Shown here: one piece after another, positions 1 to 64,000 of the stretch
How positions within the stretch are numbered: position 1 is the stretch's first letter
Layout: each line of letters opens with the position of its first letter
DNA from: Marisa cornuarietis
Taxonomy: Eukaryota > Mollusca > Gastropoda > Architaenioglossa > Ampullariidae
Length of the DNA: 64,000 nucleotides
NCBI GenBank assembly: GCA_004794655.1
Contig: SMMW01000087.1
Location: 2,117,501-2,181,500 of the forward strand
Direction: 5' to 3'
Made by a program: the position numbers and the translations under genes
The notes under the pieces: generated by a model
The model's database searches: none
Seen by the model: the letters and a program-made list of their open reading frames with translations, nothing else
What the model was told of the DNA's origin: nothing

Positions 1-1813
1 GTCTTGATATTCTCATCCTCCCTCGGGACCACTGCCGGCCTCCACGCATTCCCAGCACGCATCCATCCGGCGATTGTCGTAGGCGACCGATATCTGCAGA
101 GCCATATTTTTCGCCTTTCGCAACATAAAAAAAGAAAAATCAGGGGACAAACACATTTGTCAATGCTGCCCACTTTCCATATCAAAACAAAGTTTAAGAA
201 AGTTGCATGCACTATTAAGTACAATTCTATGCCATATTAAAATCATGTAAAATCAGAAATAATAATCGAATAATAAAGCTATCTTAGCAATAGAAAGTTT
301 CTGTTTAAAATGTTGGTAACTTTAGAAGTAATCCAACAAGAAAGATAGGTGCGATACAATACAATCTTAATTCTTTTCATGACTGTTTTGTGTCTGCCGA
401 CATTACCGATTCACTTTAAATAAAAGCATCATCTAATGCCTGCAGTTGGTGTGGGCACAGGTCAAGACCATCAAGGACTCAAAGATAATTTTGAAAGGAA
501 CAGTATAGCGGGGAAAGAAAACATATGAAATGAGCAGATAATCTTCAAAAGTGGAACGGCCTGTCATTCCGTGCACCCATGAAAATGTCAGGAACCTAAA
601 AAGAGGGTAATAGTTTATGGAAATATCTTCAGGTGCCCATTTTTTTAAGTAGAGACAATACGCTGTTTGTACCCTGGCTTGCATGTTGTGTGTGTGTGTC
701 ATCATTATGATGATGTATTGATAACGTTATGTACGATACCCAGCTGCTAGGAAATGTTTCATGTGCATTTGTATACTTATGCCACAAAAACACATTGCGT
801 TTACTTAATGAAGACTGGACAAGGATCCTGACTATTTTTTTTAATGAAACAAGGGATAGTGTCATGAATCTTCAGTCCCAGAAAGGGAGGACTATGACGG
901 GATGAGAGAGATTCATCGGGCTTAGGCGGAGTATGGCCTTGTTGACGCACGAGACACTGCGATTAAAGGTCTGGTAGTCTGCAGGTTTTTTTTTAATTAT
1001 TAAGCCAGGCTCGGTACAAACTGTTGTTTCTCAAAATATGGGTCAACGACGCCTCTCCGTTCTCGAGATACACGTCCAATCAGGATACACAAAAAAAATT
1101 GGTCAAACCTGTGAGGTCAAAAATATCCTAGATACACATATGTGGTCCCAGCTCTCTCACTGCATGTACCCTTAATAACATAAAGGTATTTGTGTGCATT
1201 TTCGCTGTTTTGACCTATTTGTGTGTGTGGTGATGTTTGCAGAAGTGTATTGCGAACACGGAGAGGAGGTGCGTTGTTCCTTACCAGTAGGGAAGTAGCA
1301 TTTCCTACCAAACTCAAATCTGTCATTAAAAAAAATACATGCTCCCCACTAGCCTTTTAACACTGCACTTGGCTTAAACCGATAAAAGAAAGTTGTGGTG
1401 CGCACATCCTCACCTATCGTCAATCAAGACAGATACAAAGTGCACGAGAGACATAACATGATTAAAAGAGTTTCAAGAAGCAGATGAAAAGTTCAGAAAG
1501 TTGCCCTGTCTTTCTAAGTTTTTGTTTTTGTTTTTTAGCATTCATTAGGAAGTACAGTTTAGCTGTACTGGATTGTTTCCATGGTGTCATCAAGTTCAAA
1601 AGGTGCCTTGCGCTCGCGTTCTCTGACGTCAGTGTAACCACGGCAACCTTGTCAGGGTATCCCACGTGCAGCCTGGAGACCGTCACGGGAGCAAATTTTG
1701 GCTGTCAGCTGCCTTCTACCTTGTTATTTTCTTAACAATTCTTGCCATAAACTCATTCTCTCCCTCACATCTTCCCGCAGGTTTTTTCCTTCCTTTTCTT
1801 CCCTTTCTTAGCA

Positions 1814-1841
1814 TTTCTTTCTTTCTTTCTTTCTTTCTTTC
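1814..1841 (+). repeat. (CTTT)n microsatellite
   Basis: About seven CTTT units inside a longer pyrimidine-rich tract (1750-1880). Confidence 0.9.
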
Positions 1842-2719
1842 AGCTTTGCCACATCGCCTCCAGATTCCACCTCTTCCTCTAACCTTGCTACTTGCAAATA
1901 ACTCTTCGTCTTTTTCATCCATTTGTCGTTAGTTCATTATATTTGTTTTCACAGAGTCCAGTAGTTCTCTGGACTATTCCATGTGGACTGACGCTGGACG
2001 TTTTGTTGGTGAAGCCGATGCCAGAACTGTGCGCGTGCATCTTCGTGTAGTCAAACGACGGCAGCGTTTTTTTACCTCCTCGTGCTGACAGGACTTTCTA
2101 TCCATTGTGTGCTCCTAGTGCACTAGCTGCAAGACTTACTATCTTCCTAGTCTCACTACATTACCTCTGTTCCTTTTTTTTTGAGTACGCATAACTTTCT
2201 CGGTATTAGCGTTGGCAGTGTGTCGCCACAAGATCTTTTCACAGAGTGTGCGTGCGTGTACCAATTCATGGAAATTCCTACGTGCATTAGTGTCAACGTG
2301 CATGTGTGCGAGCATGAAGATCCAGGGTAAATGAGGAACCAGCAGCATATCTAGATAATTAAAAAGTTGTCTCGAGCCACCTAAAATAACTTTCCCTTCA
2401 GTAATTATATCTATTTGGGAGATACGATATACGTGTTGTCAAAGCTTTTATTAAGCTAAAAGGAGGTTGCGTGCAATAAAAATGTGAATGAATTCCCAAA
2501 AGCAAGTTATTTAAAGCTCCTCGTGAGATGAAAACGTTGACTGATTGATCGATTAGGGAGAACTTAATTATCTTGAGGAATTAAATCCTCTTTAACAGGC
2601 ACAAAGGTCGACCACGGACGTGTATAGGTGGACTGCTGTCTGTCTGCCGAGACCAACGTTGAGCCTCTTGCAAAGTCCTCCGCTGTTAGTCTCGGCGAGC
2701 ATTAACAATGAATGTGAAC

Positions 2720-2810
2720 AAACCGGAAGCTTTGTCGTCCAAAGCCTCGTTCTAGTAGTTAAACTGAAACGTGACTAAACCGGAAGCTTTGTCGTCCAAA
2801 GCCTCGTTCT
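2720..2810 (+). repeat. 34-bp exact direct repeat, two copies, each with a small hairpin
   Basis: Copies at 2720-2753 and 2777-2810 are identical, starting AAACCGGAAGCTTTGTCGTC and ending AAAGCCTCGTTCT. Each contains GCTTTG-TCGTC-CAAAGC, a 6-bp stem with a 5-nt loop. The sequence just before each copy is also similar (GTGAACA and GTGACTA). Function is unknown. Confidence 0.8.
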
Positions 2811-3362
2811 GACTTCGCTGAAAAAAAATCGTCTGCAAGCAGTCCAGTAATACAAGTTCGTGTGTCAACCGAAGAAAATTAAGTCCTCACTAGCGAGCAG
2901 CCAAACAATCACGCCCGGGTATTTATAGCTTCTATGGCATAAAGCTGTCAGCATGACCAGTCAAGCAAAACCTGCAACAAACATCTAAAGCAAACTTTAG
3001 TTATTAATCTAAGGAGGAATGATTGATACGACACGGCCTTCCTAATAAATATATAAAACTGACAATGACCCGGTAATGGAGGCATGCTTGTCTGTTCCTT
3101 GCCGACTGCTTTTTTCTTGTCGAGTCACGTGGACAGGGAAGGAGGCATATCTTTCCACTTTGACTGCAGTCGAGGGTCGCCTGATTCCCTCACTCAGGGC
3201 ATTGGCAGTCTAAATGCATGTATGACTGTGTCAGGAAAAGTGCCTTTATTCTATTAGTGTATCGACTTTGTCAATCTTTTATTCAGCTTATATTCGATTT
3301 GTTATTGATGTCTGGCGGCTAGTCGCTACATCTGGTTAGGAGCGAAACTTAAAAAAAAAAAT

Positions 3363-3478
3363 TGTAAAACCTTAGGCTTAAGACCAAGAAATAAATAGCC
3401 TCCGGATCTATTAAATGTGCCATAGACGGTGTTCGTATGGAGAAGATAATAGCAATAACAAGACACATTTTAAACGAA
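3363..3478 (+). repeat. Diverged dispersed repeat, copy 1
   Basis: Aligns with 5213-5325 in the same orientation; the best block is CCGGATCTATTAAATGTG followed by AGACGGTGTTC and an AAGATAATAGCAATAACAA-like run. The class is unknown. Confidence 0.55.
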
Positions 3479-3855
3479 GTCATTACTTTTCTCATCCATA
3501 AGTAAACACGAGAGGAAAAGATGAAAGGAACACAAAAAAAGGAAAAGAAAACATGGAACCTGCCAACAGGTGGTCACAAAACCCTCTGTCGCCGACCAGC
3601 GCATCTCTTTCTTGGGTTTGTAGCCAACACTTGATGTACCAGCAATAGTAACACGAGTAAGAACAATAGCGTTAGATATTGTAGCAGCACTAGTAACGGG
3701 TGCAATAGCACCAATGTTAATTATTGTAATAGTATTAATTACAAAAGAAAGGTTAAAAACCTGTAGTTCTTGTACCAGCAACTATAGTAGCACTACCATT
3801 TGTGGTAAAACGCCGTTAATGTTAGTAATAGCAAATACAGCACTGACAAGCTATG

Positions 3856-3856
<1 letters not shown>

Positions 3857-3912
<56 letters not shown>
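3857..3912 (+). repeat. (TG)28 microsatellite
   Basis: An uninterrupted 56-bp TG run; short reading frames across it are artefacts. Confidence 0.97.
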
Positions 3913-3914
<2 letters not shown>

Positions 3915-4877
3915 TGTACGGGTGTGGGGTCAGATGGGGGTGTCCGAATGATTGTGAGAGAGAGGGTTTGTGTGTCGGGGGAGGGGGATTGGTAGGTGGT
4001 GGAGTTTTGCGTTTTCTGACTGAACAACAATTTCAGCTCGACTTTTCGAGGGTAAAGGGATTCTACGGATGTTTTACATCATCATCATCACTGGTTCTGA
4101 TGGTAGCTTGTAGGGATTGTTCTGTATGGCAGAAGTACACTAAAATTAGGGTTCAGTAAATTACAAATACCAGTATTATCATCATCGTTGTCGTCGTTGG
4201 GGGTGGTTTGTTCGACTCTCTGATGCCTGCGAGCTGTTCTAGAGTCCCTTGGATACTACCAAGAAAGATGACAGCAGACTCCCAGAGCCCCACTGAAACT
4301 ACAGCCTCGTGGAGGTCCAGTGTATCAGCAGCGACAGCGGTTTTTCACAAGAGATACTACGCTAGCCGCACATCAAGTTTATGACTCAGAAGACCCGGCC
4401 TACATTTCACCAGAAACATTTCTGAGAAGCTCTGCCGTCCTGTGCAGCAAAGCTCTCACAAAGGACCGCATTAACCAACAAGAAGGTAACCTGAGAATTA
4501 TCAGGGGAATGTGTGCGATATGTCTCATGGCGGACAAACGGAGAGCCAGCAAGAAGCAGATCAGCACACAATCCTGACAAATATTTTTTACAGGAAGGAA
4601 AAGTCTAGAACTGTTGTGTTGATCTGCACCAGAAGGAAGGCAAGTGAATGACGTCTGCTCAGTGTGCTAAGTGATACGGTAGAAGAGCTGGAAGGAATGG
4701 GAGAGGCAGCGAAAATAGACCCGAACGACAGCGTCACCTGGGGGCACCACCTCGTCAGCGGCAGGCAACGTTCACCTGCCAAGACCCGGCGGATGACGTC
4801 ATTCATTAAACATTCCCGTGATGCCTTTCGGCAGTGCTTCAAAAAATAATATATATATATATATAGAAAAGAAATGG

Positions 4878-4965
4878 GGGTACCTAGCTGTTAGTGTAGT
4901 GATTAAAAAACTCGCTTGTTACTATTGCAAAGAGAAGCCCTGGTTCAGATCGCCGTAGAGAAGAG
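4878..4965 (+). repeat. tRNA-derived SINE-like head, family B, fragment
   Basis: AGCTGTTAGTGTAGTGATTA, AACTCGCTTGTTAC and CCTGGTTCAGATCGCCG align with the head at 43.2 kb. The rest of the element is not recognisable. An (AT)n run at about 4848-4865 sits immediately upstream. Confidence 0.5.
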
Positions 4966-5212
4966 AACGGTCTGGTATTTATCTAGAATGTTCGCTGCAA
5001 GCAATTGCGTTGCCTACTGTTCTCTTAGAGAAAATGTGAAAATTGTCTGCCTAATTTATGTTTTACTGTTTTCCACCAGTGACTCGGCACCTCTTGTTTA
5101 GTCTAGTCCCGGACTTGGACCTTTCTCATCGGCATCAGCCCTCTTGCCACTCTCGAGATGCAAGCCTTCAAACACCAAGAACGAAAGCGCCCTGACATTA
5201 CAAACTTGATAT

Positions 5213-5325
5213 GGATTGTAAGACCAAGAAAAAAACAAGACTCCGGATCTATTAAATGTGACACAGACGGTGTTCACATTAAGAAAATAATAATAATAAC
5301 AACCCAAAGTTTAAACAAAATGAAT
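5213..5325 (+). repeat. Diverged dispersed repeat, copy 2
   Basis: Partner of 3363-3478: shared AAGACCAAGAAA, CCGGATCTATTAAATGTG and CAGACGGTGTTCA, then AAAATAATAATAATAACAA. It has no coding potential I can see. Confidence 0.55.
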
Positions 5326-8300
5326 GCTTCTCACCTCTATCAAGAAAACACGGGTGGTGGGGGGAGATGGAACGAAATAAATAGTAATAAAGTATTGCGG
5401 TAAGTAAGTTAATGCTATATAGTTTCACCTACATAGCTTTGTATCATGAATAGACTAGAAGGATAGCGAATCAAACATTAGCCCAAAGTATAATTCTTCA
5501 GACAGCTCCTTGGTATAATTTTGTCTCTTGGAATCAACCAACATATAGACTACGCTCATTAATCGTTACCTTGGTAACTAGGAAACCAAGCGGCACCATA
5601 CTGGGATTTCTTTGGCCTTGTAATTTTGTTCTGTGTGAGAGTGTGGTGATCTGCTCAGACAATGACAAAAAAATGAATTTTCTTTTTTTATTATCTCAGA
5701 TACTCAGATGCTCGTGTCTGCATAATGTTGCAGGACAGAGTCATTAAAACCGACTATATGTATAAATCACTTTAAATAAGCATGTAGGACTATTACAGCG
5801 AAAGCACTGATGGCGATGTAATGATGTTAGTACTAGCTGTAGCCCCGGAAAACTGTATGCTGATGTGTCGGTGGCAATGGTGGTTGCTGTCGTATGAGCC
5901 AATACACTTCCTACTTTCCGCTAACCCCAGCGCTAATGACTCAGCAACGAATTAAATTCCACACCGCGCGTGTGCCTTTTCGATTTTCCCATGAATGTCT
6001 GGGCACACCAGCATCCGCACTAAGGTCTGTGGGCGGGTGTGTCCACACAACAATTCTTGAAGTGGATATTTATGCATAAAGGGTTGCATACAATCGAGTG
6101 CCTGTTCCGAAGTTTGTTGGCACCCAACGATTTTACATTAAAGGTTTACAGCGGGTGCTGGCGCTGGCGGATGTTAGCGCACGAGAAACACCTGTGCTGA
6201 AAGTCTGTAGACGTTTGACAACGTATATATATATAAATGTTTTTACTCACATAACATGTTCAGACAGGCCTGACCTATGTCAGCTCATTCATAATCTCTG
6301 TGAACTCAAAGCTCGCTCGGCTCAGAAGGACAAAGCCAGAGACTGCGCAGCATGTAGTCATTACCAAGAATCGAAGAGCTTGCGATTGACCTGTTCCTCA
6401 CGGGAACAGGAGGTAGAGGGGAGAAAGGAGCTTGTTCATAATTTTTTTTTTAATTCTGCTGCCCCTTAGTCATAGTCTTTGCTTTGATTTTGTTTGCATT
6501 ATTGTTTTATCCAAAAACGTATAACAGACATACCACGTAAATAAATAAAAGAACAAGTGAGCACTGTTATAAATTTTGACTTTGGAATATCTTCATATGA
6601 GCGCAGAGAAGACAACCAAGAGAGATAATGATACCATTAGATTTTCATTCTAATTTCGAATCAGATTTCTTTAAAAAATATGAAAATGACATAATATTTA
6701 CAAATAATATTTTCAGTTAAGAAGCTTATTAACGTTTGTTCGTGTAAAAATATCTTTGAAATCAATGTTAATAAATTGTTTTAAATTATGTCTTAATCAT
6801 TCAATTAATCTATTAAAACAATTTTTTTTGTTTTTGTTTTTTTTTTTTTGCTGTTGTTTTGTTTTTTTACCTCCGTGTTATTGCCATCATCAGCAGCCTC
6901 ATACATTTAGAGATCATTTCACCCGCTCCTACCTCATCCCAACATTGTCTTCGCTAGAAACTGCGGTTAACACGTACTGACGAGGAAAATCTATTTCGTC
7001 GAAACTAAAATCTTAATTACAAGATAGCTGACTGCGGTACACTAAGAACCAAAACAAGGATTAATGTAAAAGATTAATGTATATAAGGGTTACACAGTAC
7101 CACAGGTTAACAAAAAAAAGACAAACTGCACTTCCGCCGCTGATGTTATTGAACGCATCGTATATTCACGCTCCCTTTCCTCCCACAATTCTCCAACAAA
7201 TATCCAATATCTTCATAAAATTATCCTGATATATATGTTACTTGCATCGGCAATCTGGCATTCTTTCCAGCCGGTCAAATGCACAGTCAAAAGAGCATGA
7301 CAAAACTACTCCACTAGACATTAAACAAAGATTTCAAATAAACCATATTCATACACAAATATATATATACACACATAAAACTCTCTCGAGTGCCTTATTG
7401 TATGCAGTCGTTTGAAAAAAAGTTGTCTTGTACGTTTGACTCCAAATCTGGAAAGTCGGAAATCCGTATTGTTCACTTACTGTTCACGTATTGGTCACGT
7501 TGATCATCACAGACTAAACCGAGATGTGCTGGCGACTTCTACAATCCCATCATCCAGCAGAAGATGGAGAGAAGCCCAGCGGGTGTTTAGAGCTGGTAGA
7601 AAAATAAAGCTTCAATGATTTCAATGGAAAGTTTGGGGCTTTTACCATCTTTCGTCCAGCCTTCAAGTTGTAATTAGTCTAGCCTCTGGGGTGCATATGA
7701 CGTCATTGGTGCTGATCACTTTTTTGCAGCAGCTTTTTCCTTTCTCGCTCACACGAGGAATCAAAGAAGATACCGAGCTTTACGGAGACTGCTCAGAGCT
7801 ACTCAGGGCCAAACAGATCTCCGATACAATTAATTTCAGGAGAATAAAAAACGTCGGAACGCTACTGACATTGTTTCATTTTCCGTTCTTCTTTTCTTGT
7901 AAATATCTCCCTCTTCAAAGATTGATGCCATGGTTGAGATGGGTCGATGAGGTAAATTATTAAAAAAAGGAAAGAAGATGACGATGATGGTTGGACATGG
8001 CTGATTCCCTGATGTGTGCGGAGTTGCTTTATGAGACCGTCAACCTGGTTCAACTAGCACAAGCAGCCAACGGCATTTAACCCGAAACTTTTGATCCCAA
8101 GTCAGAAGCCAAAGGAAGAGCATGCACTAAAAGATTGAGATCCAATTACTCATTCCTGTCTGTGAGGCTTGTCGCGGTTTGTGCTCAGATATCATGTGAA
8201 CAAGTTAGGCACCAATTACAATACTGTACTTATCCTGGAGAGAACAATTAGAGCAACTTACACTGTTATCTAACTAATAATTATCAAAAACATAACACAA

Positions 8301-8489
8301 CATCAACAACTCACAAACACCATCGCATTCCCGCCATACAGCTTATCACCAACCTGACCCCCATACAATCACAGTTTAAGCCTACATACGATCATACTTC
8401 ATTCACATACACCAGCCTTCAGAAGTTGTACTGAAGCAAGAAAGGACATCGTCCTGTTGGTCCAGTATTGGAATTGTTTTGTCATGTTG

Positions 8490-8770
8490 TCAGTATGGTA
8501 ATCATTATTGTCATTGTATTATATCAGTACTGTAATGGTATCTGTTCTTATACATTTGATTGTAACAGTTTCTGTCATTGAACGTTGTTAGTATGGGATT
8601 GTTTTCTACAACTGTACATTTTATTAAAGTGATTTTTGTCATTGCACATAAATGTACAATATTATTTAATACCATAGTATTGTAACGGTTTCTGTCGTTG
8701 TACCTTGCCAGTGTTATACTGTTTTCTGTCACTGTACAATATATTGCAATAGTTTTTGCCATCGTACATG
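8490..8770 (+). repeat. Degenerate tandem repeat built on a TGTCATTGTA-type core
   Basis: Related cores recur at irregular spacing of 30-70 bp: TGTCATTGTA, TGTCATTGAA, TGTCATTGCA, TGTCGTTGTA, TGTCACTGTA, TGCCATCGTA, usually followed by TATTGTAA-like sequence. It is probably an old minisatellite. Confidence 0.5.
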
Positions 8771-10604
8771 TTTAATATTATCAGCTTTACATTTATGTAT
8801 TTTCCTCAGAACTCTACTAATAATCGTTGCTGTTCAAAGGCAGGGGTGCAACTTGAACAGGGGGAGAGAGATGGTTCGATTTTTTTTTTAACACAACCCT
8901 TTCTCTCGCCGCTGTTCCGATTCACACAAAGTCTGCAGGCACTCGCCCTTCTGCTCCGATAATGGAGAGTGTCCTCATTTGCATTGCCTTTAAATTCCTT
9001 CGCGGGGAACTTCATTGCTTTGCGAGCATGACAAGACGCAGACAACGAGTCACCCGCTCGCTACCTGCCCTCTGACCTCGTGTCGGCTGCTGACGTAGAA
9101 GCGGAAGACTGAGAGCCGTCTCCAAGCCAGCCGATAGTTTTGTGATGATGCGAAGCGTCCCGAATGTAAACTCGGGCTGAGGGATCAAAGACAGTTACCC
9201 GCCGCACTCACCGACGAAGTACTGGTGTAGCGAGAGGTCTCTACTCGTGCGGGCTCCATATGTGAGGTTAGCAGGAATTAAAGGTCTATAACAGGGCTAA
9301 ATATTTTTTATATTGCAAATCATAAAAAAATTAGTCAGAACATAAGTACAAAGTACTGTTCCCAAAAAAATATGAGTACCACCCGTTAGTTCAGGTGATA
9401 CCCGCCTACAAATACTAGCATGTACAGACTGAGAGCAAAGTAGTGAGGCAGACGAGTGTTCACCGACGCATCTAATTGGCATTCGGTCCCACGTCTCTAT
9501 TTTGGCTGTAGACCCAAAGAACTCCGGCCTATCCATGTACAATTGTGACGTACACTTTTGTTGCCTTTTTCTGTGCGTGGTGACGTTCGTGTGACTGTAT
9601 CTTAAGATTGGAAAGAGAGTTGCACACTTAGATTTTGGGGAAGTACAATCTTTCACTATTGCCACTCCCAGACATTTCATAAAAAGTACTTCCTGGTAGA
9701 GCTTTAAATTAATCTGAATCATCTCTTTGCCTTTACCACCCTCCCCAGGTGTCAGTGCGTGCGATACCCTGCAAAATCTCATTTCAGCGCCTAAAATGTA
9801 ACGGTCAGATGCTGCTGACCCTGCTGCACAATACAAGCCAGGGAGAGTGCGGGCGCACACACTGTAGGAATTAACAGCTCTGCATGGCGGCAGTGCGAAA
9901 ACAGATTGAGGATTATCGGGTTTTGCTCACATTAACCTAGTCTCTGTCACGTTCCCAAAGCTTGCGCGCCCGTGCTCCATGTAAACCATCCCTTAATTAA
10001 TATTAATTACTACGGCACTATTTCATTTTGTATCTCCAATTTAGTACACATAATTTAAAATTAATTTGCATTTCTAAGATTTTGTTTCATCCAGCTTTTC
10101 AATTTTGACTTCTCTATGGCGTTTTTAAACGTAGCTGGATCAAGCCGTGAAGGAGACAAAATAAAAGAAGTGGTTTTTTTTTTCATTTTTGTTTCGAATA
10201 AGGCATATGAAAGTGGTTTACAAATAAGGTGGGTGGGGGTTCAATATGATTAATACCCCAGAATCTTTGAGGGAGCTTGTAAGGGGTCGTTATTTCTGTT
10301 CATATCAGCTACTTTTAGAAGCAAAACTTTTTATAGAAGATTCCATGCAATGGACTCCATCCCGACCGCATCTGTGTTGATGGCCTTCGCCTTCCTGGCA
10401 TGAGTGGTACACTACAGGGGCGCGCAGTGGTCTATTTTTGTGAGACCAGCGCCCGTGATTTTTTCTTTAGGAGGAGGGGTTTGAGCCTACCTTTGATGGT
10501 GGGTTAAGCACCCCCTCAATCATTTTTATTTCTATTCTGCTGTGCACTGTGCTTGCATTTTTGTGTATTCACGAAGATGCTGCCCTAAAAAAGTGTCCTC
10601 GCGC

Positions 10605-10680
10605 CCCTCTGTGTAAAGCGCTTTGAGTATGGCTGATGCTGGAGAAAGGCGCTATATAAATGTGCTAATTATTATTACAA
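10605..10680 (+). mobile_element. LINE 3' tail fragment
   Basis: GTGTAAAGCGCTTTGAGTAT, then GGCGCTATATAAATGTGC and AATTATTATTACAATTAT, match the terminus at 46.6 kb in arrangement. I found no protein remnant directly upstream. Confidence 0.55.
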
Positions 10681-10767
10681 TTATCATATCGAATTTAATT
10701 TTTTTTTAAAAGGCCTATGTCGCTGCAGGCGCCTCAAAGGAATCACTATATTTTGGTTAGTGGGTGA

Positions 10768-10769
<2 letters not shown>

Positions 10770-10800
<31 letters not shown>

Positions 10801-10822
10801 TGTATGTATGTATGTATGTATG
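10770..10822 (+). repeat. (TATG)n microsatellite
   Basis: About 13 uninterrupted four-base units, ending in a short AT-rich run. Confidence 0.95.
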
Positions 10823-11429
10823 ATTATATATAGCTCAACGTAGCATTATGGACTGGATCCTTGTGATCGTTTACTAATCGTAACATCTCCGACTCTGTAG
10901 CAGGGTAGTAAAAAGTGCCGGATGTCTTCCGAGTAATGAATAACCATATCAGATGTATAACAATAGTATTTGTACCGCGGCAGGAGGGGCGCATTTTAGA
11001 ATTTCAAGCAAATTACGGACTGTCTCATCCCGACGGTGCACTTGTTGACGGCTTTAGCATTTAGATAAATAATGAAGGAAGTCGCCGAAAGAATATCTTT
11101 CTCTCTTGGTGGTGAAAAGGGGATCTTTACCGCGTTTTGTACCCTTCTTGAACTGTTGCTGATTGACCAATAAGTATTTTGTAGATTGGTGATTCCGTTA
11201 GTGCGACAAGTCTTGTACTTTTTTTATTACTAGTACCAAATGGGATTATCTACTACTGGCACTTCAAATTTGATGGGAAGACCATGTGAAATATGTAGAT
11301 GTGAGTAGTAATCACTCCATAAGGAGACATGACATTTTTATTGCTCCAAATATTTGGTTATAGCGAGGATGTGAGTGGATTCAAATACATACCAACTGCA
11401 ATACCCCCGCCCGTATTAAATATTTCTCT

Positions 11430-11432
<3 letters not shown>

Positions 11433-11496
<64 letters not shown>
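11433..11496 (+). repeat. (CA)32 microsatellite
   Basis: An uninterrupted 64-bp CA run. Confidence 0.97.
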
Positions 11497-11499
<3 letters not shown>

Positions 11500-12406
11500 C
11501 AATACCTCGTGCATCGCATAATGTATCTTGGCTATTGAGTTGCAAGGTAAATAAATTAACCTCGTAATGCCTACCATTAAAGCTTTGTTCTAACGTCTAA
11601 ACTAATCACCAGCTCACTATTGCTCTTAAGAAGTCTTCCTATCCCATGCTGTCTATCCAAGACAATTACAGAATATTTTGTGGAGATGTGAGGCCATGAT
11701 CCATAAGGTTTGTGTGAGGCGTGATTATTGTTAGTTAAAAACTATTTCCGCAGGAAAGATGTAGAGAAATATGTAGTGAAAGACACCTTTGAATATTCCT
11801 TAACTAGAGAATTTTAAGCTAGAGAAAAATCACGGCTATTTATTTCTTTCTTGGCCTAAAGAAATAATCGCATGGTCGTGTTAATGCAGGAACAAGCTGT
11901 TGCCATAAGACCGCAGAAACAGGATCATTTTTGTTGAAGAACCTGGTTACAGATTTTGGGCGACGCTGAGACTTGACAACAGGTGTTCACCCGATAGAAA
12001 TGATAGCTACTACAAGCAGCGTGTGGTGGTTCTTGGAGGTGTTGATAAGAGCAAGGAGTGCATGGGCAGGCAATTCCTTGGTCCTTGTAGTCTACCTTAG
12101 TTGCGAAGTTATGAACGGGAAAATAGTACGGAGAGCAGTAATAGTACAGTACATAGATGTAGGCCTGTAGTTAACGGACATATACCCTGCCCTGTACACA
12201 ACTCATCGTTGTAAGGGTCGCGAAGGTGACAGGCAGGCAACGGATAAATAAGTCAAGAAGACGCCGAAAGAAGGAGGAAAAATGAAAGAAATAAAGAGAA
12301 AGAGAATCCTAGAGACTTTTTATTAACATGTATGATCACGCTTGTCGTCCACTTACATATTATATGTACACACATGTACATACATTTGCCAAGTATACAT
12401 TAATAC

Positions 12407-12409
<3 letters not shown>

Positions 12410-12452
<43 letters not shown>
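12410..12452 (+). repeat. (GT)n microsatellite
   Basis: A GT run of about 21 units followed by poly(A). Confidence 0.95.
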
Positions 12453-12453
<1 letters not shown>

Positions 12454-12769
12454 AAAAAAAAAAAGTTCCTGAGAAGTTTGTTTCCTTTAAAGACTTTTAA
12501 GTAATGATTGGACGATTTGATTATAAGTATTATTAGTATTATTGCATCTTTGAATTACAGTAATGTCTATATAATGATTAGTTAGCTTGTGTGTCAGTGT
12601 GTGAGTGCGTGTAATGACACAATATGTTTCACATGTATTATGTGTTAGTGCATGAACACCTGTGATACGACCATGACTACTCACTTTGTAAACATTTTCT
12701 CTACTGAGTTTATGAGTAGTATATGTCGACAAAGTCTGAGAATTAATTTTGTCTACTCCGTGTCTTTTC

Positions 12770-13300
12770 CAGATGTGAGTGCGCGAGCCCGCCCTGTGGG
12801 GTGTGGGGAGGAGAAGAAAGGAAGAGGAAGGTGAGGAGATGGCGTGAAGGCAGTGTCGTCACGTGACACCCTCGCCACGGGCCGTCCGCGCAACTTTTTT
12901 TTTTTCTTCCTTTCTTTGTTCCCTTGCATGTTTCAGCGGCTGTTGGTCGCTGTGGCAACCTGGGAACGCAAGCAGGCTTCCCTCATAAACTCTGCAGTTA
13001 ATACCCTTTGCTCGGCGCCTCCAGCTCCAGCCTCTTCATAAATGGCCTCCAGCTATATTTAGCTCCTGCGCCCGAAAGAGAACGTCGATCAAGGCTATTT
13101 ATAGCAGTCGTTTGCCGCAGCGAGGTAAACCGGGGCTGACATGCAGTGAACACTACTCCCTGCAAGCCCTCCGCAAGACCCGGGCGAGGAAGACGCTCTC
13201 AACTCACGCCGTCACCCAGAATGGGGATCGTTATCTGCAGCCAGCGGGCGAGCTGGCACGTAGGAAAACCGTTAACTACGTCAACAGACCGGGCAAGTTC
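12770..13300 (+). promoter_or_regulatory. GC-rich promoter-like block with two MEF2-type sites
   Basis: This block is much richer in G, C and CpG than its surroundings. It holds perfect matches to the MEF2 consensus CTA(A/T)4TAG at 13053-13062 (CTATATTTAG) and 13095-13104 (CTATTTATAG), 42 bp apart, and a CACGTG at about 12859. The second A/T site could also act as a TATA box, with a donor-like GAGGTAAAC shortly after. No downstream exon was identified, so whether it is a promoter or an enhancer is open. Confidence 0.3.
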
Positions 13301-14827
13301 GGTTTCATTTATTTTAGCAAGGAACACGCATGGCTGGCTCGAGGCGAGCGCTCACGCTTGCTTTCTTGACGCCAGTGAGGGCCCGTAAAATTTCCGGCCT
13401 GTTAACCTGTGCGTCCCTGGTTTTGTGTTCGTTTGATCGTTCAGGTAACAAACTAAAAAGTTTAAGGACCCAGGAATCATCCATCCCAGAGGGCAGGATA
13501 TCAAACAGATACCTCAACTTCATTTCACTTTTCTGCTTTTTTGTTTTTGTTTGCATAAGAGTTTGAGAAAGTAATAACATAGCATACGAATAGTTAACTA
13601 AGGGGGGGGGGAATCAATAACAACAGAATTAAACGTGGTATTGTAAAAACAAGATGGTCGACTCAGTGCAACGATAAACGACCTCTCGATCCCAGGCAAA
13701 AAATGAACAAAAACTTCTCCCAATGTTTTCGCAGTGCAAATCGAATCACTGCATATGCAGTTGCGGTGTTTGTCTTTGTTTCGGCAATTCTGGGATGTGT
13801 AGCATGGAGCACTACAGAGGATTCCCATCAAGGAATGAAGCGCGTGCCTGAGTGGGGATGGTCCAGGCTATTTGCGCGAGCAAGCGTGGAGACAGCGCAG
13901 GGCCGGTGCACCGTGAAGGCTAAATCCATTTATTATAACACTCTGTAATTAACTCATGTTATGCCTCTGAATAAGGCAGTTTGAAAGAAAGTTATAACGG
14001 AATGTTATCTCGTTTGGTCGCGAATAGTTATTGATTTTGTTTATTATTATTGTCGAATGCTGGCTTTGATGACAGGATCCCTTCCTATAGTTATCTCGTT
14101 CATGTCTTCATTGTGTTGCGGCCACAAAGCAGGCATCCATCTTTCATATGAACGCTTGGCAATGATGACGACAGTGTTATACTTTCGCTCCGTCCCGTGA
14201 TTGTCTGACTGAAAATCTCAGTAAAATGCTATCAATCCGCACGTGACAAAAGTACGCCTGACCTCGGTGCAGACACGCACTCCATTTCGAGTACACAAAG
14301 GTCAGTCTGATCTAGGTACAGCCTCCAGACACGACACCTCCCAGCGCTGCCTCCTGCTGCTCGATGCTTAACTGGCCATGGATGACAGGAGCTTCAGGTA
14401 TATTCTTCGTGTCCGATTAATTATGGCTAGAACTGATTGTAGGTTACTCTCACGCTAAAAAATCTGATCCTGACAATGACACATCATCATCATCATCATG
14501 TCGTGTTGTGTAGCACATTTCTCCCCCACACAATAGAGCTCAATGCGCTTTAACATAATGCACTGAAGCTGACAATATTTGTCAATTATGTTGAAAGTCT
14601 AAGCAATGCGTTAGGATAATTAGAAAATGTGTGAAGGTATATTGCAGCTGTCCTTCCAGCAGCAACTGCCGCAAGTTAACACCATTTTTCAGTTCCAAGT
14701 GCGGTGAATCAGGCGGTTATAGCTCGTCTGTCCTCTAGCTGATATTAAAACACGGCTAGCCTTCACGCCCCTGTATATGACACCTCTACTATGTAAGTAT
14801 TACAGAGCATGCAGTACATCCCCCAAC

Positions 14828-14907
14828 ATATATGTGACCACTAGCTCTATACACACGATACATGTGACTGCTAGCTTTATACACAAGATATATGTGACCA
14901 CTAGCTC
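14828..14907 (+). repeat. 30-bp tandem repeat, about 2.7 copies
   Basis: Units begin at 14828, 14858 and 14888 with exact 30-bp period and few substitutions; the core is ATATATGTGACCACTAGCT. Confidence 0.85.
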
Positions 14908-15106
14908 CGGCAGATCGCTGTGACAGGCATGAAGCAGGTCACGACAAGAACCAGAGCCCATAACAGCCATGACTGTCATAGTTCATGGCGATGGATGAAG
15001 CTACAGTAATGTAGGAGAATAGTCTCATGTTGTAACTGCTTGGTTAATACAACTTCTTTCTGTACGTAAGAGAACTCGTGATGTAAGTTTTCTAGATCCG
15101 TTTAAC

Positions 15107-15534
15107 AGCCGCCTGCAGTCCTGTTGGCGAGTGCTGAGCTACATGCACTGTGGTTGTATCTTTTTTACCTTTGCCTATTCTTGTATATAGCTGATAGACA
15201 CAGGCCACACTGCCAAACTGCACGATGACCACCTCTGATGACGATGACTCACTGATGTTGAGAGTGACCTTCACCTTGTGTTCTGCCAGTGGTGGGGAGT
15301 TGATGTCGTAGGGGTGACATTTGCTGGTGGAGAATAGGTTGAGATTCGAAACAAGCACAATGCTTTGTTACTGGTTTGTCTGACATAACTTTTGTCTGTC
15401 TTTAGCCTCTTGGCACTCTTGAATCTATGAACTATACTAGCTACTTGTTTTAGCCAGTCGTCTGTCCCGAGGCCCGTGTTGTCTCTCACCAGCCCTGAGT
15501 TCATATCTACAGCTCGGACAGCCATTGTGTCGTC
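15107..15534 (-). pseudogene. Unidentified protein-like segment with one frameshift
   Basis: After a polypyrimidine-rich acceptor (tgttcctatag) a minus-strand frame opens with MAVRAVDMNSGLVRDNTGLG at about 15523 and continues through TDDWLKQVASIVHRFKSAKR to NKALCLFR (about 15355). Protein-like sequence then continues in another frame as CHPYDINSPPLAEHKVKV, LNISESSSSEVVIVQFG and SVACVYQLYTRIGKGKK, to a stop at about 15107. The change of frame suggests a degraded exon or retrocopy, or a sequencing error in a real exon. I do not recognise the family. Confidence 0.35.
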
Positions 15535-16109
15535 TATAGGAACACAGAATACATCAACAGAGACTCGGGTCAAAGGAGCTGAAATCGCCAGAAGACTGCT
15601 AGTATCGATGCAATCACAAAGCAGAGAAAAACTGCATGAAAAGTTTAAAGCAAAGGACTGACTGTGTGATTTTCAAGATCTTCAGAAGAAACCGTTAGGC
15701 AGAAAAGACCGGCAGTCGACGGGAAATCTGAAAGTCGCAGAAGAAAACAAAAGTCAAACGGTCCTGCACAGCAACGACGCAACGAAAAAAATAAGCACCA
15801 GCCTACACAATGAGCACCAAAAACACAACAAACTAATAAAAAATACAAAAATTGCGGTGAGCCACCTCCCTCGAGGACGATAAATTTGTCTTGGGTGGAA
15901 TGGTTGCGTAGACATGTTTGTTGGCGTCAAGGAAACCAACATCTGTACCTTGGACAAGAGTTAGTGTTTATAGCTGTGTGCTTCGAGTCTTCGGCAGCGA
16001 TGAGGCATAAGAACAATTAGCAGCTTCTAAATATTTGGGGGGAAATCCTGAATATCGTCCTTTCAAGATGACATACTAACTACTACCACTATAAAGACAG
16101 GGAGGACAA

Positions 16110-16314
16110 TGTTCACAAGAAAGCAGGGGGTGGGGGAATTTGTGTTTCAAGCCGAGCCAGCATCTAAGGCTATATTACGGCAAGGCAGCCAGGCCTGTTA
16201 ATAGATGCCACATACAGAGAAAAAGCAGCGTGCCCGAGACAAGAGATGAACCCAGGACAGTCAATCTTCACTGTATCGGTTAAGATTCTCTAACCGTTGC
16301 GCCACCGGAACGCA
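16110..16314 (-). repeat. tRNA-derived SINE-like element, family A, near full-length copy
   Basis: The minus strand reads CCGGTGGCGCAACGGTTAG (box A-like), CCTGGGTTCATCTCTTG (box B-like), then TATGTGGCATCTATTAACAG, GGCTGCCTTGCC and a C-rich stretch, the same order as the 33.0 kb copy. This is the longest minus-strand match. Confidence 0.7.
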
Positions 16315-19300
16315 CACAAGGAAGCGCCCGAATGTTTGCGCAGAGATCTGCTTCCGACATAAGGCCTTGAGAGAAACAGTCTAGGCGTGATTGGAACGAT
16401 CGATCTGATCGTGATACAGGCTGTACGAAAGAGTAGGTGGGGTCGAGGTTAGGAAAGGGGACTGGAACCCCAGACAGGTGGCAGAGCAAGGTCGCGAGCG
16501 ACTGACATTTTTTTCAACCCTGATCGAGCGGCTGAGTCGACGACGGACGGGCCGAGAGCTCTCGGCGTTTGCCGCAATCAACGGCAGCAGCTCTGATGCT
16601 GCTTCCAAGGCCCGCAGTAAGCAAATTGCAGACGAATTCTTGTGCACGCATTGTTTTATTATTATTATTGTCTCTAAACAACAGAACGATGCAGTAGACA
16701 CACTGCTCACTTACAAAAGCAACAAACGGAAAAGAAAATTAATGAATGAAAACAAGAATGGATACAATTCAAAATTTTTAATAAAGGCTTGCGTACACAG
16801 CTTGGCCGAAGCCCCCACTGTCCAGCGACAGCCAATCAACGATGACCACGATGAGGATGTGGTGTTAACAGTTTGACTTCTCACTGATGAGATACTGACA
16901 GCCGACTTTTCACTGACGTGGAGGACATCTGTTGATGTGCGTGTACGTGCGCTCTTGTTTTTTGTTTCCTTCATGAGATCGAATGCTCACGTACCATTCC
17001 CTCCCCTACCACCACCGCCTTATACCACAACTTCCACATTCTATAACCAATGTCTCTGGCTGGGCTTAAGAGAAGCAGCAATTTTTTTCAACTATGTATC
17101 AAAAACAACTTATCATTGCACCACCTTCAAGCATCGGTTTCGATAACACTCCTACAAGAAACTGCGCGCATTGCATGTGGCACACCAATAGAGCACCCAG
17201 ACGGAGTTAATCCTCGCGTCAGGATTCACACACGCATTTAACTCATGCGCCAGCACCGGCACCACCCCGTAGTACACGTCAGCAGCGAACGTGCGTGACG
17301 CGAGGGCCGCATGCTCCTCGTGCCGGTGTCGGCGCCACGTGTTTGTAGACTTCGGACTAGCAGGCAAAATAAGTCTGCACGCTTCTCCACTCTAGCTGCA
17401 CCCATGCCCACGTGTTGAACTGCCGTCAGCGCAGTGTTCGTGGTTACAACCAACACCCTCATCAGAAGGCTTGAGGGTTGTGGGGGCGGGGGCTGTGGTT
17501 GAGGGGTGAGCTGCTGACAGACATGCATGTTGCGAGCCAAGACAAGTCTTTCTGCGTCTTGCTTGTTTTGCGATCCTCTGCCATGGCATCTCGCTTTCTG
17601 CGCGTCGCCTGCACATGTAAGTGATGCAATAGCAGGCACACGTGATCAGTGCTGATTGGTCAAGGGGGATGCGACGTACATAATAAGAGTCCGGCGCCTC
17701 TGACCTCTGTATCTATCGTTCCATCATGAATCGGGAAAAGAAAGCGAGAAAAGACTGTGCGAAACTCCAAACATGTGAAAAGGTTCCCTTTTTTTCTTTC
17801 TGAAAAGAATTTATCGATGTTTTGTCAACGATACCCGCCTGGCACCAAAGAATGTATTGACATAACGTCGGGACAAACTGACAAAATGTTAATGAATTCT
17901 TTGGCGCCAAAATTACCACGGAGGTCAGAGCCGTCTTGTCCGATTAGCAGAGGGGTATGAGCACAGAGTCGGAACCCAAAAGCGCGACGGTTTCACCCCC
18001 GTGTGACGCAGGCAACGTCCACCCCGTCGACCCAGCAGCCCGACTTGATCGAGGGTTGGGGAAAGGTAAAGTACTGAGAAGAGATGGGAGCCTAGAAAAG
18101 TGGAATCTCTAAAACAGCACCCCTTCCCTCTCCACCACCGACCTTTAAAAAAAAAAAGGTTAAGGGACGACCTATACCATTCTTATTTTTACACACACTC
18201 TTTCATCCGTAATAAAACAAGTATTTTATATTTTTAGTCCAAACAAATATGGCAATGGTTCAGTTAAAAAATATCAAACATGATCCTTCATCGAATACCT
18301 GTTATAAACTTGATCACAAAAAGTAACAGTTCAGCAATACTTTGCTTTGTGGAACCATGAAACAAAGCTAATGTCTCTACTAACACAAGGGGACATATAG
18401 GCCACATGGGTATTGCGCAGCGTACCACATGCCCAAACACTTGGTCACGGAGACAACAGCATCAACAATAAGATCCCTCCCAACTCCCGCTAAACCTTTC
18501 CTGCTCTCTCCACACAACACTCGCCATTAGCAGAAAGGCAGAAAGGTGCAGAGATGTGGAACATGATATGAAAAGAGGTCATTATAGACTGTCTGGTATG
18601 GCTTTATGCATAATCTTGCTTCACTCATAAAAGGTGAGACTGCAACAGATAAACCTCACTTTCAGACAACTTATCATAACGTCTCAACCTGTCCTCACTT
18701 ACCTTCTGATTCAGCTTGACATTATTATAACACCAACAGTAGACTTTGAACATAAATAATGCAAACCTGACACAGGACAATTTCAGTTTGTCAGTGCAAC
18801 AAAAACTCAATCCACTGTATAACAATTCTATAACATGCAGGGATCAACAAAATCATGAGAAAAACTGTCTGCATGTGGATGCAGACAATGACATGAAACT
18901 GATGAATATGGAGCTCGTGGAATCTCATTGAAAGTGTTAATGGCACTATAAGTGTTAATAGCACTAGACCGTGTTCGTTTTTGGATTCAGATGAATAACT
19001 AGATTATGTGGCAGTGATGAAAACCATCGTTAATGTCACTCTTTACCTGATTAACGACCAAACATAAGTACTTGCAACAGTTAGAGGTAGGGATCATCTC
19101 AGCTTGTAACTTCAATAACACTATTTCAAGTAACAGTCAAATAAAGAAAATATGCATGTTTTACTTTGTATCTTTTGCTCAGATAATTCAATCAGTAGCT
19201 GAAACCAAGCTTTGTGTGTGTGTGCGCTTGAAAATGGAATGTCACTAAATTATACAAATAACTCATATAATAACAAAATAAATTTTTTAAATCTTGAAAA

Positions 19301-20233
19301 GGTAAAGAACAATCCACCCAATCAATTCAGCAAAACTGAAAGATTAATGAGATTGAAAAACTTTTCAAAACCTGCACTTTTTTATCCTTTCAACTTATTT
19401 TCAATATTAAGGAAAAGGGATATGTACATTTTGGTCACATTTTGATTCCATTTTTTTATCTTCAGGATATGGTTTTCAAAAACTGTTATATGCTGCTTCA
19501 TTTTAACCTTTTCCGATCTGTTTTGACTCAAATAGCTCTAAGTTCTTGGCTGAAAATATGTGGTATCTTTGATATATTCAAACTTGCAGACAATGTATCT
19601 TAAGCCTAGCAGACTGAAAGTTTAGGACATATTGCAGGCTTGTATTTCAAAAAGGGAAGTGAACAAAAAAAATAAATCCCAGGCTTCCAGCTCCCAGGAA
19701 ATGATTGCACAGAAAGATCTCAATTACTCACATCAACCTGAGTCAACTTGCAAATTCCAGCTTGCCTACAGAGCCTCCAGCTCTCACACCACTGTACTCC
19801 TATTCGCCCAGTGTAACAAGTCAAACTTGCTTACTGACACATCTTCATTACATGCTGGTCTATTTGAGTGAAGACAGAATAGCACAACAGTAAAATACAA
19901 ATTGTACTGAAAATTTGATTGGCAATTATTCAAAACAAGTTTAACATTTCAATAAACACCTCCATGAAGAGATCGTACAAATATTTAACAATCCTTGGGA
20001 TACATCATGTACATCAAATAAGTATAAACCCTGATATGTTTATTACAAACCCTGTTGATATAATTGTCTGATTTGCATGCCTCAAAAACTTCCATGCCTT
20101 TATAGAGTGCTGTCCCCTAATACATCACTTACACCATTAAAATAACACTGTGAATAAAAGCTATTTGGCAAACTTTGCAACACCCTTCTTCCTCAATTAC
20201 ACCATTTCTCATCACTCTGTAGCTATACTTATT

Positions 20234-20580
20234 AGATACATAGTTGGTGTGTTCCCAAATAATAATGAGACTTCTATAGCGAACATCGAGGCAGGATCAA
20301 AGGCCGTTAGAAAAACAACAAGATACAATAATAATAAGTGCTGGGGCACAAGAAAGTCAGGACTGGAACAGATGAAGTATAATTTATCACGAAGCAGTCA
20401 AGGAAATCCCTGAAGCCCCCCCCCAAAAAAAGTAGACATGATGGCCTAACAACAGGCTGCTGGTAATATGTTCCAAGATCTACTGTGGTATCATGAAACC
20501 ACAGAATATCAAATGCTATAACTGCAATAATGTAGCAACTAATCTGAACAATGAGAAGGCTAGAAAAACTGAGGTAAATT
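20234..20580. repeat. Dispersed repeat, copy 1 (downstream of SLC18B1-like gene)
   Basis: About 345 bp aligns with 24095-24430 in the same orientation with long identical runs, for example AACAGATGAAGTATAATTTA and AAAATCCCTGAAGCC-type segments. On the minus strand both copies can be read as hydrophobic peptide with the shared string INYTSSVP and FRDFLD, but indels shift the frames. It may be a fragment of an unidentified membrane-protein gene or of a transposon. Confidence 0.6.
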
Positions 20581-20804
20581 GGTGGTGACGGTGACACTAT
20601 TTCATACTTTTATTTGCAGACTTGTCAAAGCCATTTACATTTAACTCATACAGCTATCTCAATTTAATGCCATGATATTTGTTTTTAGCAGAGAAACAAT
20701 ATTTATAATTTTCTTTGCATTATATAGGATAAAAGCATTTGGGGATTTCCCTTTCTGTAACTGTTTCCCATTATGCATAATACATGGGAACTCACTTCTC
20801 TATG

Positions 20805-21927
20805 TTTATTAGTTACCAGCAAATTAAACATCAGATAAACAACTGCATTTCTTTCAGCTTGAAACAAGCCTATTTAGAACACCAAGGTTACTTCTTATCA
20901 CAAGTTCTCATCTGTTGACTGAAAGCCAGATGGTACACCTGTCTTATGAGTGATAACATTAAAAATAATATATAATGTGAAAATGGAATACAAAAGGCAC
21001 AGAATTAAGGGTTAGCAACAACAAATGTAGACTTCTCTGCAACTGGACAGCAAAAGCTTTGATATATAAAATGACAATTCTAAAAGAATTTTCAGCGTTA
21101 TACATTATTTCTTCATATATCTAGAAGGAAAAATAAAGCAGGCATGACTGTCATATTCTATGATGATCCAAAAAACTAATAAGCATATTTTCAAATAATC
21201 ATGGACTATGAAAAAATTAATCTTGTATGGCAGCACCCACCAAAAGCACAAGTGCTGATGGAATCATTTCAAACTTACATGAGGTTGATCTAAGTGGGCA
21301 AGGTACAGTGCACTAAAAATGAGCTGTGTAAGACTGGCAGCTCTAAGAGCTTTCTATACAAAATCCTGATGTCTCAGTTGTTGAAAAAAAAAATTATGTT
21401 CAATTTTTAACTATAAATTACGTCCATAATTACATATATATATATACATATATATACACACACACATTAACAGTAGTTTTGATCAAATAGTAAACACCTA
21501 TCACAATAACGCCTTGAGTGATTCTGCTGACAGGAAAATTCCATTGGAAAGTGTGCTTGAAGTCAAAAGTGGATGTCAGCTGAAGAAATACAGGATTATG
21601 ATGACTTCAGACAAAAATTTAAAAAAATTAATGCGCAGCAAACAGAAAAATTACAGGTGTTTCAGACTATAGAGACAGAAATAGAAAGGTAAAGCCGATG
21701 AATGATTGGTTTGAATAAAAAAGTCACACAAGTCAAACATCTTTTCAAACAGATGCCACAAGCAGATGAAGAACAGCATGCCCGAGTTGAGAGCTGAACC
21801 CAGGATGGCCAACCCTCAATGTATTGGTGACTGTTGCGCTACTGAACCGCCCTTTATAGCTGTGAGTGAAAACAAGTTTAGCTATGGTCGTCAACATGTC
21901 ATTCCTATAAAGAGGCACTAAACTGCT
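20805..21927 (-). other. Probable 3' UTR of SLC18B1-like gene
   Basis: The first minus-strand AATAAA after the stop codon is at 20810-20805 (plus-strand tttatt); further ones occur at 20614-20609 and 20044-20039. The stretch is AT-rich with no further exon signal. A SINE-like copy (about 21750-21856) lies only about 70 nt past the stop codon and would be transcribed in sense. The true cleavage site is unknown. Confidence 0.35.
21750..21856 (-). repeat. tRNA-derived SINE-like element, family A, 3'-truncated copy
   Basis: Read on the minus strand it has GGCGGTTCAGTAGCGCAACAG and CCTGGGTTCAGCTCTCAACT, then TTGTGGCATCTGTTTG, matching the 33.0 kb copy in order. It stops at about 21750, before the C-rich 3' part. 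It lies in the likely 3' UTR of the SLC18B1-like gene in the same orientation. Confidence 0.65.
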
Positions 21928-24900
21928 TCACTCATTGTCTTGCATGCTGCTGCCGCTATTAGGACCATGTGATCTTGACACCGACGTACAACCAGCTGCA
22001 TTTTCCAATGTTTGAGGTCTGACATGCTCCTGAATTGGTGCTGAATCCCCAGAAAGATTAGGGAGACAGGTTTTTTCAATGACGACATATGATGCAAAGA
22101 AAACACCCTGCAACACAGCGAAATTAACCTTGAATTTAAGGATATGTTACACGTTCATACACCTTAAGTGATATACTAGTTCCTGATCATCACACTGTCA
22201 CCTGCGAATATGCATACACAAATCTGAATACACTGGACTTAAAATACATAAACTATTGCTGGCAATGCACTATATTTTGTAATAATTAAATACAGTGGCT
22301 TATTTACACTGATTCTGTCAAACTAATTTTGTTTCATTTTAGATTTTTATTAATACATCTTAAAAAGGACAGAAAAACCTGTTTTAAACTGCAATGTTAA
22401 TCTGTGATAATCTGCTAATGTTAAATACCAGAAATACATGTTTAAAAATGATGTTCTCGTACCAAACTAGAAGTCGATACAATAAAAACCCTCACAAATG
22501 ATACCAATAAATGCATGTCTTTCAAAATAGTTCCCTTCTTAATTTACAAATTTAAGATACTATCAAACCCCAGTAAAGACTGCTCATCTACTGAACTCTG
22601 TTCCAAAACACCAAAAATTAATTATAAGTAGTGAACATTCCAAAACACAGGATTTTGAAACAAGCAATAATTTACAGCCATTACACTTACTGAGACTGCA
22701 AACAAGCCAGCAGTGGTGGTTGCTGTGAATGCAAATCCTTTGTGTTCTTCTATAATGCTCCCTACAGTGGGTCCAATAAATGTCCTGTTATCACAAAGTC
22801 TTTTTGTAATAGAATCAGAATGCTAATAAATAAAAAACCGATAAAGATTATAATGAAGCAAAGTAGTAAATACAATATGTTGCTTACTTACCCTACAGAA
22901 AAGGCTGAGTTGAATAGGCCAGACACAATACCAAAGGTGTCAAGATTCTCCTCAAAACCTACACGTCTGTCAAACAGTTAATATACTTCAGTTCTGTTTA
23001 AGCTGCGTCTTAAAATAATACCCTAACAATCTCTTCATTTTTTAATTTACATATTTCAAAGCATTACGGTAAGAGTCTCTTTGCAGTAAATAGCAAACAA
23101 AAATAAAGGTGGCAACCCAGCAAACAAACCATTTCCCTTTTAATGATTTATTTTAAGGCTGTCCTGTTTCAATTTGAAAAACTGTTTTCTGAACTAGCAC
23201 AACCAAACTATAAAAACTTTGAAACATTAAAAATTGATAAAAGGTCTGTTTTAAACACTTACACCTGGCATAAAAGAGGTTTGCATTAGTTTAATACTAA
23301 ATAGAATTTGCATTTTCCAGAATGTACTTACTGTGCACCAATAAACAAACATCGCAGTGTTGGAACCAAAGTACAACCAATACCCAGTCCCATCAGCACC
23401 AGGCTGACAATGACCAGCCACAGCTCACTGTGCAAAATTCATTCATCAGTTCATCAAAACAAACATTGCTTAGAATGCTGGATACATTAACAGATTTAAC
23501 ATATAGGTCACACTTACTTTGCTTGTGCAAACAGTATTCAAATCAGAAACAGCAGGTGCAAATCTTCCAATTATTTCAGATTTAATGTGGTCTAGCATAC
23601 TCTTGTGGTAATGGGTGAATGTATGTAAATGTTAATGTGTATTAATATGTACTAAAAACATTTTGGTGGCCACTGATTTGGGATTTTTTTTTTTTTAAAG
23701 GAAAAAGCCAATTCATGCTAGGACAAAAAATTGACTTACTTTCATGAGAGTAAATAATGAGAGAAAGTCAGGGTAGCAGTTAATATATCTAAAATTTATT
23801 TTTTTTAAATGTCTTTTGCACAAATGCCATTAGTGCTATAAACCAATACCAAACAAGCACTTGCCTAGGAAGGAATGGTAGAAAAGAAGATGGACCCAAC
23901 ATGAGGAAGCCTATGCAATTTACAATGCTGCCAATTATGACAAGTGGGTAGAACAAACCCTGCATTATAAAACAATTTTTGACATGCTCATACTGCAAAA
24001 TTCTCTCTCTGAACTGAATCAAACTTGCCAAAACATATACACTACATAAAATACATTCTGTGTGCACGTGTTTGTATTTATAAAATAAATATAGAGATAC
24101 ATAGTAGGTGTGTTCCTATGTAATGCGACTTCTAAAGTAACCATTAAGGCAGGCCCTATGTCCTTTAGAAAAACACAAGATACAATAATAATAAATGCTG
24201 GGGCACAAGTCAATAAAGGAACAGATGAAGTATAATTTATCACTAAGTAGTCAAGAAAATCCCTGAAGCCAAAAAAAAGTAGATAAGATGGCCAAACAAT
24301 AGGCTGCAGGTATGTTCCAAAATCTACTGTGATAATATGAAACCACAGATAATACCAACTGCTATAACTCCAATGATGTAGCAACTAATCTGGACAGTGA
24401 GAAGGCTAGAAAAACAATTGAGGCAAGTTCAGCAGGGAAGCATGGGTACAGATACAAAGGGAGAGGAGTCAAGTGCTGGGTACATTTCGGTTCCTGGATT
24501 TCACCATGTTATTGCACACTAAAGGAAATTAGATAGTGAATCAGTGGAGATAGGGTACAACTACGTATGTATGTATGTATGTATGTATGTATATTATGTT
24601 TATTTATATGAGAGAAAGGGTGTGGTGAGGAGAGAGATATATCTCTTCTTTTTTTTTTCTTTTTAACACACATACACACTTCAAACAAATTGCAAAGCAA
24701 AAACCTACCTTAGTATCACTGAGATAACCCCAGAATGGTGCTGTTATGGCATACAAAGCTGCCTCTATCACAAAAATCAGGCCAATATACACTGTGCGCA
24801 AGGTGAACTGCACAGTGAAGACCAAATGTTTCCAGATATATGCAAGATCATATCAAAAACAAAACTGTTAATATTTCTATGTGGTCAAAAAGTGTGGTTT

Positions 24901-27900
24901 TTTTTAAGTAGAGAAAGACTGTTGTGATGCATAAGTATAAAGAAATATGCAAAAAAAAAAAAAAACTCTCAAAATAGTAACATTTAGATAACTGGCATAT
25001 TGTCAAACGCATTAAGTTGGGTGAGCGAGTTACACTCAACTATTTAAAAACCTAGTACTAAACACAAAGATTACATAATGGTCCTTCACAAAGCTTTTTA
25101 ATACAAAATTATAGACTATTTTTGTCCTATGATCTGTGTATGTAGATCTCACGTAACAGTTTCAAAGCTGGAAAATGGCTTCCAGCTTCAAAGAATATAT
25201 TTTAATACCTGACTCAGGTGATCTGCAAGCGTGGGTTCCAAGAAGCCAAGGGAAAATGAACCACTTCCAATGATCAAGACAGAGACAACGACAAGAGGAT
25301 TGGTAAGGAGGTGTAGTACAGATCCTTTTCTAGGATGTGGTTCATCTAAAATGACAAGAATTATTATTATTATTATTATTATAAATAGGGTTAAGAACAC
25401 AACCGATATCTTTTAAAATTAAATCAAGTGGTTTGTCATTCAAAGTAGCTACCAAAAAATTCAACAATATGAATTTAAGTTCACTTTTCTTTGCCATTCT
25501 CAGTTGGCAAGTTGTCAGTTACAATCTTTCCCCACAGAAACTTGTGCCCACTGAATCATCTTTAAAACAGACCCGAGTTACACATGTGCTACTGCTGTAG
25601 ACAGCCTGTCTGCAAATTTTGTCCAGTTTTTCCAAGTCTAAATAAATCAAAACACTCCTGACACTCAGCTTTAGATTAGTTCTGCTATTAATTTGACCTT
25701 CCAGCCTCTTACACTTGTAGTCTGCATATCACTGTAGAACATGTAAGAAATCAACGTTCCCAACCATGGATATTAAATCAACACTTTTAATGCAGAAATC
25801 ACACAAATGCAAATCCACAGCATGTTTTGTGTGTCAGTCAAACAAAGAGGAGGGCAAAGTACCCGGCATATCTGGAAGTAGAATCATCGTGATTACTGAG
25901 GCACAGACCAGTACAGACCCCATCACCCAGAATGGCAAACCAAAGCCTCCCAACTGCAAAGACATTGGAGAATGATTAAAAGAATGATTACAAGAATGAC
26001 ACCAACATTCACTATTATATTTTGTTAACCTTTCCTATAAAGTTCGCACCTGCAAATGTGAACGCTTTTATAGCTACAGTTCAACTACGTCAAGACACCT
26101 GTATCCAATGAGTTAAGGTGCATATCTAATTGCAACAGCAACTTCTTCAAGTCTGATTTTGACTAAAACAGCAAATGCTGCAAAATAGAAAAATCTAAAA
26201 TAATTTCCTGAAAAGAATTAATAAAGATGTTTTGTATTGTATAGATATTATTAGATTATCACACCTAAGGATACTTACTTCATATAAGGCACCTCCAATT
26301 GGTGGTCCAACCATAAGTCCTAGACCAGTAAAAGTTTCCAGCGTACCCTGCCAAGAACACCTATACTTATCACCAGTAATATGAACAATTAGTAAATGAG
26401 AACCATGAACAAAGTTGCTGATGATGAACTAAAAAAAATAAAATAAGCTATTTAATTCAAATGTCATTTTTTGCAGTTTTTAACCTTTACTTTGTTTTTG
26501 TTGTAGTTTACATAAGATATTAGATACTTCTGTTTTTGTGTATATACATTTCAACTGCATTTCAAAAATAAATAAGAGATAAACATTCATACTTACAAAC
26601 ACTGTAGACACATGTCCAGGAAATTCATTTGCAATAATAGCAAAACTTGAGGTAACAAATGCAGAAGCTGCCAAAGCTTCCACTGTGCGCACCACAAAAC
26701 ACATGACAATGAAGATTGTTCCAGAAGGGCACAAGTGCAAAATGCTGCAGCAAGAATTAAACTTAATCCTGTCATATACATAGCTCCACTATTAATACCT
26801 CTCAAAAATAGAAGAAAACCTTAGTTAATGGTAGAACAGTCTTACTTTGATGATAAAATCAATGTGTCTTAAGAGATTAAGATTTCCATTGTATCACTGA
26901 ATTGGATTCCTGGTTACAAGTACATTCATCATCTTGCTTAGTGGTGATGGTCAATAACAGGCTCACACTAGTGATGATTGTCCAAGAACAAAACTTACAC
27001 CACCATAGAAAAACTGATGTGAAAACTTAAAGACACTGCTTACCCAAACAGAACTGCACATCCACCACAGACAAAGAGCCCTGAGATGAACAGGAACCGT
27101 GCTCCAATCTTTGTCAACTGTGTGATAATCATCAAAGCAGTATGACAAGTTAAAGCATTAAAACAGTGTTAAAGATCTCCATTCATTAGTTATTATAAGC
27201 CTTCTGCCACACAACTCAGGAACCCTAGCCACTAACATAAAATGTAAAATCATGATGACGATGATGACGATGATGACAATGACAACAATGATGATGAAGG
27301 TATTCAGCACTCACTCTTGCTACAGCAATTCATAACACACACGCACACACACACACACACACAAGAGAACTCATGCACATATGTGCCTACATACCCGCAC
27401 ACACAAAGAACAAAATTATGGCAGGAGAAAAAACAAATTTAAACAGCGAATATGAAAAGGCTGTTTGTTCCAGTAAGTCGACCATAGACTGAAAAGGAAC
27501 GTGGACTATATATATACAAAATCTGTCCCAAAGAATTTAAAGTGTGGGAAGGTTTTATATTCTGCCTGATTTTCTGCATTTGTAACAACCGCACAGTCGC
27601 CTAAGCAACAAAAGCAGATTTTCTAGATATTTTGAACAAATCGCTTAGGGCTATTCCTTTCTGTCGGACATCTCTCATAGGCCAGGTATGACCAAAAATA
27701 ACACATAACTAATCCATTTTGGAGAATGTGTTGCAGATACAATCATGTTTTACCCTCATCCCTACATGTTGTGGCCATGTTCCAAATTTATTAGATTTAT
27801 TCACTAATTCCCAACTCAAAGCTTAAGCCATAAGTCTAATGCACTTAAATCATTCTCTCTTTTCAACAATTTCTGCTCCTTTATTGTACTATTCTATGAA

Positions 27901-29082
27901 ATAATAAACTGCTGTTTTAAAATGAATTTCATCGAAAGAGATTATCCAGAACAAAATTGTCTTCCACACAAAAGCCAGTGGCAGCAGTTTACCCATGAAC
28001 ATCAATAGCTCCACTAACCCAAACTCCCCACATTCCAAAAGCAAGCAAATGACAGTAAAGCTTTCATCCAAAATAAAAATTAGAATTTTCTGCAAAAGCA
28101 TTTTTAAAAAATCTAAGACACACAAAAATAGTACTTACAAAGAGGCCATAAAGAGGAGCAGAAACAAAAATCCCAAGCTCAAACGAGCTAAAAATAAGCC
28201 CAATGACCGTTTGAGAAACACCTTTCTTGCCAGCCTGAAGATCAGCACAGAGAGCCAAACATACAATTAGCAGGTAAAATTGAGAGCAACTTTATAGGTT
28301 GATACCATTTTAGTGGTTCTTTGCAATGTTAATTAACATTAAGTAGTGTTTAAAAAATTTAATGCTTTTAATATACAAACTTTTTAAAGACACTGAAGAA
28401 ATGCATGTAAAGTGCATGACATCTGAGTGTTTTCAAAGATATTCACTTAATGCACTGCACTCAAATGGTGTGGAAGGTTATACATTTGTAAGTTAAACAT
28501 ATGAGGGCACTACACATCTATGGTTATACATTCTACTTGCTTAAACCATGTACACAGACTGACATGCTGTTTTTATTCCTATTGTTATTTCCTAACTTAT
28601 ATGCCATAAATTGACTGAAACAGAGTTCTAGTTTTCTTCCCCAAATAGAGTATTAAAGGCATTTGCATTTCCCTGTTATGCTTTTCAGGAAACAAATTTT
28701 ACAGCATTTACATTTTAATACCCACATGTTTACACTGTGCCAAAAAAAAGTAAAAAAAAAAACGGTCTTTATCTTAGAATGATATTTCTCTTACCTCAAT
28801 GGGAAAGAATGGAGCCAGTAGTGAAAAACAAGTACAGGCGGCAAAGTTTGAAAATGCCATCATACACAGTGTCCACTTCTTCCGTGAAGGTAGCTGCCTA
28901 AATGAAAAGGATGTTACAGAGTCTGCATGCTTACTAGTTTCCCCACCTGCTGCATCTTGGGGCTGGTCCTCATTAATTTCAATATTTACAGAGCTATAGT
29001 TCTCTGTTGATGTTAGTAATGGTGTGCGTTCGCCAGCATCCAAATGCTTTTCTCTCACTCTCTTTCTTCCCCCAGATTGCAT
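21928..29082 (-). CDS. SLC18B1: SLC18B1-like MFS transporter (vesicular polyamine transporter family), 13 coding exons
   Basis: Coding exons (minus strand, high to low): 29082-28795, 28234-28139, 27117-27044, 26744-26597, 26347-26279, 25953-25863, 25345-25209, 24807-24709, 23959-23865, 23427-23332, 22966-22892, 22784-22691, 22107-21928. The sum is 1542 nt, 513 residues plus TGA, and every junction keeps frame. The predicted 12-helix protein aligns along its whole length with vertebrate SLC18B1 as I remember it (about 456 residues). Landmarks are FSLLAPFFPIE at the end of exon 1, the helix 2-3 loop YGLFLTKIGARFLF (motif A-like) near 126-139, and the antiporter motif C-like GLGLMVGPPIGG at 210-221. 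In mammals the family moves polyamines into secretory vesicles; substrate here is inferred. The first 70 residues are polar and cytosolic, with ERTPLL at 18-23. Intron 9 has a GC donor. The gene lies head to head with ADHFE1. Confidence 0.93.
24095..24430. repeat. Dispersed repeat, copy 2 (SLC18B1-like intron 8)
   Basis: This partner of the 20.2 kb repeat lies between transporter exons 8 and 9. On the minus strand it reads LLTVQISCYIIGVIAVGIIC in one frame and, after a shift, FGFRDFLDYLVINYTSSVP with more hydrophobic sequence to about 24090. The reading is not an SLC18B1 segment. I do not recognise the source. Confidence 0.6.
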
Positions 29083-29208
29083 GACTTATTTTCTTGTTTG
29101 CCTTTATACCCTTTGTTTGTGACTTGTCCACTACCTTGCTGACTGTACTTTACTAGTCCAAGTGTGACACAAGTTTAGATTTTTGTAGCATTCATCTGTT
29201 TTCATGAC
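29083..29208 (-). other. 5' UTR exon part of SLC18B1-like gene, with a short upstream ORF
   Basis: On the minus strand an acceptor (ttgttctag) ends at 29209, giving 126 nt of leader before the ATG at 29082. The leader has an ATG at 29205-29203 opening a 24-codon ORF that ends in TAG at 29133-29131. It is in the same frame as the transporter but separated by three in-frame stops, so it cannot extend the protein. The acceptor pairs well with the donor at 29788. No transcript evidence is available. Confidence 0.5.
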
Positions 29209-29788
29209 CTAGAACAAAAAACAAAAAGAATTATATTATAAAAGCATCAATAAAAGCTTCTATTAATCAAAAGAATATATGTTCCTGTAGGTGCCTTAAT
29301 TAGTCATTTTAGTTTTAACATTTCATTTTACTTTTCCAAGATTTCTCTCTGATGAAATCTGAGTGCTGAATTGCATGTCCCAGATTTGACTTTAATAATT
29401 TACAGAAGTACAACTAGTGAACTATTTCTGACAGGTCCTCACTGACCATGGTCTTGTCGTTGTTGGAAGGACTACTTTAAAATGTAACAGAAAGTAAAAG
29501 AAACAACAAAAAAGGAGAAACAAATAGCCTGAGCTTTATTACCAAATTAACTCTTAGTACATCACAAGCAAAGCAATTAATGCCTTTGCTATCAAGTTTT
29601 AAAGCTCTAAAGCCAATGTAATAAAAGAAACTGAAGGTATGATGCAAAAATGAACTATGTGATAGTGTATATTGCATAAGTGTGTGTATATATATATATA
29701 TAATTCACAGTCTGACAGTCATACCACAGACATGGCTAGGAACGACATTTTTTATCGTTATTATTATTACAAAACTTTAGGTACTCAC

Positions 29789-29985
29789 CTAAAAAGCATC
29801 AAGCCATAGAGTGTGTGCACCGGCCCATATAAATGGCAAATACACGAGTGTATGCTCCTCATTGCTACTCTGTAAAAGACTGAGCACAACTGGAATGGCT
29901 TTAACAGCTCTCGTGTGTTCATTGAATTCTGTTCACTGAGCAGTCGAACCTCTAAGGGCTAGGTGTTGTTTCCCTTTCAACCCAG
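29789..29985 (-). other. Putative non-coding first exon of SLC18B1-like gene
   Basis: A strong minus-strand donor (AG then gtgagtac) lies at 29788, with the exon above it. Splicing to the acceptor at 29209 would remove 580 nt of 5' UTR intron. The upper limit is a guess set by the CCAAT box at about 29990. No long open frame continues into the transporter, so I treat it as untranslated. Confidence 0.4.
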
Positions 29986-30317
29986 CTGATTGGATGTGTT
30001 ACGTGCGTGTCGAGAGGGGTGACTTTCCTACCAAAAAATTTTTTCTACCGCCACCCCAGAGTAAAAATAAGCAGAGAGCGTTATTTAAGACTTAACTGTC
30101 CCTGTAGGTCATATGATGAATATGATTCAAAAAAGGGTTTGTCACTTCGGCGACGCTATTGACATTAACGAACTATCGGTTTTATTTGGTTTCTTTTTTA
30201 AGGGGGTGGGGTCACCAAGGGAGGTAACTATGTAAATCAAGGTGAAGGTTCAGAGTCCATTTTGATAACATTTTAATTTATAGTTGCACGAGCACGTGTG
30301 AAAGCTTTGAAAAGAAA
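29986..30317. promoter_or_regulatory. Shared upstream region between divergent SLC18B1-like and ADHFE1 genes
   Basis: The putative first exon of the minus-strand transporter and the ADHFE1 ATG at 30318 point away from each other here, leaving about 330 bp for both promoters. I see an inverted CCAAT box (ATTGG, 29989-29993) next to an E-box CAGCTG, and a palindromic E-box CACGTG at 30293-30298, 20 bp before the ADHFE1 start codon. There is no clear TATA box. A bidirectional promoter is inferred from the geometry. Confidence 0.45.
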
Positions 30318-33300
30318 ATGTCTTCGCTTTTACGAGCATTTGGTGTTAACCACAGAATTTCAACAAAATGGTAAGAGCTATAACAGTGTGTATTCCGCTG
30401 AGTTTTAATGCATTATCATTGTCTGTGGCAGACGATCAGTCTAGTTTCGTTTTTAGCAGCTCTCGATAGAAGACAGCAAGACTTCCGCCGTCGGTGGCGT
30501 CAGTGATTTCTTGCGTTGCTTGCTTAAGAAACTGCGCGTGTGTCTGTATTTAACTACATTACCTACTGAGCGTCTTGATGCGTGCCTTTTATTTGTATTA
30601 AACCAAAATATGTGTTGGAAAAAAAAACACCCGCCGGCCCTTCTCGATCCTTGTTGTACCCCTTCCAGATGTTTATGACAGCGAAGAAATCAGCGTTAGG
30701 CAGAACTGCCCCATGCCTTTTTATCGGGTAAAGGTATGGTTTTTCTCTATGGGTTCGGTTCAATTCCCGATACTGTATAATTTGTCGAAATCGAGTAGGG
30801 GCTGGGACTAAACTTTAATTAAGGTCAAGGTCTTTTTGCATACCAGTATACTTCGCATTCAGAAACGAATGTATGCAAATGGCAGATGATAGGTTTAGAC
30901 ACATAGAAGCATTAGTCACTGATCTGTACATTATGCTAAGATGCTGAAAATAATAGCCCTTATTTTTCAGTTAACAGTTTCAGTTGATTTCCAGTTCACT
31001 TGCATACAAAAAATTTGCCTCAAGAACAAAAATCTTAAAGACAATGCATCATACCTCAGTAAAACAATACGTTGCAGTTGCAATTATTTTTACATCTTTC
31101 AAAAACATCTTTTCCAAATTATTCCAAAAGGTCTTAACCATTACAACAACATAGGCCTAATGGTCACATGATTTTCGGCTACTGTGCAGCAAAACAACGG
31201 AACTCTCTCCCTTTCCATATCCGCCACCTTCCTACAACTGAATCCTTCAAATCTGCACTGAAAACGCACCTTCTCCTTGACCATTACTCCTAACACAGTC
31301 CACACAATGCTCGTCCTTCGATCTTACCTTCCCCGGCCCTTCCGCTCTTGATACTTTTCTACCCATCTTTCTCTGCAGAAACTTATATTCTCTGTTCCTG
31401 TTACTTGGTGCCTTTTGTGTTTTCTATTTGTCGTCAGTACTGTACGTCGTTTATTCTTCCGTCCCTCGTGTTCTATCCATTTAGTCCATGTCTCTTCCCC
31501 GTTTTAAGCGCTAAGAGCATGTGCTCTCTATGAATGTGAATATGCACTATAAAATTAAATCTTCATTTTTATCATTATTTATAGTTCAGTTCTGAAACAA
31601 TTAACTTTAGGTTTCACGTCTTTTTTAATTTCTTAAAACTGTTCACACAGCTGATTCTAATCTTGTTCGGACTAAATTTCAGGAAACTACTTGTACCATC
31701 CTCATATCAGTTGATTCAGAATGGTAAGTGGTTTGACTGAAGATTTAAAAACAAAGATCATATGTGGCTGATTATGGAATGTAAAGAACTATAAAATCTG
31801 TTTAGAGGGTTCACAAGAAAGTTGCCTGATTGACATAATTTAAGAAATTAAAAGTCTGAGGCAAAATATTTGTTCTTGGATATGGAAGAATTATTGAGAA
31901 AAATAACTGTGCCTCTGTATTTTTTAATTTGATTTTTTTTTTTTTTTTTGCCAATTAGGATTAGTATCAACTTACAATCAGAATGCCCAGACAGATTATG
32001 CATACGAGGTAGGTGAAGTTGCTGATTTGCATTGTTGTTCTTGAAAGAGATGCAGACAGATATTAAACATTATATGTTTGCAAATTCTTCAATATTCCAT
32101 ATCACTAATCGTCAACTGTTGAATATACACTTCTACATTTGTTGACACTGATTTTACATGGATGCCCAGAATATTTTTTCTCTTTTAAGCAGTTAAATAT
32201 AATTAATCTAAAATATAATGTATTCAATGAAAAAATAAAGAACTGTAATTCTTTTTAAGATGGCTTGTTCCAATATTCGATATGGAAAAGGTGTGACACG
32301 GGAAGTTGGTCTGGTAAGTCTTTGTCGTTTTTTTGTATGTCTCACTTGCTACTGCAGTCAATGTTGCTGTTGTGCTGATGGTATATGATAATGAGTGTGG
32401 TAGTAATGGCTTAAAATTATAAATAAATAAGTATCTGGTACCAGGAAATTTAGTAGTTATCCAAGGTAACCTATTAGCATTTCATGGGACAATGCAGTAA
32501 CAGACTTTTTTGTAATTCAAATATCTGTTTTAAAGTGCAGTCACTGAATAGTCATTTTTGTGGTTTGAAGAACATGACAAAATATCTCTTCAAGGTGTCC
32601 AAGATATCTATATTTATTAACTGCTTTTTAAATGGTATGAGCAGCATGTAACAAATTCTGTATGGAAAGTGTAAAGAAGCAGAATAAAAATATGTTTTGG
32701 TTAATATTTCTTCATGGTTTTGACAGGACTGCCTAAACTTAAAAGCCAAAAATGTGTGTGTGATGACGGACAGTAAGCTAGCAAACATGGATCCTGTGCG
32801 GGTGGCTCTCGAGTCCCTAGAACAACATAAAGTTCCATACCAACTGTATGACAAAGTGCGTGTGGAACCGTCAGACCAAAGGTACTGAATCTTTCTAAGT
32901 TGACAGGGAAGTTAAAATGTAACACTATTATTGTTATCATTGTCCATGTTCGTTGTGCCATGTTGTTGGGAGTTATTAGAGAAGTAGATGGGACTAAGAG
33001 GCAAAAGAAGGAAATAGAGTTTGACTCATGCTGGTGTGAGCGGTCCGGTGGCACAACGGCTAGCACCTGTCACCAGTACAGTGAGTGCTGGCTGTCCTGG
33101 GTTCAGCTCTCATCTCAGGTATACTGTTCTTTCTCTCTTTGTGGCATCTCTTTACAGGCTGGCTGCCTTTCCTTAGTTGCTGGTTCAGGGTAAAACACCA
33201 AGTAGCCCCCCCCCCTCACCCCTGTCATGCTGGTGATTGTAGTGGAGTTTGCAAAAGAGAGAGCAAGAGTGTGTGTGTCTCTCTCTCTCTCTCTGCATGC

Positions 33301-36300
33301 AAATGTGTGTGTGTGTGTGTATCTTTGTGTGTGTCTGTGCATGTGTGTATCGGGATATTTGTGTATGTTCATGTATATGTTTCTGCATGTATATATATAT
33401 ATGTGTATATCTGCATGCATACATATGCATATATGTGTGTATGTTAGTGTGTGCAGTGGGTAAAGTCTGGAAGTGTCCAAAGTACAACCTCAAGAGAATC
33501 TAGTGACTTTCCAGCCTGTGTGATTCTGTTAATAGTACCCTTACTTCCTTTAATGTTTGTTTGAATCACAACCCAGAATGAAAGTGTACTACCAGGTGGA
33601 AAACAACAATTGATTGGGCATTGGTAACATTAATTAGTCCAGCAGGAGATGGATAAAGGGATAAAGATCTAAGAATTGCCACATAAATACGTGTACAATA
33701 TGTGCCATGTTGTTGGGAGATACATGTTCAATATATTCACACTGGATTTTTCACACATTTCAGTCATTTATCCAGCTTATTCATTTCCTTTTTTATTTTC
33801 TTATTTTTTAATTTTTATAAGTAATCTACACTGCTAGTTGGATTATGCACCTTGAGTGTGTCTTCATTAGTGGCGAAGGCACTCGCCTATAAATGTACAT
33901 TGATTATTATTATTACTGTCATGATTATTTTTCACAAAATTCCTGATACAATGGTAACATTTTAAAAAGTAATTCCATACACTTATTAAGTTGTTCACGA
34001 TCTGTTTCAGCTTCAAAAATGCAATTCAGTTTGCATTAGATGGAAACTTTGATGTCTTCTTGGCAGTAGGTGGAGGATCTGTTATGGATACATGTAAAGC
34101 TGCTAATCTTTACTCCAGCAATCCAAGTGCAGAGTTTTTGGACTATGTCAATGCTCCCATTGGCAGGGGAAGGCCTGTCACACACAGTGTGAAACCTCTC
34201 ATTGCTGGTACAGCCGACTTAACCTTTTATTTTCAGCACCTTGTTCTGCCCGTTTTCCTCATCATGCATTTTATTTTTCCCTTTACATGACTGTGTTTAT
34301 TCATTTTGAATCAAATGGAGCAAAACCTGATAATAAAACACTCTTCAGAAATACAAGTCATGGAAGAAAATAAAAATTACGTGTAACAAATTACGATGTT
34401 GGGTGCAGCGTGCAGTCATGATTGTCTGCATATCTGTCATCAAGATTATATAAAAATATTAAGGGACAAAGCTTTATTCAGAAGATATTTACGATTTCCT
34501 AAGCAGAAATTTCATATTGAGCCAAATAGGCAATTTCTTTCAGTATCAACCACAGCAGGGACGGGAAGTGAGACAACAGGGACTGCTGTCTTTGATTTCT
34601 TAGCCCTCAGGTCCAAAACAGGTGAATTGACCCAGAAAAGGTTTTTTGATAAGTTTTGTAAATGGTTTTTTTAACTTGGCTTTATCTACACATGTAGACA
34701 TATATATTTAAATATCATCAAAATATTTGAAACAGGGTCTCTTCTTTTTTGCTCGAATCATAGTTCTGTTTTTATGGTACATATTATACAAAGTATTAAT
34801 ATCATGTATTTGAATAAACATAGTTTGGCTTTAAAAGGTTTTTGAAGTAGATATGGTGAAAGTTCCAGCTGCATGACAGGGTTTGTCAAGAATCTGGAAT
34901 ATGTAAGTGCATGCAAGTCATAGTAAATCTATAATGCATGTGCACATGCATGCATAAAAGAGAGAAAGAGAGAGCTTTGCATGTGCATCTTTTTTCTTGT
35001 GTCTATGCATACATTGCTGTAAATACTTCAGGTATATCCAGCAGAGCACTACGACCCACTCTAGGAATCCTTGACCCTCTCCATTTGAGAACAGTTCCGG
35101 AGAGAGTGACTGCCTATACTGGCATTGACGTTTTATGGTAAGTTTAAAACATGACTAAACCCAGTCCAACAGTCCATAGTTAAACATAAAATTTTTTTTA
35201 ATGATGCTATAAGCATTAAAAGCACACAAAAAGAATATAATTAGATAACACCATACTTGGTAGGGACAAAATAATAGCACATCAATAGCCTCCCTTAGAC
35301 TTATCACAAACAGGGAGAGACGACATTATGTCAGACCTACTATCTTCAAGTCAGTGTGGACCATACATTATTAATTTTTTTTTATATTTAGAAATATTGC
35401 AGATATTTCTCAAAACACATTCCTCCAAAGTAAGTGATTCTTTTGTTGTTGTTTCTGTTTGAAGACAACAAATGTTTTATTCTCATCTTTAATGCTTAAT
35501 TGTTCAATGATTTTTTTTTTTTTTTTTTACTTTCATATAAGTATTTATCAATAAATCTTTCCAGGCTTATTTTAGTTATAAATTTGGTTGCCTTTTCACA
35601 ACTAGAAGACTTTGCAGCTTATGCTGTTTTATGTATAAAGATGCTGTCCTGTATTTTATTTGTTGGATATATGCATTTATATTGTTTGATGTAGGTCATG
35701 ATACTTTGTTTTGGACAGTTAATTATTTTCTACCAGTTTTACTCCATCAAATTCTTTTAGATCTAAGTTCTAATTTTGTTCTAATTGTAGACAATATAAC
35801 TTATAACTTTCACATTCTGTTGTATGTATAGCATTTTTAGATTACTTTACTACAGCATATAAAGATGGACTAACAAATATGATTGTCAGATTGTGACCTC
35901 TTTTGTATAACAGATCTACAGACACATCACTCCAAATCTGATCCACTTCCCTGACAGAAGTTAATGCTGTCCTGTAATATTCTTTAAAAAAAATCAGTAA
36001 ATATTTTCATTATAGTTGTATATACTTTGACATAGACAACACGTAAAATAATTAAAGAGAATAAGCATCAGGGAAAAAGAACAGAAAAAAGTGTTTGAAT
36101 TCCTTACTATTTTGTCCTAAAATTCTAGCATATCCTTCTGCAGGCCTGTTTGGGTCTTTTTCATCAAGTGGTATCTGCTTTACCTGTGTTACCAACTGCT
36201 GACATATGCATCCTCATTTGTTTTAATGGAAAGGAAAAAAAAAACTGAAAGCATTTATAGTTCCTGTAAAGCAATTGAAAGTAGCTGTGTATAGTAGTAT

Positions 36301-39300
36301 TTTAAATAGTGTCTTTAGATCTTAAACTAACAGTTTTTATTTTTAAACATCCAAACTTTTGGAAGTCTTCTTCTAATGTGTGACATGCTTTATTAGTGAG
36401 CTAATAAAGCGGTTTTCAAACTGTGGTATGCGTACTACTACTGGTATGGGAAGGTATGACGGGTGGTACGTGAGCACCATGCGCCAAAATAAAAGAATGT
36501 GTATATATATTTTACAGGGGCTGCGTGTAGGGTTGGGAGGTGGTAGTCGTTCAATTCCAATTTTCGAGTGCTTCTCATCTGGAAAAGTTTGAAAACCACT
36601 GAGCTAATAGGATCCCAGAGTTTTTGTTTTTCTTCATGGAGCATATGAAGCCCATGAAGATATTAACTTGATTTTTTTTAAAATCAAAGCGCAGGACCAT
36701 TTTTATAGAAAGAGTCTGGACATTTTAAAAATAAGGAGAAAAAAATTTCAAAAACAGCAGTAAGGAAAATGTTTTGATTGAATCATCTTTTAGTAGTGGA
36801 TTGTAATTTTCACATTTCTTGTGTTTTATTACAGATCTACATTACTATTCTTTTTTTAAAACTGTAACATTACTATGTTGGCTTCATTGATTTCCATTCT
36901 TTTCAGTCATGCAATAGAGTCATTCACTGCTATGCCTTATTATGAAAGACAGCCCCGCCCTGATAACCCGATTGCACGGCCTGCCTACCAAGGTAGTAAT
37001 CCGATCAGTGATGTATGGTCAAAGCATGCCTTGACCATAACCTCCAAGTTTTTGAAACGGTATGTTCAGAAAACTGTTAACATTTTGGTTCTTCTTTAAT
37101 AAGGAAGAGGATTGGGGTGAAATTTACATACTTAATTACAGTCAGTATTCATGTAAATGTGATTTTATTTTATCCTTAGTATTTTCGTTTCTACTCTCTC
37201 TGGTGCTAAATCATCATCAGTATAGTGTGCTGACTTTTGTAGCAAGGCCTGTGTTTTTGTGTGTGTGTGTGTGTGTGGTTTTTTTTTTTGTGTGAGGCAT
37301 TAAGTGTCAGTTGAGGACTTGGACTTTTAGAGCTGCTGATTTAGATTCTCTTGCACAATGGAGTGAAAACTAGTTTTTCAAAATCTAGTGTTCATTAATT
37401 TACCATGACTAAACCATATCTACATTAGGAAATAATTTAATGACTCAAGAATCCATTTCTCACATACTGAAACTTGCGATAGAAATTGCAGGAGAGTTTC
37501 ATTAAATAATAATTTTTTCTGAAAAATATTAATAAATCTTGTACTTGATACCCGATCAGAGCTGAGCTTGATGTCTCGACCTAACATTGTTAATGGAACA
37601 TGCTCCATTTGTTTTTTAATAGGAACTCAAGAAGTTTATTAATTTCCATTTTAAAGAAATTTTAAAAGTTCTGAAGCATCAAAAGCGGTTTAAAGACTAC
37701 TAAACTAAAATTCATCACAGAGCAATTATGAAAGGCACATAAAGTTCACTACCAACATTTCATGACTGTTTTGATGCATGTTGGTATCAGTAACATTTCT
37801 GTTTTTATTTTTGCTTCCCTGTTATTCATTGTATGTGCAGTGCTGTGTACAATGCAGATGACTTTGAAGCACGTTCGGAAATGTTGCTGGCCAGTTGCTT
37901 TGCTGGAATTGGTTTTGGCAATGCTGGGGTGCATTTGTGGTAAGTTGTTGACCTTCCACGCTTGACATCTGCATGCAGGATGTTTGTCATATCTTCCTCA
38001 TGCTGTTGCAGAGCAGTGTATAACCCTGATGATGAAGAGGCAAGATCTCAAATGTTGCTTGCTAGCTGCTTTGCAGGTATAGGATTTGGCAATGCTGGTT
38101 GCCATTTGTGGTAAGTCCAGCTTTGTTTAAACCATCTCATCTTCTTGGTTTTGTTTTTGATGGGTGTTAAAAAGGAAATAAAGGTGACAATGAAAACACC
38201 ACTGTTGCGTACTTTTGTAGTCTAGATTGTCTCGTTGTTGTCTGATTCTAACTGCTTGATTGAGCTAACCCTCTAAATGCTGGTGTTTGTGAAAAAAGTC
38301 TAACAACAAGTGCTCGAAGAGCACTCTGTATTTGACATGGGACAAGATACAACATATTATCCATACTGAGTAAGTAGTGAGCGTGAGATAAAACATGAAG
38401 ATTAAAGTTTGAACTTTTGCTATTACGCAGTCATGGCATGTCTTACCCAATCTCAGGCTTGGTGAAGACGTTCACATCAAAAGACTATGACTTGGATCAT
38501 CCAATGGTTGTAAGTTATTTTCAGCAGCTGGTGTTTACCTATACAAAATCTTGTAAAATGTTAGATTGGTCACTATTTCAGCTCTGCATATGATAAAAAG
38601 GCTCTACATTGTCACAAAAAGCTAAGCTTGAATCCCAGATTGTGTACAATGTGTAGTTCTCCAACTTTTGATTAGTTTTGTCAATGGATATTATTCCAGA
38701 CCAGGCATACAGCTTGTTTTAAGGTGTAGGAAAAAAGAATGTGCTGTTTCTAGATCTGTCTTGTTTATGTTAAGGTCAGTTTCCATTCACATTTGTCTCC
38801 ACTGATGATGTTACAAAAAAACGGTTTTTGACTGAAAGGAAAGAGAGTGTTAATTTTTGGCATATTTAGCAATTATTCTTTTTTAGAGGCCTGCTATTTG
38901 ATTGTTGAGGTAATAAAGGGGCAGGTCGTGTTCTACCATTTGTTAGGTAGTTGAAGGGTGAGGTGTTACAGACCGCTCTTTTCTCAAGGCCAGCTTTTTT
39001 TTCCAACATCACCATGGTTTACCCTTCCCCAACCCTCATTTGAGTCAGCAGCTGGATCAACTGAGAGAAGTTCACTGGGCCACACAAGTATCAAACTGGC
39101 AAACTTCTGAGGTTTGCCGCCAGTCCTCAAACTATTTCGCAGTCTGCTTCTACTTGATTGTTACCTTCACTACAAAGTGTCCAGAAATAGCTTTAGTGGT
39201 TGGATGCAGAGGCTTGGAAGGTTTCCTAGGATCTTTTCTGCCAAAGAAGTTGGCTTTAAAAAAATGTACTTTAAGCTACAGTTCTAGACATTAAGGACTA

Positions 39301-40495
39301 AAATTTGTAACACAAAGAGGCATCATGCAGGCCTTGATCAAAGTCTCTACTCTCATCCATCCCTCCTTCAAAATACTGGGAAGGTTATTGATAGGTGCAT
39401 CTGTCCACATGTTTATAACTTTCTATTGTTATCACAGTCATAATCATTATCATAAGCAGCATTAGAAGCATTGTAACAAGAACCAGAGATTGTAATCAAA
39501 TTAGCTATTACCATTTTCCTTTGACAGCCACATGGACTTTCTGTTGTCATCACTGCCCCCGCAGTGTTCACTTTCACTGCCCCAGCATGTCCCGAGCGCC
39601 ATCTAGAGGCAGCTGCATGCCTTGGTATGTGATCACAATGTAGTTTATATATGCCTATCAAATACTATGCATATTGGTAAAATGAATTATGAAGTGGCGT
39701 AGGAAAATGCTCAGCTTTTATTTTGGGGTTGGGGGGGATGCAAACTCCATGCTGACAGTGAACAACATTCACATTCTTGCCTCCTCGGTATCTTTTTTCA
39801 GGGGCAGCCGACCCCCACCCCCCTTTTTTCCCCCTGGTTCCAATGCCACTATTATGCTTTTAGGTTTGAGAACTTATAGACATTTTGTCTGTCAAGTTAT
39901 CTATTGTCTAGTAAGAATAGGTGTAGCATAGTATTTTTAATGTTTTTAAACAATGCCAGTCACTCAGAATTACAAGAACACAAATCTAATATTTATAAGA
40001 AAACTCTACTAGTATTCACTTATTGCTAGGTATTAAGCATTTTTAAAAATAGGTGATGCATTAAACCAAACGTTTGTCAACAGGAGCTGATGTAAGAAAT
40101 GTCAAAAGAGAAGATGCTGGACAATTTCTGGCTGATGTTCTCCGCAAGATCATGCTTGATATTGAGGTTCCGAATGGTCTGAAAGAACTGGGCTACACCT
40201 CAACCGATATTCCTGAACTAGTAAAAGGCACTTTGCCTCAGGTATGCATCATGTATGAATGCATATATATTTCTTCAGAAAAGATTTTATTTGTTATTCT
40301 TGTGAAGGCAAAGAAATTTTAAACTGTTCTCCCAATATTTTGCTGATCTTTCTGATGCTACTGGACAAAAGTCTGATTATGCTGGGTCATAATATTTGCT
40401 TTTTGTTTCAGCATCGTGTAACAAAATTGTCACCTAGGCCTGCCAGCGAAGAAGATTTTGCTGCTATGTTTGAGAGTTCACTGACAGTATATTAA
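30318..40495 (+). CDS. ADHFE1: Hydroxyacid-oxoacid transhydrogenase, mitochondrial (iron-containing alcohol dehydrogenase family)
   Basis: Exons: 30318-30370, 31683-31723, 31959-32008, 32260-32313, 32727-32881, 34011-34207, 34544-34621, 35032-35137, 36907-37059, then 37841-37939 or 38012-38110, 38431-38509, 39528-39624, 40084-40241, 40412-40495. With one exon 10 this is 1404 nt, 467 residues, the length I recall for human ADHFE1. The enzyme oxidises 4-hydroxybutyrate while reducing 2-oxoglutarate to D-2-hydroxyglutarate in mitochondria. Residues 1-30 are basic (R6, R13, K17, K19) with no acidic residue, fitting a targeting presequence. Visible motifs are the nucleotide loop [10 protein letters not shown] at 138-147, [10 protein letters not shown] at 185-194, and iron ligands Asp242, His246 (GIDVLCHAIES), His330 (CHGMSYP) and His357 (PHGLS). 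All introns are GT-AG and all phases match. Exon 10 is duplicated in tandem (separate entries). Confidence 0.96.
31185..31580 (+). mobile_element. 3' end of a CR1/L2-type LINE in ADHFE1 intron 1
   Basis: [20 protein letters not shown] then [12 protein letters not shown] and a stop is the C-terminal block shared with the 43.3 kb element (ALPSSLSTISSPTTFRKRLKTHL). About 200 nt on comes GTGCTCTCTATGAATG, CACTATAAAATTAAAT and an AT-rich tail. The copy is severely 5'-truncated and lies in sense between ADHFE1 exons 1 and 2. Confidence 0.6.
33035..33260 (+). repeat. tRNA-derived SINE-like element, family A, copy in ADHFE1 intron 5
   Basis: The 5' part has a box A-like TGGCACAACGGCTAG and a box B-like GGTTCAGCTCT, about the right distance apart for a tRNA-derived RNA polymerase III promoter. 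A shared body follows (TTTGTGGCATCTCTTTACAG) and then a C-rich run. Two minus-strand copies (16.1-16.3 and 21.75-21.86 kb) match it through head and body. It lies in sense inside an intron and is followed by a (GT)n/(TC)n tail. Family identity is not established. Confidence 0.7.
33275..33450 (+). repeat. Compound (GT)/(TC)/(TA) simple-sequence region in ADHFE1 intron 5
   Basis: Alternating GTGTGT, TCTCTC and ATATAT runs follow the SINE-like element. The long reading frames on both strands here come from low complexity. Confidence 0.85.
33845..33925 (+). mobile_element. LINE 3' tail fragment
   Basis: CACCTTGAGTGTG, ACTCGCCTATAAATGTACAT and GATTATTATTATTACTG form a LINE-type 3' terminus with an (ATT)n tail. 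It is in ADHFE1 intron 5, 80 nt before exon 6. No coding remnant is seen. Confidence 0.45.
37841..37939 (+). CDS. ADHFE1: ADHFE1 exon 10a (first of two alternative tandem exons)
   Basis: Acceptor gtatgtgcag precedes and donor gtaagt follows. The exon opens with one base that completes Arg296 and closes with TG of Cys329, so phases fit exons 9 and 11. It encodes residues 297-328, beginning [14 protein letters not shown] and ending GNAGVHL. Compared with 10b it has Ala301, Phe304, Glu309 and Val326. Val326 is also what I remember in the human protein. Confidence 0.9.
38012..38110 (+). CDS. ADHFE1: ADHFE1 exon 10b (second of two alternative tandem exons)
   Basis: Acceptor tgctgttgcag precedes and donor gtaagt follows. 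Length and phase are identical to exon 10a, 72 nt downstream of it. It encodes [14 protein letters not shown] to GNAGCHL, with Pro301, Glu304, Gln309 and Cys326. Pro301 matches the human NPDD as I recall it, so each copy keeps one apparently ancestral residue. About 26 of 99 bases differ from 10a, mostly at third positions, which argues that both copies are old and selected as protein. Because it starts with A, joining it after 10a makes TG+A, a stop. Confidence 0.9.
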
Positions 40496-41210
40496 CATCA
40501 CCACACTTTTCACCACACTATTTTGATGATGTTAAAAGATTTGTATTAAGAACCACAAAGCATGAACGAAAACTGCAGGTGGAAAAAGACAAGGTTGTGC
40601 AATTTCTTGTTGAATTTTAGTTATTTTGTTTTTTTTCTTCCTATCTGCAGAACATATGTTTATGCAATGTATACAAAATGAATGGTATTCTCATGTAAAA
40701 TAGTCTGTATTCCAAACAGTATTCTGCCCTTGAACATGAAACATGTTTCAGGGTGTTCAATGGCATTACAAAAGGATATAAAATGCTTTTAATATTCTGC
40801 AGATACTGTAGTTTTAGAACTACATTTCTACATTTGTCTATGATGTCTAGAAATAAACATGCATTATTAACATGTGAAAGTGAATGAAAGGAAAGCACTT
40901 ACAAAAATAAAGTTATGCAGGGTAAAAATGGTAATGATAGCATCTTATACATATTTTTGTGGGTCTTATTTCATATTTATATTTCTCATCATCAAGTCCT
41001 GTACAGCGAGAATATTATGTTGTGCTTGCCATTGATTTGAACCAAAGGGTATAAATATTTGAAGAACATTATGTGCCTTATGCAAATATGTTTAATGGTG
41101 CCTTGTAGCACTTTTTTATCTTTCTGCTTTGTTTTAAAAATAACGAAGAATGATTTTTCATGGCTTTGTACTGTCACTTTTCTGCAGGCGTGGGGCAATA
41201 AATGTACCTG
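40496..41210 (+). other. ADHFE1 3' UTR with two poly(A) signals
   Basis: After the TAA at 40493-40495 the sequence is AT-rich without exon signals. Canonical AATAAA hexamers are at 40906-40911 and 41197-41202, suggesting alternative 3' ends of roughly 0.4 and 0.7 kb. The end point here is approximate. Confidence 0.5.
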
Positions 41211-42539
41211 AGTTAATGAAACTGATTGTGTTCAGCAACTGTAAATTAATCTTGATCCAAATTGATCAGAAATCATAACCAGCTGGTTCAGTCTATTTAC
41301 ATTTTATGTACATCTTGAATTTTTGGAACCTTTACTCTTTAATGTCTTGTTGCTTTTAATTGGTTTAATGATGATGGGTTTTTTTTCTACATAGTGATGT
41401 AATTGAAATAATTTCCATGAATTACATTGAAAAGAAATAGAGCTATATTATTATATACTGTGCTGTGTTTTATGTACTGCAGAAAGTTTCACCCATGATA
41501 TGATAAATGATTGGGTGTTTTCGTAAACTAAAGTCAGTAGGAATTTGGAAAAAAAACGATTATCCAAGGGGTGCTTGTTTTCTGAAATGCATGTGATCAT
41601 TAAAGCTTGCTCAATTCCTATCCTAGACGATCATGTGCTTGTTTGGCTACTGACTTTTTTTTTTTACTTGTTTCAAGTTGCTTAGAATTGCCTGATAGTG
41701 TGTTTGTGTTTTAAGTAGTTGTAGTAGAAGGCTAATGTTTTGGTTTAGGGTAGGGGGCTGAGCTAGACCATATAAGGGAGTAGTTAACCATACCAGTTGG
41801 GGAGTAGAAAAAATGGAATTTGGAGGGAACCAAACAAAAACCAAGGAACTCTCTTTTATAGTCAACCATACACCCACATATACAGTGATTCACAATGACA
41901 AAACTTGAGGAAGAGAGGAGACATCATTTGCTGTGGATATCTTGCACTTTCCCATAGCAGAACACATGCTGGCAAAACATAACATTTCTACAAATATGAC
42001 CAAAAACATTGGTTTCTGCATGACTGTCACATAAAAATTGTCAGACATTAAGTCATGTAATGTTGCTATATTTGCCTGTCACCAAGTCCCCCTCCCTCAA
42101 TTAGCTTGACTTTAGTTTCCCAGATACATTGTCAAGATGTCTGAAAATTATGTTTCCTCATTGTTGTAGAGTGCATGATGAAAGACATAAGATAAAATAA
42201 TGCGGCAGTATTCCTAACAATTATCTCCCTCCATACACACATTCACATAGCTACTCAGAAGAACATATAATACTCACATCAACACTGAATTAACATTAGA
42301 GCACAAACAGTTTCATAATTTTTTTTAGCTGTTTTGTGCATCTTTACATGAAGTAAATTTTTAGCCTATTTCAAGCGAACCTTTTTGTGTTTTAATCCAG
42401 TCATAAATAGGGTAAATTTCTCTCGCTTGCTCGCTCACTCATTGTGTGTGTTTAAGAGGTGGAAGGGGAGACTTTAGATGCAAAATATAAAATACAAAAT
42501 ATGATTTCTTCTTTCCAAAGAAAGAATTATAAATTTATT

Positions 42540-42960
42540 GATCTTGCAGGTCTTGCACAGGACGACCAGTCCAGTCTTAGGCGTTCGTAAGACAGTTCTT
42601 CTAATGGCCATCTGGCCACAGGCCACCGCGATGTCGACCATTCTCCAAGGTACTTCGATGGACAGTCTTCGACACGGTGTCGATCGCGCCGGGTCACGTG
42701 GCCTACCAGACCATGCATTATGCGCTGCTTGATTGTTGCAAGTATAGAGGTTCCTGGTGCCCTACGAGTGTAGTAGTCGTGCTTCGTACAAAGTCGATCC
42801 TTTTTATGTCCGTAGCAGCCTCCTCGATCGGGTATTTCAGGTGCTTGTTCTCGAATGCCTGGATTTTCCCCTTCATATCGGCAAGCAAGCTCGATCCATG
42901 CTTCACATCTTTAAAGCAGGATCGGTATTACGAGAAACTTGTACAGATTGGACACACACC
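42540..42960 (-). pseudogene. Degenerate non-LTR retrotransposon ORF2 C-terminus, same family as the 60.4-61.5 kb relic
   Basis: Minus-strand fragments include IQAFENKHLKYPIEEA, DFVRSTTTTLVGHQEPL, HGLVGHVTRRDRHR and ELSYERLRLD. They match in order the C-terminal blocks of the relic at 60.4-61.5 kb, and the two share long stretches of DNA. Stops and shifts break the frame. It is immediately followed by the younger plus-strand insertion at 43.2 kb. Confidence 0.7.
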
Positions 42961-43208
42961 CCACGCGCGCGCCGTACACACATCTTGATCATGAAAGGTG
43001 CTAAGTATCCACGCCTTTTGGTTATGTAGCGGGAGCGCTTGTCTAAGACAGCAACGTACCGCTGTCTGACAGTGCTTTGATCCCGTCACCTTACACCCCA
43101 TGCTTGGTCGCACGAGCGGCGCATTTCGCGAGACAGACAACTCAGCGGGTGACGTAGTACCCAAACTTTGTAGTATAAATAGTAGGCAAAATTCAGTTCT
43201 TGCACCTG

Positions 43209-43365
43209 GGGATGGACGGTAGTGTAGTAATTATTACACTCGCTTGTGAGCGGCGCAGGGTTCGGGTTCAGATCTCGTCTCGGGACACTCTCTGTACAGT
43301 GTAAGTGAGACCCGTCCGCAGGACTGGGCGTAGGGGATTTTCTCCGGGTACTCCAGTTTCCGTTG
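43209..43365 (+). repeat. tRNA-derived SINE-like head, family B, fused to a LINE fragment
   Basis: The segment GGTAGTGTAGTAATTATTAC, ACTCGCTTGTGAGCGGCGC and GGTTCGGGTTCAGATCTCGT resembles a tRNA-type head, followed by TCTCCGGGTACTCCAGTTTC. It runs directly into the reverse-transcriptase coding sequence. Another head of this family lies at 4.88 kb. The first roughly 20 residues of the downstream open frame come from this segment, not from the retrotransposon. Confidence 0.55.
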
Positions 43366-44756
43366 TGAAGCCCTTGTTGAAAAAGGCAAACCTGGATCCC
43401 TCTGACTGTAAAAACTATCGTCCAGTGTCAAATTTATCATATATTTCCAAGCTACTTGAGAGGGTGGTCGCAGAACAGCTTATGACCCATTTTATAACTT
43501 ATGGCTGCCTAGATAAATTTCAGTCAGCGTATCGTCCTGGCTTCAGCACAGAAACTGCTCTTCTTCGTGTGACCAATGACATTCTTTGTAGTGTCAACTC
43601 TGGCAACTTAGTGCTGTTGGTATTACTTGACCTGAGTAGTGCGTTTGACACTATCAACCACCGCCTGCTGCTCCAGAGACTGTCGTCAGAAGCTGGTATC
43701 CAGGGCGCTGCGCTGCAGTGGATTGACTCCTATCTTGCCGATAGATCTCAGAGAGTGATTGTCGGCTCTGCAAGCTCTGAGGCAGTTCCTCTGGTGTGTG
43801 GCGTACCACAGGGATCCGTTCTGGATCCATTATTATTTTCGGTATATACTTCACAGCTTGGACGGGTAATTGAACGCTTTCAGATGGGACGACAGTTCTT
43901 TGCGGACGATACACAGATTCTGCACAGTTTCCCCCCCCCCCCCGACCCAGCAGTGGCTAGGAATGCGCTTCAGCGACTTGAATCTTGTTGTGTTGCTGTG
44001 AAGGCCTGGATGACCAGGAATCGTCTTAAACTCAATGACGACAAGACAGAAGCGTTACTGTGCGGCCCCAGGGCCAGAAGGGAGCAGATTGACATTAGTG
44101 CCGTGCAGGTCGGTGACTCCTCCATAGCCTTTGCTGACTGTGTACGGTACCCAGGGCTGTTTATTGATGCAGAACTCTCCATGTGCAACCATTTTAGTTC
44201 TGTTGTGGCAAAATCCTACTACTTTTTGAGGACTTTAGGTAGACTACGGCCCATGCTGACTCAAGCTGCTGCCAACTCACTTGCTGTGACTACCATCATA
44301 TCAAGATTAGACTACTGTAATAGTGCATTGTGGGGTACACCTGCTGCGCAGGTGGATCGACTCCAAAGAGTTCAAAACACAGCCGCAAGGATTGTCACCC
44401 GTGCAAAGTGGTCCACTGAGCACATCACCCCTATCCTACAGAGCCTTCACTGGCTCCCAGTGAAAAAGCGCATTGACCACAAAGTGCTTTCGATTGCACA
44501 GTCCTGCATGTACAAAACTGCTCCTGACTATTTACAAGAGGTAGTTCCTCCCTACCAGCCGTCACGTGGTCTGCGCTCTGGCTCCCAGTCCCGCTTCTGT
44601 CTCCCTGCAGTGGAAGACACAAACAAGAAGCGCACTGGAGCCAGGGCCTTCAAAAACGCGGCACCTAAACTGTGGAATGCCCTGCCGTCGTCACTGTCCA
44701 CCATCTCCTCACCAACCACGTTTCGAAAAAGACTGAAGACCCATCTGTTTATTTAA
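43360..44756 (+). pseudogene. 5'-truncated non-LTR retrotransposon ORF2: reverse transcriptase and C-terminus (CR1/L2-like)
   Basis: The frame is open for about 465 codons from KPLLKKANLDP to KTHLFI. Reverse transcriptase motifs are in order: NYRPVSNLSYISKLLERVV, LLDLSSAFDTINH, GVPQGSVLDPLLF and FFADDT (about 200 residues from the frame's start at 43305), then the RLDYCNSALWG, RVQNTAARIV and LHWLPVKKRI blocks typical of the CR1/L2 group. The endonuclease and first part of ORF2 are missing. The usual Gly in GSVLGPLLF is Asp. A run of 14 C inside the frame (about 43930-43943) encodes four prolines and is prone to slippage. Recently active, now dead on arrival. Confidence 0.85.
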
Positions 44757-46349
44757 GATGGACTTAAACTTAAACAACCAAGCAACACTTCTGTTACTTC
44801 TGTTACTTTCCTGGTGTTTTATCTTTTTATTTCCTTTATTTTTTTCTTCTTATTTTTTATTTATTTTGTTTTTGCTGCGCAATGAGCATTCTTCTGAATG
44901 GATACCTGCGCATTACAAATGGACATCATCATCATCATCATCCTCCCACTTCCTCTCGCCCCACAGTGCGAAAACACCTCGACGAAGCACTTTCCTACTA
45001 AATAAACCAACCAGCCGTTCTTGCACCTGTTACTGAAAGGCAACTGGTCCTGCTTGGAAAGGCAGCAAAAAAGCTTGCTGAGTCCGAGAGAAGTACCATT
45101 TTGCCGCAAGGTGCTTAAAATTGGTCCTGCTGGAAAGCGGCTCACGTCACTCAACCCCCATATCTTCCCTCCTTCCCTCCAAGGAGCTAGGTGCTAGGTT
45201 TTAGTAAACTAGGTTTAGGTGTATTAGGATAGAAATAGTAGTAGTTATATGTGTTAGTAATGTTAAAAAAAAATCAGCGTCTTTGAACTTATTTTCAACG
45301 TGCACGAAGAGCATCTGCAAAAGTTTTTGTATTCGAACCTAACCCTTCTTCGTAGAGTATATTATTGAAGAAAAAGCTATCAACAATCAGTTGATTTTTG
45401 CGTTGACTGGTTACAAATCGTGACTCACAGACCTGGAGAAAAAACCCATTCATTGTTCGGTACGAAAACCGCAGTTTATTGTTTCAGTACCAGATATGAT
45501 TATATATTCTGTCTCTCTCTCCTCAAACATTCAAAGTGTTCCCATGCTAAGGGTTCTCGCCTTCAGTTCTGACGCCGTTTTGCGTCGGCTTTAATTACTC
45601 TTGTTCCTGGCCCTTTTGATTTTATGACGGCTTTACTGAGTTAGGGCAGAATCAGCATTGTCACTTTTGATTACGTAATTGTTCCCGCCATGTACTTCAT
45701 TCGAAACACAGATAAAATATGGTCGCCTGAGGTAGGTTGTGTTTTTCTACTATAAATATCAAATTGGGGTTGCTTTGAAAAGATATTTGTTGGCATTCAT
45801 TTTCAATATTTTTTATTTAATCGTTATTAATATGGTTTCTTGACGATTCACTCACTGAAGAGAGATTATACTGGATTTTGAAACTAGCTGATTTCACAAG
45901 TTGCAAGAGCCTGGAAGTTATTTTTATATGGAATTAAAAAGTAGAACTTAATTAAATCTCTTGAAGTTTTAACAGCGTACAAAAGATTTATTGTTGCTGT
46001 TTCGAATCTGTACTTTTAGAACATGTCAGAAGTTTTGCTTGTTAATCTTCATTTAATTACGGTAACCTACAAAGAATCTTGTGAACCACTGGTATTTCTG
46101 ATCTAATGATTTGTGGCTGATGGAGTCATGGTTTGGCGATGTCATTCTTAAACTGATTTTTAGGAAGCTGAATTATAATTATCGAAATCTTTTTTGTCAG
46201 GTGAATATTATTGCATGGTTATTTAAGGCATTGCACATACTTCCTGTGCCGAGGTATTCAGTATTAGATCGCTAACCCTGCGTCTCGCTATTTTGAAGGC
46301 TCTCTACCCTGATTTCTGTGCGCTTTGTTTGCTTGATGATGATGAGGAG

Positions 46350-46682
46350 GAGGAGGATCCAAACACTAACCTCCAATCGGTTGGACACCGTTCTTTTAGT
46401 GTCTGGAACTCACTGCCTACAGGGTTGAGAAATGCATCTGTGCATCAACTCTCAGCTCCAATCTTACTTGCATTCGTCTGAAGTTTTATAAAAAATCCCC
46501 TATTTTTTATATAGTGTAGTGTCTAGATTGATATGTTCTTGCTGTACAGCTATCCGAGAGATTGCAAATTTGGATTTATTACTTATGCGTGTATTGTTGT
46601 TGTTGTGTGTGTGTCCATATTGTAAAGCGCGTTGAGCCTTAACTGGAATTACGCTCTATAAAAATTATTATTATTATTATAG
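46350..46682 (+). mobile_element. 3' end of a CR1/L2-type LINE with (ATT)n tail
   Basis: VGHRSFSVWNSLPTGLRNAS is the usual C-terminal block of these ORF2 proteins. About 150 nt later comes TGTAAAGCGCGTTGAGCC, then CTCTATAAAAATTATTATTA, the standard 3' terminus. Only the last few hundred bases are present. Confidence 0.65.
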
Positions 46683-46984
46683 TTTATCTTTTAATACTGT
46701 CATAATAAGGGGGCAAAATGTTGATCTGTAGTTTATTTTAGTATTTTCGTTGGTCCCAGGTCTGCATCCATATTTTATTGATCTCACGTATTGACAAACT
46801 CCAGCTTTTATTTTAATGATTCTATAGATTTTTTAAGAAACCTATTTCTCATCATCAAATAAAGGCCAGTGTGTGCAATCAGTACTATTACTGCAAAGCG
46901 TTTTTGCATAAAAGTCTACTTGAGAATATGACTTCCGACTCGTAGCTCTAATCGCAGATTTCTCAGCTGTAAATATATGCAATC

Positions 46985-47430
46985 AATCAAATCAATCAGC
47001 CCTCTTCGTGCTAGTTGCACATAAGGCCTCAACCAGAGCCCGCCATTGATGTCGATCGGCTGAAACCCGCTCCAGGCGACCCCATGTCCAGCCCTTTCCT
47101 TTCATCTCCCTTTCCACTGTTCTTCTTCAAGTTTCCTTTGGGCGGCCTCGTTTTCTTCGGCCGTCTGGAGTCCATCGTAGGGCGATTCTGGAGAGGTCTG
47201 CTGTCTGCTGGCAGAGCTCATGTCCAATCCATCGCCAACGCCTTTGTTGAACCTGCGTGGTGATGGACTCGGTTTCAGTTCTTCGGTGGAGTTCTTCATT
47301 GGTGATGGTGTTTGGCCAAAAGATGTTAAGTATGCGCCTGAGGCATCTGTTTTGGAAGACGTCAAGCCTGTTACCGATGTTTTTGGTCATCTTCCATGAT
47401 TCTGATCCATAAAGGAGGGTGCTGATCACA
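46985..47430 (-). mobile_element. 3' end of a non-LTR retrotransposon ORF2 (second lineage)
   Basis: On the minus strand: STLLYGSESWKMTKNIGNRL, DVFQNRCLRRILNIFWPNTI, QQRRWRWIGHELCQ, ALRWTPDGRRKRGRPKETWR, then WTWGRLERVSADRHQWRALV. This is a very common C-terminus of invertebrate non-LTR elements. It ends in a TGAT-rich tail at about 46985. One frame disruption (near 47125-47130) splits the fragment. Confidence 0.8.
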
Positions 47431-47679
47431 TTTGATGTAAATATAAAAGAATGACAAAATCAACATAGGCATACTTCGGTGATTATTAGAATCACCGACG
47501 GCTGTATGGACCTTTTTGTAATTAGGTGTGCGAAGGGTGTGTCGTCCATGCTGTCAGCACACATCTCGTCTGCAGACGCTTACTGTCTGTCGTGGGTATT
47601 TTGTTCAGAGAGGAAGATCCACTTAATTCCAAAATCTACCCAAATTGAGGCAAGTGTGAACGTCAGTCCGGGTGCATAC

Positions 47680-49135
47680 TTAATAGTAGCAATAGCTCGA
47701 TAACATCACACATATACGAGGGTGAGCCGACGCATTGTTTTGAGTTCTCGATTTTGCCCTGGGGAAAGACTGTGCTCTCGCGTTATAACTACGGCCCCTG
47801 ATAGGACAAGCGTATCTCCCGTAGCACTGCAGACAGTTTTGAAATTGTATGCCTCTGGTAGAGAGTATGACGGTTAGCCTGGGCTGTCCCAATAACTTTC
47901 GAGCAAGTGTATACAACGTTATTCAAACTGTCGATGTCCATCACTGGCAAATTGTTGTAATAGCAAATGGACGAGGACAGCACACTTTCTATATAGGATT
48001 TGTAGAATAGCTGAAGAAATCTCTGGAAGACAGAAAGACCTGAGCTTCCGGAGATGTAAGAGGCGCTGTTTATTCTTCTTCGCTATAGTCTGGGTGTTTG
48101 TATCCCAGTGAAGTCTCCTGTCGAAAATGGCGCTCATTTACTTAAGTGTATCGACAGTGCCCACCTCCTTGTGATGGATGCCAGTTATGTGACTTGGTGG
48201 AGTAGAATTCCGGTAGAAATTAAAGACAATCTCTCTGTTTTTACTGACAAGTGCTAATTACCATTGCACCAGACAATAAATTTATCAAAGGCTCTTACAT
48301 GGTTGTCTAATGTCCGCTGAGAAGAGAGAGGGCAGAGTAGTGTTATCGAAACACAGCCTTAGAATGGTCCAGTGCTCACGGTGATAATAGTTAGAAAAGG
48401 TCCAATGAAAAGTACTCTGCTGTCTGTTAACCTGAAAGTGAATGATCCATGATACCAACTGATGGTAAAGAAATATTCTAGCTAGGAGAGATGGTGTTTA
48501 AGCCAACGAGAAATTAACAAAGTCTTGCATTGGCATATGGTATCTCAAGGTGTTTATACAGAAAATGAAAGGTAACTAGTTTAGCAACATCAACACCTCT
48601 CTGCAGTGTGTTGAGGCATTTTACGGTGGGATTTAGAATCAGTGCTTTAAAAAGATTTCCTCCAGTACTTTCATGACCAAGGATGCTAAAGACCACCGGT
48701 CGATAAGATGTCGAGTTGAAGCTTTCTTCGGAACTGGTACAACGGCAGACGAATTCCATGCAGATTGAAATTGATCATGAACCCAGAAAGCGCTGAAACA
48801 GGTGTGTAAATGCCCCTAAGTTGATTCTTACAGAAACGCAATCTTCTGTCACAAATACCATGAGGTCATGGAATCTTACTCAGTTTTATCTGCTTAAACA
48901 GCTCCGCTGCTTATTCTTGACATATTACAATCCTCTGGACAGGATTGTAAGTACTGTGCACTTTCTCAATCTCTGCAGAGAAGTTATGTGTCTCGAAACA
49001 AGCATTAAAAGTGCCCTTAAACCAATCTTCAACAGTAGCCATCGTTGCTCTTGAGGCCCTGCTACTTTACACTGCACTTTGGCCTGACGAATAGCTTTGC
49101 GGACTGCTTTTATCAGCTCCTTGTTATAAACAGAA
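47680..49135 (-). pseudogene. Degenerate Rex-like non-LTR retrotransposon ORF2, third lineage
   Basis: Read on the minus strand, recognisable blocks appear in the expected order: a LIKAVRKAIRQAKVQCKV start near 49130, STSYRPVVFSILGHES near 48700, LEIPYANARLC near 48515, FDRRLHWDTNTQTIAKK near 48120 and KLRSFCLPEISSA, then NLPVMDIDSLNNVVYTCSKV, IGTAQANRHTLYQRHTIS, and ARAQSFPRAKSRTQNNASAH near 47770. Stops and shifts are frequent and the catalytic FxDD block is not visible, so this is an old copy. The assignment to the Rex group is from memory. Confidence 0.7.
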
Positions 49136-51564
49136 CATATTATGTTTTAAATCAGTGTTTGACTCTCGCGTTTCATATGCTCTTTTTTACATAGGGCTGG
49201 TGAAAAATAGTTATATTTCATTAGCTTGAGAGTTAACAATGACGAATAACAAAGCCAAGTCTTTATCTGTAATTGTGTCCCACGCAAAACATGACTTTTT
49301 AAAAACTGTTTTGGGCTGACGTGAAGTATTTACTTTCTATATCATGGGTATATCATGTTTTGGAACGACGCTACGAATTTTTAAAGGAATTTAATTTTAC
49401 ATCAAGCTTTTTTAACTTTTATCCCAACTTAGTGGCAAGAATTGGGTATTTTGTGTAATTCGTGCTGCGCGCAAAAATGATTCAAAATAATTCACATCTT
49501 CCATTCTTTGGCAAATTTTCTGGTTAGCGAATATGTACCGAAAATGAACCGAACACTTGTCAAGCGATGTGAACAACTGTACTACAAATTGTAAAATTGA
49601 CAGGGAAAAAAAGTGCACTGCTAAAAATACTGCCTTGATTGACAACATTGGAAATGCTTTGTAACAATCTTTCTACCAAAAAGTACTTCAGAAGAGGTTC
49701 AAACCAACACGTGAAGATTACATTCGCGCATAATTCTCCGAAAAGACAGATAACCTCATGAAGTCCACTGTTCAGAAAAACCGAATGCTTATTTTCTTGA
49801 AGAAGAAAGAAACACTTATAGATCGACTCATTTGTCGATGATCACCTACGACGATGATGCTGTAATGCTGGTGGTTTTTAAAGTTACATTCTCAAAAAAA
49901 AAAAAAAACTTTATGATTTGCAGACGTCAGAAGTTGGCTGTTTTCGATCAGTTTTGATCGAACACCCCTTTACTGTCTAGGAAATGAACTCGTCCGCTAT
50001 TCATCAACTTCCGCTGCAGGTTGATGTCGAAGGCACCTGACGGTCATACGCATCAGGCAATAATGAACTCCAGCTCGGGTTTTCGGTAAAACATTTCTGA
50101 TTTGTACATATAGCTATAATGTGTGATATGATTCAGTATAATTACGCATGCACGTTTGTGAATAGTTTGTAGAAAGCGCCCCCAGCAGACACTCTAAAAG
50201 CACAATCGATGTTTAAGATTTATAAATTGTGCATTTTATTGTGAATTTTCTTCAAACCAAAACACAAAGAGAACTATTGAGAATTAGGTGAGACTTCTTT
50301 TAATTAGATGAAGTTGGATGTGTATTTTACGCAACCGGTAACGATCATGACGCTGAGGATTTAATAGTTCAGAAAACGGGTGGTCTAGGCTGTGTCTTAC
50401 AGCAAGTCTTTGCTGCCACACCTGTGAATTTGCACATAATGAATCGACCGCGACGCACGCAGAAGCTGTGCGGCACAATAGCAACAACACAGACTCGGAG
50501 CATGGCTGCTGGTACACAAAGTGTGTGTGTTTGTGTGTGTGTGTGTGAAACAACCGGAAGGTGTGTATGTCTGTCGCCTTATACACGGGCCTATATTCGT
50601 CTTTGAGTATATGCATGTAGATCTGGCAAACACACAGACACATACCTGGGAGAACTCTGCCTTATCCAATTTCTAACAGTCTTGTCACATTAAAACTAAG
50701 AAAAGACATGACTTCTAGTATTAACACGTGTCATGATGAAAGCCCCACACTACTGTGTTGTATGATCAGCAAAACGTTTGAATAACGTTGATACTTAACC
50801 GTGTCATTTCCTTGCGTTCTAGTAAAGAAGGATGTAGAATATAACGACATCGCTATCATCGTCGTTTTGATCATCATCGTCATTCAACAACACCGCCATT
50901 TTGCATAGATTTCAATAGCAGCTCATTTCAAAATCGAACATTGAGATCCATTGTGACAGATGACAAATGACCAACTTTATTAATTCCAATAGGCAGTTAA
51001 AACTTTAAAATTGTGCTTATTTACGAGAAGAAAGAAAAAAAGCCAAAATAAGTACCAGTTACAAGATAAGGATAAGGCAAGTGGGTTTTTTTTCATAGCA
51101 AAACACACATTCTTAAGCTAAAAGCATTCTTAAGGCACCCCGACATCCCAGACCACCACGACAAATCAGGCTTAGTCCAGCAGCTGGAATTTAATGCTTA
51201 TGGAGAAGTACACATTTAAGAAGCTCCCGTTGACCTGTCTGTGAAAGCCTTGGTGACATTTACAACGTTACGAAACTTGACGATCAGACGCACGCACACA
51301 AAAAGGAAAAGCAGTACGGGGTAGAGAGTGATGGAGGGTTCCTGTAAACCCTTTTAACTACGCTAAAGCCTTTTAACCTTTCATGATGCTTGACTATAGC
51401 TAGACCAAAATAGTACGTGTGACTGAACATGCGTAGAATGTTTTTAATTGGCCACTTATCGACTTCTTTAAAATGTTTACTTCCCTTCCAGCACTTGCAC
51501 TTGTGCTTGTAGGTAATCTGTGTGCGTGAGGGCGCACGCCTGTGTCATTCTGCCAGCATATTGA

Positions 51565-51625
51565 TCCGGTAAAGCGCGCTGAGTGGGGCGATGGCAATAC
51601 GATGCGCTCTGTAAATAATCTATTG
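51565..51625 (+). mobile_element. Possible LINE 3' tail fragment
   Basis: CCGGTAAAGCGCGCTGAGTG followed by GATGCGCTCTGTAAATAATC resembles the same type of terminus as at 46.6 kb, but lacks an (ATT)n tail. Confidence 0.35.
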
Positions 51626-54600
51626 TGGAGATTCTGTAGCCGTGTGGTTAGTATCCCCGGCTCAGATCAGAGGGTCACAGGGAGCGGTAACTAGAAGTCC
51701 CTCACTGTCCGCCAATGAGAGGGCTGGACTGCGCCTTGCTAAGGCACCGTTTCCAAGACAAAACAAGCCAATTTACAAGGCTTCGTCGTATGAACTGCAC
51801 CTTTTTGACGAAAAAATCCGCTAGCATGTAAGCAGGCCTTGCTCCAGTATTAGACAAACAAGTCAGTTGCCTAGGAGCAAGCACTGATCGGGGCGTAGAG
51901 GCGGTCTGCAATTTTTTTTAAAGTGACAAATGATGTTAGGACATTGTGTACACAACTCTTCATGATTAAAGTAAACGACAGCTGCATAATGTTAATTTTA
52001 CATTTCTCAACGCGTTACGTTATTACGTTACGCAGACAGCCATTCTAATTGCAGAAATAGGTTGCGCCGCTAAATCAACAGTACAGTATATTCAAACACA
52101 AATCTGTATTTTTTTTTAAATAATACGAATCGTTTCTTTAACTATGAAATGTTTAATTGCTAAATATGCCATTATAACATGTGGAAAGATATGCGATATT
52201 TTAACAACGGGATCAACAAATCTGATTCATTCAGGTAACCATACTTTGAACGATTTCCATAAGGCGAGCTACATGTATCATCAAAGATGAGAACTCTTGT
52301 CTTCTTCTCTTTCTCTTTGAACTACTGCTATAAAGACAGCAGATGTCATCAAAACTGTGAACTTTTGTCTTCCTCTCTGGCCTTTTCCATCTCTTTCCTT
52401 CCCTTCATGTGCAGAAGGAGTGTGTGAGGCGAGAAAATTGCTGTGAACGGTGTGACTGACAAGGAAATTCTTGACTGTCTTGGGTAAAACCTCTGAAAAT
52501 AAGCAAGCGTAAATAAAAAAAACCTCACTATTCACGTACACAAATTATTTGAGATCCTTTTCCTTTTTTCAGTTGCAGAGCCAATAGAGAACAAAGTTTC
52601 TCAAAGTGGAGATTAATTAAAAACTATCTGTCGTCAACAATGCTGCAAGAAAGATTGAGATGGGAACCGTATCCATTTAGCATAACCTGGCAGCTTCACA
52701 AAAGCGAAAAGAAATAATAACTCTCTTTACACAGCAAAAAAAATCAAGGAAGGTGAGATTTTAAGTCTCGAGTTGATAACCAAAATTAATTAATTTCTGA
52801 ATGTGTTTCATTGCTTTATATTCTGGCTGGGCGGGAGGCGAGAAGGGCAGGCCGTAGCACTTCTTTCGCCTAGTGCGTAGCACAGCTTAGCTATGTGCTT
52901 TAGCGATAGCCACACAACGTTCTATAGTAACCCAACGGCGCCCTCTAATTGTTTCAATAAGGCTCGCTACAGTGAATATCCGCGTGCATTTTCGTGGCTG
53001 AATGAATCAGCCATGACTTATTTATGAAAAGGTCCCAGCCCGCACACTATACCTGCAGACGTTGCTGTAGCAGGTTGGTGCCGGTTGTGACGACGACGAA
53101 GACAACAGTTTATTATAACGTGCATGTTTTCGTCATGAAAATGCTCATTGCACAGGAGAAATTGGATAAGTAACAAAAACGAAAGGAAAGAAATGAAGAT
53201 GACACTGAAAAAGGGAGTGATGCCTGCTTGTTGAAAGCTGAATGACACAGTACCAGGTGTAGGTCTTGTGAACAAGTTCGCCAAATCAAAACATGCACGA
53301 ACTTTACGTAAATTATGCGTACATTGTGGTGCAATTAATTTAATTATTTTTCTTGATTTATGATTGGTCGTTAACATTTTACCCAAATGCGCTGCTTGTC
53401 TCGATTACAAAAAAAAGACTACTGCATATTTGCGTATCACTAAAAAAATATATTACCTAATATAAGCATAACGTTTACCAATTTCTTCAGGTGGTAAAGG
53501 CTGCCAGAAATGTTCACTACATCGTTTGGTACACAAGCATGGTGTAATCTGAGGCATTTTTTCTCTTGCTTTTTACTTCTCTTGTGCACCGTTGATCGAT
53601 GATGAAGGGTAAGTGCCAGTTCGTTTTCTACGTCGGCTCTTTCTTAGTTCACAGAAGTTTTAGTAAATTTCAATCTTCAGCCAACATACTTTTGTTCGTG
53701 TAGTGTAGTTCTGTGCGTTGGAAAATCACGGTGATGACAGTTTGGTTCAACTGATTGTAACGATCAGTGCATTACGTGATACGAAGATATTCCATGCCTG
53801 AGTGATTCAGCACAAGCCACAGAGACTACAAACACGAACGATTTAGAAGGCTTTTTGTTTGTTTGTGCTTTGCTTTTTTTATTTTCTTTGTTCATAAAAA
53901 GCCTACATCTGTGTGTGTGACAGTACGTGGAGTTCCACAAATAGAGTAATATTCTGCCATGTGTGCAATACGCTTCAAAATCAATAGGTTGAGTAAGGTC
54001 AGATGAATCATTAGGGAAACAGTTATATGGTCGGAGGGTGTACCAGCATCGAGGGGAGTGTAAAGAGGAAAGTACATCAGCTCAATCGGAAGAAAGCAAC
54101 GTCCTGTCTAGTGGAGGTAATTTTAATGCTGCACGGCTAGATATAATTCATGAAAATTAGCTATTTGCTCAACAGAAAATGGGAATCCTCATATTAAACA
54201 GAATATTTACTTATTCTGCAGTCAAGTGATTTAAAGATGCCATCCACAATATAGCATAGAAACATTTCTGCACGTCGCAAAAAATTCGATTAATGATTTG
54301 GGGGGGGGTAGCCTTAAGCAGAGGATGGCAAGGGGTGTAATGATCTCTGATACAGCCACAATGATGAATGAATAAAGTTGCTGAAAACATGTGATACTTT
54401 AGACATGCTCTGAGTGACTGATTTTTCAAATGTCATCGACCATCTCATTAACAACAGATTTTTTAAAAGTCAGTAACCACCTGAACAGACTACAAAATCT
54501 CATCTGTCCATCGTATATTCCATAACATTTAAAACTTTCAGTAATTTTATAAAGCTACAATAAATTTTGTAAAATTATATATGAAAACATCTAAAATAAT

Positions 54601-57600
54601 GTTAACTTTCTGCTTCTTCCCCATCACAATTTCATGCGCATACTCAAATTTGTTTATGTTTTCAGCTGCATGTAAATTAGAACGAAATATAAGTAATGAG
54701 GGCTATATTGTCCTGAAAATGACATCTTACTGCCTCTCTTTTCAAAATACGTTTGTTTAGACATCTTTTCATTTTACCTCATCTAGTAGGCTACCAATTT
54801 TGTGAACGTGAACGTGAACGGTCAGTTGAAGGCCTATTGCTAAAGAAATTTAAATTTGCTTCCATTTTCTCAGTATTAATCTTGAAATGCCGTCTAAAAA
54901 TCTCTCACGAAAATATAAATTATTTTGTATTGAAAAGCCACAGAGTTTTCATAAAAAATCGCACACTAACCCTTTAACTTCATAGCGTGTAGAATGAGCA
55001 TCTTTTGATTGTAATCACAATGATGACAACGTGTGCCGTTTCTCTCTGAGCACGCGTATATGTGCGTGTTTTGTTGACACAACATGTCTGAGTGAAAACT
55101 CAAAGCTTCGTTTTGCTTCAACTGTCGAAATACGCAAAGTCAGGAAAGGATAAGTAGTGAAACGTATGACGAATTTCAACACACGATGGATGAAAATCTT
55201 TATTTCAGGTGATATGCGTTGTCCGTATGTGATTGTCTTTGTAAGTGGAATGGACAGTATGCAAGTGTCAGATAAGGAACAGAGGCGTTTTTTAGCAGGA
55301 GTTTAGACAGATAATAAATAATAGATAATAGACGCAAAACCAGTAAGGAATCCGAAGCAGAGAGCTTGTAGCCAATTCTTGCATTAATTGGTAGCCAGGG
55401 CTAAGCATGCATGAGAGGTGTGAAAAGTTCACATTTGCGAGCTTGGAGGAGTCAAGCAACTAAGTTTTGGATATGTTCATCCATGAGCTTTACTCTGTGT
55501 AAACTGATTTCTTTGTTGGGGGAGGTTTTGGGGAAAGGTTTTTTTTAAATAATTATTACTATTTTAGACAGCGATATCCCTGACATTCAATGTCTGATCC
55601 ATGCAGTATACTGAGTACTAATACGGTAGGAGCAATTTCATAAAGGAGAATGTCGTGGTCTCGCCGCAGTGATGATCGTTGAGGTCCTTGAAGGGAATCG
55701 TTTAGATGGCCCTGATGATTATAGAGTGGATTCCGCCCTGAGCGGTGAAGCAGACCACGTCCCTTCCGTCACTTCCACTGCTGTTAAAATGTTTTGTAAA
55801 AATATTTAGAATGTGAAGCAAAAAGAGAGGCAGCCATATTGCACAAGGAAAGGTGCAGAATCTTGAGAATCGTTAGTCTCACAAACAAAGCGCTGACAAA
55901 TCCTTTTAGGTGCTTTGGCTTTTGGATGAAAGTTCAGAAAAAGTCAGGGGTAAAATGTCTGTGTCGTCGGCTTAATTTCTAAAGCGCAGACTGTGAGAGC
56001 GTGGAAAGATGTGAAAGAAATGTTTCTGTTTTTTTAGCTTATTCCCTTTGCTTTTTGGTTCTTTTTTATAAGTCACCGCAAGCACATTAGTCTATTTTTT
56101 TTATCTTCGCCATTAGGTTTGTTGAAACTCGGTAGCTAATTAGGGATACATCTGTACTGGAGAAATGAGACAGGTGAGCCCCACAAACCTTATCTCTGTG
56201 CGTTTCTGTTATCGAAAAGCAAATGAAAAACAGGTTGTCATAAAATCTCACCAATTTTCATCGCCATGATGACAAAATCTCTTTTTGAAAAGAACATGTT
56301 CGCGAATTTCCAAGTGCTATCTGCTGATATCAGAGTTCAAAGTATGCATTACTTGCAGACGTATTTTTAATAAACCAGCAAAATACCCCCAATGCAACGT
56401 AATAAAATAAGCAATAGCAGGTATTATTGTGTTTCCCTTACAAATGAAAATCCTTTACCCAGACTAATGCGATCGCATTAAATTCTTTGCTATAATATTT
56501 TGAAAAGAAAAGAATGGGGCTTTTATAGCTCTACACCACTTTCAAACAATTACTTTGTCCAGAAAGCCAAAGAACTCGTAAATCTCCGCCTTTCAGCATA
56601 TTTTCACCTTTGGAAGAAAACTCTACTGATCAAGAAGAAATTTAAAGAGGATGTCATTAGCAGTGTTTATAAACGTTTTACAGCTCTACCGACTGAGCGA
56701 GGGTGCTAGGCGTCTCTTCCATCTCACTAACGCACCATAAAAGCCGATGAACTGAAGGCTCGCAGAGTTTACAGGTAGAAGGAGGTTTGCTGGTGGTGCT
56801 GGGAAGGAGAAGAGTCCATTTCCTCCAGAAAAAGAAAAATCAGAGCTGCATTTTAGATAGTAAACATGTTTCACTGCGAACCAGGTCATACAGAAAGGAC
56901 AAAGCACGATGAACTGCGAAGGCAATAATGAAAGAGCAGTGACCAATGTGTTTATCAAGGTCAATGTTGTGGTTTAATTTCTTAGTGAGAATAACCACAA
57001 CTATATTTATATACAAAAGAACAGCTGGCAGTCTCTACATACATATCAAAGGCTGAGACAAGTTATAAACCATCTGCTTGTCAAGTTCAATGGAAGTGAA
57101 AACCATTCAAAAAGAATTTCAAAAGCTTCTGTGATTTAGTCAAAAGAGAATGGAATCACAGTGAACCAAAAATTAATGTTGCCAAATTTGTCTTTAGATT
57201 CAGAGTTAAGACTGCTGGTGAATATTAGCAGGAAGTAAGGAATGTGTCATTTTTAGTAATAAGAAGACAAAGCTGTATATCTTTAAAGTCTAACGTGTTT
57301 TTTACGATCCTGTGCCACATGTGTTCTGTGCCTGATCAACGGTTTATTTTTCCCGGGTTTAAGGCAATTGTATCAATAGAACAGTAGAGAATTTCGTGAC
57401 TGGCGTTCTTCTCATGAGCACTGCTTGTATTACATCTGTATTACAATGATGTAAAAATATCAATCCCAAATAAAACTGCTTGTTTTTTTAATAGCCAGCT
57501 CATCAACAAATGTAAAGTGAACCAATGGATTGGAGGGTGATATCAGCAGCTGCTCTAATCATGGTTTCATTCTCTCCGTAAATCTACCGCTTTAAATGGA

Positions 57601-59997
57601 AAAGCAAGTCAAATGGTTCGTGGGGCTTAAATGTAGATTGGACACGATTTAAAACCTTTGTACCTATCATTTAGACTGAATTTACTATTCGCATTGCTTT
57701 TTCCTTTAAATTGCTTTTTCCAACGATCGTAACAAATTTTGCAAGAAAAAAGTTGGTATGCATATCTCGTCGATGTAATCGTCGTGAAGAAATAAGCCCA
57801 AAAGCAGCATGGGCACATCTCATAAACCAAAGATATATGGATACTTCAGGTGCTTCAAAATATTCACACCATTGACCTTTCATAGTGACTTCAAAAGGAA
57901 ATTAGTGTTTTAATGATTGACAGATAATACTGGATTAATATTCCTTTTTTGTTTTCTGTATATACCCCCAAACGTAATATTTAAGGAAAATGCAGAAGGA
58001 GATGTGAATTTTTGTTTATTTACCAACTTGCAGAAAACATAAAAAAATTTCAGGTTTAATGTCGTAATTACATTTATTTATAAGAGTTGCGTAGAATATA
58101 CAAAAACAAAACTAGTATTGGTGGTGGGTGTGAGCTAGGACAGAAAAATGCTTTTTAACACTCACTTTTTAGAGCCGCATATTAGTTTTCATGGTAGGCC
58201 TTCTTTTGTGAGAAGTTTTAACATTAACCGCTTTGCGACATCTTCAGTAAAAGAAGTTAGTAAAAAACGAAGGAAATCAATGCTTGTTTGTTTTTTTTTC
58301 CTGCAGCCCTGGAGTTTCCTTGCCATTTGCTAGTTTTTCTCACTGAAACTGTGAAGACAAACGAAGACCTCGCTTTTACCACCTCTAACTTGAAACCGGA
58401 TCCAAAAGTGCACAAGGAACAAAGAAATTTTCGGTGAGTATTTAGGCTGTTCGATATATGGCTTTGAAACCTGACCCAGATGCAGAAAAAGAATCCTGTT
58501 ACAATGAGAACGATCGCTTATTTTGTTAGTCTGCTATTTCGCAACGTCTGAAAATGGCTGAATATATTTTCCTCATTACAACAAAAGGAAAAGGAAAGTG
58601 TAGTACCATAATCGTGAAGAAGACTTGAAGCGTGCATGTACATTACATGCATCATGACGACGACGATGACTTGCTAAAACAATACTGTTCAAAATTTCAA
58701 TATATACAAAATTATTTTAAAAACACTTACAATTTTCTGTCAGATAGAAATAAGTACTACATTGTTTCTCTTATGGGTGTAAGTTCAGGGAGCTGATGTT
58801 CCACCCAATTTCTCAAAAGATCTAATCATCATCAGACTTTAAGTCAATCTGGGTTAGAGGAAGGTCAAAACTAACCGTGTTGTCTTCATTCCTAACACTC
58901 TGGTATCTTCTCAGGAGGGTACATTTCTTCCAAGAAGAAAATAAGTAAGAGGGAACTCTTAAAACGTGGCTCATTGTTCTCATTCATCTTAATGAATGGG
59001 GCTTAGGCGAGCTCACGAACTGCTGTCTTGGGGAGCAATGGGAATGACGTCCCATGTCACACAAAGCTTGGCACATGCTACCCTTAAACATAGCGTCACT
59101 TTGGGTAAGCCCAATTGACTTGTAAATTGTGGAATGAACTAATCACAAAGGGTTCCTCAAAAAGCAACTAGGAGAGTTTTGATTATTAAAGGAAATGCAA
59201 CAAAGAAATCTGTTACAGTGAACCTCATTTTTTTGAATAAAAATTAGGAACAAGAAGAGCTAAATATTGACGAAGCATTAAGACGCCCAGAGGAGCAGTC
59301 TGCATAGATAAACATCTCCATGACTCCTTTACGAGAGGAAAACGAGGAAGATTTGCTGACCCATCTTTAATTAGCCTGACATTTAATATAGCTGTCATCA
59401 TAACCAATCACATGCTTTTAATTTTGATTCGTCTGAATAAACGGAAAATCTATCAACACATATCCGAGACGAACACTATAAACATTTTGTTTTTACAGCT
59501 TCATTTTACCCTAAAGCGACTGACAGTGTGGAGCAAGGGGAAAAAACTAAGCTATTGCCTAAAATAAAGAAAGCAAGAGTCGAAGCTTACTTTATTTTTT
59601 CAGCAGAACTGGATCTGTTTCGTCTCATCTCAATTGCTGCTGGAATGAGTAATATCCAGTACAGCCCACCTTGTCGAAAGACAATTCTGTTGTAACAGGT
59701 TTGGTGTCCGCACAAAGAAGAGACGTAGCGGCAGGTGACTTGAGAACAGAGAAATCGTGCATGTTTCAATTCACGAAAGTTCTGCAAACGAAAGTATTTT
59801 CTAAACACACCAGATTTCGCTATACTCCTCAGTTTTTGTTTCTAATTATTTTTCTTTTTCCATCGCTGAATTCAGCGAGCTCACTAAACGCACTGCAAAA
59901 ACAATGAACGGGTACATGACAACGCTGCTGATCTACTTGAGTTAACAACATCGCCGTTTAATATTTTAAACTAGAGGCATATTATTTAGAGAGTAAA

Positions 59998-60075
59998 TGG
60001 CCCCGCGTATAAGGTTAGGTGTCATAGAATAAGTTTAAAGTGCTGGTTCAATTCCCGAGTTGGGCTAATTTGACA
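59998..60075 (+). repeat. Weak tRNA-like SINE relic
   Basis: An exact box B consensus match, GGTTCAATTCC (60045-60055), follows a degenerate box A-like AAGGTTAGGTGTCA by about 30 nt. There is no tRNA cloverleaf, so this is more likely an old SINE head than a tRNA gene. Confidence 0.3.
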
Positions 60076-60419
60076 TTGTTCACTTCATTGATATTTTGGT
60101 GCCAGTGGTAGCCATGTAACTCTTTATTAAATGCTTCCTGGGAAGAATCAGACATTTCCAGTGATAAAGCAATTTAGACAGAATGTTATCATATCCATCA
60201 CAATGATGATTTCCCAAGGCCATTGATCTCAAAGTTATGAAGTGATAAAATTAAATGTTCTGAGTGATGGCTACCTATCAAGGGAGAAAATGTAGTTTTC
60301 TTCACTGTTTTCTAATTGTATCAATTCAGTCAGTTAGTCGTCCTTTGACCGGCACCTGTCATTTGGGAGAGCACATGTATAGACGCGGCAGCTGACAGGG
60401 CCAGCTACTCTTGCCTATT

Positions 60420-61505
60420 GTGGGCGATAGTGAGCAGGTCCTGTAGACGTTCGTAAGCCAGTTCTTTCTCTGGCCAAGGTGCCTTGAAGGAAAATCTTCG
60501 ACAAGGTGTCGTGCCGGGTCACATGGCCAAGGAAGACCAGCTTAGTGTCCTACGAGTGTGGCAATCTTGTTTCGCACAAAGTCGTTGATTTTATGTTCTT
60601 TGTATCAGATCCGGAGCAGCCTCCTCAGGCACTTGTTCTCGAATGCCTGGATTCTCCATTCCGTTTCAGCGAACATGTCGCATCCGTAGAGCAGGATCTG
60701 TACTACCAGGGATTTGTACAGTTTGTACTTGGTAGTGAACCTTATCTTATGGCTGTCAGATCCTATCTAGCCTAGCCATTGCTGCTGTTGTTGTTGCGAT
60801 CCTGATGCGGATATCTCGCGTGGCGCTGCCGTCTTTGGAGAGGGTGGCTCTTAAGTATTTGAAGCTGCTTACCTCTTCGAGCTGTACCCCGTTCATATCG
60901 ATCTCTGCTTTGCCATTGCCATTGATCATAACTTTGCTCTTTTCAGTGCTGGTCTCCATTCCATATGCATTTGAGCTGTCTGTCAGTCTGTTGGTGAGGT
61001 CTTGCAGTTCTTTGTTATTACCTGCTAACAGATCTATGTCATCTGCAAAGCGTAGGCTGCAGATCGGGCTTATACCAATTGAACTGGAAGTATGATGGTC
61101 GTGAAAAGCTTCGAGCATGATGTTCTTCAAGACGATATTAAACAGCACCGGTGATAGGCGACATCCTTGACGTACCCCTAATATGGTGCGAAAGTAATCT
61201 CGTATTTGGTTGTTCAGTGTTAGTACTGTACTCGATGATCTATTATACAGTACTTCAACGATTTGGACGAGGCTTTCTTTGATGCTGAATTTTCGCATCA
61301 CACATACCATAGCCCCTCGTGCCAGGCCCTGTCGAATTCCCTTCTAGAGTCAATTAAGTAGTGGTAAAGGTCCCGCTGATGCTGAAGATGCTTTTCTATA
61401 AGGAGACGACAGTTGAAGATCTGTTCAACTGTGCTTCTACGTGGTCTGAATCCAACCTGTTCCTCTGCTAGCAGCTCTTCTGCGGTGGTTCTTGAAAGGC
61501 CACTA
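60420..61505 (-). pseudogene. Broken non-LTR retrotransposon ORF2 (reverse transcriptase)
   Basis: Minus-strand blocks: EELLAEEQVGFRPRRSTVEQ (61.45 kb), IDSRREFDRAWHEGLW, then a frameshift at about 61300, MRKFSIKESLVQIVEVLYN, LGVRQGCRLSPVLFNIVLKN, SLRFADDIDLLAG with the catalytic Asp pair, and SSFKYLRATLSKDGSATRDI. Below 60.76 kb the C-terminal blocks continue through several stops (VPEEAAPDL, KELAYERLQDLLTIAHNRQE). It is truncated at the 5' side. The same family is seen at 42.5-42.96 kb. Confidence 0.85.
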
Positions 61506-64000
61506 CCGGCAAAAGTGAACGTGAGCATCATTCAAGCTTAAATAGAAAAGTTAGTAATGGTAAGTTGGGCTTCATGATAGATGCTGACGACGTTCTAAAC
61601 CATGCCCGAGGAAACTTTTGGTAGAATCGTTTAGTCACAGTCGCATCTAAAACACAGGTCTGAAGCGGTTTGATAGGCCACCTTATTGTTTTGTCAAGTT
61701 GTGTCACTGAACCGTCGCGAGTTTGACAGATGATAATTACAAATAGAAACTTACTGTCACTGTAGCTATTGCATTCTTCGATAAAGTAATCATTGTATAA
61801 TTGTCGGACCAAAACTGAGCCTCCTTTCGGTGAAATGAAGGTCCGTGGTGAAATTATCAACAGTATCGCAGCATGCTTGACCCTTTTTATATGTAATCGG
61901 TACCCCTACGCTGCTTATTAGAGTGTTTCTCGAAGTCTCGAGTCCGCAAAACCTGTTGAGCTGGTCCCGAAGCCGAACTTGTCCTTGTGTAAGTAAGCAA
62001 CCGTTTTGCAACCGACATTTTGATCAGGCATGATTCAGAACGACGGATTCTGTCATTTAAGCCCAACTTTTCCCTTTTTTTAAGGTTTTCTGCTGGGTAA
62101 CATATGGTAAGATGGGTAACCTATTATGTATCTTGTGCATCGCCGTGATGAACTTTGTATCGGTGAGTGTAGATCTATCTGCACACTGATTCACAACCGT
62201 CCTGTTCTGAGTGATGCAGAAGTCGTCCTTCGCCAATTTCACATGTTATTGTAAAAAAAAAAACGTAATAAAACAGGACGCAATGAACGAGTTTCCAGAA
62301 ATACGGCCTTCCTCTAAAATTAAGTTGTACTTCCTTAAGTTTCAAATTCTTCATTTTACTTTACCATTTTTTTAAGTTTTTGTTGACAGTTCTGGAGTCT
62401 TAAATTTCTAGATAACTGCATTTAGAAGCTGCCATTTACGACAAAACTCAGTTTGAGTTTCATTCTATTTTTTTTTTTGACCGTTAGCAACAATAACTTA
62501 TTATCTTACGAGTTTTGATCACGTTCTACTTTTCCCCGAGTGGCATTTTTGTCGCTTTTAGATTTCTAAGCAATGTAGATCATTGTTTTGTATCAGAATG
62601 TCGTGCGTATTTTCTCCATAAAAGAATGGCGTGGCTATTCCTTGCATGTCTTGTCGACAGGCCTAAGTGGCGACCCATGCCTGCCGCTGCGTCTCCCCAT
62701 TTGCCCCCGACGACTAGTGCCAACGGACAAGCACAGTCGGCCGTCATCTGGTACCTGTCAAGGGATAAATGAATATTCCCTCCCCTAATTTACTGATTTT
62801 ATTGATATGGAGATATCAGCGCCATCAAGAGGAGTAAACCTGCTCTAAAACTTATGCCTGTAGCCAAAATAGCAAATTTGAAGACAGCATGGAAAAAAGA
62901 ATTCTAATAGGGTCAATCCAGCTCCACTGCAATAATGTATGATTACTTGCAGTGAAATTCATCTCATCGTGTTTGTCGCTAATGGTACACTTTTTTCGGC
63001 TAATGTATATTTCTTTTACTTTTTTTCACCTTTTTATGATATTCACCTTGGTCTTTTCAAGTTCTGAGAATGCTATCGGGTTTATTTCTTCTAAACTCTT
63101 AAAAAAAGGCTGAGGTTTAAAAAAGATTGATATATAGCTGAAGAGAACAGAAGATGGTCGAAAGAAATCTCGAGACACACTAGCGTAGAAAACCACTAAT
63201 GACCGTCATGATTTAATTTAAAGGGAGTAGATGAGAATGTTTCCTGCGGATAAAGGATGCCGATGATTTTCATTTGATAGGCAATATTACTATCAGTTTC
63301 AGAAGATACAGACCACTAGTGACTTGTGAAATAACGATAAGTGATAATATAGATACCGCAATATCTCAGCCAAAAGCCAACTCATTGCGCTAAACAAGAT
63401 CACGAAATAGTCAAAAGATGTAGAACGAGGAACAATGTGAAGACTCGCTACGTTCTGGCAGTAAATGGCGATCACTGTAGATTTAACGGTAATGACTCCA
63501 GAGAATAAGGATTAGTGGCATAAGAGAATACTAAGAATATATTGAGAAATTTTGAGAATATTGATAAATATTATATGAAATTGCAAAAACGGTAATCGTC
63601 ACTTTAGTTTATTCACTGAAACGCAAGGTTACTCCCAAAGCGAGTGAAGCATGGCAGTGGAATCCAGCCAAAAGATCCAAACAGTTCGGACTTCAAAATA
63701 ACTTTAAGCACAATCCAGCTGCAAACTAGAAGAGGAGAGAAAACGTAACAGAAGCACATGTAAATATGAAGGTCCAACATTTTTATCCAAATCGAAGCAT
63801 GACCACATCACAGAAACAAAATCAAGGAGAGCCGATCCCCTCAGCCTGTTAGGCGAAGAGGTAGAAATCTCTCAATATGAAAAAAGTCCACGAATGCGCA
63901 CGTTTGTAATTTTGTTTTAATTTTAAACGCCATAAGTAGCAAAAGACGTAACCAGTGAGACTTTGAAGCAGGTGTTCAATATTGTCCCTTGTGTACATTT
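61506..64000. other. Intergenic, nothing identified
   Basis: No reading frame with family similarity, no RNA gene and no repeat family that I can recognise. It could be part of a long intron of a gene lying to the right. Confidence 0.5.

Follow-up and report, generated by a model that had tools for sequence, protein, structure and literature searches.

A tandemly duplicated exon 10 in a snail ADHFE1 gene: a probable mutually exclusive pair that may tune the active site

Can one snail gene make two versions of a metabolic enzyme by choosing between two neighbouring exons? This question is raised by ADHFE1 (hydroxyacid-oxoacid transhydrogenase, mitochondrial) of the apple snail Marisa cornuarietis (Ampullariidae, Caenogastropoda), whose coding span lies at 30318-40495 on the plus strand of the window, i.e. 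the whole 64,000-nt stretch of DNA that was analysed. The gene consists of exons 1-9, 10a or 10b, and 11-14, and encodes 467 aa. Much can be learned from mutually exclusive exons when they change the catalytic core of a metabolic enzyme. ADHFE1 makes D-2-hydroxyglutarate and ties the breakdown of 4-hydroxybutyrate and propionate to 2-oxoglutarate. Therefore, splice choice could regulate its product in animals exposed to hypoxia. Human ADHFE1 couples the oxidation of 4-hydroxybutyrate to the formation of D-2-hydroxyglutarate, and the orthologous HPHD-1 of C. elegans couples the oxidation of 3-hydroxypropionate (propionate shunt) to the formation of the same product; the excerpted text of this source mentions no exon 10 alternative for either enzyme (PMC10096224).

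Mutually exclusive tandem exons are a known kind of structure, and for ADHFE1 no report of them was found in the open-licence PMC literature. The search for an earlier description of the exon 10 pair covered titles and abstract openings, with supplementary tables excluded, and its outcome agrees with the first-pass annotation of this DNA, whose author knew of no report of alternative exons in ADHFE1. We consider it highly probable that exon 10 is a functional mutually exclusive tandem pair. In our best reading, the pair would be an old molluscan one, perhaps of single origin, that may tune the active site.

Structure and divergence of the two copies

The gene model has consensus splice sites throughout and 14 introns when both copies of exon 10 are counted. 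Its protein is 95% identical over the full length to isoform X2 of Pomacea canaliculata (P0001), the closest among the 120 matches listed, and the named proteins among those matches are mostly hydroxyacid-oxoacid transhydrogenases. Fe-ADH domains of Pfam are present in P0001, and the snail protein has the iron-ADH fold with the metal ligands Asp, His, His and His. The gene thus encodes ADHFE1, with a predicted D-2-hydroxyglutarate-making transhydrogenase activity.

Exon 10a (37841-37939, plus strand; V type) and exon 10b (38012-38110, plus strand; C type) both encode residues 297-328, and are separated by an intron of 72 nt (37940-38011, plus strand). The 10a peptide matches Babylonia X1 at 31 of the 32 residues, and the 10b peptide matches P. 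canaliculata isoform X2 at all 32. Each copy is 99 nt long, with an AG acceptor, a GTAAGT donor, an open frame and the same start and end phase as the other. Exon 9 (36907-37059, plus strand), which is common to both isoforms, ends in CG; the first base of 10a (T) gives CGT and that of 10b (A) gives CGA, both coding for Arg296. The first base of the likewise shared exon 11 (38431-38509, plus strand) is a T, which completes Cys329 (TG|T) before His330. The flanking split codons therefore give Arg296 and Cys329 with either copy, and either copy yields an ADHFE1 of 467 aa. The first-pass annotation had described two 99-nt exons with their own acceptors and donors and the same phases, each giving a full 467-residue enzyme; its coordinates were confirmed exactly, and the gene model bears out the length. 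The repeat extends over 110 nt at 76% identity and includes only the exon and a few bases of the splice sites. A tblastn search of the 64-kb window with both peptides revealed no third copy (the next match, with E 0.017, was short and gapped).

The two copies differ at 26 of 99 bases. Among these differences, 25 fall inside the 32 whole codons, 18 of them at third positions, and only four of the 32 residues are changed from 10a to 10b (A301P, F304E, E309Q and V326C). These counts are as first annotated, with the changes mostly silent. We simulated neutral divergence with 26 substitutions, 20,000 times from each copy. In all 40,000 simulations, at least 9 residues changed (median 16), so that none came down to four, and stop codons appeared in 43% and 50% of the runs from the two starting copies. 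The NG86 method gave a dN of 0.12 and returned an undefined dS (saturated). Because of the simulations, the low dN and the saturated silent sites, we conclude that purifying selection has long acted on both copies, as had been proposed from the sequence at the outset. Recent duplication or a haplotig error was ruled out by the saturated silent sites together with the confinement of the similarity to the exon; the first-pass annotation had also rejected a recent assembly duplication.

How joint inclusion would be avoided

As exon 10b starts with A, joining 10a to 10b creates an in-frame TGA (TG|A). When both copies are skipped, the frame is kept and 33 residues are lost. The stop codon hinges on one synonymous base, since any CGN codon gives Arg. 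Therefore, by our estimate, chance would produce it about once in four times, and it is suggestive rather than proof.

The 72-nt intron is the shortest of the 14, the remaining 13 being 170-1769 nt long. A simple consensus scan of it found a branch-point-like A (with T two bases before) at +12, +26, +50 and +61, and AG dinucleotides start at +4, +38 and +71. The A at +26 scores best, yet the AG at +38 could spoil it; the A at +50 lies just at the steric threshold. In human OGDH, the branch points of exons 4a and 4b are 25-41 nt from the donor and a steric limit of about 50 nt has been proposed, and the excerpted text names reading frame with nonsense-mediated decay (NMD) and proximity of the 5′ splice site to the branch point among the enforcing mechanisms (PMC7969005). 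The vertebrate OGDH exons 4a and 4b are likewise a mutually exclusive pair in a 2-oxoglutarate enzyme, and resemble the ADHFE1 pair in the size-restricted intervening intron, the branch points near the donor and a summed exon length that is not a multiple of three. However, the OGDH exons set calcium sensitivity rather than the catalytic pocket, and the branch points were mapped in OGDH whereas those in ADHFE1 are guessed (PMC7969005).

The stop codon and the short intron are thus two known ways of enforcing mutual exclusion, both new relative to the first-pass annotation. We propose that each ADHFE1 mRNA would take either 10a or 10b, so that the gene would make two full-length enzymes distinguished by a single stretch of 32 residues. 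The 72-nt intron would leave little room between the 10a donor and the branch point for 10b, which might cause a steric block, and any mRNAs with both copies would carry the in-frame TGA and would probably be destroyed by NMD. Exclusion is then probably enforced twice. The pair had been called apparently mutually exclusive; the TGA, the 72-nt intron and mollusc records that carry one version each imply the same, and we regard the pair as very probably mutually exclusive. The choice between 10a and 10b may be regulated. A survey for RNA pairing that might steer the choice found six inverted-repeat pairs with short arms of 11-15 nt, none of them compelling. The AG at +38 (window 37977-38011) is also a possible in-frame alternative acceptor, which would add 33 nt (11 residues, without a stop by eye) to 10b.

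Residue 326 and the substrate pocket

Structures were modelled for P0001, i.e. for the 10b type rather than the 10a form. The model used here was built from an alignment of 92 sequences and has a mean pLDDT of 91.8; a first model from 30 sequences (mean pLDDT 68.1) was set aside. Exon 10 is predicted to take in the last part of helix 277-299, all of helix 304-324 and the loop that follows it, which leads to helix 328-338 with its metal-ligand histidine. Crystal structures of E. coli FucO, including that of its L259V mutant (7qlg), match the model closely. D242, H246, H330 and H357 align with D196, H200, H263 and H277 of FucO, which we take to be its metal ligands, and position 326 aligns with Leu259 without local gaps.

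Position 326 outside the mollusc set (205 proteins) is V in 170, C in 35 and never T. Of the 114 proteins in a mostly animal subset (ids up to 120 or from 222), 108 have V at this position, and the six exceptions are contigs that are possibly molluscan themselves. Outside this subset, Cys at 326 is found in taxa including Hydra and the annelid Dimorphilus; the occurrence of Cys beyond molluscs means that V326C may be nearly neutral. The other three changed sites, 301, 304 and 309, rank 1, 3 and 4 of 32 in variability (entropy) among the 114 proteins outside the mollusc set. The most telling difference between 10a and 10b is the exchange of Val326 for Cys (Thr in some other molluscs), at a site aligned with a residue of the substrate pocket.

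FucO shares the iron-ADH fold, and in its L259V mutant the same aligned position is altered. This mutation enlarges the space in the substrate region, and the double mutant N151G/L259V gained 9000-fold in kcat/KM on phenylacetaldehyde (PMC10324492). FucO L259V is a laboratory point mutant from Leu to Val, whereas the snail has a natural difference between Val and Cys/Thr that is apparently chosen by splicing. The alternative segment of ADHFE1 reaches the iron-dependent active site, and the change at its conserved site aligns with a residue picked by laboratory evolution. The spliced products would thus be two enzymes from one pre-mRNA, differing at an aligned pocket site. We infer that they differ in substrate choice or kinetics; for a catalytic difference, judged from sequence, we put the chance at about even.

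Combinations of residues 326 and 329 were also counted in these 205 non-mollusc-set proteins. V at 326 goes with C at 329 in 165 and with P in 5, and C at 326 goes with P in 18 and with C in 17. The counts, which are uncorrected for relatedness, hint that 326 and the residue before the ligand His may be coupled pocket positions.

A probable pair in other molluscs, its origin and rival readings

The first-pass annotation had proposed a search for the same exon pair in related species, which we ran on proteins by setting identity in the 32-residue exon 10 segment against identity in the other 389 columns. The database gives one representative per 90% cluster, and P. canaliculata was represented by isoform X2 only. 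In the 356 pairs (of 9727) that were more than 85% identical elsewhere, the segment was slightly more conserved than the rest (mean difference +0.026, SD 0.075). Mytilus galloprovincialis X1 and M. trossulus X2, two species with one version each, are an extreme outlier, with 387/389 identities outside the segment and 23/32 inside. Nine of their 11 differences in the compared columns lie within the segment (hypergeometric P = 1.3e-9). At the N terminus, beyond these columns, two further substitutions separate them and their lengths differ by two residues; after the segment, they are identical up to the C terminus. The pectinids Mizuhopecten (X2) and Ylistrum (X1) share 355/389 residues outside and 22/32 inside the segment, and a pair with the source mark lgn (lgn7/lgn8) shares 353/389 and 22/32.

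We also typed residue 326 in 42 proteins assigned to molluscs, some of them placed by similarity and with P0021, P0121 and P0218 left out; 23 of them have C at this site, 12 have V and 7 have T. Among pairs with at least 80% identity elsewhere, the segment difference averaged -0.083 for the 21 pairs of V against C/T and +0.013 for the 35 pairs of the same type (Mann-Whitney P = 0.0018, the pairs not being independent). Six of the 21 cross-type pairs have no segment deficit, and all six are gastropods by name or similarity. The V and C versions of gastropods thus appear alike, and the support from gastropods is weaker than that from bivalves. In each of the four pairs whose differing sites were listed (Mytilus, Mizuhopecten/Ylistrum, lgn7/lgn8 and Biomphalaria/Physella), all of the window's sites 301, 304, 309 and 326 differ. 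The recurrence of 301, 304 and 309 was given no weight, since these sites belong to the four that are most variable generally.

A gene model of Plakobranchus ocellatus (P0021) contains a truncated copy of exon 10 followed by a full copy in tandem, a record that independently supports duplication of the exon in another gastropod. Taken together, the protein records suggest that mussels, scallops and other gastropods have the exon 10 pair. Judged from proteins, a shared pair is probable: the segment contrast of mytilids and pectinids and the Plakobranchus tandem speak for it, each species other than the snail being represented by at most one full version, and the six gastropod pairs without a deficit speak against it.

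Two details of single records can be added. In P0021, the first fused copy stops short after AGIG. This truncation would fit a predictor dodging a stop at the true junction, hinting at the same stop on joint inclusion there. P0121, an ENA-derived protein of 264 aa from a contig of 1448 nt, has a good exon 10 fragment at aa 2-25 and two degenerate exon 10-like stretches in the same frame after it (aa 68-98 and 148-167). It looks as if it was read from genomic DNA with an array of at least three exon copies, the later ones decayed.

How old is the pair? A FastTree analysis of 50 segments of 32 residues, which has little power and was run without a topology test, clustered the V types of mytilids and pectinids, beside Haliotis and several V types from outside molluscs, and intermixed the V and C/T types of gastropods. 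The bivalve grouping suggests that the bivalve pair may predate the split of Mytilida and Pectinida. At 32 residues, the segments are too short for the tree to settle the origin, which may have been single among molluscs, with gene conversion, or may have involved repeated duplication. We judge the chances to be evenly balanced that exon 10 was duplicated independently in different molluscs, with the snail and bivalve pairs being convergent rather than one ancient pair. The mixing of gastropod types while the mytilid and pectinid V types group fits such duplications. So does Plakobranchus, in which the first copy looks, by eye, like the T type found in P0029 and Elysia and the second is V, an order reversed from the V-then-C order in the window. 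The array suggested by P0121 points the same way, and the mutually exclusive exons of mrp-1 arose repeatedly and independently, as cited in the excerpted coq-2 paper (PMC7434440). However, the V versus C/T contrast recurs and would require convergence, and gene conversion between neighbouring exons could hide a single origin.

Other readings concern the pair itself. That the V and C/T types of other molluscs come from two paralogous genes rather than from alternative exons is very improbable. The mollusc comparison does rest on protein records, but Mytilus X1 and X2 are labelled isoforms and do not differ after the segment, and paralogous genes are unlikely there, given 387/389 identities between the two records outside the segment. 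It is still harder to believe that a single copy is in use while the second is a recent remnant or an error of assembly, as silent sites are saturated, similarity is exon-confined, neither copy has a stop and both sets of splice sites are intact; moreover, an NCBI isoform of P. canaliculata carries the 10b peptide, and Babylonia X1 comes within one residue of 10a. A more serious rival, to which we give a considerable but less than even chance, accepts a real, mutually exclusive pair and holds that the isoforms are functionally equivalent, each being kept by its use in some tissue or stage. It targets only the functional part of our explanation, with which it overlaps. Only four of the 32 residues differ, three of them at the highly variable sites, and Cys also occurs at 326 elsewhere (35/205). 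On the other side, a site that is Val in 108/114 proteins varies between V and C/T again and again in mussels, scallops and pulmonates, and it aligns with the FucO residue altered in an evolved shift of specificity.

If, as we prefer, the pair does tune the active site, molluscs may adjust ADHFE1 by splicing. The nearest parallel is coq-2, a polyprenyltransferase of helminths, annelids and molluscs (the mollusc sources being Crassostrea virginica and Biomphalaria glabrata), also a metabolic enzyme with equal-length mutually exclusive exons. Its exons 6a and 6e switch conserved residues near the substrates from Phe/Ala to Leu/Ser, and exon choice controls rhodoquinone synthesis (PMC7434440). 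The role of the coq-2 exons was tested in C. elegans, whereas ADHFE1 belongs to another enzyme family and its switch is putative. By analogy, ADHFE1 may be a second switch of this kind. We speculate that exon choice is linked to hypoxia or B12. The fuller version of this idea is tentative and rather unlikely: the V and C/T isoforms would favour different hydroxyacid donors (e.g. 4-hydroxybutyrate for one and 3-hydroxypropionate, which comes from propionate metabolism, for the other) or would yield different amounts of D-2-hydroxyglutarate. The state of oxygen or vitamin B12 would decide which isoform is made, and the switch would stand beside that of coq-2 in animals that are facultatively anaerobic.

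The rest of the window contains two long open frames of reverse-transcriptase type, one at 43305-44756 (plus strand), which matches RVT_1 of Pfam, and one at 60756-61343 (minus strand), judged by eye only. A multi-exon gene of major-facilitator transporter type (by eye) lies head to head with ADHFE1 at about 21900-29900 on the minus strand, and presumably resembles SLC18B1.
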